Positions 1-64,000 of a stretch of DNA of 64,000 nt are shown here, one piece after another. Position 1 is the first letter of the stretch. The number at the start of each line of letters is the position of its first letter. Under the pieces are notes generated by a model. The model had not been told where the DNA came from. It made no database searches and worked only from the letters and a program-made list of their open reading frames with translations. The position numbers and the translations under genes were made by a program. The stretch is taken from contig NZ_CVLB01000001.1 in NCBI RefSeq assembly GCF_001049755.1, positions 1,692,995-1,756,994 of the forward strand, read 5' to 3'. Origin of the DNA: Brachyspira suanatina (GTDB taxonomy: Bacteria; Spirochaetota; Brachyspiria; Brachyspirales; Brachyspiraceae).

Positions 1-775
1 TTCCAAAATATAAATTACCTATATTATCCATAGTTATAGCATAAACTTCATTTTCAGCAGTATCATAAAGAACATTGTATGAAGGATTTTCTAAATTTGT
101 AGATAAATCAATAACTAATACAAGTCCTCTTCCTGCAGTACCAACATAAAGTTTATTACCATTTTCATCATATAATAAAGACATAGCATGCTGTTCTTCT
201 GTTTTTAATACTTCTTTAATATTACCGTTAGACGAGATTCTCAATACTCTGGCATTATTTCCGCCGGCAGCAGCAAATAAATTTCCCTTATCATCAAACT
301 TCATATCCCAGATATAAGTATCATCTAAAGTTTTTCTCCAAAGCTCATTTCCTTGACTGTCATATTTTATTATTTTTGCATAAGGACCTGTAGCTGCATA
401 TACATTTCCTTCACTATCAGTAATAACTGCAGTAAAAGCATTTTCACCTTTCTCTGAAGCAAATAATGTAAAGTTAGTATCATCAGCAGTTCTTTTATAA
501 AGTTCAGCACCGCTTCCGCTTATAGCAGCAAATAAACTTCCATCATTGGCAGGATACATTTTCCATATATCTTTACCAGCAATTACACCATTCTGTTCTA
601 TTATAGGAGCTAAAGTTAAGCTTCCCTGTTCTGTAAGCATTATTCCGTCATAAACACCATTATCATAAAAACCTTTTTTTCCGCTTGATAATGTTCTAGT
701 AACAACACCAAAACCATTAACAGAAAATAAGATTAATATTATTTGCAAAGTAATTAGAATCTTAACAATTTTCAT
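1..775 (-). CDS. Exported beta-propeller-like protein (3' part missing)
   Basis: The reading frame is open from an ATG at 773-775 to the left edge, so only the N-terminal 258 residues are present. Residues 1-22 form a signal peptide (basic start, then a long hydrophobic stretch). The rest has recurring short units with Gly-Asn-Leu-Phe/Tyr-Ala-Ala or Gly-Ser-Leu-Phe-Ala-Ala cores about 40-45 residues apart, as in NHL/WD40-like or two-component-regulator propellers. It lies 56 bases after the S55-domain gene on the same strand, with AAGGGG about 10 bases before the ATG, so the two are probably co-transcribed. The precise family and any ligand are not recognisable. Confidence 0.7.
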   Translation of the reverse strand, partial: MKIVKILITLQIILILFSVNGFGVVTRTLSSGKKGFYDNGVYDGIMLTEQGSLTLAPIIEQNGVIAGKDIWKMYPANDGSLFAAISGSGAELYKRTADDTNFTLFASEKGENAFTAVITDSEGNVYAATGPYAKIIKYDSQGNELWRKTLDDTYIWDMKFDDKGNLFAAAGGNNARVLRISSNGNIKEVLKTEEQHAMSLLYDENGNKLYVGTAGRGLVLVIDLSTNLENPSYNVLYDTAENEVYAITMDNIGNLYFG

Positions 776-831
776 ATTTTCTATCCCCTTCATTCTTATA
801 TCTATTTTTTATCTCAACATAAAATAATAAT

Positions 832-2583
832 TTAACGATTCTCGTATTTTCTAGCACCTTCTATTATTATATCCAATTTCATCATTCCTAATATAGAACT
901 ATCCATTTGATAATTTCCATTAATAGGAGTAATAACAGCAGCTTTATCTGATGTAGCATTTTTAGCCATAGCTCCATATCTAGAAGGTGGAAGTGTAGGA
1001 TATAAGTCCTTACCTATTTGAACACCTCTTGATGAAGAATAAAGCCATACTTTCAAAGCACTGTCATCATAACTTTTTCCATATATACGCTGAACATCAT
1101 CTAAACTTCTTATTTCATATTTACTAGGCATAAATAATTGCTCTGCATAATTAAATATGTATTCATTAGCAGCATATATAGTATAAACATCTGTTTTTAG
1201 ATTAACAGGAAGTCTTACAGGAATATCAACATATTGTTTTTCTTTTCCATAAGGAGTATATCCCAATCTTAAATGTATAGTTTCTCCGGCAACTGCTCTA
1301 GGCTCTACCAAAGTTATATCATTCAAAAAAACATATTCAAGATTGTTTCTTTTTATAGATAATTTTATTGATTTTATTCCAACTCTATTAAAATTATTAC
1401 GTATAAAGAAACTAACAGGAGATATTACTTGAGCTATAGCATCTTTAAATGCATCAGCAGAAGAATAGGATAATATTCTATTACTTACTTTATAAGGCTC
1501 TTCAAAATAATCTGTTTCTATTTCATAGCTTATACTAAATACCCCCTCTTCATTTTCTCCAGCAGCAGAACTTATAGCATTATATAATGACATAGAAAGT
1601 ATATCTGTAAAAAATGCTGGATCATTTAATACTCTAAAATTAAAATCTCTTTTAAGGAAATCTGTATCATCTAATTCTATTTTTACAGGAACCATCACAT
1701 TTTCAGGAACTTCTCCATAAACACCAGATACACCGAACACTCCGTCATAAATAGTATATCCTAAATAATTAGAATAAGCATATCCAAGTTTGAATGAAGA
1801 CTCATAAGAAGGCAGCATATGATTAATATACGCTCTTGATACGGGTGCTCTTAAGCTTCCTTTTGACCACATAGAGTGACCAAAAATAACAAATTTCTCA
1901 TCATCTGTGTGAGTAACTGTACCTATACTTGCTAAAGAAATATCTCCGTCAGCAAGAATTAATGCAACTGAATCTCCGAATAAAAATTTCTTTGCCTGAT
2001 TTGTATCAGAAACAGAACCTCCTGCCTGCATTGGATAAAACCCATTTTTATTAAAAGAAGAAGAATATGTATCAAATGCTTTTGTACTTACACCAGAAAA
2101 TATTAAAGGTGTTTTAAGCGAATTATTATCAGAAAAAGCTAATTGAGGAGGCTGCAAATTAGTATCATTATATAATTTAAACATTTCTTCTATAGGTGTA
2201 ACTCCAGCTATAGGATCTTTAGAATAGCCCCATCCAAAAGATAATGCCCCCGCTAATTTTCCATTAAAATATATAGGAGAACCGCTCATACCAGCTACAA
2301 TTCCTGAATGTTCTAGATCAAGCCCTTCACATCTTACAAGTATAGCATCTGAGTTACGCCATCTTTTTTTTAATATGGATATTACTTTTACTTTAAAAGG
2401 CTCTACATTAGTTCCATGTGCAACTGTATATCCTACCCCTTCCATTCCCTCATAAATTTCGTCCATAGATATAATTTCAGGGTTTTCTGGAGGATAAGGC
2501 GGTAATTCTTCATTTGTCTGTGAAAATAAATTGAATGTTAATGTAACTAACAATGTAAAAATAAAGATTAATTTTTTTTTCAT
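832..2583 (-). CDS. Exported SpoIVB/S55-domain protein
   Basis: The protein has about 583 residues. It starts with a signal peptide (Lys-rich start, hydrophobic to about residue 21). The S55 region follows at about residues 40-135: the VAHGT motif supplies a likely catalytic His near residue 56, and GMSGSPI supplies the likely nucleophile Ser near residue 100. The remaining 450 residues are not recognised. The S55 family is best known from SpoIVB, which cleaves a pro-sigma-factor protease during sporulation, but such domains also occur in non-sporulating bacteria, where the role is unknown. A slightly longer frame begins at 2595; I chose the ATG at 2581-2583 because a GGGA lies just upstream. 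The beta-propeller gene follows downstream. Confidence 0.75.
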   Translation of the reverse strand: MKKKLIFIFTLLVTLTFNLFSQTNEELPPYPPENPEIISMDEIYEGMEGVGYTVAHGTNVEPFKVKVISILKKRWRNSDAILVRCEGLDLEHSGIVAGMSGSPIYFNGKLAGALSFGWGYSKDPIAGVTPIEEMFKLYNDTNLQPPQLAFSDNNSLKTPLIFSGVSTKAFDTYSSSFNKNGFYPMQAGGSVSDTNQAKKFLFGDSVALILADGDISLASIGTVTHTDDEKFVIFGHSMWSKGSLRAPVSRAYINHMLPSYESSFKLGYAYSNYLGYTIYDGVFGVSGVYGEVPENVMVPVKIELDDTDFLKRDFNFRVLNDPAFFTDILSMSLYNAISSAAGENEEGVFSISYEIETDYFEEPYKVSNRILSYSSADAFKDAIAQVISPVSFFIRNNFNRVGIKSIKLSIKRNNLEYVFLNDITLVEPRAVAGETIHLRLGYTPYGKEKQYVDIPVRLPVNLKTDVYTIYAANEYIFNYAEQLFMPSKYEIRSLDDVQRIYGKSYDDSALKVWLYSSSRGVQIGKDLYPTLPPSRYGAMAKNATSDKAAVITPINGNYQMDSSILGMMKLDIIIEGARKYENR

Positions 2584-2709
2584 AGTTCCCATCATATTGT
2601 GAAATTATTTATATAAATTTAATACAAAAAACTATATTATAATTAAATAGTAAAATCATAATACATCAATTTTTAATTATATACAAGCATAATTATTAAA
2701 TAAATTTCC

Positions 2710-2740
2710 TTGACAAATAATATATATATATTAATATTAT
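2710..2740 (+). promoter_or_regulatory. Sigma-70-type promoter for the bifunctional nuclease gene
   Basis: A perfect TTGACA lies at 2710-2715. A weak -10 (TAATAT or AATATT, 2732-2738) follows at 16-17 bases. The start codon is about 35 bases downstream. Confidence 0.5.
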
Positions 2741-2772
2741 ATTAAATAGGTATATAAAAAGAGGGTTAAAAA

Positions 2773-3444
2773 GTGGTAGAAGCAAAAATACTTAATTTAG
2801 CAATTACAGATAAAGGTTTTGTAGTTATTTTAAAACCTGAAAAATCTGATAAAGTTGTACCAATATCAATAGCATATTTAGAGGCTCAGTCTATAATGTC
2901 CAGTCTCATAGGATATAAAATAGAAAGACCGCTTACCCATGATATAATATACAGCATATTTCAAAACTGCAGTATAAGATTAATAAATGTAATAATAGAT
3001 AATGTGCATACAGATACTTTCTTTGCTAAATTAGTTATAGAACATAACGCTAAAAATATATTTATTGATTCAAGACCTTCTGATGCTATAGCACTTTCCT
3101 TAAAATCAAAAGCTCCTATATTTATAGAAGAACATGTTATAGAAAAAGCTGGTATCTTATTAGAAGAAAATGATAGCTTAATGAAAGTAAAAGAAGGAAT
3201 ACCTTTCACATATCAAAAATTTGATAGAGAAGAACTTAAAGAAAAAAATGCTGAAAATATATTCGTAAAAAAAGAACCTGAAGAAATTAATAATAATATT
3301 TATAATCAGCAATTAAATACAATTAACAATAATAATAAAAAGAATAAAGAGGAATTACAGAAATTGTTAGATCAGGCAGTAAAAGAAGAAAGATATGAAG
3401 ATGCTGCTAAATATAGAGATGAACTTGATAATTTAACAGAATAA
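2773..3444 (+). CDS. Bifunctional nuclease (DUF151) domain protein with UvrB/UvrC motif
   Basis: The protein has 223 residues. Residues 1-135 match the bifunctional nuclease (BFN/DUF151) family, including the conserved SRPSDAIALSL core near residues 100-110. A poorly conserved Asn-rich linker (about 165-190) leads to a C-terminal UvrB/UvrC-type helical motif (LDQAVKEERYEDAAKYRDEL), which in UvrB and UvrC mediates protein contact. The start is a GTG, supported by GAGGG eight bases upstream. The BFN fold is known from plant and bacterial proteins with reported RNase/DNase activity; a role in nucleic-acid metabolism here is inferred. It sits alone, divergent from the S55 gene. Confidence 0.8.
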   Translation: MVEAKILNLAITDKGFVVILKPEKSDKVVPISIAYLEAQSIMSSLIGYKIERPLTHDIIYSIFQNCSIRLINVIIDNVHTDTFFAKLVIEHNAKNIFIDSRPSDAIALSLKSKAPIFIEEHVIEKAGILLEENDSLMKVKEGIPFTYQKFDREELKEKNAENIFVKKEPEEINNNIYNQQLNTINNNNKKNKEELQKLLDQAVKEERYEDAAKYRDELDNLTE

Positions 3445-3520
3445 TATAAATTTATTTTCTATTATTTATTTATATTTCATATATTATATAAATAGAAATA
3501 ATGATAATCATAGAGGATAT

Positions 3521-4693
3521 ATGAAACACTGTATTAAAATAATTTTATTTTTAATATTATTTAGCTATTCAGTAATATATTCAAAACCGTCTGATAAAAT
3601 AAAATTTGAAGCAGGCGAACTTACAGAATTAGAATACGATTTCTTCACAAAAGTTGATAATGGAGAAACTAATGACTTGGAACTTCATTATGACGGATTC
3701 ATAATTGCTTCAGGAATTACTGATGAAGATGAATTTAAATTCTATAGACAAAAATTAGATGATATAAGAAATTTTGCCAAAAAAGAATTATCTCAATATA
3801 CCAAAGAAGGAGCATATGCTTTCGGTAAAAGACTCTTAAATTGGCTCTATACAAGCGGAACATTAAAACAATACTTTGAAACATCTACCCTATTTCAGGA
3901 TTTAATATATAAAGGAGAATACAACTGCCTAAGCTCAAGTATATTATACTCTCTATTATATAAAGAATTCGGATTCGAGGTTACAGGAGTATTAACTTCA
4001 AGTCATTCTTTCTGTACTGTATATGCTGATGGTAAATCTATTGATGTAGAGACTACTTTATCTAAAGGATTCGATCCTGGACAAAAAGAAATAAGAAATA
4101 CAGGAAATTCTACAATAGTTACTTTCGTGCCTCAGGGAAATTATAGAGATAGAAATAATGTAGATATACTTACTTTAATAGCAACATTATACCCTAATTC
4201 TATTTCATTAAAGAAAATAGAAAAAGATTTAGAAAAACAATTAGTTATGGCTAAAAAAGCATACTATCTTTCTCCAAATACAAAAATGTATAATGATAAT
4301 TTAGTTAATGCTTACAATAGATTGGCTTTAGATTATCTAAGTAAAAATAATTTTGAAGCTGCATACAAAACTTTGGAAGAAGCTTATGTGTTTGATTCTA
4401 ATAATGCTATGACCAAAAACAATAAAATACATTATTACAATACAATAGGCACATCTTATTTAAGTAAGAAAGATTTTCCTAATGCTATAGAAACATATAA
4501 AATAGGAATATCCGATATAGGCGAAGGTGCAGATGTATTAAAAAGAAATCTAAAAGTTTCATATTATAATTATGCTGTTACAGAATATAATCAAAGAAGA
4601 TACAATAATGCAAGTGTTATATCTGAAGAAGCTTTAAAATTATTTCCAAATGACAGAGATTTTATAAGATTATTATCATCTATACCGAAATAA
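3521..4693 (+). CDS. Exported transglutaminase-like/TPR protein
   Basis: The protein has 390 residues. A signal peptide covers residues 1-21. A transglutaminase-like core lies at about 125-190: the Cys of YNCLSSSILY, the His of SSHSFCTVY and the Asp of SIDVETT give the Cys-His-Asp order typical of the superfamily. The C-terminal half (about 240-385) contains tetratricopeptide-like helices (NNFEAAYKTLEEAYVFDSNN, KDFPNAIETYKIGI). It could act as a periplasmic protease or a scaffold; the substrate is unknown. The next gene begins 26 bases downstream on the same strand, suggesting an operon. Confidence 0.7.
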   Translation: MKHCIKIILFLILFSYSVIYSKPSDKIKFEAGELTELEYDFFTKVDNGETNDLELHYDGFIIASGITDEDEFKFYRQKLDDIRNFAKKELSQYTKEGAYAFGKRLLNWLYTSGTLKQYFETSTLFQDLIYKGEYNCLSSSILYSLLYKEFGFEVTGVLTSSHSFCTVYADGKSIDVETTLSKGFDPGQKEIRNTGNSTIVTFVPQGNYRDRNNVDILTLIATLYPNSISLKKIEKDLEKQLVMAKKAYYLSPNTKMYNDNLVNAYNRLALDYLSKNNFEAAYKTLEEAYVFDSNNAMTKNNKIHYYNTIGTSYLSKKDFPNAIETYKIGISDIGEGADVLKRNLKVSYYNYAVTEYNQRRYNNASVISEEALKLFPNDRDFIRLLSSIPK

Positions 4694-4719
4694 TATAAAA
4701 ATAATTCCGAATATATTGT

Positions 4720-5271
4720 ATGAAATTTTATTTTACAATAATAATATTTATTCTTATAACTTGTCCTTATAGTTTTGCCCAAAATAATTATAATCTTAAT
4801 ATAAAATTTAGAGTAATTGAAAAATTTGATAAAATACTATCATCAGATAATAAAGAATATGTATTTTATATAGATGCAAATTATATTTTCACTGATGAAG
4901 GTAAAACTATATACAGCAATAATATATATAATATTCAAAATACATTAAATGATTTAGAAAGACAAGAAAAAGAAGCAAAAACTCAAGCTGAAAAAAATTC
5001 TATAAATCAAAACATTAGAATATATAAAGCATTACTTACTTATAATACACCGCCTAAAAAATTTATCACTTTGTTAATAAATAGACAAATACATCAATAT
5101 ATATCCAAATATCCTTCAAGTTATATAGATGATATGATGCAAAATAATCTACAGGCTTTTTATGATGATATTAGAAATAGTATAGTACAAAATGAAAAAT
5201 ATACCGGTAAATTTACTTCTATAAAATTTCTCACAAAAGATAAATTCAGATATTTTACAGGGAGAACATAA
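4720..5271 (+). CDS. Exported protein of unknown function
   Basis: The protein has 183 residues with a clear signal peptide (residues 1-21, ending near SFAQ). The mature part is rich in Asn, Ile, Tyr and Lys and contains one likely coiled-coil segment around residues 85-110 (NDLERQEKEAKTQAEKN). I recognise no family. It follows the transglutaminase-like gene closely and its stop lies one base from the stop of the convergent PfkB gene. No good ribosome-binding site precedes the ATG, so translation may depend on the upstream gene. Confidence 0.6.
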   Translation: MKFYFTIIIFILITCPYSFAQNNYNLNIKFRVIEKFDKILSSDNKEYVFYIDANYIFTDEGKTIYSNNIYNIQNTLNDLERQEKEAKTQAEKNSINQNIRIYKALLTYNTPPKKFITLLINRQIHQYISKYPSSYIDDMMQNNLQAFYDDIRNSIVQNEKYTGKFTSIKFLTKDKFRYFTGRT

Positions 5272-5272
5272 A

Positions 5273-6175
5273 TTATAAATTGAATTGAGATTTCATTTTT
5301 TCAATATCATATCTTGCTGTACCGCCTTTTACTTGAACCATCTCTTCAGATACGCTGGAAGCAAATTTCAATACATTGTTAATATCAAGTCCTCTCAATA
5401 TAGCATAGCTCAAAGCAGCACAAAATGAATCTCCAGCCCCTACTGTATCAACAACATTAACTTTATTTGAAGGACTAAATATATATTCATTATTATATAA
5501 TACACTTGCTCCTGCAGCACCAAGAGTTAAGAATATATAATCTATATTAAAATCTTTATTAATGGCTTTGAGTAATATTTCATTATCATTTTGTAAAGAA
5601 GGATAAAAAAAGTCTTTTATAATAGCAAGCTCATCATCATTAATCTTTAATATATTTATAAACTCTAAAGATTCTTTTATTTTTTCTTTAGTGTAGTAAT
5701 TTTTTCTGAATGTTACATCACAGACTCTATATTTGGCATTAATATTTTTGAATATAGTTTTTAATGTATTGTAAGACTTTTCATTTCTTTGAGATAAGAT
5801 ATTAAAATAGAACATATCATAATTTTCTTTCAAAGCATTTTCTATATCATTATTATATTCTATATTATCCCAAGCAGCATTTTCATGTATTATATAATCA
5901 GGTACTTTCTTTTCATTAAGAAAAACAGTAGCCTTTCCTGTTTCATAATCTTTAGAAATCTGTATTAAAGATTTATCTATATTTTCTTTATCAATAAAAG
6001 ATAAAGCATCTTTGGAATAATCATCATTTCCTAATGCAGTTATAAATTTTAATTTATCATCTTTATTTAAAAGTCTTGAAAGCTGAAGAGAATAATTAAA
6101 AGGAGCTCCTCCTATAACTGAAACATTATCATAAACATCATATAAAAGTTCTCCAAAACTTAGTATTTTAAACAT
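5273..6175 (-). CDS. PfkB-family carbohydrate kinase (fructokinase-like)
   Basis: The protein has 300 residues, the usual length for ribokinase/PfkB sugar kinases. The N-terminal GGAPFNYSLQLSRL segment (about 22-35) resembles the substrate-binding GGxxxN motif. The C-terminal DTVGAGDSFCAAL (about 243-255) is the PfkB signature with the catalytic Asp (GAGD) and anion hole. It should phosphorylate a sugar such as fructose with ATP in the cytoplasm; the exact sugar cannot be read from sequence. AGGAG lies seven bases before the ATG. The PBP gene ends 14 bases upstream on the same strand, so the two may share a transcript. Confidence 0.8.
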   Translation of the reverse strand: MFKILSFGELLYDVYDNVSVIGGAPFNYSLQLSRLLNKDDKLKFITALGNDDYSKDALSFIDKENIDKSLIQISKDYETGKATVFLNEKKVPDYIIHENAAWDNIEYNNDIENALKENYDMFYFNILSQRNEKSYNTLKTIFKNINAKYRVCDVTFRKNYYTKEKIKESLEFINILKINDDELAIIKDFFYPSLQNDNEILLKAINKDFNIDYIFLTLGAAGASVLYNNEYIFSPSNKVNVVDTVGAGDSFCAALSYAILRGLDINNVLKFASSVSEEMVQVKGGTARYDIEKMKSQFNL

Positions 6176-6189
6176 AAATAAACTCCTAT

Positions 6190-8100
6190 TTATTCTTTAT
6201 TATCTTGTTCTTTAATAATAGGTGCTTTTAATGATAATCTTATTATAGAATCATTAGTAACAGATGTACCCGGCTGCGGTGAAAAATCTGTTATATATCC
6301 TTCACCTTGTATCATTATTTTAGCATTATTATTTGATACAATATAAGATATACTATTTAAAGCATCTCTCAAAGAAAGCCCTGTCAAATTAGGCATAATA
6401 TTGTTTGTAATATTATTTGAATGAGGTACTAAGCTTAAAAAATCATTAGTATTTATTGTATATATCTCTCCGTCAATTAACCCTAAATAAGGAATAATTT
6501 GATTTGCAATCTTAGCAAAAAGCGGAGCTGCTACTCTACCCGCTCCCTGAGATCCCTGTCCTTGAGGGTCATCAAGAAGTACGAGTATAGAGATTTTAGG
6601 ATCTTCAAGAGGAAAACCTCCCACAAATATTGATTGATAATACTTTTCAGGTTTTTCAGATTCACTATTTCTATAAACTTCTGTTATTGCTGTACCTGTT
6701 TTACCAACAACATCTATATTGAGCAAATTAGCTCTATGTCCTGTAGATCCTGATTCAACTCCTTTTCTAAGTAAAACTCTGGCTATTTGAGAATACTGTT
6801 CATCTATGATTCTAGTTCTTTTTAAATTGTTTGTTGCACTTATTTTCTCTATACCATCATAGAAGGAATTAACAACATGCATAGGTACTTTCCATCCACC
6901 ATTTAAAAGAGGTAAATATGAAGCAGCTATCTGCATAGGCGTAACACTCAAATCGTAACCTATTGCTAAATAACCTTTTGAAAATCTATGCCATTTATTT
7001 AAAGGGTGATATATTCCGCTCCATTCATTCTTATAAGGTCCTACCCCTGTAGGTTCTCCGAATCCAAATCTTTTTAAATAATCATAAAAAAACTTATTAT
7101 CTATTCTTTCGGCTATAGTTACAACGGCAAAGTTGCAACTGTATTTCAATATATCATTAAAAGCTACATCACCATGAGGATAATCGCAATGTATTCTGGT
7201 CTGTCTGCTATAATCATAATAGCCTTTACAATGAAAAACTTCATCACTATTTACAACTCCCTGTTCTATTGCCGCAAGTTCAGCAAATATTTTCATTGTA
7301 CTTCCAGGATATATAGTACTCATTATACTTCTATCCATTCTTTCATTATTTACATAAATAAAAGGGTTATTCGGATCAAATGAAGGATAAGAATAATTAG
7401 CTACTATTGCTCCTGTATTAACATCTGACACTATTACAGTTACAGACTGAGGAGATTTCTCTGCTACAGTTTTTAAAACCTCATTTCTCACTATAGTTTG
7501 AACATCTCTATCTAAAGTTAATACTATATCTTTTGGATTATCATTTTCTGAAGAAAGAATTGCTTCATAAGTTGCTTCAAGTCCAGCATAACCTTCGGTT
7601 TCTGTTTTATTCATATAACCTATAACATGGGCAAATACATCTTCATAAGGATAAAATCTTTTATAACTTTCTATACCATAAATGCTTTTAACATTATATT
7701 TATCTTTTATATCCTTTATTTTTTTATAAGAATCCAAATTAATATTTTGGGCAAGCATTATAGTTCTTCTTTTTGTATTAAGCAAATCAGCAAATTTTTC
7801 TTTTGTGATGTTTATAATATTAAATATTTGAGAATAGGCTTCATTTATATCTGTTTTATCATTGCCATCTAAAGAAACAGATTCAGTGTCTAAATAAATA
7901 GTATATGCAGGAATATTTATAGTAAGAGGATGCATCTTAGAATCGTATATAGTTCCTCTTGGCCTGTCAAGTCCAACTAATGATGATACTGATTTTCTTT
8001 CTTTTATAGTTAAATTAAATAACTGTATGAATATAGCTATCGTTCCTATAAAAAAACAAATAAGGAATAAATATAATCTTTTAACTCGACTGTCATTCAT
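6190..8100 (-). CDS. Class B penicillin-binding protein with PASTA domain (FtsI/SpoVD-like)
   Basis: The protein has 636 residues. One N-terminal membrane segment (about 9-30) anchors it in the inner membrane, followed by the dimerisation/pedestal domain. The transpeptidase domain contains STMK (Ser267 nucleophile), SCN (321-323) and KTG (467-469). A C-terminal PASTA domain covers about 563-625. This architecture fits the septal transpeptidase FtsI/PBP3 or SpoVD; mrdA elsewhere in this window is the elongation counterpart. The ATG begins only 13 bases after the 3' end of tRNA-Cys and no Shine-Dalgarno sequence is visible, which is unusual. The PfkB gene lies downstream. Confidence 0.85.
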   Translation of the reverse strand: MNDSRVKRLYLFLICFFIGTIAIFIQLFNLTIKERKSVSSLVGLDRPRGTIYDSKMHPLTINIPAYTIYLDTESVSLDGNDKTDINEAYSQIFNIINITKEKFADLLNTKRRTIMLAQNINLDSYKKIKDIKDKYNVKSIYGIESYKRFYPYEDVFAHVIGYMNKTETEGYAGLEATYEAILSSENDNPKDIVLTLDRDVQTIVRNEVLKTVAEKSPQSVTVIVSDVNTGAIVANYSYPSFDPNNPFIYVNNERMDRSIMSTIYPGSTMKIFAELAAIEQGVVNSDEVFHCKGYYDYSRQTRIHCDYPHGDVAFNDILKYSCNFAVVTIAERIDNKFFYDYLKRFGFGEPTGVGPYKNEWSGIYHPLNKWHRFSKGYLAIGYDLSVTPMQIAASYLPLLNGGWKVPMHVVNSFYDGIEKISATNNLKRTRIIDEQYSQIARVLLRKGVESGSTGHRANLLNIDVVGKTGTAITEVYRNSESEKPEKYYQSIFVGGFPLEDPKISILVLLDDPQGQGSQGAGRVAAPLFAKIANQIIPYLGLIDGEIYTINTNDFLSLVPHSNNITNNIMPNLTGLSLRDALNSISYIVSNNNAKIMIQGEGYITDFSPQPGTSVTNDSIIRLSLKAPIIKEQDNKE

Positions 8101-8113
8101 AGTTAGGAAAATG

Positions 8114-8184
8114 AGGCGGCGAACGGATTTGAACCGATGATAAGAGTTTTGCAGACTCCTGCCTTACCACTTGGCGACGCCGCC
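8114..8184 (-). tRNA. tRNA-Cys (GCA)
   Basis: Read on the minus strand, the 71-base cloverleaf has a perfect 7-bp acceptor stem (GGCGGCG/CGCCGCC), discriminator U as usual for tRNA-Cys, an anticodon loop CTGCAAA giving anticodon GCA, and a T arm with GGTTCAAATCC. CCA is not encoded. The PBP start codon follows 13 bases downstream, so the two are probably co-transcribed and separated by tRNA 3' processing. Confidence 0.95.
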
Positions 8185-8204
8185 ATATCTTTTAGATGTT
8201 ATTA

Positions 8205-8233
8205 ATAATATATTAGAATTAATAAAAAGTCAA
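8205..8233 (-). promoter_or_regulatory. Promoter of the tRNA-Cys/PBP transcript
   Basis: On the minus strand TTGACT (8228-8233) and TATTAT (8205-8210) are separated by 17 bases. The -10 ends about 20 bases before the tRNA 5' end. Confidence 0.65.
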
Positions 8234-8320
8234 TAGATATAAAATAATAAATATTAGTGATATTTATTATTTTATAAATAATAAATACTAAAATAATATA
8301 CATTACTAACTCTAAAGTAG

Positions 8321-8360
8321 ATAAAAAATAGCTGACAACCTACTTAGTAAGTTATCAGCT
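8321..8360 (-). terminator. Rho-independent terminator of the OppA-like gene
   Basis: On the minus strand AGCTGATAACTTAC pairs over 14 bp (three G-U) with GTAGGTTGTCAGCT around a TAA loop, followed by ATTTTTTAT. It lies 29 bases after the stop of the oligopeptide-binding gene. Confidence 0.85.
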
Positions 8361-8388
8361 ACTAATTTATTATATCAATTAATAAATA

Positions 8389-10011
8389 TTAATTTTCTTC
8401 TAAATGAGCATAGAAAAACTTGTGGAATCCTAACGGATTGTATACAACATCTTTTAATTTAGGATTAACAAGCAAAGGCTCTGTGAAGAAATAAAGAGGT
8501 ATAGCTCCCATATCTTCTTCTATAAGAATTCTTTCTGCTTCATGCATAGCCTGCATTCTTATATTATTATCATCTGTAGACATAGCCTGTCCTATAAGCT
8601 CATCATATTTTTTATTGCTGTATCCACCATTATTTTGTGTGTTATAACTAGTAAACAAACTCATCATTGACATAGGATCAGAATAATCTGCAGACCAATA
8701 AAGTCTTCCTATCATGAAATTCTTTTCTAATAAAGTTTGTCCAAGCAAAGCATTATCTATTTGAGTAATAGTAGAATCTATATTAAGATGCTCTTTCCAC
8801 ATTTGCTGTACTGCTTCAAATATTTCTACATGGTTGCCCGGATCTGTTTTAAATTCTATAACAGGAAAACCTTCTCCATTAGAATATCCAGCATCAGCTA
8901 AAAGTTTCTTAGCCATTTCTATATTTTTAGCATATCCTTCTTTTGATATATCATAAAAATCTCCGCCATTGATTCTAAAATCACCATTAACATCATTAAC
9001 AGCATAAGGCACCCAACCGCCTGCAGGTTTTTGTCCACCTTTTGTAACTTGTTCCACTATATAATTTCTATCTATAGCAAGCGATAATGCTTTCCTTACT
9101 CTAGGATCTTTTAAGTATTGATTAGTAACATTTATAGGATAATAGTATGTAGCTATAAGAGGCTTAATCTGTATCAAACCCTCTTCTGTAAGTGTAGGTA
9201 TATCCTTTTGAGGAGGTTCATAAGCCATATGTAAAGAACCGTCTTTTATTCCGGCAACAGCAGCAGCTCCGTTTTGCATAAATACAAATGTTATTTTTTC
9301 TGCCACTATTGTATCAGCATTCCAATAATTAGGATTTTTTACCATTATTATATTTTCATCTATATTTCTTTCAGACATAACATAAGGTCCATTACCTATA
9401 TAAGTTTCAGGGCTTAATGTCCATTTATCTCCATACTGTTCTATTATGTCCTTTCTTAAAGGTGAAAATGTAGGGAAAGCAATTACTTCCAAGAAATAAG
9501 CCGTAGGAGCTTCTAATTCTACAACTAATGTATGATCATCAAGAGCTTTTATTCCTAATGAATCAACAGGTAATTCACCTCTTGTAATAGCCATAGCATT
9601 TTTTACAGGTTCATGCTGATAACTATATTCACTTGCTACTTTAGGATCAACTTGTCTTTGCCAGCTATATACAAAATCCCCAGCAACAACAGGTTTTCCG
9701 TCAGACCAAGTAGAATTAGTTCTCAAGAAAAATGTATAAGTTTTTCCATCTTCACTAATTTCCCAACTCTCAGCAACACCTGGAACTATTTTATTATTTC
9801 TATCTCTTACTGTTAATCCTTCAAATACATGAGATATGTAAATTACACCATATATTTGAGCATTCAAACTAGGGTCTATAGTTTTTGGCTCAACGCTTAA
9901 ATTGACGATTATACCTTTATCATTAGCACTGTCTTTTTTAGAACAAGAAGCTGCAAATAAAAGTACAAGACAAATACTAATAAAAGACAGAAAAATCTTT
10001 CTACTTTTCAT
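8389..10011 (-). CDS. Oligopeptide ABC transporter substrate-binding lipoprotein (OppA-like)
   Basis: The protein has about 540 residues. A lipoprotein signal ends in LFAASC, with lipidated Cys near residue 23. The rest matches family 5 solute-binding proteins (SBP_bac_5): an early EPKTIDPSLNAQIYG, the AESWEISEDGKTYTFFLR segment and a C-terminal region ending near SIPLYFF-type sequence. It should bind peptides on the outer face of the inner membrane and hand them to a permease not encoded nearby. The frame opens at an ATG at 10023, but GGAG in its first codons lies six bases before the ATG at 10011, so the latter is the likely start. Confidence 0.88.
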   Translation of the reverse strand: MKSRKIFLSFISICLVLLFAASCSKKDSANDKGIIVNLSVEPKTIDPSLNAQIYGVIYISHVFEGLTVRDRNNKIVPGVAESWEISEDGKTYTFFLRTNSTWSDGKPVVAGDFVYSWQRQVDPKVASEYSYQHEPVKNAMAITRGELPVDSLGIKALDDHTLVVELEAPTAYFLEVIAFPTFSPLRKDIIEQYGDKWTLSPETYIGNGPYVMSERNIDENIIMVKNPNYWNADTIVAEKITFVFMQNGAAAVAGIKDGSLHMAYEPPQKDIPTLTEEGLIQIKPLIATYYYPINVTNQYLKDPRVRKALSLAIDRNYIVEQVTKGGQKPAGGWVPYAVNDVNGDFRINGGDFYDISKEGYAKNIEMAKKLLADAGYSNGEGFPVIEFKTDPGNHVEIFEAVQQMWKEHLNIDSTITQIDNALLGQTLLEKNFMIGRLYWSADYSDPMSMMSLFTSYNTQNNGGYSNKKYDELIGQAMSTDDNNIRMQAMHEAERILIEEDMGAIPLYFFTEPLLVNPKLKDVVYNPLGFHKFFYAHLEEN

Positions 10012-10046
10012 AATTAACTCCATTAAAAATTAAACTTAGTAAATTA

Positions 10047-10075
10047 ATTTTATATAATTTTACAAACTTAGTCAA
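10047..10075 (-). promoter_or_regulatory. Promoter of the OppA-like gene
   Basis: On the minus strand TTGACT (10070-10075) and TAAAAT (10047-10052) are separated by 17 bases, about 35 bases before the start codon. Confidence 0.5.
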
Positions 10076-10106
10076 TTAGAAAAAATATAAAAAATTACAA
10101 ACAGAA

Positions 10107-11102
10107 TTAAATATTTTTTATTTGATTCTTACATTTTCCTGTATTTTTGAATTCAAATATGTTATCAATAGAAATACTCACCATATTAAGTAATGCTTCG
10201 TCAGTATAAAAAGCAAAATGCGGAGTTATTATAACATTATCCATTTTAAATAATTCTTCTATAATTTCATCTTTTAATACAGTATTTCTTATATCTTTAT
10301 TAACATATTCTATCTCATTAGAATATACATCTAAAGCAGCTCCTCCAATATGTCCGCTTTTTAACCCATCAAGCAAATCTTTATTATTAACTATTCCGCC
10401 TCTGCTTACATTAATAATATAAACTCCTTTTTTCATTTTATTTATAGAATCTTTGCAAATCATATTTTCAGTTTCTTTGCTGTATGGTATATGATATATT
10501 ATGGCATCACTATTTTTATATAATTCATCCAAACTCACATATTCTGCATAATTTTTTATTTCCTCTTTTTCTGTTCTTGAATATACAAATATATTTTTAG
10601 GAGAAAATCCTTTAAGATGTTTCACAGTTAAAGATCCAATCCTACCTGTACCCACAACACCAATATTTAAATTTCTAATCTCTTTTGCAACAAGACCTGT
10701 CCTTGTATAATTTCTGTTATAGCCATTTATAAGAAGATTATTATAATTTTTAATTAGAGAAAGCAAAGAAAGAATAGTAAATTCACTTACAGAATTAGGA
10801 GAATATGAAGGTACATTTGCTATTTTTATACCTATTTTATTGGCATAATCAATATCTATATTATCATATCCAACAGATCTAGTACTCATATATTTCACAC
10901 CGTATTCTTTCAATTTATCAAGAACTTTATCAGTAATAGCATCTCTTGCATTAAAAACTATAGAATCAAAACCTTCAGCATCTTTAACATTATCAATATT
11001 TAAATGATGTTTATGTAATGTAAATTTTGTATTATATTTTTTTTCCATTAATTTAAAAAATTCTGCTTCATCATCTAAAAATGAATATACAACTATACTC
11101 AT
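10107..11102 (-). CDS. D-isomer 2-hydroxyacid dehydrogenase (D-lactate dehydrogenase-like)
   Basis: The protein has 331 residues, typical for the family. The Rossmann NAD-binding motif is GTGRIG (151-156). NVSRGGIVN holds the substrate-binding Arg, a Glu follows in DVYSNEIEY, and the late PHFAFYT supplies the catalytic His. TRSVGYDNID (about 74-83) is characteristic of D-lactate dehydrogenases such as LdhA. It probably reduces pyruvate to D-lactate with NADH in fermentation, although other 2-oxoacids are possible. AAGGAAA precedes the ATG. It is probably a single transcription unit. Confidence 0.82.
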   Translation of the reverse strand: MSIVVYSFLDDEAEFFKLMEKKYNTKFTLHKHHLNIDNVKDAEGFDSIVFNARDAITDKVLDKLKEYGVKYMSTRSVGYDNIDIDYANKIGIKIANVPSYSPNSVSEFTILSLLSLIKNYNNLLINGYNRNYTRTGLVAKEIRNLNIGVVGTGRIGSLTVKHLKGFSPKNIFVYSRTEKEEIKNYAEYVSLDELYKNSDAIIYHIPYSKETENMICKDSINKMKKGVYIINVSRGGIVNNKDLLDGLKSGHIGGAALDVYSNEIEYVNKDIRNTVLKDEIIEELFKMDNVIITPHFAFYTDEALLNMVSISIDNIFEFKNTGKCKNQIKNI

Positions 11103-11253
11103 AATATTTCCTTTAAAATTAAAAAATAATTATATTTAATGATAAACTAGTATATTGTTTTTAAATATATTTATACAAAAAATAAAAATTAGTATTATAA
11201 AAACTTATAGAAAAAGTTTGAATAAATAAAATTAATCAATAATTTATAATAAA

Positions 11254-12282
11254 TCAAGTTTGAAAGAAAAATACATATACTATGGCAATAAAAACAAATA
11301 TTATAATAGCACCCAATCCAAACATCATTAATTTAAATGTATTAACTTTAGAAAATATTTTTTCAAATAGGCCCTTATCTTCATTTTCAATAGTAGGCTC
11401 AGTATATACATCTTTTTCTGGATTGAATAATTTTAACTTGATAGGTTCAATTTCTTCTATGAAACAGCAATATCCGTCTATCAATTTTAATAAAATTTTA
11501 ATAGATTTTTCTTCTACAGTTTTTTCTAAAACTTCAGCAGGAACTAAATATTTAGAGTATTTATCTTTTTTTCCTTTGAGTTCAAGATATATTATATTTT
11601 CTTCTACTGTATTAGAATTTATAGTAACCATAACTTTATCACCAGGAACTATATCATTTATAGATTTTCCTCCTATAGGATCAACCACAAATGAGGCGTT
11701 AATAAGTTTATAAGTAGGAGCATGAACTTCTTCATTTGAAGTGTTTTCAGATTGTGTACCATCACTAGTATTTTGATATGCTGCATGCATAGAATCTGTA
11801 GCTTCCATTTCTTTATTAACATCTTCTATAGCTAAACGTACAGAATTAATATCAATAATACTGCTATTTATATCAAATGTACCTATATGAAAATCCATAA
11901 ATCTATTCATAGCACTAGCAAATATATCAATAATAGAAATACTATTATTATTGCTTTGATATATTATAATATTATTAATATTTTTATCTTCATTAAAGAT
12001 ATTTGATATAATTTCATTAAATTTATCAAAGTATAAATTTTTCTCACTGTTTAATTTATTATAAATTTTAATATGTTTATATAACTCTAATAAATCAGTA
12101 TACGCATTTAAAAAAATTAAAAGTTTCTTATCATCTGAAATAACAAATGCAACATCTATCAAAGTGCTACTATATTTATCTATAAAGAAAACAAGATATA
12201 TGTATTTGTTTAAATCACTATACTCGGCTAATATTTTAATAGCAAGTACTTCATCATTTGGACTTATTTTTTGTTGTGACAT
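11254..12282 (-). CDS. Tail-anchored membrane protein of unknown function
   Basis: The protein has 342 residues and no signal peptide. A single strongly hydrophobic segment lies at the extreme C-terminus (about 319-340), suggesting a cytoplasmic protein anchored by its tail. Residues 1-150 are rich in Ile, Asn and Asp. The part at about 195-290 (VVDPIGGKSINDIVPGDKVM and following) looks like a small beta-barrel, reminiscent of but not assignable to PilZ-type folds. I do not recognise the family. It is divergent from the TPR gene at 12470, with about 190 bases between them. Confidence 0.6.
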   Translation of the reverse strand: MSQQKISPNDEVLAIKILAEYSDLNKYIYLVFFIDKYSSTLIDVAFVISDDKKLLIFLNAYTDLLELYKHIKIYNKLNSEKNLYFDKFNEIISNIFNEDKNINNIIIYQSNNNSISIIDIFASAMNRFMDFHIGTFDINSSIIDINSVRLAIEDVNKEMEATDSMHAAYQNTSDGTQSENTSNEEVHAPTYKLINASFVVDPIGGKSINDIVPGDKVMVTINSNTVEENIIYLELKGKKDKYSKYLVPAEVLEKTVEEKSIKILLKLIDGYCCFIEEIEPIKLKLFNPEKDVYTEPTIENEDKGLFEKIFSKVNTFKLMMFGLGAIIIFVFIAIVYVFFFQT

Positions 12283-12389
12283 AAATCTATACCTATCATA
12301 AAAAATTCTGGCTGTTATTATATCATAACTAATATAATAAACAATACCAAAACATCATCATATCAAAAAATAATTATTAAAATAAACAC

Positions 12390-12418
12390 TTGATTTTTTT
12401 ATGTTTAATTATTATAAT
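12390..12418 (+). promoter_or_regulatory. Promoter of the TPR/XPB pair
   Basis: TTGATT (12390-12395) and a perfect TATAAT (12413-12418) are separated by 17 bases, about 50 bases before the next start codon. Confidence 0.65.
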
Positions 12419-12469
12419 TGCTTATTCTAAATTAATAAATTTCAACAAATAGATTTTAAGAGGATTTTT

Positions 12470-13162
12470 ATGTCTGAAAATACAAATAAATTGCAAAAAA
12501 ATGCAGAATTAATATTTACATATATATATAATAATAGAATAATATTTATATCCGGTTTTGTTTTAATAATTGTAATCATAGCAGGAATTCTACTATATAA
12601 AGCAAATATAGAAAGCCAAGATGCTGCTAGTAATGTAGAATTTGAATCAGCTTTGGCTTTATATAATGTATATCAAAATGCTCAATTACCAGCAGAACAA
12701 TTAAATGATCCTGCTTTAATAATAGATATCACATCAAGATTTCAAAAAGTATATGGTGCTGCTAAAGGCAATAATCTTAAATTAAGAAGTGCATATGCAT
12801 TAGGATGTGTTTATTATGATATAAATAATTTTAAAGAAGCTGAAAAATACTATCAGGAAGTAGCAAATTCAAGGGGATTCTATTTACAGGAAACAGCAAT
12901 GTATAATTTAGCTAATACACAAATAGGTCTTACTAATTATACTCAAGCTGCATCTACTTTAGAAAACTTTATCAAAGCATATCCTAAAAGCTATTTGATA
13001 CCTCAGGCCACTTTAACATTATCTGATGTTTATCTATCTCAAAATGATAAAACAAAAGCATTAAATGTATTAAAGTCTTGGGCTACTAAAAATACTAATA
13101 ATATTGAATATCTTTCTTTATTTAAAGAAACCATCTCATTAATAGAAAATAATGTTTATTAA
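12470..13162 (+). CDS. Membrane-anchored TPR protein (YfgM-like)
   Basis: The protein has 230 residues. A short cytoplasmic N-terminus is followed by one membrane segment (about 23-44), then tetratricopeptide-like helices in the periplasmic part (YYDINNFKEAEKYYQEVANS, QIGLTNYTQAASTLENFIKA). This order matches YfgM/ancillary SecYEG-associated TPR proteins, but length and repeats alone do not prove that role. AGAGGA precedes the ATG. The XPB helicase gene begins 42 bases downstream, so the two are probably co-transcribed. Confidence 0.65.
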   Translation: MSENTNKLQKNAELIFTYIYNNRIIFISGFVLIIVIIAGILLYKANIESQDAASNVEFESALALYNVYQNAQLPAEQLNDPALIIDITSRFQKVYGAAKGNNLKLRSAYALGCVYYDINNFKEAEKYYQEVANSRGFYLQETAMYNLANTQIGLTNYTQAASTLENFIKAYPKSYLIPQATLTLSDVYLSQNDKTKALNVLKSWATKNTNNIEYLSLFKETISLIENNVY

Positions 13163-13204
13163 TAAAATTATTCATTATTAAATATTTCAAGTAAGGAAAA
13201 AAAA

Positions 13205-14899
13205 TTGAATAAGAATGCTCCTCTCATAGTTCAGGGCGATGGTACTATTCTATTAGATGTAAGTACTAAACATTTTGAAGAAATTAGAAATTTTATGTTA
13301 GTATTTGCAGAATTGGTAAAAAGCCCGGAATATATACATACATATAGAATAACATTGGTGTCTTTGTGGAATGCTGCTAGTTTGAATTATACATCAGAGC
13401 AAATACTTAGTTTTTTGAAGAAGTATACATCTTATGAAATACCTAAAAATATAGTAAAGCAGATTGAAACTAGTATAGAAAAATACGGCAGAATAAAAAT
13501 AATAAAAGAAGATGATAAATACTATCTTATAAGTGAAGACAAAAATATTATAGATGAAATTCTGCATTATAAATTGATGACTAAATATATAAAAGCGGAA
13601 ATTAATCCTAATAAATTAGAAATAGATGCTACATACAGAGGACATATCAAACTTGCTCTTATAAATATAGGATACCCTGTTCAGGATTTAGCCGGATATA
13701 AAACAGGAGAAGAATATCATTTTCATATGAGAGATAAATTAGCATCAAGCGGAGATGATTTTGCTTTAAGAGATTATCAAAGAAATTCTGTAGATGCTTT
13801 CTATGCTGACGGAAAACCTGAAGGAGGTGCTGGAGTTATAGCTCTTCCATGCGGTACTGGTAAAACTGTTGTGGGAATTGCTGCAATGCATAAAACTCAA
13901 ACAAAAACTCTTATAATAGTTACTGGTGTTACAGCATGCCGTCAATGGAGAGATGAAATATTGGATAAAACTGATATTCCTCCTGAAGATATAGGCGAAT
14001 ATAACGGACTCAATAAAGAAATAAAGCCTATAACAATAGCCACATACAAAATACTTACATACAGAAAAAATAAAGAATCTCCATTCGTGCATTTTGAATT
14101 ATTCTTTCAGCATAATTGGGGATTAATAATATACGATGAAGTGCATTTGCTTCCTGCTCCTATAATAAAACTTACTAGTGAAATTCAAAGTATGAGAAGA
14201 TTAGGACTTACTGCTACTTTGGTAAGAGAGGATGGACTTGAAAAAGATGTATTCTGTCTTATAGGACCTAAAAAATTCGATATACCTTGGCGTGAATTGG
14301 AAGAAAAGAAATTTATAGCTGAAGCGTACTGTTATGATATAAGAATACCATTAGATGATTCTCATAGATCTGATTATGTTGTATCCAGCGACAAAGTTAA
14401 ATTTAGAATAGCAAGTGAAAATGTATTTAAATATACAATAGTGAAAAAAATCATAGAAAAGCTTGAAGGTAAAAATATCCTTATAATAGGTCAGTATTTA
14501 GATCAATTAAATGAGATGAAAAAAAGAACAGGATATACTATAATCACAGGAAAAACTCCTCAAAGTGAAAGAGATATAATATACAAGAAATTTAAAACTG
14601 GTGAAATAAAAATACTTATAGTAAGTAAAGTTGCCAACTTAGCTGTTGATTTGCCTGATGCTAATGTTTTAATACAGATTTCTGGAACTTTTGGTTCAAG
14701 ACAGGAAGAAGCACAAAGATTAGGAAGAGTACTACGTCCTAAAAAAGGTGAAAATAAAAGCTACTTCTTTTCAATCATCACTACAGATACAAAAGAAGAA
14801 GATTTTGCTCATAAAAGACAATTATTTTTGACAGAACAAGGATATCATTACGAATTAGTAGATAAAGATTCATTTGAAGAATTAGAGTTTAATAATTAA
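13205..14899 (+). CDS. XPB/Rad25-type DNA helicase (bacterial ERCC3)
   Basis: The protein has 564 residues. The N-terminal part (about 1-180) is the XPB-specific damage-recognition-type region. Superfamily 2 helicase motifs follow: LRDYQRNSVDAF, Walker A PCGTGKT (215-221), DEVH box (311-314), LGLTATLVREDG, and motif VI QRLGRVLRPK near 500. It should translocate on double-stranded DNA using ATP, as in nucleotide excision repair or transcription-coupled processes. Bacterial XPB homologues are known in spirochaetes and actinobacteria. The start is a TTG, supported by AAGGA upstream; no ATG fits the conserved N-terminus better. Confidence 0.88.
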   Translation: MNKNAPLIVQGDGTILLDVSTKHFEEIRNFMLVFAELVKSPEYIHTYRITLVSLWNAASLNYTSEQILSFLKKYTSYEIPKNIVKQIETSIEKYGRIKIIKEDDKYYLISEDKNIIDEILHYKLMTKYIKAEINPNKLEIDATYRGHIKLALINIGYPVQDLAGYKTGEEYHFHMRDKLASSGDDFALRDYQRNSVDAFYADGKPEGGAGVIALPCGTGKTVVGIAAMHKTQTKTLIIVTGVTACRQWRDEILDKTDIPPEDIGEYNGLNKEIKPITIATYKILTYRKNKESPFVHFELFFQHNWGLIIYDEVHLLPAPIIKLTSEIQSMRRLGLTATLVREDGLEKDVFCLIGPKKFDIPWRELEEKKFIAEAYCYDIRIPLDDSHRSDYVVSSDKVKFRIASENVFKYTIVKKIIEKLEGKNILIIGQYLDQLNEMKKRTGYTIITGKTPQSERDIIYKKFKTGEIKILIVSKVANLAVDLPDANVLIQISGTFGSRQEEAQRLGRVLRPKKGENKSYFFSIITTDTKEEDFAHKRQLFLTEQGYHYELVDKDSFEELEFNN

Positions 14900-14900
14900 A

Positions 14901-14940
14901 AAAGTTTAACGAATAAAATAATTTACTTGTTAAACTTTAT
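14901..14940 (+). terminator. Hairpin after the XPB gene
   Basis: AAAGTTTAAC and GTTAAACTTT form a 10-bp stem with a long AT-rich loop, two bases after the stop codon. The U-run that follows is short, so termination is likely but not certain. Confidence 0.55.
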
Positions 14941-15062
14941 TAAATTGTAATGTATTTTATACTATTGAATAAAGAAAATAAATCAGTTAATCTAAAATTA
15001 TAAATTATAAACAAATCTTTACTATATCTTTTTTATTTTCAGATTTTTTAAAATCTAACAAA

Positions 15063-16226
15063 TTAAAGCTCTGATGAAAAATCTTCTTCAAGTTTTTTTC
15101 TTAATCTTACAATTCTTCTATTTTTATCTTTTGCAATAAGATTATATATTTCTTTGACATTATCTTTTGTTATAGTTATATAATCTTCTTTAGGATAAAA
15201 TGCTTGCATATATATTTTAAGTCTTGTATGCAATTTGTTTTCATCATCACAAATTAAAGTTATATCTTTTAATTTATCTAAATTCCAATTTTCTAAAGAT
15301 TCATAATGATCAAAATTTTCTGCATATCTAAACATAAACTCTATATTAGTTACTTTCTTTGTATTCCATTTATCCAAAGGCTGATTAAAACTTTCTGCTG
15401 AAAAAAACATACAGCTCATATAGTTTACATTAGACACATTCCAGCTATTTAAAGGCTGATCAAATTTTTTACAATCATCAAACATTCTACACATATTTTC
15501 AACATTTGAAACATTCCATTTATCTAAAGGCTGATTAAAATTCTCACAGCTATTAAACAAATCTTCCATATTTTTTACATTAGATACGTCCCAATCATTA
15601 AGAGGCTGATTAAAAAATGTACAACAACTAAACATATTTGATAAATCTTCAACTTTACTAATATTCCAATTATTTAAAGGCTGATTGAAATTTTTTGCCA
15701 GATTAAACATAAATGACATATCTTCAACATTAGAAGTATCCCATTTATCTAAAGGCTGATTAAAACTTTCTGCTAACTTAAACATACCTCTCATATCTTT
15801 TACTTTAGATACATTCCAGTTATTTAAAGGCTGATTAAAGTTTTTTGCTAAATTAAACATAAAGGACATATCTTCAACATTAGAAGTGTCCCACTTATCT
15901 AAAGGCTGATTAAAAATAGAACAATAGGCAAACATATTATTCATCTTTTTAACTTTAGATACATTCCAATTATTTAAATTAGGATTAAAATCTATTCTTG
16001 ATAAATCTAAAATAAAATTAAAGTCCATAGAGGCAAACATATAAGACATATCCTCAACATTAGAAACATCCCAATCTTCTATGCCTTCAAAATCTTTTCT
16101 TTTACTTTTATGAAAAAGATAACTCATATCTGTAATAAGGCTTGTATCAACACAATCAAGTTTTATGCCGTCTTTAAATACTAATTCTCTTAATTCTTCT
16201 TTTGTAGCTGGTTTGTATTTTTTCAT
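15063..16226 (-). pseudogene. Truncated LRR(DUF285)-DUF4132 paralogue, copy A
   Basis: The open frame gives 387 residues: an N-terminal cap (1-51), ten 25-residue BspA/DUF285 repeats of the form W(D/N)xSxVxxMxxMF...FNQPL (about 52-310), then the start of the linker found in copies B and C, ending at FSSEL. Full-length paralogues continue for about 470 residues. The stop TAA replaces a Ser codon (TCA in copies B and C). Beyond it, in another frame (14960-15058), the sequence resumes with the paralogues' C-terminal LDFKKSENKKDI and a decayed LTDLF end. An internal deletion has therefore removed essentially the whole DUF4132 half. The LRR part could still be translated. AAGGAT precedes the ATG. 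Confidence 0.8.
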
Positions 16227-16335
16227 AAATTAATCCTTATTTCAATTATAATTTTTTATAAAATAAAAGATTATATAATATTAAAGAAATATGTTTTACA
16301 TGTAATATTTATTTATTTTGTATAATAATAAGTAA

Positions 16336-16433
16336 TCAGCCGCACGTATAAAGGACTATCCATAATATTATGATATATTGTGCGGATTGCCACTACGCCT
16401 AGTAGTTGACAAACTATAAAATTTTTAGTATAT
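16336..16433. repeat. Degenerate copy (no. 5) of the TIR-bearing GC-rich element
   Basis: The right end (16406-16433, TTGACAAACTATAAAATTTT and onward) closely matches, as its reverse complement, the left terminal repeat of the copy at 22249 (TATACTAAAAATTTT...GTTTGTCAA). The interior has CCGCAC...GTGCGG and ACTAC...GTAGT inverted repeats and the CTAGT core also seen in other copies. The left terminus is not recognisable. It fills the gap between LRR-DUF4132 copies A and B; the rest of the 16227-16532 gap holds only AT-rich sequence and a terminator. Confidence 0.55.
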
Positions 16434-16480
16434 TTAAAATTAAATACAATTTCTAAAAATTAATTACATATTCTATTATT

Positions 16481-16517
16481 AAAAAAAGAGCAGATAACAA
16501 ACAATGATACCTACTCT
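16481..16517 (-). terminator. Rho-independent terminator of LRR-DUF4132 copy B
   Basis: On the minus strand AGAGTAG (16511-16517) pairs with CTGCTCT (16487-16493), one G-U pair, followed by a run of T. It lies 16 bases after the stop of copy B. Confidence 0.7.
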
Positions 16518-16532
16518 ATTATTAATATACAA

Positions 16533-19121
16533 TTAAAATGAATCAGTTAATCTGAAATCAAAAATCATAAATACTAAAAAACTATAAACAAATCTTTTAC
16601 TTATCTCTTCTTTGTTTTCGCTCTTTTGAAAATCAATAGTTATGTCTACTGGCTCATCATATTCTGTATCAGCATCTACTTTTGCAGATATAGTAAAAAT
16701 ATCTCCGTCATTTGCAGGAAATGTATATGTTATAGTCTCATTATAGCCAACTACATCATTGGTATACATATCATATTTCTTAGCAAAAAATTTAAAAGCT
16801 CCATAACTTGCCTCTATATTTTTTATCTTCTTTATTTCCTTTTTCAAATTATTTTTATCCAATTTTATAACTGTTAATTGATTTATAGGCTGTACTAATT
16901 CATAATCCTCAAGCTGTTTTTTCCATTTATCTATAGTTTCATCATCCATTTCTGCAGGAGTTGCTAAACTTATAAAATTATCAGCATTAATTTTTACTTC
17001 TTCATCTTCACAGTTTGAATAACTTCCATCAGCTGAATATCTAAAAGTTGTTATAAAGTTTTTATCTTTATCATGCAAGTTCCATATTAAAGCAGATGCA
17101 AATCTATTCATTAAATAATTATCAATAAATACTTCTTTAAATAAATCATAGCTGTATATATCTCCGTCTATTAATGTAATACTTAAAATACGGGCATTAT
17201 GATTAATAAACTTCTGTACTTCTTTTCTTAATTCTTTTATTTCTTCTTTTAACTCTTTATCAAAGTTTTGAGGAGTCTTTTTTAATTCTTTATTATTTTT
17301 TATATCGAATAAAGTTAAACTATAATCACTATTAACAATTAATTTATAATCATCATTTAAGATTTTTTCACCTTGCGAATTAAATCCGTAATTAGGTGTG
17401 CATCTTAATCTAAATTCAGTATAACCAATATTCATTTTTTCAATCAATTCATTAATCATTCTTCCAGCTTCACGTCTAATTTCTGATTTCTTTGTATCTG
17501 AATATATCTCATATAATAAACTCTGAGCATATCTGCTTTCTATATTGAATTTTATCATTATAAGGAAAACTTTTGAATCAATACCTAATGATATTAATTC
17601 AGATATCTCTTTTAAAGCTTCATCTCCTCCGTACATAGCATAAAGAAAGCCTGCAATCTCCTTATCTTGATTTTCTAAATAAACATCTCTAACAAACTTT
17701 AAAAATGATTCAAAGTCAAGTAAATTAACTATATTATCAATTTTTTCTAATCTGTTAATTGTTCTTTTTAAAGATAAATACTCTGAATATATATACTTTA
17801 TAACTGTAATATCTAGTTCTCTTGATTTATCTTTTACTAAAACATGGCAATCTTTTATAAATGTAAGTTTTTTATCTTCTTTTTTAGCATTGTATTTTTT
17901 CTCTGCATACTTTTCTGCTTTTTCTATAGTTTTAAAATTATAATCTTTTGTAACAAATGAAAGCTCTGATGAAAAATCACTTTCAATTCTTTTTCTTAAT
18001 CTCACAATTCTTTTATTTTTATCTTTTGCAATAAGATCATATATTTCTTTAACATTAAATTTTGTTATAGTTATATAATCTTCTTTAGGATAAAAGGCCT
18101 GCATATATACTTTAAGCCTTGTATGCAATTTCTCCTCATCATCGCAAAAAGTACCAACTTCTTCCAAATTATCTAAATTCCAATGTTCTAAAGACTCATA
18201 ACAATCATACTTATAAGCAAATCTGAATAATCCTACTGCAGTTATTACTTTTTCTGTATTCCATTTATCAAGAGGCTGATTAAAGCTTTGAGCCATATAA
18301 AACATCATATCCATATTTTCTACATTAGACACATTCCAACTATTTAAAGGCTGATTAAATTCAGTACATGAGAAAAATGTCTTTTCCATGTTTACAACAT
18401 TAGAAGTGTCCCATTTATCAAAAGGCTGATTTAATTTGTCGCATTGCCTAAATAAAGAATCCATATTAGTAACATTAGAAACATCCCAATCATTAATATT
18501 CTGATTAAAATTATCGCAATATGCAAACATACTCGATAAATCTTTAACTTTAGATGTATTCCAAGTATTTAAAGGCTGATTAAATCTTTTTGCCCTAATA
18601 AACATATTAGACATATCTTCAACATTAGAAGTATCCCATTTATCCAAAGGCTGATTAAAAAATTCACATTCCTCAAACATGCCTCTCATATTTTTCACTT
18701 TCGATGTGTTCCAGCTATTTAAAGGCTGATTAAACTCTTTGGCACCGCAAAACATAAATCTCATATCTTCAACATTAGATACGTCCCAATTATCCAAAGG
18801 CTGATCAAAATTAGAACAATAAGCAAACATATTATTCATACTTTTCACTTTGGATACATTCCAATTACTTAAATCATGATCAAAATCTATATTTGAGTAT
18901 CTTACCATTGCATTATATCCCATATAAGCAAACATCATATCCATATTAGTAACATTAGAAACGTCCCAATCTTCTATGCCTTCAAAATCTTTTCTTTTAC
19001 TTTCATAAAAGAGTTTACTCATATCTGTGATAAGACTTGTATCAACATCATAAAGTTTTATACCGTCAGTAAATACTAGTTTTTTTAATTCTGTTTTTGT
19101 TTCTGGTTTATATTTTTTCAT
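16533..19121 (-). CDS. LRR(DUF285)-DUF4132 protein, copy B
   Basis: The protein has 862 residues and no signal peptide or membrane segment. An N-terminal cap (1-51) leads into ten 25-residue BspA/DUF285 leucine-rich-like repeats (about 52-320). An alpha-helical linker follows (KEDYITITKFNVKEIYDLIA and onward). From about residue 480 to the end it resembles DUF4132, the domain of E. coli YehI/MolR: helical HEAT-like segment with YGGDEAL, TEFRLRCTPNYGFNSQGEK, YSLTLFDIKNNKELK, LMNRFASALIWNLHD, TTFRYSADGSY and ATPAEMDDETIDKWKKQLED. The biochemical role of DUF4132 is not established. AGGAT precedes the ATG. The C-terminal 110 residues are of the type shared with copies C and D. Confidence 0.8.
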   Translation of the reverse strand: MKKYKPETKTELKKLVFTDGIKLYDVDTSLITDMSKLFYESKRKDFEGIEDWDVSNVTNMDMMFAYMGYNAMVRYSNIDFDHDLSNWNVSKVKSMNNMFAYCSNFDQPLDNWDVSNVEDMRFMFCGAKEFNQPLNSWNTSKVKNMRGMFEECEFFNQPLDKWDTSNVEDMSNMFIRAKRFNQPLNTWNTSKVKDLSSMFAYCDNFNQNINDWDVSNVTNMDSLFRQCDKLNQPFDKWDTSNVVNMEKTFFSCTEFNQPLNSWNVSNVENMDMMFYMAQSFNQPLDKWNTEKVITAVGLFRFAYKYDCYESLEHWNLDNLEEVGTFCDDEEKLHTRLKVYMQAFYPKEDYITITKFNVKEIYDLIAKDKNKRIVRLRKRIESDFSSELSFVTKDYNFKTIEKAEKYAEKKYNAKKEDKKLTFIKDCHVLVKDKSRELDITVIKYIYSEYLSLKRTINRLEKIDNIVNLLDFESFLKFVRDVYLENQDKEIAGFLYAMYGGDEALKEISELISLGIDSKVFLIMIKFNIESRYAQSLLYEIYSDTKKSEIRREAGRMINELIEKMNIGYTEFRLRCTPNYGFNSQGEKILNDDYKLIVNSDYSLTLFDIKNNKELKKTPQNFDKELKEEIKELRKEVQKFINHNARILSITLIDGDIYSYDLFKEVFIDNYLMNRFASALIWNLHDKDKNFITTFRYSADGSYSNCEDEEVKINADNFISLATPAEMDDETIDKWKKQLEDYELVQPINQLTVIKLDKNNLKKEIKKIKNIEASYGAFKFFAKKYDMYTNDVVGYNETITYTFPANDGDIFTISAKVDADTEYDEPVDITIDFQKSENKEEISKRFVYSFLVFMIFDFRLTDSF

Positions 19122-19261
19122 AATCTAATATCCTAATCATAAAAAATTAAATATAATCATATAGTACTATACTAAATTAAATAGAATTTGTCAAAATTAA
19201 TTTAGTATTTTTATTATTGTTTGCTTCAGATAAAATATATTTTACAAATAAATAGTACATC

Positions 19262-19558
19262 CTAAACAACTATATTTTATCAATTTTCTGATGTTCTTTT
19301 TCCCGCCGCAAAAAGAACCAAAAAATGCAAGTATAGAATTAGTACCAAATCATACTAAAATTGTCTACATGTAAGGTAATTTACTAATTTAAGCTAAAAT
19401 ATAGCCCTTCGCCGAAGGCGGGCTGTGCCTGCTTCTTTGCGACAATGCCACAGGCACTCCCTATGGTCGCAAAAGAAGTTGGGGGTTCGGGGGCTAGTCC
19501 CCGAAAATAATAACAATATAAAAAATAAAATTGACAAAATATAGTTGTTTAGCTATAT
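19262..19558 (+). mobile_element. MITE-like GC-rich element, copy 1
   Basis: Near-perfect terminal inverted repeats of 26 bases (19262-19287 and 19527-19552; 25 of 26 match; TAAACAACTATATTTT then A/G then TCAATTTT) bound an island rich in G and C in an otherwise AT-rich region. The interior carries CCCGCCGCA, a hairpin at 19358-19382, a CGCCGAAGGCG palindrome and GGGGGCTAGTCCCC at 19489-19502. No protein is encoded. It lies between LRR-DUF4132 copies B and C. This non-autonomous, hairpin-rich layout fits a MITE; no transposase is present in the window. The remainder of the 19122-19577 gap shows nothing else. Confidence 0.7.
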
Positions 19559-19577
19559 ACTCTGTAACATATAAAAA

Positions 19578-22172
19578 TTAAAATAAATCAGTTAGTCTGA
19601 AATCAAAAATCATAAACACTAAAAATGTATAAACAAATCTCTTGCTTATATCTTTTTTATTTTCACCCTTTTTGAAATCAATACTAATATTTACTAAATC
19701 ATCATATTCTACTTCCTCATCAACTTTTGCAGACATAGTAAAAATATCTCCGTCATTTGATGTGAATGTATATGTTATAGTGTCATTATCTCCTAATACA
19801 TCATTAGTATGCATATCATATTTTTGAGCAAAAAACTTAAAAGCTCCATAGCTTATATCTATATTTTTTATTTTCTTTATTTCTTTTTTCAAATTATCTT
19901 TATTTAATTTTATAGATGTTAATTGATTTATTGGCTGTGATAATTCACTATCTTCAATTTGTTTTCTCCATTTATCTATAGTTTCATCGTCCATTTCTAT
20001 AGGAGTTGCCAAACTCATGAAATTATCAGCATTAATTTTTATTTTTTCATTTTCTGTGTTTAAATATTTTCCATCGCTTGTATATCTAAAATTTGTTATA
20101 AAGTTTTTATCTTTATCATACAAGTTCCATATTAAACTAGAACCAAATTTATTCATTAAATAGTTATCAATAAAAACTTCTTTAAACAAGTCATAACTCA
20201 ATATATCACCGTCTATTAACATAATACCTAAAATATGTGAGATATGATTAATGAACTTATCTACTTCTTTACCCAATTCTTTTATTTTATCTTTTAATTT
20301 TTTATCAAGATTTTGAGGTACTTTTTTTAATTCTTTATTATTTTTTATATCAAATAAAGTTAAAGTATAATCATTATTGACAATTAATTTATAATCATCA
20401 TTTAATTTTTTTTCACCTTTAGAATTGAATCCCAAATTAGGCATACATCTTAATCTAAATTCAGTATAACCTATATTAATTTTTTCAAGTAACTCATTAA
20501 TCATTTCTACTGCTTCTTTACGAATTGCACTTTTAGTTGAATTTAGATATATTTTATATAATAAACTCTGAGCATATCTGCTTTCTATATTGAAGCTTAT
20601 CATTGTAAGTAGATTTTTTGATTCAATAGTATTCATTAATTCTGATATTTTCTTTAAAGCTTCATCTCCTCCATACATAGCATAAACAAAAGCAGTGATA
20701 ACTTCATCTTGATTTTTTAAATAAATCTCTTTAGTAAAATTCACAAATGATTTTAAATCAAGCAAATTAACCATATTATCAATTTTTTCTAATTTTTTAA
20801 TAGTTTTCTTTAAAGACAAATATTCTGAATATATATACTTGATAAGATTGATATTTACTTCTCTTGATTTATCTTTTACTAATACATGACAATTCTTTAT
20901 AAATTCAAGTTTCTTATCATATTTTTTAGCATTGTAATTTCTTTCAGCATACTTTTCTGCTTTTTCTATAGTTTTGAAATTATAATTATTTGTAACAAAT
21001 GAAAGCTCTGATGAGAAATCACTTTCAAGTCTTTTTTTCAATCTTACAACTTTTTTATTTTTATCATCTGCAATAAGCTCATATATTTCTTTAACATTAA
21101 ATTTTGTTATACTTATAATATCGTCCTTAGGATAAAATGCCTGCCTATATACTTGAATTCTTGTAGGTAATTTATCCATATACTTATCATCACAAATTAT
21201 ACTTATAGCTTGTAAACTGTCTAAATTCCAATTTGCTAAAGATTCATAATGATCAAACTTGCGTGCATAGGCAAACAACAACATTACACTAATGACATTT
21301 CTTGTATCCCATTTATCAAGAGGCTGATTAAATTCTTCTGTAAAAGCAAACATATGCTCTATATTTGTTACTTTAGACATATTCCAGCTATTTAAAGGCT
21401 GATTAAATTTACCGCATGCTCTAAATGCAAATTCCATACTTTCAACATTAGAAGTATCCCATTTATCTAAAGGCTGATTAAAATTTTCACAGTCCTCAAA
21501 TATATGTTGCATATTTTTCACATTAGATACGTCCCAATCATTAAGAGGCTGATCAAAAGCTTTACAATAACGAAAAGTCTTTGATAAATCTTCAACATTA
21601 GATACATTCCAATTATTTATATTCTGATTAAATTTCAAAGCCACATTAAACATATTAGACATATCTTTAACATTAGAAACATCCCATTTGTCCAAAGGTC
21701 TATTAAATGCTTCACAGTTATGAAACATATCGCTCATATCTTTCACTTTAGATACATTCCAATTATTTAAAGGCTGATTAAACTTTTTAGCACCAAAAAA
21801 CATGCCAGCCATATTTTCCACATTTGAAACGTCCCATTTATTTAAAGGCTGATTAAAATATGTACAACCAGCAAACATATAAATCATGTTTTTCACTTTT
21901 GATACATTCCAATTATTTAAATTAGAATTAAACTCTGTCATTGAATATTGTCCCAAAACATTGTAGTTCATATATGCAAACATATAAGACATATTCTCAA
22001 CATTAGAAGTATCCCACTCTTCTATGCCATCAAAATCTTTTCTTTTACTTTCATTAAAAAGGTCGCTCATATCTGTAATAAGACTTGTATCAATATCACC
22101 AAGTTTTATACCGTTGTTGGTGAATACTAATCTTTTTAATTCTTCTTTTGTTGTTGGTTTATATTTTTTCAT
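19578..22172 (-). CDS. LRR(DUF285)-DUF4132 protein, copy C
   Basis: The protein has 864 residues, closest to copy B along its length. It has the N-terminal cap, ten 25-residue W(D/N)xSxV repeats (some with NRPL, NQNI in place of NQPL) and the same helical linker. The DUF4132 region ends in RFVYTFLVFMIFDFRLTDLF. No signal peptide is visible, so it is probably cytoplasmic. Relative to B the repeats differ most at the variable residues after MF. AGGAT lies 11 bases before the ATG, a long spacing. An element copy lies on each side, at 19262 and 22249. Confidence 0.8.
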   Translation of the reverse strand: MKKYKPTTKEELKRLVFTNNGIKLGDIDTSLITDMSDLFNESKRKDFDGIEEWDTSNVENMSYMFAYMNYNVLGQYSMTEFNSNLNNWNVSKVKNMIYMFAGCTYFNQPLNKWDVSNVENMAGMFFGAKKFNQPLNNWNVSKVKDMSDMFHNCEAFNRPLDKWDVSNVKDMSNMFNVALKFNQNINNWNVSNVEDLSKTFRYCKAFDQPLNDWDVSNVKNMQHIFEDCENFNQPLDKWDTSNVESMEFAFRACGKFNQPLNSWNMSKVTNIEHMFAFTEEFNQPLDKWDTRNVISVMLLFAYARKFDHYESLANWNLDSLQAISIICDDKYMDKLPTRIQVYRQAFYPKDDIISITKFNVKEIYELIADDKNKKVVRLKKRLESDFSSELSFVTNNYNFKTIEKAEKYAERNYNAKKYDKKLEFIKNCHVLVKDKSREVNINLIKYIYSEYLSLKKTIKKLEKIDNMVNLLDLKSFVNFTKEIYLKNQDEVITAFVYAMYGGDEALKKISELMNTIESKNLLTMISFNIESRYAQSLLYKIYLNSTKSAIRKEAVEMINELLEKINIGYTEFRLRCMPNLGFNSKGEKKLNDDYKLIVNNDYTLTLFDIKNNKELKKVPQNLDKKLKDKIKELGKEVDKFINHISHILGIMLIDGDILSYDLFKEVFIDNYLMNKFGSSLIWNLYDKDKNFITNFRYTSDGKYLNTENEKIKINADNFMSLATPIEMDDETIDKWRKQIEDSELSQPINQLTSIKLNKDNLKKEIKKIKNIDISYGAFKFFAQKYDMHTNDVLGDNDTITYTFTSNDGDIFTMSAKVDEEVEYDDLVNISIDFKKGENKKDISKRFVYTFLVFMIFDFRLTDLF

Positions 22173-22248
22173 AATCTCATATCCTCATTATAAATTTTAA
22201 TATATGTAAATAGTAGCAATCAATTAACTACAAATAATAATACTTATT

Positions 22249-22531
22249 TATATACTAAAAATTTTTAAGTTTGTCAATTTTTTTATTCAACTTTTTCCCG
22301 CCGCACACGCTCTGCGGACTTCGTCAAAGTTGCAAAAAGTGCAAGTATAAAATTAGTACTAAATCATACTAAAATCGTCTTAAATGTAAGGTAATTCATA
22401 AAATTAAAGCCAAAATGTAGCCTTTTTGCTTCTTTGTGGCAACAAAAGAAGTGGGGGTGTGGGGGCTAGTCCCCACAAATAATAAAAATAATAAAATAAT
22501 TTTTGACAAAATATATTTGTTTCAGTATATA
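22249..22531 (+). mobile_element. MITE-like GC-rich element, copy 2
   Basis: The left terminus TATATACTAAAAATTTTTAA (22249 onward, then GTTTGTCAA) and the right terminus ending at 22531 (reverse complement TATATACTGAAACAAATATA then TTTTGTCAA) are imperfect inverted repeats of about 33 bases. The interior shares CCGCCGCA, GCGGACTTCGTCAAAG, GTGCAAGTATAAAATTAGTA, a hairpin like that of copy 1 and GGGGGCTAGTCCCC with copies 1 and 3. It encodes no protein. It sits between LRR-DUF4132 copies C and D; the rest of the 22173-22633 gap is AT-rich without a recognisable feature. Confidence 0.7.
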
Positions 22532-22633
22532 ACATTAAATACAATTTCTAACAATTAATTATATATCTTATTATTAAAAAAATACAGAATGTTTCTTACA
22601 AAAACTTCATGCCTCCTCTTACTCATATAAAAA

Positions 22634-25021
22634 TTAAAATAAATCTGTCAATCTAAAATCCCAAATCATTAATACTAATAAAGTATAAACAAATCTTTTA
22701 CTTATTTCTTTTTTGTTTTTACTCTTTTTAAAATCAATAGTAATATTTACTTGCTCATCATATTCCCCCTGAATTTTTGAAGTCATAGTAAAAATATCTT
22801 CGTCATTTGATGAAAATGAATAAGTTATAATACCATCATATCCTATTACATTACTAATATTCATTTCATATTTTTTAGTAAAATACTTAAAAGTAGCATA
22901 AGTTGCATTAATATTTTTTATTTTATTTATTTCTTTTTCCAAATTATTTTTATCTAATTTTATAACTGTTAATTGCTGTAAAGGCTGTGCTATTTCATAA
23001 TCTTCAAGCTGTTTTCTCCATTTATTTATAGTGTAATCGTCCATTTCTATAGGACTTGCTAAACTTATAAAATTATCATCATTAATTTTTATTTCTTCAT
23101 CTTTACAGTTCGAATAACTTCCATCTCCTGAATATCTGAAAGTTGTTATAAAATTAGAATCTTTGTCATATAGATTCCATATCAAAGATGAAGCAAATTT
23201 ATTCATCATAACATTATCAATAAAAATGTCTTTGAATATATCATAACTGTATTTATTACCATTTATTAATGTAATGGCTAAAAGATTAGAATTATTTTTA
23301 ATAAACTTTTTTATTTCTTTTCTTAATTTTGTTATTTCTACTTTTAACTTTTTATCAAGATTTTTAGGAATCTTTTTCAATTCTTTATTATTTTTTATAT
23401 CAAACAAGCTCAAAGAATAATCACTATTCAAAATTAATTTATAATATTCATTTAATACTTTTTCATATTTAGAATTAAATCCGAAATCAAGAGCATATCT
23501 TAATCTAAATTCAGTATAATCAATATTCATTTCTTTAAGCAATTCATTAATTATTTTTTCTGCTTCAAGTCTAACTTCTGTTTTCTTAGTAGTCATAAAT
23601 ATTTTATATAACAATTTAAGTGCATATTTGCTTTGATTGTTTAATTTAATTATTATAAGTGAAAGTTTTGTGTCATGTGCTTTTTTATATATATTTTTTA
23701 AAGCCTCATCTCCTCCATATATTCCATAAATAAAAACAGCTGTTTCTTTATTGGTTTCATCATAAATATTTTTAATAAATTTTATGAATGATTCTCTATC
23801 AAGCAAATTTACTATATTATCAATTTTTACTAATCTTTTAACATCTCTTTTGAGAGACAAATATTCCAAATATATATACTTTATAACATTAATATTAACT
23901 TCTCTTGACTTATCTTTTATTAAAACCTTATAATTATTATTTATAAAGCTCACTTTTTTATAATCTTTTTTATTATAATTATTTTCAAAATACTTTTCTG
24001 CTTCTTCTATAGTTTTAAAATCATTTGTAACAGATGAAAGTACCAAAGAAAAATCACTTTCAAGTTTTTTTCTTAATGCCACAATTTTTTTATTTGTATC
24101 TTTTGAAATGAAATCATATATCTCTTTGACATTATCTTTTGTGATATTTAAATAATTTTGATAAGAACCATAAAAAGCCTGAAGATATGCTCTGATTCTT
24201 AAAGGTAGTTTTTCTTTATCATCGCATAATTCATTCATATTTAATATTTTATTTAAATCCCAATTTGCTAATGAATCATAACAATCAAACACTTTAGCAT
24301 ACTTAAACATTGAATCAATTTTTTTTAAGTTTTTTGTATTCCATTTATCAAGAGGCTGATTAAATGAAAGAGTATCACAAAACATAGCTTCCATATTTTT
24401 TACATTAGATACATTCCAACTATTTAAAGGCTGATTAAAAGCTTTGCATTGTACAAACATCTCATGCATGTTTTCAACATTTGAGGTGTCCCATTTATCA
24501 AGCGTCTGATTGAATTTATAAGCTCTCCTAAATGTACCTTCCATAGTTTTTACATTAGATACGTTCCAATCATTAAGAGGCCGATTAAAAGCTTCACACT
24601 CACAAAACATATAACTTAAATCTTCAACCTTACTAACATTCCAATTATTTATATTTTGATTAAATGATTTAGCATAATTAAACATAAAGCTCATAGTCTT
24701 AACATTTGAAGTATCCCATTTATATAAAGGCTGATTAAATTTCATAGCTGCCTGAAACATACCGCTCATATTTTTGACATTAGATACATTCCAATTATTT
24801 AAAGCCTGATTGAATAAATAGCATTTATCAAACATTCCAGACATATCCTCTACATTAGAAGTATCCCAATCTTCTATGCCTTCAAAATCTTTTCTTTCAC
24901 TTTTATGAAAAAGATAACTCATATCCGTGATAAGGCTTGTATCTACATCACTAAGTTTTATACCGTCTGTAAATACTAAATTTTTTAATTCTTCTTTTGT
25001 TGCTGGTTTGTACTTCTTCAT
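22634..25021 (-). CDS. LRR(DUF285)-DUF4132 protein, copy D
   Basis: The protein has 795 residues with eight 25-residue repeats instead of ten, then linker and DUF4132 region. It looks like a mosaic. Repeats, KWRKQLEDYEIAQPLQQL and the final LVLMIWDFRLTDLF follow copies E and F, whereas the segment between (ITYSFSSNDEDIFTMTSK, NITIDFKKSKNKKEISKRF) follows copies B and C. It has no signal peptide. No Shine-Dalgarno sequence precedes the ATG (the upstream sequence is ATTTTTGATTAAATT). Copy E ends 85 bases upstream on the same strand, so D may be translated from a shared transcript. Confidence 0.78.
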   Translation of the reverse strand: MKKYKPATKEELKNLVFTDGIKLSDVDTSLITDMSYLFHKSERKDFEGIEDWDTSNVEDMSGMFDKCYLFNQALNNWNVSNVKNMSGMFQAAMKFNQPLYKWDTSNVKTMSFMFNYAKSFNQNINNWNVSKVEDLSYMFCECEAFNRPLNDWNVSNVKTMEGTFRRAYKFNQTLDKWDTSNVENMHEMFVQCKAFNQPLNSWNVSNVKNMEAMFCDTLSFNQPLDKWNTKNLKKIDSMFKYAKVFDCYDSLANWDLNKILNMNELCDDKEKLPLRIRAYLQAFYGSYQNYLNITKDNVKEIYDFISKDTNKKIVALRKKLESDFSLVLSSVTNDFKTIEEAEKYFENNYNKKDYKKVSFINNNYKVLIKDKSREVNINVIKYIYLEYLSLKRDVKRLVKIDNIVNLLDRESFIKFIKNIYDETNKETAVFIYGIYGGDEALKNIYKKAHDTKLSLIIIKLNNQSKYALKLLYKIFMTTKKTEVRLEAEKIINELLKEMNIDYTEFRLRYALDFGFNSKYEKVLNEYYKLILNSDYSLSLFDIKNNKELKKIPKNLDKKLKVEITKLRKEIKKFIKNNSNLLAITLINGNKYSYDIFKDIFIDNVMMNKFASSLIWNLYDKDSNFITTFRYSGDGSYSNCKDEEIKINDDNFISLASPIEMDDYTINKWRKQLEDYEIAQPLQQLTVIKLDKNNLEKEINKIKNINATYATFKYFTKKYEMNISNVIGYDGIITYSFSSNDEDIFTMTSKIQGEYDEQVNITIDFKKSKNKKEISKRFVYTLLVLMIWDFRLTDLF

Positions 25022-25060
25022 AATTTAATCAAAAATTAATTATGTGTATTTATTATTTAT

Positions 25061-25098
25061 AGAGCAGACACAAAACTATTATGCCTACTCTATAAAAT
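25061..25098 (-). other. Hairpin in the short copy E-copy D junction
   Basis: On the minus strand AGAGTAGGCA...CTGCTCT forms the same stem as the terminator after copy B, but it is followed by TATAAATAATAAATA instead of a T-run. It may be a decayed terminator that allows read-through from copy E into copy D. Confidence 0.45.
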
Positions 25099-25106
25099 AT
25101 CAAAAA

Positions 25107-27521
25107 TTAAAATAAATCTGTCAATCTAAAATCCCAAATCATTAATACTAATAAAGTATAAATAAATCTTTTACTTACTTCCTCACCATTTTCATTAGTA
25201 AAATAAATATCGATTTTCACTCTGTCATGAAAATCAGTTTTAGAATTAACATTAGCATATATACTAAAAGTATCTCCATTCTTTGATTTTAATGAATAAC
25301 TTGAAACAACATCATAGCCTACATACTCAGTATACATTCCATATCTTGCACCGAAAGCCTTGAAAGTACCATAAGCTATTTCTGAATTATCTATTTTTTC
25401 TAATTCGTTTTTCAAATTATCTTTATCTAATTTTATAATGGTTAATTGCTGTAAAGGCTGTGCTATTTCATAATCTTCAAGCTGTTTTCTCCATTTATTT
25501 ATAGTTTCATCATCCATTTCTATAGGACTTGCTAAACTTACAAAACTATTATCATCTATTTTTACTTCTTCATCTTCACAGTTTGAATAACTTCCGTCGC
25601 CTGAATATCTGAAAGTTGTTACAAAATTATCATCTTTATCATATAGATTCCATATCAAAGATGAAGCAAATCTATTCATAATAGCATTATTAATGAAAAT
25701 ATCTTTGAATATATCATAGCTGTATTTCTCTCCGCTTGCTAGTAAAACAGCCAAAAGAGAAGCAGTATTTTTCATAAAAGAAGGAATTTCTTTTCTTAAT
25801 TTTGTTATTTCTTCTTTTAAATCCTCCGGAAGGTTTTGAGGTGCTTTTTTAAGTTCCTTATTATTTTTTATATCAAAAAGACTCAAAGAATAATCACTAT
25901 TCAAAATTAATTTATAATCTTCATTTAATACTTTTTCACCTTTAGAATTAAAGCTGAAATCAGGAGAAAATCTTAATTCAAACTCATTATAGCTAATATT
26001 CATTTTTTTAATAACTTCATCAATCAAATTATAAGCTTCATAACGTACTTCAGATTTTTTAGTATTTGAATATATTTCATGTAATATTCTAAGTGCATAT
26101 TTACTTTCTATATTTAATTTGATTATTAAAAGAGAAAGTTTACTATCTTTTTCTTTTTTATATATATTTTTTATGGCCTTATCTCCTCCGTATATACCAT
26201 AAATAAAAGCTGCTGTTTCTTTATTAGTTTCATTATAAATATTTTTAATAAACTCTACAAATGATTCTTTATCAAGTAAATTAACTATATTATCAACTTG
26301 TGTTAATATTTTAATATCTCTTTTTAGAACCAAATACTCTAAATATATATATTTTAAAACTTTATTTTCAACTTCTCTCGATTTATCTTTTATCAAAACC
26401 TTATAATTATCATTTATAAAGCTAACTTTCTTATCATCTTTTTTATTATAATTATTTTCAACATATTTTTCTACTTCTTCTATAGTTTTGAAATTATAAT
26501 TATCTGTAACAGATGAAAGCTCTTTGCTATACTCTGTTTCTAATTTCTTTTTTAATGCCATAACTTTTTTATTTGTATCTTTTGATATTGCATTATATAC
26601 TTCTCTTACATTCTCTTTTGTGATAGTTACATAATCTCTTGATACTAAATCATACTCTTCTGATATAAAATCATATTCATCATCATCATATTCTTCATTA
26701 TTTTCGATAGGCACATAAACTTTGTGAGAACCATAAAATGCCTGCATATATACTCTAAGTCTTAAAGGTAATTTTTCATAGAATCTTTCATAGTTAGCAC
26801 AGAAATCACTAATATCTGATACTTTATTTAAATCCCAATTTGCTAATGAATCATAACAATCATAACTGTCAGTATATTTAAACATTGAGTACATTTTACT
26901 TAATTTTTTTGTATTCCATTTATCCAAAGGCTGATTAAAAGAATCTGCAGAATAAAACATTGCTTCCATAGTTTTTACATTAGATACATTCCAGCTATTT
27001 AAAGGCTGATTAAATTGTTTACAGCGGCAAAACATTTCATGCATATTTTCAACTTTTGAAGTATTCCATTTATCTAAAGGCTGATTAAAAGAAAGAGCAG
27101 AATGAAACATTGCTTCCATAGTTTTTACATTGGATACATCCCAATCATTAATAGGCTGATTAAATAAATCACATGCATTAAACATATAACTCATATCTTC
27201 AACTTTACTAACATTCCAATTATTTATATTTTGATTAAAAGCTTTAGCAAGACTAAACATACCTTTCATATTTGTAGCATTAGAAGTATCCCATTTGTCT
27301 AAAGGCTGATTAAAACTAAAACATTCTCTAAACATCCAAGACATATTCTCAACATTAGAAGTATCCCAATCTTCTATGCCTTCAAAATCTTTTCTTTGGC
27401 TTTTCTGAAAAAGCTCGCTCATATCTGTAATAAGGCTTGTATCCACATCACTAAGCTTTATACCGTCTGTAAATACTAAATTTTTTAATTCTTCTTTAGT
27501 TAATGGCTTGTGTTTCTTCAT
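25107..27521 (-). CDS. LRR(DUF285)-DUF4132 protein, copy E
   Basis: The protein has 804 residues with seven repeats, the fewest in the array. An acidic insertion of about 28 residues absent from the other copies lies at about 269-296 (NNEEYDDDEYDFISEEYD). The DUF4132 half is almost identical to that of copy F, including a distinct last 110 residues (FGARYGMYTEYVGYDVVSS, IYFTNENGEEVSKRF) that differ strongly from B, C and D. It has no signal peptide. A perfect AGGAGG lies six bases before the ATG, the best ribosome-binding site in the array. Copy D follows 85 bases downstream. Confidence 0.8.
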   Translation of the reverse strand: MKKHKPLTKEELKNLVFTDGIKLSDVDTSLITDMSELFQKSQRKDFEGIEDWDTSNVENMSWMFRECFSFNQPLDKWDTSNATNMKGMFSLAKAFNQNINNWNVSKVEDMSYMFNACDLFNQPINDWDVSNVKTMEAMFHSALSFNQPLDKWNTSKVENMHEMFCRCKQFNQPLNSWNVSNVKTMEAMFYSADSFNQPLDKWNTKKLSKMYSMFKYTDSYDCYDSLANWDLNKVSDISDFCANYERFYEKLPLRLRVYMQAFYGSHKVYVPIENNEEYDDDEYDFISEEYDLVSRDYVTITKENVREVYNAISKDTNKKVMALKKKLETEYSKELSSVTDNYNFKTIEEVEKYVENNYNKKDDKKVSFINDNYKVLIKDKSREVENKVLKYIYLEYLVLKRDIKILTQVDNIVNLLDKESFVEFIKNIYNETNKETAAFIYGIYGGDKAIKNIYKKEKDSKLSLLIIKLNIESKYALRILHEIYSNTKKSEVRYEAYNLIDEVIKKMNISYNEFELRFSPDFSFNSKGEKVLNEDYKLILNSDYSLSLFDIKNNKELKKAPQNLPEDLKEEITKLRKEIPSFMKNTASLLAVLLASGEKYSYDIFKDIFINNAIMNRFASSLIWNLYDKDDNFVTTFRYSGDGSYSNCEDEEVKIDDNSFVSLASPIEMDDETINKWRKQLEDYEIAQPLQQLTIIKLDKDNLKNELEKIDNSEIAYGTFKAFGARYGMYTEYVGYDVVSSYSLKSKNGDTFSIYANVNSKTDFHDRVKIDIYFTNENGEEVSKRFIYTLLVLMIWDFRLTDLF

Positions 27522-27545
27522 TAATTCCTCCTGATTTTAATACTG

Positions 27546-27966
27546 ATATACATTGAAAATTTTACGTTCCGTCAAAAAATCATTTTTTATCTTAATTATT
27601 TGCGGGGACTAGCCCTACGAAGTACACAGTCGTGCCGCGCCCCCAGTTCTTTTACCGACGCTCTGCGTGCCGTAGGCAAGGTACCTTTCGGTATTGGTAC
27701 AGGCGAAGCCCGCCTCACGAAGTGTGCCTACGGCAGGCGAGAACCTATATCCTCAACAGGCTCGGATACGCTTCGCGAAAGACTGCACTTTTTACATAAA
27801 ACTAGGGTATTACACTAAGTTTGATGTATATTTTTAAAATATCAAGCTGTAATATATGCGTTTTTCGCTACTTTGACGAAGTCCGCAGAGCGTGTTCAGC
27901 AAAAAAGTAGACAATATCTATATAAAATGTAGATGTTTACAAAGTACATTTGTTTTAGTTTAATAT
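27546..27966 (-). mobile_element. MITE-like GC-rich element, copy 3 (inverted)
   Basis: Read on the minus strand the order matches copies 1 and 2: an AT-rich terminus with ACTAAAACAAATGTACTTTG, then CACGCTCTGCGGACTTCG, AAAAAGTGCA, several strong palindromes (for example GCCGTAGGC and GGCGGGCTTCGCC), the GGGCTAGTCCCC core (27604-27615) and a terminus resembling TATATACTGAAA...TGTCAA. It is longer than the other copies (about 420 bases) and its GC content contrasts sharply with the surroundings. It occupies nearly all of the gap between LRR-DUF4132 copies E and F. A 72-codon open frame inside it (27600-27818) is probably not a gene. Confidence 0.6.
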
Positions 27967-27968
27967 AG

Positions 27969-30542
27969 TTAAAATAAATCTGTCAATCTAAAATCCCAAA
28001 TCATTAATACTAATAAAGTAAAAATAAATCTTTTACTTACCCCATCATCATTTTCATTAGTAAAATAAATATCTATTTTCACTCTGTCATGAAAATCAGT
28101 TTTAGAATTAACATTAGCATATATAGAAAAAGTATCTCCATTCTTTGATTTTAATGAATAACTTGAAACTACATCATAGCCTATATATTCAGTATACATT
28201 CCATATCTTGCACCGAAAGCCTTGAAAGTACCATAAGCTATTTCTAAATTATCTATTTTTTCTAATTCGCTTTTCAAATTATCTTTATCTAATTTTATAA
28301 TAGTTAATTGCTGTAAAGGCTGTGCTATTTCATAATCTTCAAGCTGTTTTCTCCATTTATCTATAGTGTCATCGTCCATTTCTATAGGGCTTGCTAAACT
28401 TACAAAACTATTATCATCGATTTTTACTTCTTCATCTTCACAGTTTGAATAACTTCCGTCGCCTGAATATCTGAAAGTAGTTACAAAATTATTATCTTTG
28501 TCATATAGATTCCATACCAAAGATGAAGCAAATCTATTCATCATAGCATTATCAATAAAAATCTCTTTGAATAAATCATAACTGTATTTTTCTCCGCTTG
28601 CTAATAAAACAGCTAAAAGAGAAGCAGTATTTTTCATAAATGAAGGAATTTCTTTTCTTAATTTTGTTATTTCTTCTTTTAAATCTTCAGAAAGGTTTTG
28701 AGGGGCTTTTTTAAGTTCCTTATTATTTTTTATATCAAAAAGGCTCAAAGAATAATCACTATTCAAAATTAATTTATAATCTTCATTCAATACTTTTTCA
28801 CCTTGAGAATTAAATCCGAAATCATACGAATATCTTAATTGGAATTCATTATAACTAATATCCATTTTTTCCATCACTTCATCAATCAACTTATCAGCTT
28901 CATAACTGACTTCAGATTTTTTTGTATTTGAATATATTTCATATAATAATCTAAGAGCATATTTACTTTGCATATTTAATTTAATTATTAATAGTGAAAG
29001 TTTAGTGTCTTTTTCTTTTTTATATATATTTTTTACAGCCTCATCTCCTCCATATATGCCATAAATAAAAGCAGCTGTTTCTTTATTAGTTTCATCATAA
29101 ATATTTTTAGCAAAATTTATAAATGATTCTTTATCAAGTAAATTAACTATATTATCAATCTGTACTAATTTTTTAACATCTCTTTTAAGGAGCAAATATT
29201 CCAAATATATATATTTTAAAACTTTATTTGCAACTTCTCTTGATTTATCTTTTATCAAAACCTTATAATCATTTATAAAGCTAACTTTCTTATCATCTTT
29301 TTTATTATAATTATCTTCAATATACTTTTCTGCTTCTTCTATAGTATTAAAATTATAATTATCTGTAACAGATGAAAGTTCTTCGCTAAACTCACTTTCT
29401 AATCTTTTTTTTAATGACAAAACTTTTTTATTTGTATCTTTTGATATTAAATCATATACTTCTTTGACATTTTCTTTTGTGATAGTTAAATAATCTTTAT
29501 AAGAACCATAAAATGCCTGAAGATATGCTTTAATTCTTAAAGGAAGTTCTTCATACCTGTTAAAGCATAAATTACTCATTTCTGATACTTTATTCAAATC
29601 CCAGTTTGCTAATGAGTCAAAACTATTATAACCTTCGGCAAAGTCAAACATTCCAAACATTGTTTTTAATTTTTTTGTATCCCATTTATCCAAAGGCTGA
29701 TTAAAAGATTCACTACCTCGAAACATAGATTCCATAGTTTTTACATTGGAAACATTCCAGCTATTTAAAGGCTGATTAAATTTTAAAGCCTCATTAAACA
29801 TCTGATTCATATTTTCAACCTTTGAAGTATTCCATTTATCTAAAGGCTGATTGAATTTGAAAGCATTTCTAAACATACCTTCCATAGTTTTTACTTTAGA
29901 TACGTCCCAATCATTAAGAGGCTGATTAAAATTAACACATATACTAAACATATAAGCCATATCTTCAACTTTACTAACATTCCAATTACTTATATCTTGA
30001 TTAAATGCTTTAGCATAATTAAACATAGCTCTCATAGTTGTAACCTTTGAAACGTCCCACTTGTCTAAAGGCTGATTGAAATTTTCTGCTACCTGAAACA
30101 TACCGCTCATATTTGTAACATTTGATACATTCCAACTATTTAAAGGCTGATTGAATTTTTTACAATTATCAAACATTCTAAATGTATCCTGAACATTAGA
30201 AACGTCCCATTTATCTAAAGGCTGATTAAAATCCTGACAATAATAAAACATAAAGCTCATATGCTTAACTTTGGAAACATTCCAATTATTAAGATTATGA
30301 TTAAACTTAGCTTTAGAACGGTTTTCATAACTATCATAACTCATATGGGCAAACATATAGGACATATCTTCAACATTAGAAACGTCCCAATCTTCTATGC
30401 CTTCAAAATCTTTTCTGGTGCTGTTATGAAAAAGTTCGCTCATATCTGTAATAAGGCTTGTATCTACATCATAGAGTTTTATTCCGTCAGTATATACTAA
30501 TTGTTCTAATTCTTGTTTTGTTTCAGGCTTATATTTCTTCAT
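27969..30542 (-). CDS. LRR(DUF285)-DUF4132 protein, copy F
   Basis: The protein has 857 residues with ten 25-residue repeats, the helical linker and the DUF4132 half. Its last 300 residues are roughly nine-tenths identical to copy E. The frame opens at a TTG at 30545, but GAGGAG sits correctly for the ATG at 30540-30542, so the protein begins MKKYKP like its paralogues. As the most upstream member it may carry the array's main promoter, though I could not assign one in 30546-30765. It has no signal peptide. Its first repeats match copies B and C in including a longer insertion (YMFAHMSYDSYENRSKAKFN). Confidence 0.8.
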   Translation of the reverse strand: MKKYKPETKQELEQLVYTDGIKLYDVDTSLITDMSELFHNSTRKDFEGIEDWDVSNVEDMSYMFAHMSYDSYENRSKAKFNHNLNNWNVSKVKHMSFMFYYCQDFNQPLDKWDVSNVQDTFRMFDNCKKFNQPLNSWNVSNVTNMSGMFQVAENFNQPLDKWDVSKVTTMRAMFNYAKAFNQDISNWNVSKVEDMAYMFSICVNFNQPLNDWDVSKVKTMEGMFRNAFKFNQPLDKWNTSKVENMNQMFNEALKFNQPLNSWNVSNVKTMESMFRGSESFNQPLDKWDTKKLKTMFGMFDFAEGYNSFDSLANWDLNKVSEMSNLCFNRYEELPLRIKAYLQAFYGSYKDYLTITKENVKEVYDLISKDTNKKVLSLKKRLESEFSEELSSVTDNYNFNTIEEAEKYIEDNYNKKDDKKVSFINDYKVLIKDKSREVANKVLKYIYLEYLLLKRDVKKLVQIDNIVNLLDKESFINFAKNIYDETNKETAAFIYGIYGGDEAVKNIYKKEKDTKLSLLIIKLNMQSKYALRLLYEIYSNTKKSEVSYEADKLIDEVMEKMDISYNEFQLRYSYDFGFNSQGEKVLNEDYKLILNSDYSLSLFDIKNNKELKKAPQNLSEDLKEEITKLRKEIPSFMKNTASLLAVLLASGEKYSYDLFKEIFIDNAMMNRFASSLVWNLYDKDNNFVTTFRYSGDGSYSNCEDEEVKIDDNSFVSLASPIEMDDDTIDKWRKQLEDYEIAQPLQQLTIIKLDKDNLKSELEKIDNLEIAYGTFKAFGARYGMYTEYIGYDVVSSYSLKSKNGDTFSIYANVNSKTDFHDRVKIDIYFTNENDDGVSKRFIFTLLVLMIWDFRLTDLF

Positions 30543-30765
30543 CAATTTCTCCTCATAATAAGTTTACATAATTATAATACGGATTTATAGTATAATATAT
30601 ATTGTATAAATTTTCTATATAAAAAATAATTTTATTTACTATACTAATAGTTTTATAAAAATTCTATATTATCACTGACAATTTTTATTTTATTAATAAT
30701 TATATTAGTACTATTGATGTAAATGTATAATTATGATAATTATTTTAATTTTTTATAATTCTAGT

Positions 30766-32121
30766 CTATTTATGTTTGGCATTATATATTATTTTTTTAT
30801 AAGGCATTAAAATATATTCATTCATTTTATTTTTCATTTTCTTCTGAACTGAAGGAATAGATATTAAAGCACCTACTAATTTCATCTGAAGCATTTTCAT
30901 TCTCTGCTTCTGAGGGAAATCATATATATTATGTTTCTTATAATATTTATGATCTTCTTTCATAAGCCCCTGCATTACATATATTAAATCTCTGAATATT
31001 TTCATGCCTCCTACCCCATAGAAATTTTTAGGACGAGTGCATTTATTATCTATGGCATATTTCATAACAGAGGATAATTTTTCAAGTTCATTATATATAT
31101 CTTTATTATAATCATTAGCGATATGAGTTAAAAAATTTCCTCCTACTTCCGCACGCGATTCTATAAGTGTCTGCAAATTATATTCGCTGTCATAATCACC
31201 GCTTATAATATATCCTATAGGCATACCTTCTGTAACTGTTCTATGTCCATTGCAAAATTGTCTGTCTTCATAAAGTTTGAAACTAGAATGCGTATAATGA
31301 TTTTCTATAGTGAATGCATATATTATCGCATCAGCTTTTTGTATCTCATTGCGAAGAAAATCATCGAATCCATCTTTATAAACGCATTTACCTGTTATAG
31401 CACATCCGAAACAGCCTAAACATCCGCCATGAAAATTATACTCTCTTATATTTATAGCTCTTGTTTTATATGGAAAAATATTTTTAAAATCTTCTATTAT
31501 ATTTATTAAATTCTCATCATCTTTTGAAGTATTGCTTAATATTAAAACATCTTTACTAGCATCTTTATTTTCAATATTATCATTAAATCTTCTTTTATAT
31601 ATAATTTTATCTTTTGATTTTGAATTAATGCTTTGTGTATATAGATTATTTTCTATAGAGAAAATTAAATAATTAAAAAAGTTTATAGCATCATCCTGCC
31701 CTTCTTTTTTCATTAAATCTTCCATATCAGCAGAAAGCCCTTTTATATATTTAAATCCTAAATCCAAACAATTTTCCTCCAAAAACTTATGAGCAGTTAC
31801 ATCATAAAAATGCTTAGATGTAGAAAACTGCGTTGCAAATTTATCTTTAACTTCTATATTATTTTCTTTTAATAATTCTATAAATCTATGCAATTGATAA
31901 GGAATTAAAAATGTATATACAGGATAAGAAAAAATTATTATATCTGCTTTTTCAAATGCTACTTTTATTTCATTAAAATTTTTTTCATAATATTTTATTT
32001 TCTGTCCCACATTTAAAAATTCAAATTTATGTTCTATAAATAATTTCTCTAAAAATAATAATGTCTGTAATGTTATGCTGTTATTTCCTTTAGGGCTTCC
32101 ATTGATAACTAAAATATTCAT
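30766..32121 (-). CDS. Two-domain flavodoxin-like/NADPH-dependent FMN reductase protein
   Basis: The protein has 451 residues with two flavodoxin-fold halves. The first (1-170) begins with the FMN-phosphate loop motif NILVINGSPKGNNS. The second (about 190-370) begins KDVLILSNTSKDDENL and carries a Cys-rich GGCLGCFGCAITGKC segment (near 230-245), as in iron-sulfur flavoproteins and related NAD(P)H oxidoreductases. The second domain's phosphate loop is less conserved. It probably acts as a cytoplasmic flavin-dependent reductase; electron donor and acceptor are unknown. It stands alone between the LRR array and the sugar operon. Confidence 0.7.
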   Translation of the reverse strand: MNILVINGSPKGNNSITLQTLLFLEKLFIEHKFEFLNVGQKIKYYEKNFNEIKVAFEKADIIIFSYPVYTFLIPYQLHRFIELLKENNIEVKDKFATQFSTSKHFYDVTAHKFLEENCLDLGFKYIKGLSADMEDLMKKEGQDDAINFFNYLIFSIENNLYTQSINSKSKDKIIYKRRFNDNIENKDASKDVLILSNTSKDDENLINIIEDFKNIFPYKTRAINIREYNFHGGCLGCFGCAITGKCVYKDGFDDFLRNEIQKADAIIYAFTIENHYTHSSFKLYEDRQFCNGHRTVTEGMPIGYIISGDYDSEYNLQTLIESRAEVGGNFLTHIANDYNKDIYNELEKLSSVMKYAIDNKCTRPKNFYGVGGMKIFRDLIYVMQGLMKEDHKYYKKHNIYDFPQKQRMKMLQMKLVGALISIPSVQKKMKNKMNEYILMPYKKIIYNAKHK

Positions 32122-32216
32122 AAATACTCCAAATATTTAATATACTTAAATATTATTTTATATAATCATAATAATATGAAATAAAAATAAATACAAATCG
32201 TATATTTATATATAAT

Positions 32217-32240
32217 AAAAGGCTGCCATTATAGCAGCCT
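32217..32240 (-). terminator. Rho-independent terminator of the sugar operon
   Basis: On the minus strand AGGCTGC-TATAATG-GCAGCCT is a perfect 7-bp GC-rich stem followed by TTTT. It lies 25 bases after the stop of the FucO-like gene. Confidence 0.9.
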
Positions 32241-32264
32241 AATAAACAATATATAATTAAATTA

Positions 32265-33413
32265 TTAATAAGCTTTTTTGTATAAAGCCAATATATCATC
32301 TAATGTTACATCTCTAGGATTTCCGCCAGTACATACATCAGCTAAAGCATCTTTTGCTAATCTTGGTAAATCTTCTTCTTTAATTTTTAATTCTCTTAAA
32401 TTAGCAGGAATATTAACATCTTTAGAAAGTTTTCTAACAGCCTCAACAGCCAATTTAGCAGCTTCCTCTTTGCTTAATCCATCAACTTTTTCACCCATTG
32501 CTACAGCTATATCAACATATTTATCTATACAAACAGGCATATTAAATTCCATAACAGTAGGTAAAAGTACAGCATTAGCAACACCATGAGGTATATCAAA
32601 TATAGCTCCAAGAGGGTGAGCCATAGAGTGAACAATACCAAGTCCTACGTTACTGAAACCCATACCAGCAACATACTGAGCAATACTCATTCCATCCATA
32701 TCTGTCATATTTTTATCTTTAACAGCTCCTCTTAAGTGTTTAGAAATAAGCTGCATAGCTTTATATTCAAACATATCAGAAATGGTATGAGCACCTTTAG
32801 TAATATAACCTTCAATAGCATGAGTTAAAGCGTCCATACCAGTAGCAGCAACAAGACTGTTAGGCATAGAAGCCATAAGTTCAGCATCTACAAAAGCAAT
32901 TATAGGTATATCTTTAGGGTCAACACAAACCATTTTTCTATTTTCTTCTTCATTAATGATTACATAGTTAATTGTAACTTCAGCTGCAGTACCGCAAGTA
33001 GTAGGAAGAGCCATAATAGGTACGCTTTTATTTTTAGTAGCTGCTACACCTTCAAGAGATTTAACATCAGCAAAGTCAGGATTATTTTTTGTAATACCTA
33101 TAGCTTTAGCAACATCCATTACAGAACCGCCTCCAACAGCAATCAAGAAATCAGCACCAGATTCATTATATTTTGCTAAACCGTCTTTACAGTTTTTAAT
33201 AGTAGGATTTTGCTTAATATCTAAAAATGTATCATAAGATATGCCAGCACCATCTAAAACATCTTTAACTTTTTTGAGTACGCCGCAAGAATCCAAAACT
33301 TTATCACTAACTAATAATGCCTTTTTAAATCCTCTTGCTTTAATTTCGGTAGCAAGTTCGCTTCTTATACCGATACCAAAATAACTTGTTTCATTTAAAA
33401 TATATCTAGCCAT
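32265..33413 (-). CDS. fucO: Iron-containing alcohol dehydrogenase (lactaldehyde reductase FucO-like)
   Basis: The protein has 382 residues, the standard group III length. The NAD-binding motif GGGSVMDVAKAIG lies near 95-107, PTTCGTAAEV follows near 137, and metal ligands are visible in the signature DALTHAIEGY and in HSMAHPLGAIFDIPHG. Together with the class II aldolase and sugar kinase immediately upstream it should reduce L-lactaldehyde to 1,2-propanediol, the usual fate of the aldolase product from L-fucose or L-rhamnose. Substrate assignment comes from context; other group III dehydrogenases look alike. AGGAG precedes the ATG. Confidence 0.82.
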   Translation of the reverse strand: MARYILNETSYFGIGIRSELATEIKARGFKKALLVSDKVLDSCGVLKKVKDVLDGAGISYDTFLDIKQNPTIKNCKDGLAKYNESGADFLIAVGGGSVMDVAKAIGITKNNPDFADVKSLEGVAATKNKSVPIMALPTTCGTAAEVTINYVIINEEENRKMVCVDPKDIPIIAFVDAELMASMPNSLVAATGMDALTHAIEGYITKGAHTISDMFEYKAMQLISKHLRGAVKDKNMTDMDGMSIAQYVAGMGFSNVGLGIVHSMAHPLGAIFDIPHGVANAVLLPTVMEFNMPVCIDKYVDIAVAMGEKVDGLSKEEAAKLAVEAVRKLSKDVNIPANLRELKIKEEDLPRLAKDALADVCTGGNPRDVTLDDILALYKKAY

Positions 33414-33472
33414 AAAATTACTCCTATATTTTTATTTTTTTATTATATCTTCATATTGTAAGAAGATTTAAT

Positions 33473-34159
33473 TCATTTTTTAGATTTAGATTTTGTTTTA
33501 GTTTTATGCTGTACATTAAGTCCATAATTATTAAATTTAGCTAATACTATTTCCATTTCAGCATCTGATAAAACATTATAATCACCAATGCTTCTGACAC
33601 CAATATATAATCTAGCTAAATTCTCAACTTCCATCATAACATGATATGCTTTCTCCAAAGTTTCATCAGCAGCAAGTAATCCATGATTTTTTAATATACA
33701 AGCCTTATACCCTTTCATAACTTCAGAAATATTATCACATAATTCCTGTGTACCATAAGTAGCATATTTAGCACAAGGAATTTTATTTCCGCCAGCAACC
33801 CCAACCATATAATGAACAGCCGGTATACAGTCTATATTTAATATAGAAACCATAGAAGAATAAACAGCATGATTGTGTATTACAGCATTAAAATTAGGAT
33901 TATCTTTAAGTATTGATAAATGAAATCTCCATTCGCTTGAAGGTATTTTATCTTTTTCAGGATTTCCATTTTCATCAACAAAAACAATATCATCAGGAGT
34001 CATAATTTCATAAGGCATACCAGAAGGAGTAATAAGCATTCCATCTTTAAATCTAATACTAATATTTCCAGCTGTACCTTGATTAACCCCATCTTTTCTC
34101 ATATTTAAACAAGCTTCTATTATACTTTTAGATAAATCTTTTCTATTATTTTTAGACAT
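33473..34159 (-). CDS. Class II aldolase (L-fuculose/L-rhamnulose-1-phosphate aldolase type)
   Basis: The protein has 228 residues. GNISIRF and TPSGMPYE near the N-terminus, the zinc-binding H-x-H (AVIHNHAVYSS, about 95-105), SSEWRFHL and a later KNHGLLAADET with the third zinc His are all typical of FucA/AraD-type class II aldolases. It should cleave a 1-phosphorylated ketose into dihydroxyacetone phosphate and L-lactaldehyde, the latter reduced by the next gene product. AAGGAG lies before the ATG. It is the second gene of the operon, 26 bases after the kinase. Confidence 0.82.
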   Translation of the reverse strand: MSKNNRKDLSKSIIEACLNMRKDGVNQGTAGNISIRFKDGMLITPSGMPYEIMTPDDIVFVDENGNPEKDKIPSSEWRFHLSILKDNPNFNAVIHNHAVYSSMVSILNIDCIPAVHYMVGVAGGNKIPCAKYATYGTQELCDNISEVMKGYKACILKNHGLLAADETLEKAYHVMMEVENLARLYIGVRSIGDYNVLSDAEMEIVLAKFNNYGLNVQHKTKTKSKSKK

Positions 34160-34185
34160 ATTTTCTCCTTAAAATAATCAAATAA

Positions 34186-35594
34186 TTATATTTCATTTAT
34201 TTCAAAACTACTTATAACTAATTTTCTCATTTCTTTAACATCTTTTACAATTCCTAAAGAATTAAATTGTGCTAATATATTTCCTGTAGCTGTACATTCT
34301 ATAGGACCTATAGAAATATTTAAATTAGTTCTCTCTTTAGTAAGTTCGCATATTAATTTATCTCTGCTGCCTCCGCCTACTATACATAATTTTTTAATAT
34401 CTTTATTTACAAGCTTTTTAACACTTCTAATATATTTGGCATAGCTATCTGCTAAAGAATTATATACGGAGGCTATTATAACACTTCTTGATTTTTTTTC
34501 CACATTATCTTGATTTGTATCTTTAAAATAATTTAATATCTCTTCTTCTATATCATTTGGATTATAAAATCTATTATCATTAATATCTATTCTATGATCA
34601 TCTTTAATATTATCTCTTGCTAGTTTTTCAATATCATTAAATGAAATTTGATATTTCTTTTGGAGCAATTGTATTATCCAAAGCCCATTTATATTTTCTA
34701 AAAATTTTATTGTATTATTATAACCCATTTCATTTGTAAAACCATTTTCAAAAGCCTCATCAGTTAATATAGGTTCCTTTAATTCTACCCCAAGCAATGA
34801 CCATGAACCAGAAGATAAATATGCCGTATTATCATCTAAAATAGGTGAAGACAATACAGCAGAAGCAGTATCATGAGATGCAACAGCTATAATATCAAAT
34901 GGCTTACATCCAAGATAATCTGCTATTTCTTTTTTTAATAAACCTTTTTTTGTACCAGCTTCAATAAAAGTTGGAAATTTATTTATATCAAAATGAATTT
35001 TTTCTAAAATTTCTTCAGACCATACTTTTTTATTTATATCTATCAATTGAGAAGTTGAAGATACCGTATATTCAGAAGAAATATTACCAGTTAGAAAATA
35101 TCCAAATAAATCAGGGATAAATAATAAATATTTAGCATTATTAACTATATAAGATCTTTCTTTTATATCTTCATATATCTGCATTATACTATTAAAAGGC
35201 ATACATGATATACCTGTTATATTGTATAATTCTTTAGCCCCCAATCCAATATTTTCTAATTTTTTTATAGTATTTATTGTTCTGATATCTCTATAATTTA
35301 TGGGATTTGATAATAATTCTCCATTTTTATCTATATATCCGTAATCAACTCCCCAAGAATTAATACCCAAAGAAGAAGGCTGAATACCCATATCAACAAC
35401 TTTCTTCATACCTTTTAAAAGTTCATTATACATAAATAAGAAATCAGTAAATAATAATTATTTACTTTAATAATACTTAGTGCGAATCTATGCACTTCTT
35501 CCAAAGTCATTTTGTTATTTTCAAATTTAGATAAGAATATTTTACCGCCGGATGAACCAAAATCACAAGCTATAGAATAAAATTTATTACTCAT
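34186..35594 (-). pseudogene. rhaB: Rhamnulokinase-like FGGY sugar kinase, split by a frameshift
   Basis: A 415-residue frame (34186-35433) begins in the middle of the FGGY kinase fold (SWGVDYGYIDKNGELL, INYRDIRT, GSWSLLGVE, CIVGGGSRDKL). The missing N-terminus is encoded just upstream in another frame: the ATG at 35592-35594 gives MSNKFYSIACDFGSSGGKIF, the ATP-phosphate loop, and the homology continues to about KVNNYY near 35447. Adding one base near 35440-35450 would join the frames (NNYY...MYNELLKGMKK). This is either a real inactivating mutation, a sequencing error or an unrecognised recoding site. Without the first segment the kinase should be inactive. It heads the operon with the aldolase and FucO-like gene. 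Confidence 0.75.
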
Positions 35595-35737
35595 AATAAT
35601 TTACCATAATAAATATATATTTATAATATAATATAATATAATATATTTTTATTTTACATGCAATAAAAATAAATTTAAATATTATTACAATTATTATTGA
35701 AATACAAATTCAAATATAAAAAATATATTTTATTAAA

Positions 35738-37357
35738 TTAAAATACGGCAATACCTGAGTCAGTTCTTCCATCACATCCTGCAAAGTAAACATTATTATC
35801 ATTTTTCATTATAACTTGACCTCGTCCAAAATATCCGAAATTTGTTATATGAGACTTTTTAGTAATATTATGTCCCAATGATGAAAGTTCTGAAAATAAC
35901 ACATCATCAAAATTGTATTCTAATTCAATATTCTTCTCCCCTACCCATTGCCATCTAGGTTTATCTAATGCTGCTTGAGGATTCAAATTATGGTCTATTA
36001 AATTACTCATAACCTGTAAATGTCCCTGAGGCTGCATGAAAGCTCCCATAACCCCTAAAGCTGCATAAGGTTTTGAGTCCTTACATATAAATGCCGGTAT
36101 TATTGTATGATAAGGCTTTTTATGTGGTGCTATAAAATTATCTGAATTAGGATCTAGTGAAAAATTAGCTCCTCTATTTTGCAATGCTATGCCTGTTTCT
36201 GGAATCACTATACCAGAACCGAATGCACAGTAATTACTTTGTATATAAGAAACCATATTACCGTAACTATCTGCAGTTGCCAGATATACTGTATCCCCTG
36301 ATGAGAATATATGATTTATAGGTTCTAATGCTTTATTTATTCTTATTAATGAAGCTCTTTTAATAGCATATTCTTTTGAAAGCATTTCTTCAATAGAAGT
36401 TTTCATGTGATAAATATCAGCAACATATTTTTTCGTGTCTATGAATGCCAATTTCAATGCCTCTATTTTATAATGTACGCTTTCTAATGGTGTCAAATCT
36501 TTTAAATCAAAATGAGATAAAATATTTAAAGCCATTAATACCGTAATTCCATGTCCGTTAGGCGGAATCTCATAAATATCATAACCTCTATAATTAGTAG
36601 TTATTGGAGTAACAAATTCTGGATAATATTCATTTAAATCTTCTTTAGATAAATATCCTTCATACTTTTTCATAAATGCATCTATTTTTTCAGCGTATTC
36701 TCCTCTATAAATACATTCTGCATTTGTGTTTCCTATATCCTCTAAAGTTTTAGCATGATATGGAAGTTTAACTATTTCACCAAGTTCAGGAGTTCTTCCA
36801 TTAAAAGTAAAGGTATCAAACCAATATTTAAACTCTTCTTTTTTTAATTTATCAGATTCTTTTAAATATACATAATAAGATTCTTTCCAATCAAGAACCA
36901 CTTGAGGCTGAACAGCATAACCTTCTTTGGCATATCTAATAGCAGGTTCAAGTACATCTATAAGATTTAATTTACCGAACTTTTTTACAAGTGCTGCCCA
37001 AGCTGCTGGTATTCCTCCAATCGTTACAGGAAAAAGTCCGTAAGTAGGCATTTGATCGAGATTAAGCGATAATATTTTATTAACATCTAAATTCTTTGGA
37101 GAAAACCCGCTTCCATTAATTGCATATAAATTATTTTCAAAATTGATTATAGCAAAAGCATCACCTCCCAAACCATTTGAAGTAGGCTCAACAACTGTAA
37201 GAGCTGCTGCTGTTGCAATTGCCGCATCAATAGCGTTTCCGCCTTTCTTTAATATTTCAAGACCTGCCTGAGAAGCTAGTATATTGCTTGTAGAAACTAT
37301 ATTTTTTCCAAAAACCACATTTCTCTTAGATGGGTAAGTATTATCATAAAAATCCAT
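35738..37357 (-). CDS. ggt: Gamma-glutamyltransferase
   Basis: The protein has about 539 residues and belongs to the Ntn-hydrolase GGT family. Conserved features are GGNAIDAAIA and GLGGDAF near the N-terminus, and SSGDTVYLATADSYGN, where the Thr (about 356) aligns with the self-processing catalytic Thr of E. coli GGT. LGVMGAFMQPQGH follows near the C-terminus. It lacks a signal peptide, unlike periplasmic enterobacterial GGT, so a cytoplasmic role is likely; substrates may be glutathione or other gamma-glutamyl compounds. The frame opens at a TTG (37369), but the ATG at 37357 is better placed after GGA. It seems to be a single unit. Confidence 0.82.
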   Translation of the reverse strand: MDFYDNTYPSKRNVVFGKNIVSTSNILASQAGLEILKKGGNAIDAAIATAAALTVVEPTSNGLGGDAFAIINFENNLYAINGSGFSPKNLDVNKILSLNLDQMPTYGLFPVTIGGIPAAWAALVKKFGKLNLIDVLEPAIRYAKEGYAVQPQVVLDWKESYYVYLKESDKLKKEEFKYWFDTFTFNGRTPELGEIVKLPYHAKTLEDIGNTNAECIYRGEYAEKIDAFMKKYEGYLSKEDLNEYYPEFVTPITTNYRGYDIYEIPPNGHGITVLMALNILSHFDLKDLTPLESVHYKIEALKLAFIDTKKYVADIYHMKTSIEEMLSKEYAIKRASLIRINKALEPINHIFSSGDTVYLATADSYGNMVSYIQSNYCAFGSGIVIPETGIALQNRGANFSLDPNSDNFIAPHKKPYHTIIPAFICKDSKPYAALGVMGAFMQPQGHLQVMSNLIDHNLNPQAALDKPRWQWVGEKNIELEYNFDDVLFSELSSLGHNITKKSHITNFGYFGRGQVIMKNDNNVYFAGCDGRTDSGIAVF

Positions 37358-37524
37358 AATAAAATCCAATACTTTATTTTTATTTACTTAGTTAAGTATA
37401 ATTAAAGGATTAGATTTTGTCAAAATATTTTTTAATAATGTTTGATTAAAACTTAAAAATTATTTTAGTATAAAATATTTTATAAATATTAATAATGAAT
37501 AAGAATTTAATTATGATTTTTTTG

Positions 37525-37692
37525 TATATACTAAGAATTTTTAACTTTGTCAATTTTTATGTTGTTTTTTTCTCGCCGCACGCCACAGGTGGACTTCGTC
37601 AAAGAACCAAAAAGTGCAAGTATAAAATTAATATTATATCATACTAAAATTGTCTTACTTGTAAGATAATTTATTAAATTAAAGCCAAAATA
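37525..37692 (+). repeat. Partial copy (no. 4) of the TIR-bearing GC-rich element
   Basis: The left end matches copy 2 closely (TATATACTAA, AATTTTTAA, TTTGTCAATTTTT, then TCGCCGCA). GTGGACTTCGTCAAAG, AAAAAGTGCAAGTATAAAAT and the 12-bp hairpin at 37647-37672 follow. The similarity stops at AAAGCCAAAATAT (37692), before the GGGCTAGTCCCC core and right terminus. It lies upstream of ggt and downstream of hicA. The other parts of the 37370-37763 gap contain only AT-rich sequence and an inverted repeat at 37723-37757. Confidence 0.65.
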
Positions 37693-37722
37693 TGAATTTA
37701 ATAAATAAAATTAATTGAAATT

Positions 37723-37757
37723 AAAGTGCTTGGTTAAAGCTTTTAATCAGGCACTTT
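37723..37757. terminator. Long inverted repeat after hicA
   Basis: AAAGTGC...GCACTTT arms extend to a 16-bp stem with G-U pairs on the plus strand and two mismatches on the minus strand. It lies seven bases beyond the hicA stop and may end that transcript, but no clear T-run is present. Confidence 0.4.
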
Positions 37758-37763
37758 AAAAAA

Positions 37764-37956
37764 TTATTCTATAATATCAAAAAGTGCTTTTATTATTTTA
37801 GGATGCAATATTTTGGAAGTATGAAAACTGATAACCATTCGTTTATTATCTTTTTTATATTCTATGGCTTTCCTTTTGTCTATCTAAAACAAAACCATTA
37901 TCAAATAAAAGTTTTTCAGCTTCTTTAGCGTTTAATTTAGGTAATTTATCTTTCAA
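37764..37956 (-). pseudogene. hicA: HicA-type mRNA interferase toxin, frameshifted
   Basis: From a TTG at 37954-37956, overlapping the hicB end, the frame reads KDKLPKLNAKEAEKLLFDNG, then FVLDRQKESHRI and a stop. In another frame it continues at once as YKKDNKRMVISFHTSKILHP followed by KIIKALFDIIE. Together these form a complete HicA (double-stranded-RNA-binding-like fold, catalytic His in the SHR motif) of 64 residues if a lost TA dinucleotide in ATATAA is restored. As sequenced the toxin would be cut after about 33 residues and should be inactive. HicB precedes it, the hicB-hicA order seen in some systems. Confidence 0.75.
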
Positions 37957-38167
37957 CTGCAACCTCTATAGGAGTTATTGAATAGTCTTTATTTTCTAAT
38001 TGCTTTAACTCATCTTCGCTCATACTTTCTAAATAAAGTTCTATAGCTTCCTTTATATTTGACTTAACTTCTTCAAAAGTTTCACCTTCACTTACACAGC
38101 CTTTAAGTTCTGGTACAAAGGCAAAATATCCATTTTCATCTTTTTCTATTATAGTATTTATAATCAT
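37946..38167 (-). CDS. hicB: HicB-type antitoxin
   Basis: The protein has 73 residues with the HicB partial RNase-H-like fold: INTIIEKDENGYFAFVPELK then GCVSEGETFEEVKSNIKEAI. HicB proteins bind and neutralise HicA and often repress their own operon. No separate DNA-binding (HTH or ribbon-helix-helix) domain is visible after residue 60, so this is a short variant. The hicA remnant overlaps its stop. No strong ribosome-binding site precedes the ATG. Confidence 0.85.
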   Translation of the reverse strand: MIINTIIEKDENGYFAFVPELKGCVSEGETFEEVKSNIKEAIELYLESMSEDELKQLENKDYSITPIEVAVER

Positions 38168-38223
38168 AAAAAAACTTTTATCTATATGTAAGCTATTATA
38201 TACAAATAAATAAAAAAGTAAAA

Positions 38224-38865
38224 TTATTTATTATGTTTACTAATTACTTTGTTAAAAAATCTGTCAATAAAATATTCTATATAACCCAAAAAAGCAAAAA
38301 ACAAAGTTATAAAAAATACATTTCTTAAAACTGCTTTAAGTCCGTATTTATCTATATCTACAAAAAAGTAAGGATAATAACTTCCGTCAGAAAAAGGACT
38401 TCCTACTCTAGCTCTTATAAGTATAAAAGCAAAATATACAAATGGAATTATAATCCAAAGCAGAGGATCAATTATTTTATAAATTCCTTTCTTATCAAAA
38501 ATAACATAATCAAAAATAGTCATAATTGGAAGTATATAATGAAGTATAATATTTCTTATATAATAAAGTCCTTTATAATCTTCTGCTGTTGGACTTAATA
38601 AAAAATGATATACTAAAAATGTAACAGTTATCGACATTGTAACGGCACCTTTAAATCTTGGATAAAATGTTTCTTTTTTCTTTATAATATTAATAATATC
38701 CAAAATAAAATAAACTATTACAAGTATATTGCTTTGATATGTGAAATAGTATGCAGTTTCTATATCAAGTTTAAAATTATCATAGAAAAATCCATGAAGC
38801 ACAGCAAAAGCACCAATTATAATTATTATTATTTTATATACTATAGAAAAATTAATTTTTGTCAT
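38224..38865 (-). CDS. Pr6Pr-type six-helix membrane protein
   Basis: The protein has 213 residues with about six hydrophobic segments. ETAYYFTYQSNILVIVYF (about 35-55) and a following VTFLVYHFLLSP match the Pr6Pr/FAR-17a-like membrane family, whose function is unknown in bacteria. A conserved His and Tyr-rich loops lie between segments (RNIILHYILPIMTIFDYVIF). The ADP-ribosylglycohydrolase gene ends 23 bases upstream on the same strand, so the pair may be co-transcribed. Confidence 0.6.
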   Translation of the reverse strand: MTKINFSIVYKIIIIIIGAFAVLHGFFYDNFKLDIETAYYFTYQSNILVIVYFILDIINIIKKKETFYPRFKGAVTMSITVTFLVYHFLLSPTAEDYKGLYYIRNIILHYILPIMTIFDYVIFDKKGIYKIIDPLLWIIIPFVYFAFILIRARVGSPFSDGSYYPYFFVDIDKYGLKAVLRNVFFITLFFAFLGYIEYFIDRFFNKVISKHNK

Positions 38866-38888
38866 ATTAATTCCAATAAATATAATTA

Positions 38889-39827
38889 TTAAAAAAATTT
38901 ACTGCAAATATTAATGATTAATTCTTTATTAACTAAACTATCAATCCATTTACTTGGAATATTATCTACACCATAATATAAACCTGCAAGTCCTCCAGTA
39001 ACTGCCGCAGTAGTATCAGTATCATCTCCCAAATTAACTGCTTTTAATACTGCATCTTTATAATTTGAAGTATTTAATAATATCCATATAGAAGCCTCCA
39101 ATGTATGAACAACATATCCGCTGCTTTCTATTTTATTTACATTAAGTTTTTTAAAATCAGATTCAAATATCCTTTTATAATTATTAATCTCTTTTTCATT
39201 TTTATAATAATCAAAAGAATCTTTTAATGCTTTATTAATACCTTCTTCAATGTTCATGTCATTTATTAAATTTAATGCTATGGCAGTATATATTACACAA
39301 GCTATTAAACTTCTTTTATGAGAATGAGTAAGCGAAGAAATATTGTATATTATATTTATCGCTTCGCTATTATCAAATAATTGACTATCAAAATATTTTT
39401 TTATATAAAAAGCAATTGGAAGTATCCTCATCAAAGAGCCGTTTCCATTGCTATATTCATCAGACAGTCCGCATTTTATGGGATTTTTTCCGATTTTATG
39501 ATTATCTATAGCTTTTCTTGTAGTTATTCCAACATCAAAAGTATTTCCGTCAGCTGTATAATAGCCTTTATCATACCACATAGCAAAACTATTCATAATA
39601 TTATTATAATTGATATTTTTATTATTCAAATTATCAAGTAAACATAATGTTAAACTTGTATCATCAGACCAAGTGCCTGCTTTTTTATTATGAGTGCCGT
39701 ATCCAATCATATCAATACAATGATTCTTTTTAATAATATCCCTAGAAATAAATTCATAAGGAACACCCAAAGCATCACCAACAGCTATACCTAATATTGC
39801 AGATTTAAGCTTATTTTCTAAATTCAT
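38889..39827 (-). CDS. ADP-ribosylglycohydrolase family protein
   Basis: The protein has about 312 residues. ILGIAVGDALGVPYEFISR at the N-terminus, GTWSDDTSLTLCLLD near 50 and a late NLGDDTDTTAAVTGGLAGLYYG give the acidic residues that hold the two Mg ions in ARH3/DraG-type hydrolases. It should remove ADP-ribose from protein, nucleic acid or a small molecule in the cytoplasm; the target is unknown. The frame opens at 39845, but the ATG at 39827 begins the conserved region and has GGA upstream. Confidence 0.85.
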   Translation of the reverse strand: MNLENKLKSAILGIAVGDALGVPYEFISRDIIKKNHCIDMIGYGTHNKKAGTWSDDTSLTLCLLDNLNNKNINYNNIMNSFAMWYDKGYYTADGNTFDVGITTRKAIDNHKIGKNPIKCGLSDEYSNGNGSLMRILPIAFYIKKYFDSQLFDNSEAINIIYNISSLTHSHKRSLIACVIYTAIALNLINDMNIEEGINKALKDSFDYYKNEKEINNYKRIFESDFKKLNVNKIESSGYVVHTLEASIWILLNTSNYKDAVLKAVNLGDDTDTTAAVTGGLAGLYYGVDNIPSKWIDSLVNKELIINICSKFF

Positions 39828-39922
39828 ATAAAATAATCCAATCATAAAAAATATAATTATATTGTTATTAAAAATTATAATAAATATACTAAAACTATCA
39901 ATAGATTAAATAAAGAATATAT

Positions 39923-39953
39923 AAAAAAAGCGTATCTAAAAAATTAGATACGC
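39923..39953 (-). terminator. Rho-independent terminator of the FMN-binding protein gene
   Basis: On the minus strand GCGTATCTAA-TTTT-TTAGATACGC is a perfect 10-bp stem followed by seven T. It lies 30 bases after the stop codon. Confidence 0.92.
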
Positions 39954-39982
39954 CAGGGTTAGTGAATTTCTTATTAATTTAA

Positions 39983-40339
39983 TTACTTAGCAGGAGTTAA
40001 TTTAGTTAAAGCATCTTCTACTAATGCAACCCAAGTAGCACCGCTTACGCCATCAACATAAATGTTGTTAGCTTTGATCATTTTGTCATAAGCAGCTTTT
40101 CCTCTAGCAGGACCAGTGCTATGTGCACATTTTGTTAATACAACTTTTGTTAATTTACCGCCGGCAACAGTAACTTTAGCTTGATAGTCACCTTTAGCTG
40201 TTTTGTAAGTAGCTTTGTAATTTCCTAAATATGTACCGTCAGGTATCTTAGCCAAGTCGATTTTTCCTTGAGCAAATAGGAATAAGCTAGCAGCAAAAAG
40301 AACTGTAACTACCAAAAATAAAACTTTTTTAAGACTCAT
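39983..40339 (-). CDS. Secreted FMN-binding domain protein
   Basis: The protein has 118 residues with a signal peptide (about 1-25, ending near LFAQG). The mature part is a single FMN-binding domain: DGTYLGNYKATYKTAKGDYQ, then KVTVAGGKLTKVVL, ending in VDGVSGATWVALVEDALTKL. The SGAT motif is the site where related domains (NqrC, RnfG) carry FMN covalently on Thr after ApbE modification. It is therefore probably a periplasmic flavin electron carrier. AAGGGG precedes the ATG. The strong terminator and isolated position suggest a monocistronic, well-expressed gene. Confidence 0.82.
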   Translation of the reverse strand: MSLKKVLFLVVTVLFAASLFLFAQGKIDLAKIPDGTYLGNYKATYKTAKGDYQAKVTVAGGKLTKVVLTKCAHSTGPARGKAAYDKMIKANNIYVDGVSGATWVALVEDALTKLTPAK

Positions 40340-40410
40340 ACATCTTCCCCTTTTTAATATAGTTGTCTATTAAAACTTCATAAGTAAAAAAAAGTAAAAA
40401 GTTTGTAAAA

Positions 40411-40833
40411 CTAATTTAACATTTTTTTTATATTTCCATTTCTAAGCAGTCCCAATAAGTTATTATATTCTACAGTTGTCTTTATTTGACAGTATCTATC
40501 ATCTACAAAGCTAGAATATTCTACTTTTATATATTTTTCTATTATATTTTTTAATTCATCATTTTCATATTTTTTATTTGGAAGTTCTTTGGCAAAAGCA
40601 TTTTCTATTTTTACCTTTGACAATGCCAATGCTGCATTGAAGGCACTAGTTTCCATCTCATCTTTAGTTACAGCATAACCATTAGGATATCCTATAGAAG
40701 TGGCTATAAATTTATTCTCATTAACCCAGCCTTCATTAAAATTTACATTATTATTGATAGAAACTGTTCTTTCAGCAGATTTGCATGATATAAGTAAAGC
40801 CAAAATTATTGTAATTATATAGCCGTATTTCAT
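40411..40833 (-). CDS. Small lipoprotein of unknown function (LPP20-like)
   Basis: The protein has 140 residues. The signal ends in LALLISC, a lipobox with Cys near residue 17. The mature part includes GYAVTKDEMETSAFNAALAL, a pattern of small residues and amphipathic helix seen in LPP20/YfiO-unrelated spirochaete lipoproteins; I am not certain of the family. The frame extends upstream to 41043, but GGAGG seven bases before the ATG at 40831-40833 and the signal peptide fix the start there; the longer frame would also overlap the gene at 40985. Confidence 0.65.
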   Translation of the reverse strand: MKYGYIITIILALLISCKSAERTVSINNNVNFNEGWVNENKFIATSIGYPNGYAVTKDEMETSAFNAALALSKVKIENAFAKELPNKKYENDELKNIIEKYIKVEYSSFVDDRYCQIKTTVEYNNLLGLLRNGNIKKMLN

Positions 40834-40984
40834 ATATCCTCCAAATTTAAAATATCTCTCAAAAATATTCGTCAAAATTTTATTTTTTTTAAGCATATAA
40901 TTATACATAATTATTAATTTTAGAGTATAATAGTTCCGATCATATAAAAAAATATATAAATAAATATTAGCAGCGGGAATTATT

Positions 40985-42607
40985 ATGAAAAAATTGTACA
41001 TTATATCTATAGTATTTCTTTTATTATGTGCAAGAGGCTTCACTCAAATATACACATTTCAAATTGGAGAAAAACTAAATAACTCATATATTTTATCAGA
41101 AACAAATTATGCAATCATAATAGAAAAAAACAGTGCTAATTCTGGAAAAACTTTTGATATAATATATAAAGATGCCAGATTAACAGGTTATAAGGATGCA
41201 GGAAATATAAAAATACTTCCTAATGGAACTTTAGTTGCCACTATGCTAAAAACTTCCCTTGGTAAGGATATGTGGGTTGTAATATATGGAAATATTGAAC
41301 AGGAATTCGATTCTATAGAAAGAGAAATTTACTCCGGAAATAATTCTATAATATTTACTAGATTAATGAATTATGGAGTAGCTGTTATAAATGGAGAAGC
41401 TAAAGTGCAGTATTCTGAATTATATGACAGTGTTATCAATGATAATTCATATGCCTTTTCTTATTCAAGAGACGGACAATATTTTGTAAATATTAACGGA
41501 GAAGAAAAGCAGGTATCAGCAAAAGCAGACAGACTAAAATTCTCAAATGATGGAAATAATATAGTATATGTTGTAGAAAATGAAGGAAATGCAATTATAT
41601 TTACAGGAAGCACCGACAGTGAAGGTTTCAGATTAGTGGATGATATAGCTTCATTCAATGATAACAGTATAGCTTATGCTGTAAAAGCTATGCCGTCAAT
41701 GGATACTAATTCAACAAATATGATTAGTTCAAATGATTCTATGTCAAATACTTTCATTACAAATACTAATGATATGACTAATGAAATAGTAACTAATACT
41801 ACAACTGTAACAAATTATAATCTTTCAAATATGAGTGTATATACAAATGAAGAAGGCGTAACAGTAAAAGGACAATCAAATACTATAGCTTTAATGGTTG
41901 TAACAAATGTAATAACAAATATAAGATACAATGAATTAGCAGATCTTCCAGCTGCTGCAGCTTCTACAAATTCAATTATAAGCAATGAATTTATTATGAC
42001 AAGCGTTATAGCTAATGGAAGAAATTACGGAGAATTTAATTCAGTAACTAATATGTCATTCTCTCCTGACGGTAAAACATTAGTATTTGTAAATATTAAT
42101 AGTAATAATACTATGCAGTTATATGTTGGCGGAAATATGACTACTAATTATGATATGATACATAATTATAAATATTCCGATGATAGTACAATATTAGCCT
42201 ACTCTGCACAAACAAATAATGTATCATTCTTAGTAGTTAATGGTAAAAGACTTTCTAGAAACTTTGATAAAATAAATGACATATATTTCTCTACAAATAA
42301 TACTTTGGTTTATAATGCTTCTATGAACGAAAGAGAATATATAATAGCAAATGACTTTGAAAGTCCTTCTTATAACAGAATAACTTCATTCAAATTTTTA
42401 GGAGATTCATTTGCATTTACAGCAGAAAGACTAGGAAAACATTATTACTTTATATTAAATAAAAATAATTCTGTAAGAAGAGAATTCGGCGGATATGATT
42501 ATGTATCAGCTATGGATAATAATCAGGAAGATGCTTTATCAATAGTATCTGACGGAAAGAATATCTTTATAATAAAAAATGGTGTAATAGTAAATAATCA
42601 ACAATAG
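40985..42607 (+). CDS. Exported beta-propeller-like protein with Asn/Thr-rich insert
   Basis: The protein has 540 residues with a signal peptide (about 1-20). Short motifs such as FSYSRDGQYFV, KFSNDGNNIVYVVENEGN and NMSFSPDGKTLVFVNINSNN recur, as in WD40/TolB-type propellers. Residues about 235-330 are a low-complexity stretch dominated by Thr and Asn (TNSTNMISSNDSMSNTFITN). GGGA precedes the ATG. The function is unknown; an extracellular or periplasmic binding role is likely. A terminator follows. Confidence 0.65.
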   Translation: MKKLYIISIVFLLLCARGFTQIYTFQIGEKLNNSYILSETNYAIIIEKNSANSGKTFDIIYKDARLTGYKDAGNIKILPNGTLVATMLKTSLGKDMWVVIYGNIEQEFDSIEREIYSGNNSIIFTRLMNYGVAVINGEAKVQYSELYDSVINDNSYAFSYSRDGQYFVNINGEEKQVSAKADRLKFSNDGNNIVYVVENEGNAIIFTGSTDSEGFRLVDDIASFNDNSIAYAVKAMPSMDTNSTNMISSNDSMSNTFITNTNDMTNEIVTNTTTVTNYNLSNMSVYTNEEGVTVKGQSNTIALMVVTNVITNIRYNELADLPAAAASTNSIISNEFIMTSVIANGRNYGEFNSVTNMSFSPDGKTLVFVNINSNNTMQLYVGGNMTTNYDMIHNYKYSDDSTILAYSAQTNNVSFLVVNGKRLSRNFDKINDIYFSTNNTLVYNASMNEREYIIANDFESPSYNRITSFKFLGDSFAFTAERLGKHYYFILNKNNSVRREFGGYDYVSAMDNNQEDALSIVSDGKNIFIIKNGVIVNNQQ

Positions 42608-42633
42608 TTATTATAATCTTCTACCTATATTTT

Positions 42634-42672
42634 AATGCGTAAATCTGAATAAGGTTTACGCATTATGTTTTT
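42634..42672 (+). terminator. Rho-independent terminator of the propeller gene
   Basis: AATGCGTAAATC and GTTTACGCATT form an 11-bp stem with one G-U or bulge, followed by ATGTTTTTAAA. It lies 26 bases after the stop. Confidence 0.8.
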
Positions 42673-42700
42673 AAATCTATTTCTTATAAAAAATTATAAC

Positions 42701-42728
42701 TTGACTTAATTTTGATTATAGTTAAAAT
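42701..42728 (+). promoter_or_regulatory. Promoter of the rnj-sppA operon
   Basis: TTGACT (42701-42706) and TAAAAT (42723-42728) are separated by 16 bases, about 55 bases before the start codon. Confidence 0.5.
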
Positions 42729-42782
42729 AAAAAATAAATTTGAATTTTGTTTATAGTAATTTAAATATAAAGTAGTTAATGA

Positions 42783-44693
42783 ATGAATAATAATGATAAA
42801 ATAAGAATCATACCTCTTGGCGGAGTACAAGAAATAGGTATGAATATGACTGTTATAGAATATGGAGATGAAGTTTTAATAGTAGACTGCGGATTTATGT
42901 TCCCAAGATACCATATGCTAGGTATAGATTATGTTATTCCTGATACTTCATATTTAGAAGATAAAAATATAATAGGACTTATACTTACTCATGGACATGA
43001 AGACCATATAGGTGCTATACCTCATTTCCTTAGAAAATTTCCTGATATTCCTATATACGGTTCAAGACTTACTTTAGCTTTTTTAAGAGCTAAATTAAAT
43101 GATTATAAAAATGAATATAAAGATACAAAATTACATGAAGTTGAGCCTAGAAATAAAATACAGTTGGGAATGAATTTTGATATAGAGTTTATAAGGGTTA
43201 ATCATAGTATACCTGACGGAGTTGGAATAGCTATAACAACACCTCTTGGAGTTATAATACATACAGGCGATTTCAAAATAGATTTAAACCCTACAACTGA
43301 TAAATTTATAGATCTTTATAAATTTGCTGAATACGGAGAAAACGGAGTTCTTCTTATGCTGGCAGATTCTACAAACTGTCAGAGAGATGGATTTTCTATG
43401 AGTGAAAGTGTTGTACAAAACAATATGACTCCCCTATTCGCTTATGAAGACGGTATGATTATTGTTGCAGTATTTGCAAGCAGTATAGAAAGAATACAGG
43501 ATTTAGTAACTGCTGCAAAAGTTAATAATAAATTCGTGGCATTCTCTGGAAGAAGTTTAATAAAGTTTACTAAAATCGCTCAGGATATGGGTTATTTAAA
43601 TCTTTATGATATAGTTATACCAATAGATAAAATAAACAAATATCCTAGAGAAAAAATAGTATGTATAACTACAGGAACACAGGGAGAACCTTATTCTTCA
43701 CTATCTCTAATAGCCGCAGAAGCTCATAAACATATAAAAGTAGAAGATGGTGATATGGTTATATTCTCATCAAGCGTTATACCTGGTAATGAAATGGCTG
43801 TTACTAGAATGATAAATAATCTGTTTGATCTTGGCGCTAAAATGGTTGGAGAGGATAAAAAACTTCTTCATGTATCAGGACATGCTTCAAGCGAAGATTT
43901 AAAATTAATGTACAGATTAGTAAAACCTAAATATTTTATTCCTATACATGGTGAGAAAAGACATTTAATCACTCATATAAAATTAGTTGAAAATTTAAAT
44001 GGATTAGATACTAAAGGATTCCTTCTTTACAATGGAGATGTGCTTGAAATAGATGAAACTTTAGAGGCTAAAATTACAGAGCCTATAGAGATAAGAAATA
44101 TATATGTTGATGGAAAAGGCGTAGGAGATTTAGAAGAAAGTATATTCTATGATAGAGAACAATTATCTCTTAACGGAGTGGTTGTTGCTAATGTTGTAGC
44201 AAAGAAAAATGCTGCTGGTCAATATGATATAAAAGTTGATTTAGAAAGTAAAGGTTTTACATATACAGGCGGAGAAAAAGAAGGTATAATAAATAAAACA
44301 GAACAGTTAAGAGAAGAAGGTATAAGTTCAGCAATAGAAGCTGTTAGAAAATTATTAAATAGAAATAAGAGGACTCCTTCTACAATAAAATATGAAGTGA
44401 GAGAAGCACTTCGTAAGAAATTTATTCAAATAATAGGAAGAGAACCTGTAATATTTGTATGCTTATATATGGATCATATTTATATAGAACAATCATATAA
44501 TAATAATGATGAAAATAATAATGCTGTTAAAAACAATATAGAAAATATAGAAACAGAAAACAATAATGATGAGGAGAAAACAAAATGTCATACGAAGAAG
44601 AAAAAGAGAATCAAGAAAACAGTAGCGAAGAAGAATACATCGCAGATAAAAAGATTGAAATCAAAAAAGAAAAAAGCAGTAAAAGAGAATTAA
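42783..44693 (+). CDS. rnj: Ribonuclease J
   Basis: The protein has 636 residues. PLGGVQEIGMNM (11-22) and the metallo-beta-lactamase motif HGHEDH (70-75) identify RNase J. Later conserved stretches are VNHSIPDGVG, HTGDFKID, DSTN, TGTQGEP, the beta-CASP domain and ISGHASS-like VSGHASSEDL. It should act as a 5'-3' exonuclease and endonuclease in mRNA decay. The C-terminus ends in a poorly conserved Asn/Lys tail (KKKKRIKKTVAKK) whose last 109 bases overlap the sppA start out of frame. Such a basic tail could bind RNA, but that is inference. Confidence 0.9.
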   Translation: MNNNDKIRIIPLGGVQEIGMNMTVIEYGDEVLIVDCGFMFPRYHMLGIDYVIPDTSYLEDKNIIGLILTHGHEDHIGAIPHFLRKFPDIPIYGSRLTLAFLRAKLNDYKNEYKDTKLHEVEPRNKIQLGMNFDIEFIRVNHSIPDGVGIAITTPLGVIIHTGDFKIDLNPTTDKFIDLYKFAEYGENGVLLMLADSTNCQRDGFSMSESVVQNNMTPLFAYEDGMIIVAVFASSIERIQDLVTAAKVNNKFVAFSGRSLIKFTKIAQDMGYLNLYDIVIPIDKINKYPREKIVCITTGTQGEPYSSLSLIAAEAHKHIKVEDGDMVIFSSSVIPGNEMAVTRMINNLFDLGAKMVGEDKKLLHVSGHASSEDLKLMYRLVKPKYFIPIHGEKRHLITHIKLVENLNGLDTKGFLLYNGDVLEIDETLEAKITEPIEIRNIYVDGKGVGDLEESIFYDREQLSLNGVVVANVVAKKNAAGQYDIKVDLESKGFTYTGGEKEGIINKTEQLREEGISSAIEAVRKLLNRNKRTPSTIKYEVREALRKKFIQIIGREPVIFVCLYMDHIYIEQSYNNNDENNNAVKNNIENIETENNNDEEKTKCHTKKKKRIKKTVAKKNTSQIKRLKSKKKKAVKEN

Positions 44694-45688
44694 TATTTAC
44701 AATACTTATAATAATATCAATAATCGTTGGAGCTGCAAGTATATTTTTAAAAAATGAAAATAAAAATATAAGCATATCAGGCAACATTAATTCTTCTATA
44801 CAAGCACAGACTGCATTAAAAGATGGAATAGCAATAGTGGATTTAAATGGAGTAATAACTCATGTCAGTAGAAAAAACAGTTTAGGTATAGAATATCCTT
44901 CAGTAACAGAAAAACTTATTTCAGATTTTGAATATTATTTTAAACATCCAAAAGTTAAAGCTATTGTACTTCAAGTTGATAGTCCAGGAGGTTCTTTGAC
45001 ATCATGTGAGGAAGCTTTAAAATATTTGCAAAAATTAAAAGAAAAATATCCAAAGCCAATAGTAGCATCTTTCAGATCAATGGCAGCAAGCGGAGGATAT
45101 TATATATCTATGATAGCTGATAAAATATATGCTAATGAATCCACTCTAACAGGAAGTATAGGGGTTATATCACAATTCTTTAATATATCAGAATTGATGG
45201 ATAAATATGGCGTAAAAATGTACACAATAAAAAGCGGCAGAAATAAAGATTCTCTATCCCCTTTCAGAGAACCTAGAGAAGATGAATTAGCTTATTGGCA
45301 GGATATGACAGATGAATTTGTAGGACAATTCACAAATGTAGTTGAACAGTCAAGAGGAGATAAAATAAAAGTAAATAGAGAAGATGTATTTGATGGAAGA
45401 GTATTCAGCGGAAAAAAAGCTTTAGAAATAGGTCTTATAGATTCTATAGGAACTTTACATGATGCTATAAAAGATGCAGCTGAAATGGGAGGAATAGAAG
45501 ACGAAGAGCCTTATATAATAAAGAAACCTAAAGAAAAAAATGATGTATTTAATTTATTCTTTGCAAATATTTCAGAAGCTATTAAACCAAAATCAAGCCT
45601 TCCTTTTCCTTATGATGAAATAATGAGCACAAAATATATTGGAGTTCCTATGTATATTTATATTCCAAATTATAATGGAGTAAATTGA
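44585..45688 (+). CDS. sppA: Signal peptide peptidase SppA (S49)
   Basis: The protein has 367 residues. An acidic/basic cytoplasmic N-terminus is followed by one membrane segment (36-55) and the S49 protease domain. DSPGGSLTS (132-140), RSMAASGGYY with nucleophile Ser169, GSIGV, and KSGRNKD with general-base Lys221 are all present. It belongs to the short, Bacillus-type SppA class that assembles into an octamer. GAGGAG lies nine bases before the ATG, supporting this start inside the rnj frame. The Yip1-like gene starts overlapping its stop (TGATG). Confidence 0.9.
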   Translation: MSYEEEKENQENSSEEEYIADKKIEIKKEKSSKRELIFTILIIISIIVGAASIFLKNENKNISISGNINSSIQAQTALKDGIAIVDLNGVITHVSRKNSLGIEYPSVTEKLISDFEYYFKHPKVKAIVLQVDSPGGSLTSCEEALKYLQKLKEKYPKPIVASFRSMAASGGYYISMIADKIYANESTLTGSIGVISQFFNISELMDKYGVKMYTIKSGRNKDSLSPFREPREDELAYWQDMTDEFVGQFTNVVEQSRGDKIKVNREDVFDGRVFSGKKALEIGLIDSIGTLHDAIKDAAEMGGIEDEEPYIIKKPKEKNDVFNLFFANISEAIKPKSSLPFPYDEIMSTKYIGVPMYIYIPNYNGVN

Positions 45689-46251
45689 TGCAGTTACATG
45701 AAGCTATATACTACTACATATTAAAACCTAAAGAAGCTATAAAAAAATCTATAACTTTTGAATATTCTTTTTTTGTATATTTATTAGCATCTTTAAGCAT
45801 ATCTATATCTGCAATATATGTAATAGATAATAAATCTAATATATTAAATTTATTTATATTCACTTTTGGAATAGCAGCATATATGGCAATATCAAATATA
45901 ATAAAAATAGCTGTTATTAATCTTACAGTATCATTATTTTTCAAGATTAATAGTAATGACATAAAAAAATTTATTAATAATTGCTTTGGTATCTTTGGCA
46001 TATTTATATTTATATTGCCTATAACATTATTGTTCAGCAGATTTAAATCTCTTTACTTTATTCAAGTTATAATGTTTTTTATATTAGGATTATATTATAT
46101 GGTATTAATGTTTAATAATATAAAACATTCATTTAATATAGATAGTTCATTTAAATCATTTTTAGTTCTAATTGCCCCTATAATATGTGATTATTTAACT
46201 TACATATCATTAGGAGTGTTAATATTTGGAACTATTATTAGTTATATTTAA
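45688..46251 (+). CDS. Yip1-like integral membrane protein
   Basis: The protein has 187 residues with about five membrane segments and an N-terminal amphipathic region (HEAIYYYILKPKEAI) typical of bacterial YIP1-family proteins. The ATG overlaps the sppA stop (TGATG), so translation is coupled. lptF begins two bases after its stop. The function of bacterial Yip1 proteins is unknown; operon position suggests a link to membrane or envelope maintenance. Confidence 0.65.
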   Translation: MQLHEAIYYYILKPKEAIKKSITFEYSFFVYLLASLSISISAIYVIDNKSNILNLFIFTFGIAAYMAISNIIKIAVINLTVSLFFKINSNDIKKFINNCFGIFGIFIFILPITLLFSRFKSLYFIQVIMFFILGLYYMVLMFNNIKHSFNIDSSFKSFLVLIAPIICDYLTYISLGVLIFGTIISYI

Positions 46252-46253
46252 TT

Positions 46254-47507
46254 ATGAAAAAAATTAATAAATATATTATACTTGAAACTATAGGTCCTTT
46301 TCTAGCAGGAATTTTGTTTTTTACATTTATATTTGTAATTCAGCTTTTACCAGAATTAATAAGACTTATATTTAATAATGGTGCTCCATTATTTATGTCA
46401 TTAGAAGTATTTGTATATATGCTTCCTTTCAATATTGCTATAACAATACCTATGTCTATACTTATGGCAAGCATAATAGGATATGGAAGGCTTTCTTCAG
46501 ATAATGAAATAATAGTAATGCGTGCTTTGGGTTTTCCTCATATGAGAATATATGTACCTATTATAATATTGGGAATTTTTACATTTATTTTTTCATTATT
46601 TTTTAATAATGTAATTATGTCTGAAGCAAATTACAGATACAGAGCTTTAATTTCATATATGGTAAATATTAAACCTTCTATAGCCGTTGGAAAATTAGAG
46701 TTTTCCGACATTCCAGATATGGGACTTTCAATAGGATCTAAATATGCTGATGATATAGGTATGTCAAACGTTGTAATATATGATAGATCTGAAACTAAAA
46801 GAGTTATAACTGCCAAATATGGGCTTTGGAAAAATAATGAAGCTAATGCTCAAGTGGTAACTTTAACTTTATATGACGGTGTTGTGCAAGAGATGCCTGG
46901 ATATGGTTTTGTATCAAATGATTATACAGTATTTGACTCTATGGATATAAATATTGTAAGAAATGTAAGCACATTAACCTCCCATGAAAGAGGATTAAGA
47001 GAAATGCCTTCTTGGAAAATAATGGAAAAAATTAATCAAACAAAAAGAGAGGCAAATAAATCTGTAAATGAACAAATAAATGGAATGATAATTAATGCTT
47101 ATAATAATATAGACACTAATGCTGTTAATATCACTTCATTTTCTAATGAATATATACAAACTAATTCAGCAGAATTAACATCTATAAGAAAAAAAGCAAT
47201 TGAAGAAGCTGTCCCTTATTTTTACTATGTAGAGTTTCATAAATTTATTTCAATACCTGCAGCATGTTTATTTATGGTTTTAATAGGAGCTCCTTTAGGT
47301 ATAGTAGGAAAAAGAAGCGGTAAAGGATTTGGATTTGGATTATCTGTAATAGTAGTTGTTATATATTATTTACTTATTACTGCTGCAGAATTAATGGCTG
47401 GCGGTAAAAAAGTATCTCCGCTTATTGCTATGTGGTTTCCGAATATAGTCTTAGCTGCTATGGGAGGTTTTCTTATGATAAGGTCCTTCTTTAGCAGAGG
47501 AAAATAA
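46254..47507 (+). CDS. LptF/LptG-family permease
   Basis: The protein has 417 residues. Three membrane segments near the N-terminus (about 14-33, 50-75, 98-120), a periplasmic beta-rich domain (about 130-320) and three C-terminal segments (about 325-412) match the YjgP/YjgQ family. IPMSILMASIIGYGRLSSDNE is the conserved coupling region. In Gram-negative bacteria the pair LptF-LptG with ATPase LptB extracts lipopolysaccharide from the inner membrane. Brachyspira makes lipooligosaccharide, so this fits. Only one of the two permeases is in this window. Confidence 0.82.
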   Translation: MKKINKYIILETIGPFLAGILFFTFIFVIQLLPELIRLIFNNGAPLFMSLEVFVYMLPFNIAITIPMSILMASIIGYGRLSSDNEIIVMRALGFPHMRIYVPIIILGIFTFIFSLFFNNVIMSEANYRYRALISYMVNIKPSIAVGKLEFSDIPDMGLSIGSKYADDIGMSNVVIYDRSETKRVITAKYGLWKNNEANAQVVTLTLYDGVVQEMPGYGFVSNDYTVFDSMDINIVRNVSTLTSHERGLREMPSWKIMEKINQTKREANKSVNEQINGMIINAYNNIDTNAVNITSFSNEYIQTNSAELTSIRKKAIEEAVPYFYYVEFHKFISIPAACLFMVLIGAPLGIVGKRSGKGFGFGLSVIVVVIYYLLITAAELMAGGKKVSPLIAMWFPNIVLAAMGGFLMIRSFFSRGK

Positions 47508-47537
47508 GATTGATTATACTTTTATTAATAAAAATAA

Positions 47538-47580
47538 AGTGATAAACTAACATTGATGTATTATCAAGCAGTTTATCACT
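47538..47580. terminator. Terminator between lptF and the lipoprotein gene
   Basis: AGTGATAAACT and AGTTTATCACT form a perfect 11-bp stem with a 21-base loop between two convergent genes. Flanking AT-rich sequence could serve both directions, although no long T-run is seen. Confidence 0.6.
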
Positions 47581-47597
47581 AATTATAATAAATATTA

Positions 47598-47927
47598 TTA
47601 TTTTACAGAATCAGATATATTTTCTTTTGCTTTATCAATACTTTCAGCAGCTTTTTTCAAACCGGACTCTATAGACTTAGAAGCCTCATCCATAGCTTTA
47701 GAAGGATCTACTTTTTCCATAGCATCTTCTACAGCTTTAGAAGCATTGTCTAATGTTTTCTCTGTAACATTTCCAGCTTTTTTCACGCCATCTTGTGCAG
47801 CTTTTGATGCATCATCTATTTTTTCATTTATAGCATCTGTTGCCTTATCTATTACACTTTTATCCTTCTCACATGAAAAAGCAAATATTGATAAAGCAAT
47901 AACTAAACAAAATATAATATTTTTCAT
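47598..47927 (-). CDS. Small helical lipoprotein
   Basis: The protein has about 109 residues. The signal ends in IFAFSC (lipobox, Cys near residue 18). The mature part is almost wholly amphipathic helix with Lys/Asp/Ala-rich 11-residue-like repeats (DKATDAINEKIDDASKAAQD, DKAKENISD), resembling apolipoprotein- or LEA-type sequences. An open frame extends upstream to 48011, but GAGGA at 47936-47940 fits this ATG (eight bases) or the adjacent one at 47930, and only then is a lipoprotein signal formed. The role is probably structural in the envelope; no family is assigned. Confidence 0.65.
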   Translation of the reverse strand: MKNIIFCLVIALSIFAFSCEKDKSVIDKATDAINEKIDDASKAAQDGVKKAGNVTEKTLDNASKAVEDAMEKVDPSKAMDEASKSIESGLKKAAESIDKAKENISDSVK

Positions 47928-47979
47928 CATACAAATCCTCATAATTTTTTGTATAATTATAATAATTAATATATATTTG

Positions 47980-50019
47980 TCAAGATATAGGTGCATTAGA
48001 TATATAAACATTCACTTTATACTTATTTTTTGTATTCTTTGAATTATATATACTTGTGGCTTTTGCAAGTCTATCATTAAACTTCTCAACCAAAAAATCA
48101 GCATCATCAACTTTAGGAGCTAGTATTACTTCTTTTAATGCTTTATTATCAAATATATAAAGATAATTTTTATAAGAACGCTTCATATTATCATCTATAT
48201 GTAAAGGATTACTGCCATATTCTACAAGCTGTATTATACGCATTTCCTGTTCCTCTATAAAAGACGAATCCTTTATCAAATATTGAATATTCATAAGAAG
48301 CTGATATGATAATGATAATTCCTCTGAATTAAAATCTTTAATAATTTTAAATATAGAATTAAATATATAACCTATATTATTTTTTAATTTTTCATAAACT
48401 TTTTTATCACAGCTCCAAACATTATACTCTTTATTTAAATCAATAATAATATTATCATAATCAGATTCACAAGGATTGAATATTATTTCATTATTTTTTG
48501 AATTATAATATAAAACAAAATACAAAGGTAATGTCTGTTCATTATAAAACTCTATATTAGAATAATTATTTTTATCATAAGAGAATGAAAATACTATACT
48601 GCTATTTAAATTATTAAAAGAAGTATCAAAAAATGACTTATCAAATACTAAACAGCATCCTGTACCCTCTTTATTATCATATTTACCATATAATCTATAC
48701 ATAGTTAAAGAATCTTTGCATCTGCTGAATGATGTCTGCAAGGCAATAAAATTATTAATATTTCCATATTTAGAATTTAATTTGTTATTTCTAAGAAGCT
48801 GCATCAATATTTTTCCCTCTTTAGGATCATTAGCATTCTTTACACTTGTCATTCTTAATTTATTTTTCTTTAAATACGTATTATATTTTGAATTATCTGA
48901 TTTATCATATCTCTTATCAAAAGCCATGTCATCGAAAACATCTATGCTTGTATAATGTGATATCTCATTAACTTTATCATCGTCTTTTACAGAAACTAAA
49001 TATAAAAATATATATTGCAATACCCAAAGTTTTTTTAATTTAGATGTATCCTTTATATCACGTGCTATAAAATTAAAATACTCTTCTTTTTCTTCAGTCC
49101 AAAAACTATTTTCATGCAATACTATATCAATAATTTTTTCTATGTTTATATATTTTATAAATCTTGATATTATATTAAATATAGTAACATTTCTAGATTC
49201 TTTAATGTCCAAAAGTAAAGTCAAAGCGTAATCATACTCTTCTAATCCTATCAATGCTTCTGACTTTAAAAAATATACTCTATCATATATAGTATCATCT
49301 TTCATAACATTCAATTCTATATACTCTTTATTTTTTACTATGGTATCTCCTTTTGAATTATTCTCATCTAAAATAGAAAGTGCTTTATCAAGACATTCTA
49401 TAGCATCTTTATATCTTTTTATATTTATAAGCAGACTAGCTTTATTTAAATACAATACCTCCAAAGATTTATTTATTTCAAAAGCCTTATCATAAATATT
49501 AAATGCTTCATCTATTCTTCCAAGTTTCTCTAAAACCATAGCAACATTCAAATAAGCATAATTGTATCCGAGTTCTAAAGCCTTATTAAAATAAAATAAT
49601 GCATCTTCATAACGTTCTAATTTTGAATATATTATTCCTATGTTAAAATAGGATATTTCAGATTTATCATTTATTTCTAATGCCATATTGAAAGCATACA
49701 AAGCTTCATCAAATGCCATTAATTTAGCAAGTATTATACCTTTATTGATAAAAGCCTTCTCATATAGCGGATTTATTTCTATTGCTTTATTATAGTAATC
49801 TATTGATTCCTCATATCTATTCAAATAATATAATGTTAATGCAGTTTTATAACAGCTTCTTGCAAAATATCTATCTCTATAATTTGTATCAAAATCTTTA
49901 TAATCATTTTCAAAATAACTTATTATTTTTAAATATATCCTAAGAGCAGAAGAATATTTTTCTAAATTAAAATGAAATCTCGCTTGAATGAACATACTAT
50001 CTATTTTATCTTTTAGCAT
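47980..50019 (-). CDS. TPR-repeat protein with DUF2971-like C-terminus
   Basis: The protein has 679 residues. At least five tetratricopeptide repeats fill residues 10-235 (IDYYNKAIEINPLYEKAFIN, DALYAFNMALEINDKSEIS, DALFYFNKALELGYNYAYLN). After a helical linker, residues about 355-660 resemble DUF2971: ISHYTSIDVFDDM, LRMTSVKNANDPKEGK, SFSRCKDSLTMYRLYG, GTGCCLVFDKSFF. DUF2971 proteins are uncharacterised and frequent in accessory loci. No signal peptide is visible, so it is probably cytoplasmic. It is the upstream neighbour of the small lipoprotein gene. Confidence 0.7.
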   Translation of the reverse strand: MLKDKIDSMFIQARFHFNLEKYSSALRIYLKIISYFENDYKDFDTNYRDRYFARSCYKTALTLYYLNRYEESIDYYNKAIEINPLYEKAFINKGIILAKLMAFDEALYAFNMALEINDKSEISYFNIGIIYSKLERYEDALFYFNKALELGYNYAYLNVAMVLEKLGRIDEAFNIYDKAFEINKSLEVLYLNKASLLINIKRYKDAIECLDKALSILDENNSKGDTIVKNKEYIELNVMKDDTIYDRVYFLKSEALIGLEEYDYALTLLLDIKESRNVTIFNIISRFIKYINIEKIIDIVLHENSFWTEEKEEYFNFIARDIKDTSKLKKLWVLQYIFLYLVSVKDDDKVNEISHYTSIDVFDDMAFDKRYDKSDNSKYNTYLKKNKLRMTSVKNANDPKEGKILMQLLRNNKLNSKYGNINNFIALQTSFSRCKDSLTMYRLYGKYDNKEGTGCCLVFDKSFFDTSFNNLNSSIVFSFSYDKNNYSNIEFYNEQTLPLYFVLYYNSKNNEIIFNPCESDYDNIIIDLNKEYNVWSCDKKVYEKLKNNIGYIFNSIFKIIKDFNSEELSLSYQLLMNIQYLIKDSSFIEEQEMRIIQLVEYGSNPLHIDDNMKRSYKNYLYIFDNKALKEVILAPKVDDADFLVEKFNDRLAKATSIYNSKNTKNKYKVNVYISNAPIS

Positions 50020-50093
50020 AAATAATTCCCAAATTATTAGTATATAATTTTATTATAAACTATTTTTTAATTATATAAAATATAAAAATACTA

Positions 50094-50122
50094 TTGACAA
50101 TTTTTTTATAAATGTTAATATT
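50094..50122 (+). promoter_or_regulatory. Promoter of trpB
   Basis: A perfect TTGACA (50094-50099) is followed at 16-17 bases by TAATATT (50116-50122), about 55 bases before the start codon. No trp attenuator or T-box is visible in the short leader. Confidence 0.5.
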
Positions 50123-50176
50123 ACTACATAAAGTATTATTACTTATAAAAATATTTTAATTAAGGATTTTATATAT

Positions 50177-51430
50177 ATGAAAAACAGTAATAAAGGTTTT
50201 TTCGGTAAATTCGGAGGGAGATTCGTACCGGAAGCATTAGAAAAATTATTAATTGAATTGGAAGAAGCTTTCCTGCATTATATAAATGATAAGGAATTTT
50301 TAAGCGAGCTTGAAGAATTAAGAGCTGATTTCATAGGAAGACCTACTCCATTAATGTATGCTAAAAACTTGTCTGAGAAAATTGGAGGGGCAAAGATATA
50401 TGTCAAGTTAGAAGGACTTGCTCATACAGGAGCCCATAAGATTAATAATTCTATAGGACAGGCATTGCTTGCCAAAAAGATGGGTAAGAAAAAGATTATA
50501 GCAGAAACTGGTGCTGGTCAGCATGGACTTGCCACCGCAGCAGCTTGTGCTAAATTAGGACTTGAATGTTCTATTTATATGGGTGAGATAGATGTAAAAA
50601 GACAGCAGCCTAATGTAGCCTCTATGGAGTTATACGGTGCCAATGTAGTATCCGTTACTAAAGGAGGACGCGGACTTAAAGATGCTGTTGATGCGGCATT
50701 AGAAGATTGGGTAAAAGATTTAAAAGATACTCATTATTTACTTGGAAGTGCTGTAGGTCCTAGCCCTTATCCTGATATTGTAAGGACTTTTCAATCTGTA
50801 ATAGGAAAAGAATTGGATAAACAAATACAGGAAAAAAATTTGAATGTTAAAGCATTGATAGCATGCGTTGGAGGCGGTTCTAATGCTATAGGATTTTTTG
50901 AGCCTTTTATAGAAAGAGAAAATCCAAAACTAATAGCTGTAGAAGCTGGCGGAATAAGTATGAATCTTGGAGAGAATGCTATTAGAATGACAAATCCTCA
51001 TGCTAAAGATGTTGCTGCTCAGGGATATATGAGTAAATTTATTTTAAAAGAAGACGGAGAAATATCTGAAACTATGTCTATATCTGCAGGACTTGATTAT
51101 CCTGGAGTTGGTCCTCAGCTTGCATATTTAGGAGAGTCTGGAAGAATAGAATTCACTTATGCTACAGATAAAGAAGCAATAAACGCTGTAAAAGAATTTG
51201 CTAAAAATGAAGGTGTTATATTTGCATTAGAAAGTGCCCATGCTGGTGCTAAGGCTATAGAATATGCCAAGCAATATAGTAAAGATGATGTTATTATAGT
51301 TAATATGTCAGGAAGAGGAGATAAAGATATATTCATAACCTCTCCTATTTTCAGACCTGATAAATGGAAAGAATTCTTAAAAAGTGAATTGGAAAGATTA
51401 GAGAAAAATATAGACATTCACAAATTTTAA
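50177..51430 (+). CDS. trpB: Tryptophan synthase beta chain, without trpA nearby
   Basis: The protein has 417 residues. The PLP Lys is K88 in HTGAHKINN. ETGAGQHGLA and the phosphate-binding CVGGGSNAIG are canonical, and the length fits the TrpB1 class. It joins indole and serine to make tryptophan. The residue before HTGAHK is Ala where most TrpB have Asn. No trpA or other trp gene is adjacent, and the gene has its own promoter and terminator, so it may serve indole salvage; trpA could lie elsewhere in the genome. AAGGA precedes the ATG. Confidence 0.9.
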   Translation: MKNSNKGFFGKFGGRFVPEALEKLLIELEEAFLHYINDKEFLSELEELRADFIGRPTPLMYAKNLSEKIGGAKIYVKLEGLAHTGAHKINNSIGQALLAKKMGKKKIIAETGAGQHGLATAAACAKLGLECSIYMGEIDVKRQQPNVASMELYGANVVSVTKGGRGLKDAVDAALEDWVKDLKDTHYLLGSAVGPSPYPDIVRTFQSVIGKELDKQIQEKNLNVKALIACVGGGSNAIGFFEPFIERENPKLIAVEAGGISMNLGENAIRMTNPHAKDVAAQGYMSKFILKEDGEISETMSISAGLDYPGVGPQLAYLGESGRIEFTYATDKEAINAVKEFAKNEGVIFALESAHAGAKAIEYAKQYSKDDVIIVNMSGRGDKDIFITSPIFRPDKWKEFLKSELERLEKNIDIHKF

Positions 51431-51455
51431 CCTCACAATTATATATTTTTTATTT

Positions 51456-51501
51456 ATAGGTTTTTGTTTATTATTATTTAATATTCAAAAACCTATTTTT
51501 T
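51456..51501 (+). terminator. Rho-independent terminator of trpB
   Basis: ATAGGTTTTTG and CAAAAACCTAT form a perfect 11-bp stem followed by TTTTT. It lies 25 bases after the stop. Confidence 0.85.
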
Positions 51502-51776
51502 ATGATTTTAAATAAAAAAATAATATCAATAGTATGAATGATAAATATTCATACATAACTATTTATTCTTTATGAAAAGATTTTATTTTATAAAAACTAA
51601 TAATACTATATAGATAAGGAACATATTTTTATCAATATATTCTTGTAATAGTAAGTTTGTATACAATGAATATTCAGAAAAATTACTCGCATAATACATC
51701 AATTAGATATCAAATACTTTTATAATGTATGAGTATAATTAAGTTTCATAGAAAATAATATATTAAAAAAATATTT
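51502..51776. other. AT-rich gap, nothing recognised
   Basis: The space between the trpB terminator and the convergent signal peptidase gene contains no reading frame, hairpin or repeat that I can support. Confidence 0.5.
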
Positions 51777-52508
51777 TTATTTAGAAATAACTTTTCCATC
51801 TATATTAGAAAAATGAACATTACCAAAATCTCTGCTGTCATAACCATAATCCCTATTATCAGAAAGTACAAAATATTCATTATAACCTATTATATAAGGG
51901 CTGAAATTATCTCTTGTGGACACTTCAGCATCTAATATCCTGCCGTCAAATTCCACATTAGCCCAAGGCTCATTGAGAACTTCTCCGTTTATATAAACAA
52001 CCTTATTCCTTATTTCTATAGTTTCATTAGGAAGTCCAACAACTCTTTTTATTAAATATCTAGTATTTGAGATATTAACATTTCCAAAAGTTATAAAATA
52101 AACAAAGTATGAAACAAATCTTTTTAAAAAGAATTCTTTTTCAGTTCTAGGATCTATTATAAATACAATATCTCCCCTTTTAGGCCTTGAAAAAACAATA
52201 GTTTTTCCTGTAAGAGATGATACAAAAGGTTTCAATGCAATACCATATCTTAATTTAGATGTTATTAATATTTCATTAGGTTCTATAGTATTCATCATAG
52301 TAGAACTTTTCATTCTATCAATTCTTATAAATAAAGTAAAAATACCAAATAAAACAAAAGCAATAATAAATCCTAATATCAATCTAGCAACTACCCTATA
52401 AAGAAGGCTATTGCTTCTATAATATATAAAAATAAAAGGTTTTAATACAGCCTTGAGTGCATTAATTTTTTCTTTTTTTAATTCTTCTCTATCATAAGAA
52501 TAATTCAT
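51777..52508 (-). CDS. lepB: Signal peptidase I with Thr at the usual catalytic Ser position
   Basis: The protein has 243 residues. One membrane segment (about 42-60) is followed by the S26 fold. GDIVFIIDPRTEKEFFLKRF, YLIKRVVGLPNETIEIRN (with the general-base Lys) and SDNRDYGYDSRDFG (box E) are clear. Box B reads MKSSTMMNTIEPNE, so the residue aligned with E. coli Ser90 (SGSMMPT) is Thr70 and the following Pro is Asn. It should cleave Sec signal peptides on the outer face of the inner membrane if active. gatC lies 36 bases upstream on the same strand. Confidence 0.82.
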   Translation of the reverse strand: MNYSYDREELKKEKINALKAVLKPFIFIYYRSNSLLYRVVARLILGFIIAFVLFGIFTLFIRIDRMKSSTMMNTIEPNEILITSKLRYGIALKPFVSSLTGKTIVFSRPKRGDIVFIIDPRTEKEFFLKRFVSYFVYFITFGNVNISNTRYLIKRVVGLPNETIEIRNKVVYINGEVLNEPWANVEFDGRILDAEVSTRDNFSPYIIGYNEYFVLSDNRDYGYDSRDFGNVHFSNIDGKVISK

Positions 52509-52544
52509 CTATAATTGATGACCTCTGTAATTAAAATAAATTTT

Positions 52545-52868
52545 TTATGATTTTTTAGCCTGATGTTCGCTATTTTCTAAAGCAGCAGGAACAGCAGGAA
52601 CTACAATATATCCGTATTCACCGCTTCTGCATAAATTCATTATTACTTCATTATCCAATGTAGGACCTTGAACATCTTCTCTTAAATATTCAGGTAAATC
52701 TATAACATGATATAAAGGATCAATACCATCAACATTAACTTCAAATAATCCTTCTATAAATTCTAAATCTTTATTTAATCTATCTAACATTTCATTTTTT
52801 TGATTTTCTTCTATTCTTAATCTTGTTTGATATAAAAGAGCTTCTAATTCTTCTCTGTCTGTAGTCAT
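52545..52868 (-). CDS. gatC: Asp/Glu-tRNA amidotransferase subunit C
   Basis: The protein has 107 residues. LNKDLEFIEGLFEVNVDGID, PLYHVIDLPEYLREDV and GEYGYIVVPAV reproduce the GatC pattern (helix, V-G-x-x-P loop, LREDxV, VPxV end). GatC stabilises GatA-GatB, which converts misacylated Glu-tRNA-Gln or Asp-tRNA-Asn. gatA and gatB are not in the window. AAGGA lies seven bases before this ATG; an upstream in-frame start at 52901 would add an unrelated hydrophobic leader. It is probably co-transcribed with lepB. Confidence 0.82.
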   Translation of the reverse strand: MTTDREELEALLYQTRLRIEENQKNEMLDRLNKDLEFIEGLFEVNVDGIDPLYHVIDLPEYLREDVQGPTLDNEVIMNLCRSGEYGYIVVPAVPAALENSEHQAKKS

Positions 52869-53107
52869 TATTATATCCTTAAAAATTATAATTATAAACA
52901 TAATATACTATAATCAATAATTTTTCAATAGTTTATATATTTTTTTAATATCATTTATAATACTGCAAAATCACTAAAAATTATAAATTTTATATTTTAG
53001 GTATTTAAATTTTGTGTAAAAAGATGTATCATTTTTTTTAAAATTAATTAACATAATATTAAATTAATAAGTAAAAAATATACTAAAAAATACCGTTATT
53101 TATACTA

Positions 53108-53136
53108 TTGATAAAAATTTTTTGTTAATATAATAT
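53108..53136 (+). promoter_or_regulatory. Promoter of the mrdA-rodA operon
   Basis: TTGATA (53108-53113) and TAATAT (53131-53136) are separated by 17 bases, about 35 bases before the start codon. Confidence 0.5.
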
Positions 53137-53170
53137 TAATAATAATTCTTAAGAGGTAAAAGGTTTATTT

Positions 53171-55183
53171 ATGAATTTTTTAGAAATAGAATTAAATAAA
53201 GATAAAAAAATAATAAGCGAAGATTTTAAATATAGGAAAAGATTAATAGTAGTATTTATAATATCAATATTGGTTGCTGCTTTATTATTAATAAGATTAT
53301 TCTATTTACAAATAATACAAAATGAGCATTATGACAGTTTAGCAAGAAACAATAAAGAACAAATAATACCTATAGATGCATATCGAGGAGAAATTTACGA
53401 TAGAAATGGTGTTATAGTAGCAGAAAATATCAAAACATACACAATGTATATGATACCTGTTTATTTACCTAAAAATTATTTTGAAAGAGAAGAATTATTA
53501 TACAGAGTTTCTAAAGTATTTAATATAGATTTAGGACATATAAAATCAAGTTTAGAAAAAGTATCAAAAAACAGCTATGAATCAGTAGAGATATCAGAAA
53601 ATATATCTATGTCTCAAATGAGTTATTTGGCTGAAAGATCTGAAGAGTATCCTGGAGTATATTATGGAAGTAAGTCCATTAGGCATTATCCTCTTGGTGA
53701 AACAATGACGCATGTATTGGGATATATAGGAAACATATCTCAGGAAGAATTTGAAAGCAAACAGGCTGAAGGATACAGAAGAAACAGTGTAATAGGTAAA
53801 GAAGGAGTTGAACAATTTTACGATAAAGAACTTAGAGGAATAGACGGTTATGAGCAATGGATAGTTGACTCAAGAAACAGAGTAAAAGAAACTATAACTC
53901 CAGCAATAGGAAAGCCTATACCGGGAAAAAAACTCATATTAAGTATAGATTCTAAAGTACAGAAAGATGCGGAAGATTTAATAAAAGGACAGGTAGGAAC
54001 TATAATAGTATCAAAACCTACTACAGGTGAAATACTAGCTATGGTAAGTTCTCCTTGGTATGATCCTAACATCTTTATAGGTAAAATAGACAGACAAAAA
54101 TATGCAGAACTTATAAATAACCCAGCAAACCCATTCTGGAATAAAGCTATAAGAGGAAGATATCCTCCGGGGTCTACATTCAAGCTTGTAACTGCTGTAG
54201 GTGCATTAACTGAAAAAAGAATAGGAGTTAATACTACAAGATACTGTGGAGGCGGTATGCTTCTTGAAAATAGATTCTATAGATGTACAGGACAGCATGG
54301 CTATGTAAATATGTATAAAGCTATTCAGTTTTCATGCAACACATATTTCTATAACCTAGCTTATGAATTAGGACCTAATTTCATTAAAAGATATGCTGAA
54401 ATGTTAGGTTTCGGTGATACTACAGGCATAGATTTACCAGGTGAAAAGGTTGGTGTTGTTCCTAGTGCTGATTGGAAAAGAAGAAAAATTGGGGAGTATT
54501 GGTGGGATGGTGATACTATTCAATACGTTATGGGACAAGGATATATGTCTGCTACTCCTATAGCTGTACATATGGCTACTTCAGCTATAATAAATGACGG
54601 AGTAATGTACAGACCTCATGTTGTTAAAGAAATAAGAAGTTCTCAAACAGATGAACTTATATACAATAATGATAAAGTAATAATAAAGAAATTAGATATA
54701 GATAAGAATATATTTACAGTAGTAAAAGAAGGTATGAGAATGGCTGTAACAGGAGGTACTGCTAGAAATGGTGCTTGGTCTCCTAATATTAAATTAGCTG
54801 CAAAAACAGGTACAGCTCAAAACGCACAAGGTAAAGACCATACTTGGGTGACAATATTCGGACCTTATAATCCTAGACCTACTGATGATATGATAGCCGT
54901 TACAGTTATGCTTGAGCATAGTGGTGGTGGCGGCGGTACTACTGCTGGCCCTATTGCTACTGCAATGCTTCGTTCTATATTAGGCGGAGAGGATGCTGTA
55001 GAAGCTAGAAACGTTATTTATGCTAGAATGCAGTATATATATCAACAGATAAGACTTGCAAGAGAAAAAATGAGAGCAGAGGCAGAAGCTCAGGAAAACG
55101 GAGAAACTTTAGAAAATATTAATGGGGAACAGCAAAAACAAGAAGAAAAAACTGAAGAAGACGAGAGGATAAAATATGAATGA
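53171..55183 (+). CDS. mrdA: Penicillin-binding protein 2
   Basis: The protein has 670 residues. A membrane segment at about 26-45 precedes the pedestal domain (RGEIYDRNGVIVAEN). The transpeptidase domain has STFK (Ser335), SCN (388-390) and KTG (545-547). A short Gln/Glu-rich tail ends the protein. It is the elongation-specific transpeptidase that works with the RodA glycosyltransferase, whose gene overlaps its end by 8 bases, so translation is probably coupled. AGGTAAAAGG precedes the ATG. Confidence 0.92.
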   Translation: MNFLEIELNKDKKIISEDFKYRKRLIVVFIISILVAALLLIRLFYLQIIQNEHYDSLARNNKEQIIPIDAYRGEIYDRNGVIVAENIKTYTMYMIPVYLPKNYFEREELLYRVSKVFNIDLGHIKSSLEKVSKNSYESVEISENISMSQMSYLAERSEEYPGVYYGSKSIRHYPLGETMTHVLGYIGNISQEEFESKQAEGYRRNSVIGKEGVEQFYDKELRGIDGYEQWIVDSRNRVKETITPAIGKPIPGKKLILSIDSKVQKDAEDLIKGQVGTIIVSKPTTGEILAMVSSPWYDPNIFIGKIDRQKYAELINNPANPFWNKAIRGRYPPGSTFKLVTAVGALTEKRIGVNTTRYCGGGMLLENRFYRCTGQHGYVNMYKAIQFSCNTYFYNLAYELGPNFIKRYAEMLGFGDTTGIDLPGEKVGVVPSADWKRRKIGEYWWDGDTIQYVMGQGYMSATPIAVHMATSAIINDGVMYRPHVVKEIRSSQTDELIYNNDKVIIKKLDIDKNIFTVVKEGMRMAVTGGTARNGAWSPNIKLAAKTGTAQNAQGKDHTWVTIFGPYNPRPTDDMIAVTVMLEHSGGGGGTTAGPIATAMLRSILGGEDAVEARNVIYARMQYIYQQIRLAREKMRAEAEAQENGETLENINGEQQKQEEKTEEDERIKYE

Positions 55184-56492
55184 TAAAAAAGAATTAAAAA
55201 AATTATTTGTCTTCGATTGGAAAATATTAGCAGCTGTTATATTTTTAATGGTTACTGGGGCTATAGCGGTATATTCTTCTACATATTCTCCAGAATCTGG
55301 AAAAACTAGCTGGATGTTTTTGAAATTTATATTTTTCTGCGCCACAGGTATAGTATTAATATTTATAAGTATGTTTATAAATTATACTAAATTAGCAGAA
55401 CATAGAATGTCTTTATATATACCTATGCTTGGAGTTCTTATTCTAGTTTTAATACCTGGAGTAGGAACTACAGTAAACGGCAGCAGCAGCTGGTTATTTG
55501 GTATGCAGCCTTCAGAATTTGGTAAAATAGTAGTTATAATATTCCTAGCAGGTTATTTAGATCAAATAGGAGATAGAATAAAAGAGATTAAATATTTTGC
55601 TTTAGCTGGACTTTTTATTTCAATACCTATAGGATTAGTATTGCTTCAACCTGACTTGGGTACTGTACTTGTATATTGTTTTATAGTATTCATAATGCTT
55701 TTTGTGGGCGGCGTTCCTACAAGATATATTATAGCTTTAATAAGTATAGGTGTTATAGGACTTTCAATACCTATGTTTCTTGAATATAAAAGAATGTCTG
55801 ATGATATAGATAATATTTTATTTAACTTCTTATCTCAAAGAATATATATAGGTTATTTAGCAGGTATATTTTTATTTGTATCGGCTCTACTCCTTACATT
55901 GAATTTCTATATGAATAGTAAATATGTAGGATTATTAGCATTTACTTTCTTTGTATTATTCTTATGTATGGGAGCAGCATTAACTTTTGACATAGGATTA
56001 AAAGAGTATCAAAAGCAAAGATTATTAGTATTTATGAACCCTCAATTAACCAGATTAAGTTCAGGTTATAATATTATACAATCTCTTATAGCTGTTGGAA
56101 GCGGAGGATTATTTGGAGAAGGATTTTTGAATGGAAGTCAGTCACAATTAAACTTCATTCCGCAGCAGGTAAATGACTTCATATTCTCAAATATATGTGA
56201 AGAATGGGGATTTATAGGAAGTGCTTTAGTAGTTTTAGCTTATGCTGTTATATTTATAAGAGGAACAATGGCTGCATATTTTGCTAAGGATAGACTCGGA
56301 GCTTTGATAGTGTCAGGAGTTATAGCTATGTTCTTATGCCATGTTATTATTAATATAGGAATGGTTGTGGGAATGATGCCTATCACAGGATTGACTTTGC
56401 CTTTTATAAGCAGCGGTGGTTCATCTATATGGACTTTTGCAATATCAATAGGTTTAATATTTAATGTAGAAGCAAGAAGGTATGTTCATTAA
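55176..56492 (+). CDS. rodA: RodA peptidoglycan glycosyltransferase (SEDS)
   Basis: The protein has 438 residues with about ten membrane segments. GSSSWLFGMQPSEFGKIVVI, LLQPDLGTVLVY and the late GLTLPFISSGGSS are SEDS-family signatures. It polymerises lipid II during lateral wall growth with PBP2. An additional membrane pair around residues 215-265 makes it longer than E. coli RodA (370 residues). GAGGA lies before the ATG inside the mrdA end. Confidence 0.92.
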   Translation: MNDKKELKKLFVFDWKILAAVIFLMVTGAIAVYSSTYSPESGKTSWMFLKFIFFCATGIVLIFISMFINYTKLAEHRMSLYIPMLGVLILVLIPGVGTTVNGSSSWLFGMQPSEFGKIVVIIFLAGYLDQIGDRIKEIKYFALAGLFISIPIGLVLLQPDLGTVLVYCFIVFIMLFVGGVPTRYIIALISIGVIGLSIPMFLEYKRMSDDIDNILFNFLSQRIYIGYLAGIFLFVSALLLTLNFYMNSKYVGLLAFTFFVLFLCMGAALTFDIGLKEYQKQRLLVFMNPQLTRLSSGYNIIQSLIAVGSGGLFGEGFLNGSQSQLNFIPQQVNDFIFSNICEEWGFIGSALVVLAYAVIFIRGTMAAYFAKDRLGALIVSGVIAMFLCHVIINIGMVVGMMPITGLTLPFISSGGSSIWTFAISIGLIFNVEARRYVH

Positions 56493-56503
56493 AAGTTTGA
56501 GTT

Positions 56504-57655
56504 ATGAAAAATAATATTTTGACAGAAAAAATTTTAATTGTAGATTCTAATATAGACTATGCTAAATTCCTTCAGAATTTTTTGAAAGAATCAGGATATT
56601 TATCATACATAGCTTTATCTTATGAAGAGGCTATTAATATGTCTTATGATAAAATACCTGACTGTATATTAGTTGATTATATGCTTCCTAATGCCGGAGC
56701 ATGCCGACTTTCACAGCACATAAAAAATGATAATATATTAAAAAATATCACTATACTTTTTTTAACAGCAACTAACAGCAAATCTGAATTTCTAAAAGCG
56801 TATGAATGCGGTGCGGATGGTTTTTTCTTAAAGTCATTAGATACAGATATTCTATTATCAAAAGTTAAATCATATATAAGATTAAAAAAAGTTATAGAAT
56901 CTAATATAATGTATATGAATATGTTAAAACAGGATATTGAATATGCATCAAAATTGCAGAAATCCATACTCTCTTATGGAAATACTTCAATACCTAAAAA
57001 TGATATATCTATTTTTCATTATGCTCCTAATGAGGTTTCCGGAGATTACAGCGGAATAAAGAGTATTAATGATGGTTGGTACGCCATACTTTTAGCAGAT
57101 GTTTCCGGACATGGTGTAGCTGCCAGTATGCTTACTATATTAATAAAATCTTTTTTTGATTCACATATTGTAACTAATTCTCATAATACTTCTCCTTCCA
57201 ATTTTATAAAAGAGTTAAATCAATTCTTTATAGAAGAAAATTTTGATAAAAATCTATTTGCCTCTGTATTTTATGCTACATATAATAATGAAACAGGAGA
57301 ATTAATATGTTCATCTGCAGGATCTCCTAGGCCGCTATTTAAATCTAAAGATGAAATACAGGAAATTGATATAGGCGGCCCTTTAATTGGAATGACAGAA
57401 GATATTGAATACACTGAAACTAAAATACAATTAAATCATAATGATATATTGTTCATATTCACAGATGGTGCTTATGAAATATTTGATAAAGATGGTAAAA
57501 TGTTTGGAGATGAACTTTTAAAAAATGTATTCATAAAACATTCACATAAAGATGTTAATGTAATAAAAGACAGTATAATAAAAGAATTAAAATCATTTTC
57601 AGATAATATATTATCAGATGATATAAGTATGATAATACTAAGAAGAACTAATTAA
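56504..57655 (+). CDS. Response regulator with PP2C/SpoIIE phosphatase output (RsbU-like)
   Basis: The protein has 383 residues. A receiver domain (1-125) has the phosphoacceptor Asp58 in DCILVDYMLP and the Lys of FFLKSLD near 112; only one acidic residue is seen at the first pocket (VDSN). A short helical linker leads to a PP2C-type phosphatase (about 145-383): VSGDYSG, LLADVSGHG and DDISMIIL supply metal-binding Asp residues. Such proteins dephosphorylate anti-sigma-factor antagonists in partner-switching pathways. It starts 11 bases after rodA and is probably in the same operon. The partner kinase and antagonist are not nearby. Confidence 0.85.
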   Translation: MKNNILTEKILIVDSNIDYAKFLQNFLKESGYLSYIALSYEEAINMSYDKIPDCILVDYMLPNAGACRLSQHIKNDNILKNITILFLTATNSKSEFLKAYECGADGFFLKSLDTDILLSKVKSYIRLKKVIESNIMYMNMLKQDIEYASKLQKSILSYGNTSIPKNDISIFHYAPNEVSGDYSGIKSINDGWYAILLADVSGHGVAASMLTILIKSFFDSHIVTNSHNTSPSNFIKELNQFFIEENFDKNLFASVFYATYNNETGELICSSAGSPRPLFKSKDEIQEIDIGGPLIGMTEDIEYTETKIQLNHNDILFIFTDGAYEIFDKDGKMFGDELLKNVFIKHSHKDVNVIKDSIIKELKSFSDNILSDDISMIILRRTN

Positions 57656-57754
57656 ATAAAAAGACAAATCATACATTATCAATCAATATAAAATATATTA
57701 TATCACAATAACTGCATCTTTTTATAAAAAATCAAATTTTATTTACATATTTAA

Positions 57755-57782
57755 TTGACATGTAAAAATATTTTTCTATACT
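57755..57782 (+). promoter_or_regulatory. Promoter of the SatP-like gene
   Basis: A perfect TTGACA (57755-57760) and TATACT (57777-57782) are separated by 16 bases, about 30 bases before the start codon. Confidence 0.65.
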
Positions 57783-57813
57783 AAGTTAATAAATGGAGTA
57801 TAGGAGTATGTAA

Positions 57814-58425
57814 ATGAACAATGAAGTAAAAGTAACACACACATTAGCAGACCCTTCGCCGTATGGTTTATTTGGTCTTGCTGTAATCACATTTGTAGCA
57901 TCCACACAAAAATTGGGTATTACTACAGGTGTATCAGGTCTCATACCTTGGGCTATATTTTTAGGATGTATTCCTCAATTTGTAGCAGCCATTGTTGACT
58001 TTAAAAAAGACAATGTATTTGGGGCAACTGTATTCGGAGCTTTCGGAGTATTTTGGTTTGCAGTGGCATTTATTTGGCTTACATCTATGGGAGTATTTGG
58101 AGAAGCTATGAAAAATTCTCTTGATATGAAGCAATTTGGTGTGGTATGTATAGGATATTTATTTCTTGTAGGTGCTTTAACTTTCGGCGCTGCTGAAGCT
58201 CATAAAGTTTTATTCTTTATATTTCTTGCTGTAGATGTATTACTTATAGCTATGGCTTTAAATTATTTAGGAATAGCCCCTAAAGAAACTCAACTTATAG
58301 CTGGAATAGCTGAATTTGTTACTGCTTTAATAGGTTTTTATGGATGTGCTGCCGGAGTATTAAATAAAAACTTAGGAAGAGTAGTATTACCTGTTGGAAA
58401 ACCTCTAGGAATATTCAAAAAATAG
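57814..58425 (+). CDS. Acetate/succinate transporter of the GPR1/FUN34/SatP family
   Basis: The protein has 203 residues with six membrane segments. The signature near the N-terminus, ADPSPYGLFGLAVITFVAST, corresponds to the NPAPLGL motif. It should move acetate or succinate with protons across the inner membrane; in a fermenting bacterium export of acetate is plausible. GGAGTATAGGAG precedes the ATG. A strong terminator and its own promoter make it monocistronic. Confidence 0.85.
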   Translation: MNNEVKVTHTLADPSPYGLFGLAVITFVASTQKLGITTGVSGLIPWAIFLGCIPQFVAAIVDFKKDNVFGATVFGAFGVFWFAVAFIWLTSMGVFGEAMKNSLDMKQFGVVCIGYLFLVGALTFGAAEAHKVLFFIFLAVDVLLIAMALNYLGIAPKETQLIAGIAEFVTALIGFYGCAAGVLNKNLGRVVLPVGKPLGIFKK

Positions 58426-58445
58426 TATAGTAAAAAAGGTCATAT

Positions 58446-58480
58446 AAGGTCATATATAGTAATTATATATGGCCTTTTTT
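58446..58480 (+). terminator. Rho-independent terminator of the SatP-like gene
   Basis: AAGGTCATATATA pairs over 13 bp (one G-U) with TATATATGGCCTT, followed by a T-run. It lies about 20 bases after the stop. Confidence 0.88.
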
Positions 58481-58566
58481 ATATAATATTTTTATCTAAA
58501 TAATAAAAAAATATGATAACTAAATATTTTATTATTACGATAATAATTATGATAACAAAATATTAG

Positions 58567-58595
58567 TTGACATATTATTGTTTTTTCTATATTAT
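58567..58595 (+). promoter_or_regulatory. Promoter of the FlbB-like gene
   Basis: A perfect TTGACA (58567-58572) and TATTAT (58590-58595) are separated by 17 bases, about 45 bases before the start codon. Confidence 0.65.
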
Positions 58596-58638
58596 GTTAT
58601 TATAATATTTATCTATTGCAATAAGGTGATTAAAGGTT

Positions 58639-59364
58639 ATGAAATTAAAAATAGGAATTTTAACTATAGTAAACTTAATAGCATTTATAGCACTATTATA
58701 TATGTTTGATATATTCGGTGTTGTTAATTATTATACTTTAATGCGTAATAAAATAGCACCAAATGTACCAGGTTTTTTAACAAAATTCACTCAAAAACCT
58801 AGAGTAGAAGATATGACTCTTTTAGCAAGAGAAGATCTAAATAAAATGAGAGAGTCATTCAACTTAAGAGAAAAAGATTTGCAGGCTCAGGAGTCTTTAA
58901 TAGCAAGCAGAGCAATAGAATTGAATACTCAATCTGAATTGATAGAACAAGACAGACAAAATCTTTTAAATGCTTGGTCTAATTATCAAGCTACTATGGA
59001 CGAGTCTTCTCAGTATCAATTAGTATTGACAGATTTAGCTAATAAAATCAATAGTATGCCTCCTCAAAACTCTGTTGCTTTACTTAATCAGTTAGCTGCT
59101 AATGGATCTGATGATTTGATCATAGATGTATTATTAGAAATGGACTCTATAGCTGCTGCTGAAGGCAGAAATAGTACAACTTCTTATCTTTTGAGCTTGA
59201 TGGATCCGAATGTTGCTGCTAGAATATTAGAGAAATATGAAGCAAGATCTAATCCTGGAAATAATACAGTACCTTCTTCACCTAATGACTTCCCTAATTA
59301 TTTACCTGATGAGATGAATAATGACGCTATGCTTAATGAAGGCATAATGGATATGGGAGCATAA
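58639..59364 (+). CDS. flbB: Periplasmic flagellar collar protein FlbB-like
   Basis: The protein has 241 residues. One membrane segment (about 5-25) anchors it, a long coiled coil follows (about 70-125, LNKMRESFNLREKDLQAQES), and the C-terminal part (about 130-215, SMPPQNSVALLNQLAANGSD, LLSLMDPNVAARILEKYEAR) resembles the MgtE-N/MotE-type helical domain. This order matches spirochaete FlbB, which forms the flagellar collar and helps assemble the stator. Here the gene stands alone with its own promoter and terminator and not among other flagellar genes. A generic MotE-like protein is the alternative. Confidence 0.68.
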   Translation: MKLKIGILTIVNLIAFIALLYMFDIFGVVNYYTLMRNKIAPNVPGFLTKFTQKPRVEDMTLLAREDLNKMRESFNLREKDLQAQESLIASRAIELNTQSELIEQDRQNLLNAWSNYQATMDESSQYQLVLTDLANKINSMPPQNSVALLNQLAANGSDDLIIDVLLEMDSIAAAEGRNSTTSYLLSLMDPNVAARILEKYEARSNPGNNTVPSSPNDFPNYLPDEMNNDAMLNEGIMDMGA

Positions 59365-59385
59365 AACTTTATATTAAAAATAATG

Positions 59386-59419
59386 AGCCGTTTCTAAATA
59401 TTTAGAAGCGGCTTTTTTA
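59386..59419 (+). terminator. Rho-independent terminator of the FlbB-like gene
   Basis: AGCCG-TTTCTAAATATTTAGAAG-CGGCT gives a long stem followed by six T, about 20 bases after the stop. Confidence 0.92.
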
Positions 59420-59445
59420 TTTTAACTGAATTTAATAAATTAATA

Positions 59446-59474
59446 TTGACAAATAAAGGCTTATAGGGTATAAC
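59446..59474 (+). promoter_or_regulatory. Promoter of the exported protein gene at 59505
   Basis: A perfect TTGACA (59446-59451) and TATAAC (59469-59474) are separated by 17 bases, about 30 bases before the start codon. Confidence 0.7.
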
Positions 59475-59504
59475 TTCATTTATGATAATTGGAGGTTTTT
59501 ATAT

Positions 59505-60089
59505 ATGCTAAGATTAGCATTAATGTTTGTTATATTATTTTCTTTTAATCTTTATTCTCAAAATATTGATGATAAGCCTATGAAAATAAATAAAAATTAC
59601 TTCACTGATGATGGTAATTTGAAAAACAATAGGAATTTATCTGTTTATGCCATTAGGAAAATTAGATTCACAGATAAATCATCTTATGAAATGATAATAT
59701 TAAAAAATAATTATTGGTATTATTACAGTCTATTTCAAATAGAACAAAACAATAAATACAATTATATCGGAACTATTGCTTTTAAAAGTTTTAATCAAAC
59801 AGAAGGACTTGTTGGAAATATAGTTTATAAAGATAATTTCTTCACTGTAGAGCATACTGTTATGTCTAATCTAAAAATGTATATAACATTCAAATATAAT
59901 GATGACAAAAAAATATATTTAGATAAAGCTAGCATGATTGTAGAACTTGTTGATAATAGCAGCACAGCAAATACTAATGAAACAACAACTACTGCTAAAC
60001 AGGTTAATGGTAATGTAGTACCTAATAAGATTTTATACGAAGATGTTACAATGGATATGATATCAAAATTATTGAGTCTTGATTTATAA
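59505..60089 (+). CDS. Exported protein of unknown function
   Basis: The protein has 194 residues with a signal peptide (about 1-18, ending near LYSQ). The mature domain has alternating hydrophobic and polar residues with many aromatic residues (MIILKNNYWYYYSLFQIEQN), suggesting a small beta-rich fold. A Thr/Asn-rich stretch lies near 150-165. I do not recognise the family. GGAGG precedes the ATG and a good promoter lies upstream, so expression is likely. Confidence 0.65.
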   Translation: MLRLALMFVILFSFNLYSQNIDDKPMKINKNYFTDDGNLKNNRNLSVYAIRKIRFTDKSSYEMIILKNNYWYYYSLFQIEQNNKYNYIGTIAFKSFNQTEGLVGNIVYKDNFFTVEHTVMSNLKMYITFKYNDDKKIYLDKASMIVELVDNSSTANTNETTTTAKQVNGNVVPNKILYEDVTMDMISKLLSLDL

Positions 60090-60177
60090 TTATATTTTGG
60101 AAATAATTAATTATTAAAAGATAGATATATAATAAAAAATACAATATCAAAATCATTAAATATAGAGCTGTAATAGT

Positions 60178-60708
60178 ATGAGAGCATTTTTAGCATTAAA
60201 CTTAAATCAAGAAATAAAAAATAAATATTCTAATATACTTAGAATAAATGAAAATATAGCAGAATTAAAAAAAGTATCAAAAGATAAAATGCATATAACA
60301 TTAGCATTCTTTGATAATATAAAAGAAGAACAAATAGAATTAATAAAAAAAGAAGTGATAAACTCCTCACCTACTCCATTTAATATAAACTTTGAAAATA
60401 TTTCTTACTTTACAAATAAATTCAAAGACATAAATGTAATATTTGTAAAAGCAGTAAGCGAGGAATTAAAAAACTATGTAAAATCTTTAAGAAGCAATTT
60501 ATATAATATAAAAAATCTTAAATACGACAGAAAAGATTTTAAATCTCATATCACATTAGCAAGAGTTAAAAAAGTTTATGATAATGAAAAATTAAAAGAA
60601 AATATTGAAGAAACAGAATTTACTCCATTATCTTTTATAGCCGATTCTATCACTTTATATTCAAGCGACTTTTACAATTATACAGAAATTTTCACTATCA
60701 ATTTTTAG
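60178..60708 (+). CDS. thpR: RNA 2',3'-cyclic phosphodiesterase (LigT-like)
   Basis: The protein has 176 residues of the 2H phosphoesterase family. Both catalytic HxTx motifs are present, HITL at 39-42 and HITL at 124-127, and MRAFLALNLN is the typical start. It should hydrolyse 2',3'-cyclic phosphates on RNA ends. The stop is 11 bases from the stop of the convergent flavin reductase gene. Confidence 0.87.
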   Translation: MRAFLALNLNQEIKNKYSNILRINENIAELKKVSKDKMHITLAFFDNIKEEQIELIKKEVINSSPTPFNINFENISYFTNKFKDINVIFVKAVSEELKNYVKSLRSNLYNIKNLKYDRKDFKSHITLARVKKVYDNEKLKENIEETEFTPLSFIADSITLYSSDFYNYTEIFTINF

Positions 60709-60719
60709 TTATAACATAA

Positions 60720-61256
60720 TTATTCTATGATATAGCTGTCAACTATCTCACCATAATAAGCAATATGATAATCTTTATTAGAACCGTAGAAACTGCTTTC
60801 AACATCTTGAGGATAGAAAGATTTTTTAATACTATCAGGTATTTGTAAATCATCTTGTTTTTGTTTGTATATAACCTTACATTCAAGAGTCAAAGGAAGT
60901 TCTTTTAATCCAGGAACAGAAACTATATTAGAATCTTCTAAAGTTAAATTAAGTTCTTTAATTTTATCTGCATTAAGTCCTGATTTAGTGCCGCATACTT
61001 TTATGATATTTCTATCTATATTATCAACAGGAATATTCACTGTAAACTCAGAATTTTCATCTAATAGTTTTCTTGTATATCTATTCTCTCTTATAAAGAT
61101 TATAAATATATTTTTATTCCATTCTATTCCCAAACATCCCCAAGAAACAGACATACTATTTACTTTTTCATTAGATTTAGTTGTTATTAGAACACCTTTT
61201 TTTACTTCTTTAAGTATATGGCTTGCATAATCTAAAACATCTATTTTCTTTTTCAT
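60720..61256 (-). CDS. Flavin reductase-like FMN-binding protein
   Basis: The protein has 178 residues. KGVLITTKSNEKVNSMSVSW, then IFIIFIRENRYTRKLLDENS and FTVNIP, form the flavin reductase-like split-barrel pattern. Such proteins bind FMN and transfer electrons from NAD(P)H or other carriers. No partner oxygenase or electron-transfer gene is adjacent. GGAG precedes the ATG. Confidence 0.82.
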   Translation of the reverse strand: MKKKIDVLDYASHILKEVKKGVLITTKSNEKVNSMSVSWGCLGIEWNKNIFIIFIRENRYTRKLLDENSEFTVNIPVDNIDRNIIKVCGTKSGLNADKIKELNLTLEDSNIVSVPGLKELPLTLECKVIYKQKQDDLQIPDSIKKSFYPQDVESSFYGSNKDYHIAYYGEIVDSYIIE

Positions 61257-61348
61257 TTCAATTACACTCCTTAAAAATTAGAAAAATTGTATAATAAATA
61301 ATATAAAAAACAATGCATTAAATAAATATTTTTTGAAATTTAATATTA

Positions 61349-61376
61349 TTTACATTTTTGTCAATTAAAGTATAAT
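61349..61376 (+). promoter_or_regulatory. Promoter of the radical SAM gene
   Basis: TTTACA (61349-61354) and a perfect TATAAT (61371-61376) are separated by 16 bases, about 48 bases before the start codon. Confidence 0.6.
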
Positions 61377-61423
61377 TAAAAAAATAAACATAATATTTAA
61401 TAATTATAAAGGCAAATTAATTT

Positions 61424-62881
61424 ATGAATAAAATAAATAGAATATATATAGGCTATCCTCCATTTGAAAGCGACAGAGGAGTAGCATTATTATCACAGAA
61501 CAGACAATTTCAATGGTTCAAAAGCCCTACATATATTTATCCAGTTGTTCCTGCAACTGCTGCAACTATGATTAAAAATGCAGGTTATAATGTAGATTTC
61601 ATTGATGCTATAGCTAGAAATATGACTACTAAAGAATGGTATCAATATTTAGAAGCAAATACACCTGATTTATTATTCTTTGAAGTTAAGACTCCTGTTA
61701 TATATAAAGCTTGGAAAATAGTTGATGATTTGAAAGAAAAATATCCTAATATGATTGTTGTTATTGCTGGAGATCATGTTACTGCTATGCCTGATGAAAC
61801 AATGAATAACTGTAAAGTGGATTATTTACTTACAGGCGGAGATTATGATTTCTTGCTTTTAAATTTAATAGAATATTTAAATGGAAAAGCTCAATTAGAA
61901 AAAGGCATATATTACAGAGAATCAAATACTATAAAAAATACAGGATTCTTTGAATTAAGACATGATTTAAAAAGCCTTCCATTCATAGACAGAGATTTGA
62001 CTCAGTGGCAAAGATACGCTTATGATAATGGAAACTTCAAACGCATACCAGGAACTTATATAATGGCTGGAAGAGACTGCTGGCATCATAGATGTACCTT
62101 CTGTTCTTGGACTGGCATATATACAAATTTCCGTGCTAGAACCGCTGAAAATGTTGTTGATGAAGTAGACTTTCTTTACAATAAATATAATATAAGAGAG
62201 ATAATGGACGATACAGGTTGTTTTCCTGTAAAGAAATGGCTTAATGATTTCTGTAATTATATGATAGATAAGAAGCTTAATAAAAAAGTTAATATTGACT
62301 GCAATATGCGTTTTGGAGCTTGTAATGAAGATGAATACAGACTAATGAAAAAAGCAGGATTCAGATTTTTATTATTTGGTTTAGAATCTGCAAGTCAAAA
62401 TACATTAGACAGACTCATAAAAGGAAATAAAGTTGAAGAAATACTTCCCTCTTGTAAAGCAGCTTCTGATGCAGGACTTTCTCCACATATTACAGTAATG
62501 CTTGGATATCCTTGGGAAACTGAAGAAGATATTGAAAAAACTTATGAGCTTACTAAAAAACTTCTTCTAAAAGGTTATGCTAAAACAATGCAGGCAACAA
62601 TAATAATTCCATATCCTGGTACTGAATTATTTAATCAATGCAAAAGAGAAAATTGGCTTACTACAGAAAATTGGGAAGATTATGATATGCGTACTGCTAT
62701 AATGAAAACTAATGTAGGAGAAGAAAAAATAAAATGCTGGATACAAAAACTTTATAATCTTAGTTTTACTCCTCAATTTTTAATGCATAAGGTATTATCC
62801 ATTAGAGATTTAGATGATATAAAATATTATTTAAGAGCATTTAAAAAAGTATCAAAAGGGCATTTAAAAGATTTTTCTTAA
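61424..62881 (+). CDS. B12-binding-type radical SAM protein with CX4CX2C cluster motif
   Basis: The protein has 485 residues. Residues 1-155 are a Rossmann-like cobalamin-binding-type domain (YPVVPATAATMIKNAGYNVD, VIAGDHVTAMPDETM), though the cobalt-ligand DxHxxG motif is not visible. The radical SAM domain begins at about 215 with GRDCWHHRCTFCSW: cluster Cys at 219, 224 and 227, spaced CX4CX2C. LLFGLESASQNTLDRLIKGN and a following CKAASDAGLSPHITVMLGYP are typical of this class. The substrate is unknown. It stands alone with its own promoter and a terminator. Confidence 0.8.
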   Translation: MNKINRIYIGYPPFESDRGVALLSQNRQFQWFKSPTYIYPVVPATAATMIKNAGYNVDFIDAIARNMTTKEWYQYLEANTPDLLFFEVKTPVIYKAWKIVDDLKEKYPNMIVVIAGDHVTAMPDETMNNCKVDYLLTGGDYDFLLLNLIEYLNGKAQLEKGIYYRESNTIKNTGFFELRHDLKSLPFIDRDLTQWQRYAYDNGNFKRIPGTYIMAGRDCWHHRCTFCSWTGIYTNFRARTAENVVDEVDFLYNKYNIREIMDDTGCFPVKKWLNDFCNYMIDKKLNKKVNIDCNMRFGACNEDEYRLMKKAGFRFLLFGLESASQNTLDRLIKGNKVEEILPSCKAASDAGLSPHITVMLGYPWETEEDIEKTYELTKKLLLKGYAKTMQATIIIPYPGTELFNQCKRENWLTTENWEDYDMRTAIMKTNVGEEKIKCWIQKLYNLSFTPQFLMHKVLSIRDLDDIKYYLRAFKKVSKGHLKDFS

Positions 62882-62888
62882 ATATTAT

Positions 62889-62932
62889 AAAGCTATGATT
62901 TTTATATATAATAAATATCATAGCTTTAATTT
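62889..62932. terminator. Bidirectional terminator
   Basis: AAAGCTATGAT and ATCATAGCTTT form a perfect 11-bp stem, with AATTTTAT on one side and A-rich sequence on the other, between convergent genes. Confidence 0.82.
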
Positions 62933-62940
62933 TATATTTA

Positions 62941-64000
62941 TTACTCTTTTATATATTTATATACAGCTAAAACTTCATCGCCCCATATTTTAACAGCATT
63001 TTGCGGTATAGGTTTATTTTTTCCTTCTTTTACATCCTCCCATTTTCCCTCAAAAAAATACATATCTCTATTATAAATAAAATATGTTAATTTTGCATTT
63101 TCATTCATATTCCATTTATCACTAATTCCATACATATCTGAGGCTAAATTATAAAGCTCTGCGATAGTAGAAAGAGTTCTTATGCTGCCTAAAGAAAACT
63201 CATTACCATTCGCATCTTTGATTATAGCCTCCATTAAATTCTTATGATTATCATAACTATACTGTTTCATATATAGATTTACAGATCTTACAATTTGAAG
63301 CGAGAAAGCAACACTCACTAAAATGGCCAATATAGGTAAAATAGTTTTTAATTTTATTAATTTACCTTCTTCTATATTCTTTATACAAATTAACATAGGT
63401 ACAAAAGATAAAGCAAACACATTATAAATATAATGAAAAGTACCCGGCTTTGATTTAGCTATAAAAAATACAAATAATGTTGTAGGTACATATATTAAAT
63501 ATAATATCATACTTTCTTTCAGCATAATATCTATAATATCATTAACTTTATAATCTTTTGATAATAGCTTTTTAGTAGAATATATGAATGAATATATAGA
63601 AAATACAGCTGTAAGTAATAGCATCAATCCACCAAAAAGTAAAAAAGGATTATTTTTAAACCAGAAATAAAGTATTGCATTAGTTCTTCCATAAAATATA
63701 GACATTTCTGTTGTAGGATATATAAGCATGCAGTAGATTTGAGGAAGACCTACAAATTTTCCTCCCTCTCTAAATGAGATCATTGATAATGTATTGGAAA
63801 AGCCGTTATTAATCTCACTAATTAAATAAGGCAAATACAATAAAAATGATATAAATACGCTAAGTAAAAGAGGAACTATATATTTTTTTGTAAGCTTTTT
63901 AAATCTTACTATATGATATACTATTAATGTTGGTACTATAGAGAAAAATACTCCAAAATGACATTGCGCCATTAAAGCAATTACAGGATACATCAATAAT
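62941..64000 (-). CDS. Integral membrane glycosyltransferase-like protein (5' part missing)
   Basis: The frame is open to the right edge; the codons nearest the edge (ATG at 63991-63993 and a TTG before it) look internal, so the N-terminus is missing. The 351 residues seen contain about seven or eight membrane segments. AQCHFGVFFSIVPTLIVYH resembles the Gln-x-His-containing segment of GT39-type membrane glycosyltransferases (ArnT/PMT family). The C-terminal 90 residues are soluble (NEFSLGSIRTLSTIAELYNL). Function is inferred only at family level. Confidence 0.6.
   Translation of the reverse strand, partial: LLMYPVIALMAQCHFGVFFSIVPTLIVYHIVRFKKLTKKYIVPLLLSVFISFLLYLPYLISEINNGFSNTLSMISFREGGKFVGLPQIYCMLIYPTTEMSIFYGRTNAILYFWFKNNPFLLFGGLMLLLTAVFSIYSFIYSTKKLLSKDYKVNDIIDIMLKESMILYLIYVPTTLFVFFIAKSKPGTFHYIYNVFALSFVPMLICIKNIEEGKLIKLKTILPILAILVSVAFSLQIVRSVNLYMKQYSYDNHKNLMEAIIKDANGNEFSLGSIRTLSTIAELYNLASDMYGISDKWNMNENAKLTYFIYNRDMYFFEGKWEDVKEGKNKPIPQNAVKIWGDEVLAVYKYIKE

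What the first reader, a model, noticed from the sequence alone, without database searches (positions are those of the whole stretch)
51777..52508. Signal peptidase I with Thr in place of the catalytic Ser
Box B reads KSSTMMNT where the family has SGSMxPT. The residue just before Met, the nucleophile in E. coli (Ser90), is Thr70, and the Pro is Asn. The general-base Lys and box E are intact. Either Thr serves as nucleophile, the preceding Ser has taken over, or this is a non-catalytic paralogue.
Basis: partly seen in the sequence, partly recalled or inferred. Interest (0 to 1): 0.5.

Follow-up and report, generated by a model that had tools for sequence, protein, structure and literature searches.

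The report
Signal peptidase relative with threonine nucleophile
A gut spirochaete carries, next to two ordinary signal peptidases, a third conserved relative in which a threonine stands where the catalytic serine should be; it is either an unusual threonine-using enzyme or a former enzyme kept for another job.

Summary
In detail: the minus-strand gene 51777-52508 (243 aa) is a type I signal peptidase (S26) homologue, and a gap-free alignment to E. coli SPase puts Thr70 on Ser90, Ser69 on Gly89 and Ser68 on Ser88. Lys154 is kept. Box E is not fully intact: the Gly272 and Ser278 positions read Ser216 and Gly222. The genome has two further S26 genes, both Ser/Lys.

The gene is in 31 of 31 class genomes; the nucleophile position is Thr in 27, Ser in 2, Ala in 2, and Lys154 is kept in 31. 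On the tree it groups, not firmly, with a Spirochaetota SPase-like group in which 17 of 23 sampled members lack the Ser/Lys dyad.

I favour a restricted-role Thr70-Lys154 enzyme (0.48). A non-catalytic, SipA/SpsA-like role is nearly as likely (0.40), because the two Ala orthologues are intact genes under purifying selection. Ser69 as nucleophile is unlikely (0.05): it is absent in the 5 class orthologues outside the genus. No activity evidence exists. Verdict: real, conserved, new variant of a known kind.

The parts
51777..52508 (-). third S26 (signal peptidase I-like) gene, 243 aa, stop included
   Evidence: 31 of 31 class genomes carry the orthologue
52329..52403 (-). hydrophobic N-terminal helix, residues 36-60, likely membrane anchor
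   Evidence: sequence and helix 35-60 in the AlphaFold2 model; no transmembrane predictor was run
52287..52307 (-). box B, residues 68-74 S-S-T-M-M-N-T; Ser68 = E. coli Ser88, Ser69 = Gly89, Thr70 = Ser90
   Evidence: gap-free profile alignment to PDB 9nlo
52299..52301 (-). codon of Thr70 (ACT)
52047..52049 (-). codon of Lys154, general-base position (E. coli Lys145)
   Evidence: kept in 31 of 31 class orthologues
51822..51863 (-). box E, residues 216-229 S-D-N-R-D-Y-G-Y-D-S-R-D-F-G; Ser216 = Gly272, Gly222 = Ser278
   Evidence: alignment; counts
51909..51947 (-). residues 188-200 DGRILDAEVSTRD, the D-x-R ... R-D stretch shared with the other spirochaetal SPase-like group
52545..52901 (-). gatC, directly upstream on the same strand; 36 nt between its stop codon and this start codon
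   Evidence: TIGR00135 59.1 bits, cut-off 47.1; a gatC homologue is the upstream neighbour in 9 of 12 class loci examined. No terminator-like site in 51400-53200, but 0.3 are expected by chance, so this says little

Best explanation
It is the Brachyspira-class branch of an accessory signal peptidase I-like paralogue of spirochaetes. Shown: it has the S26 sequence signature and predicted fold, a hydrophobic N-terminal helix, Thr70 in the nucleophile place, Lys154 in the general-base place and Ser68 in the Ser88 place, and it stands beside two Ser/Lys signal peptidase genes in the same genome. Inferred: Thr70, deprotonated by Lys154, attacks the scissile bond of a small set of exported substrates, so it would be a Thr/Lys-dyad signal peptidase, probably slow or substrate-restricted, while the two Ser/Lys enzymes do the bulk of signal-peptide removal. 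In one pair of sister species the nucleophile has since been lost (Ala).
For: S26 by profile and predicted fold: model pLDDT 81.1, pTM 0.75; matches to active S. aureus SpsB 4wvi Z 15.3, rmsd 2.5 over 134, and E. coli 1b12_A Z 13.1, rmsd 3.7 over 147. Thr70 = Ser90. Lys154 has 0 inferred changes among 31 class orthologues and Ser68 has 1 (to Thr), while the median core site has 3. In the related spirochaetal group the base is Lys in only 6 of 23 and the Ser88 position is Asp or Glu in 15 of 23, although Arg155 stays in all 18 members listed. A hydroxyl at position 70 is kept in 29 of 31 (27 Thr, 2 Ser). Purifying selection: dN/dS 0.031-0.115 in the 10 within-genus Thr-Thr pairs that I chose. 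The Ala state is confined to one branch of two sister species (support 100/100), and that pair has the highest dN/dS of the near pairs (0.117 against 0.031-0.085; not tested statistically). A natural Ser-to-Thr change with reported activity exists in another protease family, TSP50 (PMC3344824, abstract and passages).
Against: Two orthologues (G001, G003) have Ala at position 70, one with a 4-residue insert after Met71, yet are intact, still match TIGR02227 (G001, 97.2 bits), keep gatC as neighbour (shown for G001), keep Lys154 and evolve at dN/dS 0.117. Position 70 changes as often as the median core site (3 changes), unlike a typical catalytic residue, and the zero changes of Lys154 are shared by 38 of 184 core sites. 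The Gly272 and Ser278 positions are both altered in 29 of 31. The gene groups with proteins that often lack the dyad. The loss of the Ser88-type residue in that group is not tied to loss of the dyad: its 6 Ser/Lys members also have Asp there. Engineered Ser-to-Thr greatly compromises thrombin and trypsin, and the same paper says that Thr is not documented in any trypsin-family active site, which is at odds with TSP50 (PMC8695361, passages). No activity data exist.
Confidence: 0.48

Rival explanations
1. A non-catalytic signal peptidase-like protein: it keeps the groove and membrane anchor and works by binding exported proteins or another envelope partner (compare SipA of Streptococcus pyogenes in pilus assembly), so the nucleophile position drifts among Thr, Ser and Ala.
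For: Ala orthologues under purifying selection; the nucleophile position changes at the median rate; the related group lacks the Ser/Lys dyad in 17 of 23 members, and the 58-row tree needs at least 5 changes of dyad state, the Ala branch included; SipA has the same fold (4n31_A Z 14.3, rmsd 3.4 over 134) and failed to show detectable peptidase activity (PMC4049620, passages); SpsA of S. aureus lacks two conserved catalytic residues and is dispensable (PMC12445088, passages); two Ser/Lys SPase genes are present in the same genome.
Against: Lys154 and a Ser/Thr at position 68 are kept in 31 of 31, a hydroxyl at position 70 in 29 of 31, whereas SipA lacks both the Ser and the Lys and 17 of 17 dyad-lacking members of the related group have no Lys at the base position.
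Confidence: 0.4
2. The preceding Ser69 has taken over as nucleophile, with a shifted loop.
For: Ser69 is present in all 26 genus genomes, including the two with Ala70.
Against: Absent in the 5 class orthologues outside the genus (Asn 2, Asp 2, Glu 1), two of which have Ser70; no gap in the alignment to E. coli; Met71 unchanged in the 31 class orthologues and in the 18 related-group members listed.
Confidence: 0.05

Closest known systems
Bacterial type I signal peptidase (E. coli LepB, S. aureus SpsB; Pfam PF10502, TIGR02227)
   Same: Family profile, predicted fold, box B and box D register, Lys base, D-S-R of box E
   Different: Thr for the nucleophile Ser, Asn for the box B Pro, Ser for Gly272, Gly for Ser278
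SipA of Streptococcus pyogenes and SpsA of S. aureus (SPase-like, reported inactive)
   Same: SPase fold (SipA) without the standard Ser nucleophile; extra to a working SPase
   Different: SipA lacks the Lys as well and SpsA lacks two catalytic residues; here Lys and the Ser88-type residue are kept and the nucleophile position still has a hydroxyl
TSP50, a trypsin-family protein with Thr in the Ser place
   Same: Natural Ser-to-Thr change at the nucleophile of a serine protease fold
   Different: Chymotrypsin (S1) family with a His-Asp-Thr triad, human; unrelated fold
Spirochaetal SPase-like paralogues seen here (23 sequences outside the class)
   Same: Group with this gene on the tree (92/84, below the starred level); most share the D-x-R ... 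R-D stretch
   Different: 17 of 23 lack a Ser/Lys dyad; 15 of 23 have Asp or Glu at the Ser88 position; no match to the window's GatC (blastp, E <= 1e-4) in the 16 loci read

Membership tests
Type I signal peptidase (S26A), catalytic | Family profile above curated cut-off | tested here: met
   PF10502 103 bits against 22.9; TIGR02227 101.8 against 47. The Ala orthologue passes too (97.2 bits), so this does not show activity
Type I signal peptidase (S26A), catalytic | SPase fold | tested here: met
   Predicted model matches 4wvi Z 15.3 and 1b12_A Z 13.1; inactive SipA 4n31_A Z 14.3 as well
Type I signal peptidase (S26A), catalytic | Ser nucleophile before the box B Met | tested here: not met
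   Thr70. So it is filed as an S26 homologue, not as a canonical Ser/Lys signal peptidase
Type I signal peptidase (S26A), catalytic | Lys general base | tested here: met
   Lys154, 31 of 31 class orthologues
Type I signal peptidase (S26A), catalytic | Box E Gly272 and Ser278 | tested here: not met
   Ser216 and Gly222; 101 of 103 other spirochaetal SPases have Gly/Ser
Type I signal peptidase (S26A), catalytic | N-terminal membrane anchor | tested here: inconclusive
   Hydrophobic predicted helix 35-60; no transmembrane predictor was run
Type I signal peptidase (S26A), catalytic | Cleaves signal peptides | not testable with these tools
   needs an assay
SipA-type inactive SPase-like protein | Both Ser and Lys of the dyad missing | tested here: not met
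   Lys154 present
N-terminal-nucleophile threonine proteases (proteasome type; definition recalled) | Thr becomes residue 1 of the mature chain | tested here: not met
   Thr70 follows the hydrophobic N-terminal helix, inside box B of an S26 domain

The most novel reading that the evidence does not exclude
A natural signal peptidase that works with a Thr/Lys catalytic dyad, kept across nearly all of the genus Brachyspira and found in other families of the class, standing beside Ser-using orthologues, with a Gly272-to-Ser and Ser278-to-Gly exchange that reshapes how Lys154 is held.
Probability: 0.45. Interest if true: 0.62.

Novelty: new variant of a known kind. Interest (0 to 1): 0.42.

Why it matters
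A paper on thrombin says that Thr, though as good a nucleophile, is not documented in trypsin-family active sites and that its methyl group clashes with the substrate (PMC8695361, passages). Here nature supplies an orthologous series with Ser, Thr and Ala in one place of a Ser/Lys-dyad protease with an otherwise mostly kept site, so the question whether Thr can serve there, and at what cost, becomes directly testable. If the protein is non-catalytic instead, it points to a group of retired signal peptidases in spirochaetes kept for an unknown task, which family profiles still name signal peptidase I (shown for the Ala orthologue).

Tried and rejected
Misalignment: rejected; gap-free register to E. 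coli SPase and Met71 unchanged in the class.

Sequencing or assembly error: rejected; Thr in 24 of 26 genus genomes, with synonymous codon variants.

Pseudogene: rejected; no stop inside any of the 31 class orthologues, dN/dS far below 1 in the pairs computed.

Sole signal peptidase of the cell: rejected; two other S26 genes with Ser/Lys; 12 of 13 class paralogues fetched show box B and all 12 are Ser/Lys, the thirteenth (L183) lacks box B in the open frame read.

Structure from close relatives only: failed (pLDDT 51.4); repeated with 43 rows (pLDDT 81.1).

Tree alternative: a clade of this gene with the f5-type Ser/Lys SPases is not rejected (p-AU 0.171), so the grouping with the dyad-lacking group is favoured, not proven; that clade was named after seeing the tree.

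Literature: three searches aimed at a Thr nucleophile in signal peptidase (3, 9 and 1 papers) listed no title or abstract start that reports one; I opened passages of four of the papers listed there (PMC4049620, PMC12984324, PMC2259416, PMC10517255), the others not. PMC10517255, the single hit, is about uricase. The search for signal peptidase with Brachyspira listed 5 papers, of which I opened one: PMC8116685 names lepB only in a list of putative virulence-factor matches (passage). The search for spirochaete lepB paralogues listed 12 of 36 papers; I opened passages of PMC4758666, where the terms met other things. The library holds open-licence papers only, so absence there is weak.

Sampling limits: the 162 S26 sequences are not a random sample. 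They come from the best matches of a profile of this gene, from listed rows of a Pfam search of 90 genomes (whose list was cut), and from class paralogues that I chose. For one search, 5 of 162 were dropped: 3 same-gene duplicates (L064, L070, L074), L145 (masked bases in the frame read) and L183 (no box B). The 23-member comparison group and the D-x-R ... R-D pattern were chosen after looking at the tree and the alignment. The dN/dS pairs were picked by hand (15 pairs, Nei-Gojobori).

Full report
WHAT IS THERE. The gene lies at 51777-52508 on the minus strand and encodes 243 residues. It matches PF10502 with 103 bits and TIGR02227 with 101.8 bits, both above the curated cut-offs. The upstream neighbour, 36 nt away on the same strand, is gatC (TIGR00135 59.1 bits; sequence); beyond it lie mrdA and a rodA-like gene on the other strand, and trpB lies downstream. 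A gatC homologue precedes the gene in 9 of 12 class loci examined: 9 of 9 from the genus and the genus nearest to it (g2), 0 of 3 from g3 and family f2. The nearest relatives found are Brachyspira (unnamed MAGs 98%, B. hampsonii 95% identical).

THE SITE. A profile of ten class orthologues aligns with E. coli SPase (PDB 9nlo) without a gap through box B: Ser68, Ser69, Thr70, Met71 fall on Ser88, Gly89, Ser90, Met91. Box E aligns as S-D-N-R-D-Y-G-Y-D-S-R on G-D-N-R-D-N-S-A-D-S-R (the E. coli numbers are recalled and agree with the residues named in PMC2259416 and PMC12984324, passages). Those passages give Ser88, Ser90 and Lys145 as important for catalysis, Gly272-Asn274 as positioning Ser90, and Ser278 as touching the bound ligand. 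That Ser88 helps the oxyanion site and that Ser278 holds Lys145 is recalled and comes from no call.

THE REST OF THE GENOME. PF10502 finds three genes in the window's genome (4 match rows, two of them in one open frame). The other two read NKSMEPT (180-aa ORF) and PTGSMIP (355-aa ORF), both with Lys. Of 13 such paralogues fetched from class genomes, 12 show box B and all 12 are Ser/Lys.

ORTHOLOGUES. All 31 class genomes searched have the gene, without a stop inside. The nucleophile position is Thr in 27, Ser in 2 (G026, G028) and Ala in 2 (G001, G003). Within the genus it is Thr in 24 of 26. The two genomes of another family (G029, G030) have Thr. Parsimony on a subset of 22 orthologues needs at least 3 changes, as it does on all 31. 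Lys154 is kept in 31 of 31, Ser or Thr at position 68 in 31 of 31. Position 69 is Ser in 26 of 26 genus genomes and Asn, Asp or Glu in the other 5. Counting changes on a tree of the 31, the core (residues 60-243) has a median of 3 changes a site; Lys154, Met71, Asp217, Asn218, Asp224, Ser225 and Arg226 have 0, as have 38 of 184 core sites in all; Ser68 has 1, position 70 has 3, position 222 has 5. The base is thus held as a catalytic residue would be, though not uniquely; the nucleophile position is not. dN/dS for the near pairs computed is 0.031-0.085 for five Thr pairs and 0.117 for the Ala pair; across all 15 pairs it is 0.031-0.246. Family profiles do not see the difference: the Ala orthologue still passes TIGR02227 (97.2 bits against 47).

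THE WIDER FAMILY. In a phylum search 57 of 392 genomes match the profile at E <= 1e-22. I aligned 162 spirochaetal S26 sequences (not a random sample); 157 were counted after dropping 5. Of 103 other spirochaetal SPases, 101 have Ser/Lys and 2 Ser/Arg; 101 have Gly/Ser at positions 272/278. A group of 23 sequences from outside the class clusters with the class gene (92/84 in the careful tree, below the starred level; a similar set at 95 in the quick tree). Of these 23, 17 lack the Ser/Lys dyad (Ser/Arg 4, Ala/Arg 2, Leu/Ser 2, Tyr/Cys 2 and seven single cases), and 15 have Asp or Glu at the Ser88 position, including the 6 that do have Ser/Lys. A stretch D-x-R ... R-D is found in 30 of 31 class genes, in 14 of 19 non-class sequences without a Ser/Lys dyad, and in 11 of 107 non-class sequences with it, 6 of which belong to the group of 23. 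The pattern was defined after looking. A tree joining the class gene to the f5-type Ser/Lys SPases instead is not rejected (p-AU 0.171). Among 58 distinct S26 reading frames from viral contigs, 57 have Ser and 1 Gly at the nucleophile, none Thr. One sequence of the spirochaetal set outside the class has Thr, but without Lys (L151, Thr/Ala).

FOLD. With 43 rows the AlphaFold2 model reaches pLDDT 81.1, pTM 0.75; an earlier model from 17 close rows failed. It matches S. aureus SpsB (4wvi_A Z 15.3), SipA, reported inactive (4n31_A Z 14.3), and E. coli SPase (1b12_A Z 13.1) (Foldseek). The fold therefore does not separate active from inactive. Residues 221-224 are below pLDDT 50, and no coordinates were available, so the Thr-Lys geometry is not measured.

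READING. Two explanations remain close. For catalysis: joint retention of Lys154, a Ser/Thr at 68 and a hydroxyl at 70 in 29 of 31 species, in contrast to most of the related group, and Thr/Ser interchange. Against: the Ala branch, the ordinary rate at position 70, the altered box E, the company on the tree, and the known cost of Ser-to-Thr in thrombin and trypsin (PMC8695361, passages). A natural Thr-for-Ser protease has been reported in the trypsin family (TSP50, PMC3344824, abstract and passages), while PMC8695361 says that Thr is not documented in that family's active sites, so even that precedent is at odds with another paper. I put a Thr/Lys enzyme at 0.48, a non-catalytic role at 0.40 and Ser69 at 0.05; the rest is left to other readings. 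Ser/Gly or Ser/Ala at positions 272/278 (29 of 31 class genes; Ser/Gly in 5 of 23 of the related group) might let Ser216 hold Lys154; this is inference only.

STATUS. Homologue of S26 by sequence and predicted fold; not a canonical Ser/Lys signal peptidase, since the Ser test failed. Interest is moderate: a conserved, cleanly testable active-site variant with no activity evidence yet.

Noticed in passing
L065, L066, L068, L077, L155, L148, L153, L157, L151, L164, L176, L141, L163, L150, L160, L175, L171: Spirochaetal SPase-like paralogues without a Ser/Lys dyad (17 of a group of 23), while the box E Asp/Ser/Arg residues mostly stay (18 members listed). Those found in the Pfam search still score over the PF10502 cut-off.
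   Followed up: partly
L172, L173: Two SPases of one other spirochaete family (f19; one of the genomes has 1.1 Mb) with Ser kept but Arg in place of the general-base Lys, outside the group above.
   Followed up: no
L200, L214, L215: Viral-contig S26 proteins with His in the Lys place; a Ser/His pair is recalled for SipW and archaeal types.
   Followed up: no
L204 541-1119: Viral-contig S26 protein with Gly at the nucleophile (SKGM) and Lys kept; its box D and box E letters equal those of L202, which has Ser.
   Followed up: no
window 47983-50019, minus strand: 679-aa protein with TPR repeats and a weak DUF2971 match (23.5 bits, cut-off 22) in its C-terminal half.
   Followed up: no
L006 4774-6018, L009 4777-6003, L012 4750-5997, L045 2249-3487: In these relatives an MFS transporter gene follows the third SPase gene (Pfam match shown for L006; the others resemble it by their N-termini); in the window trpB lies there instead.
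   Followed up: partly
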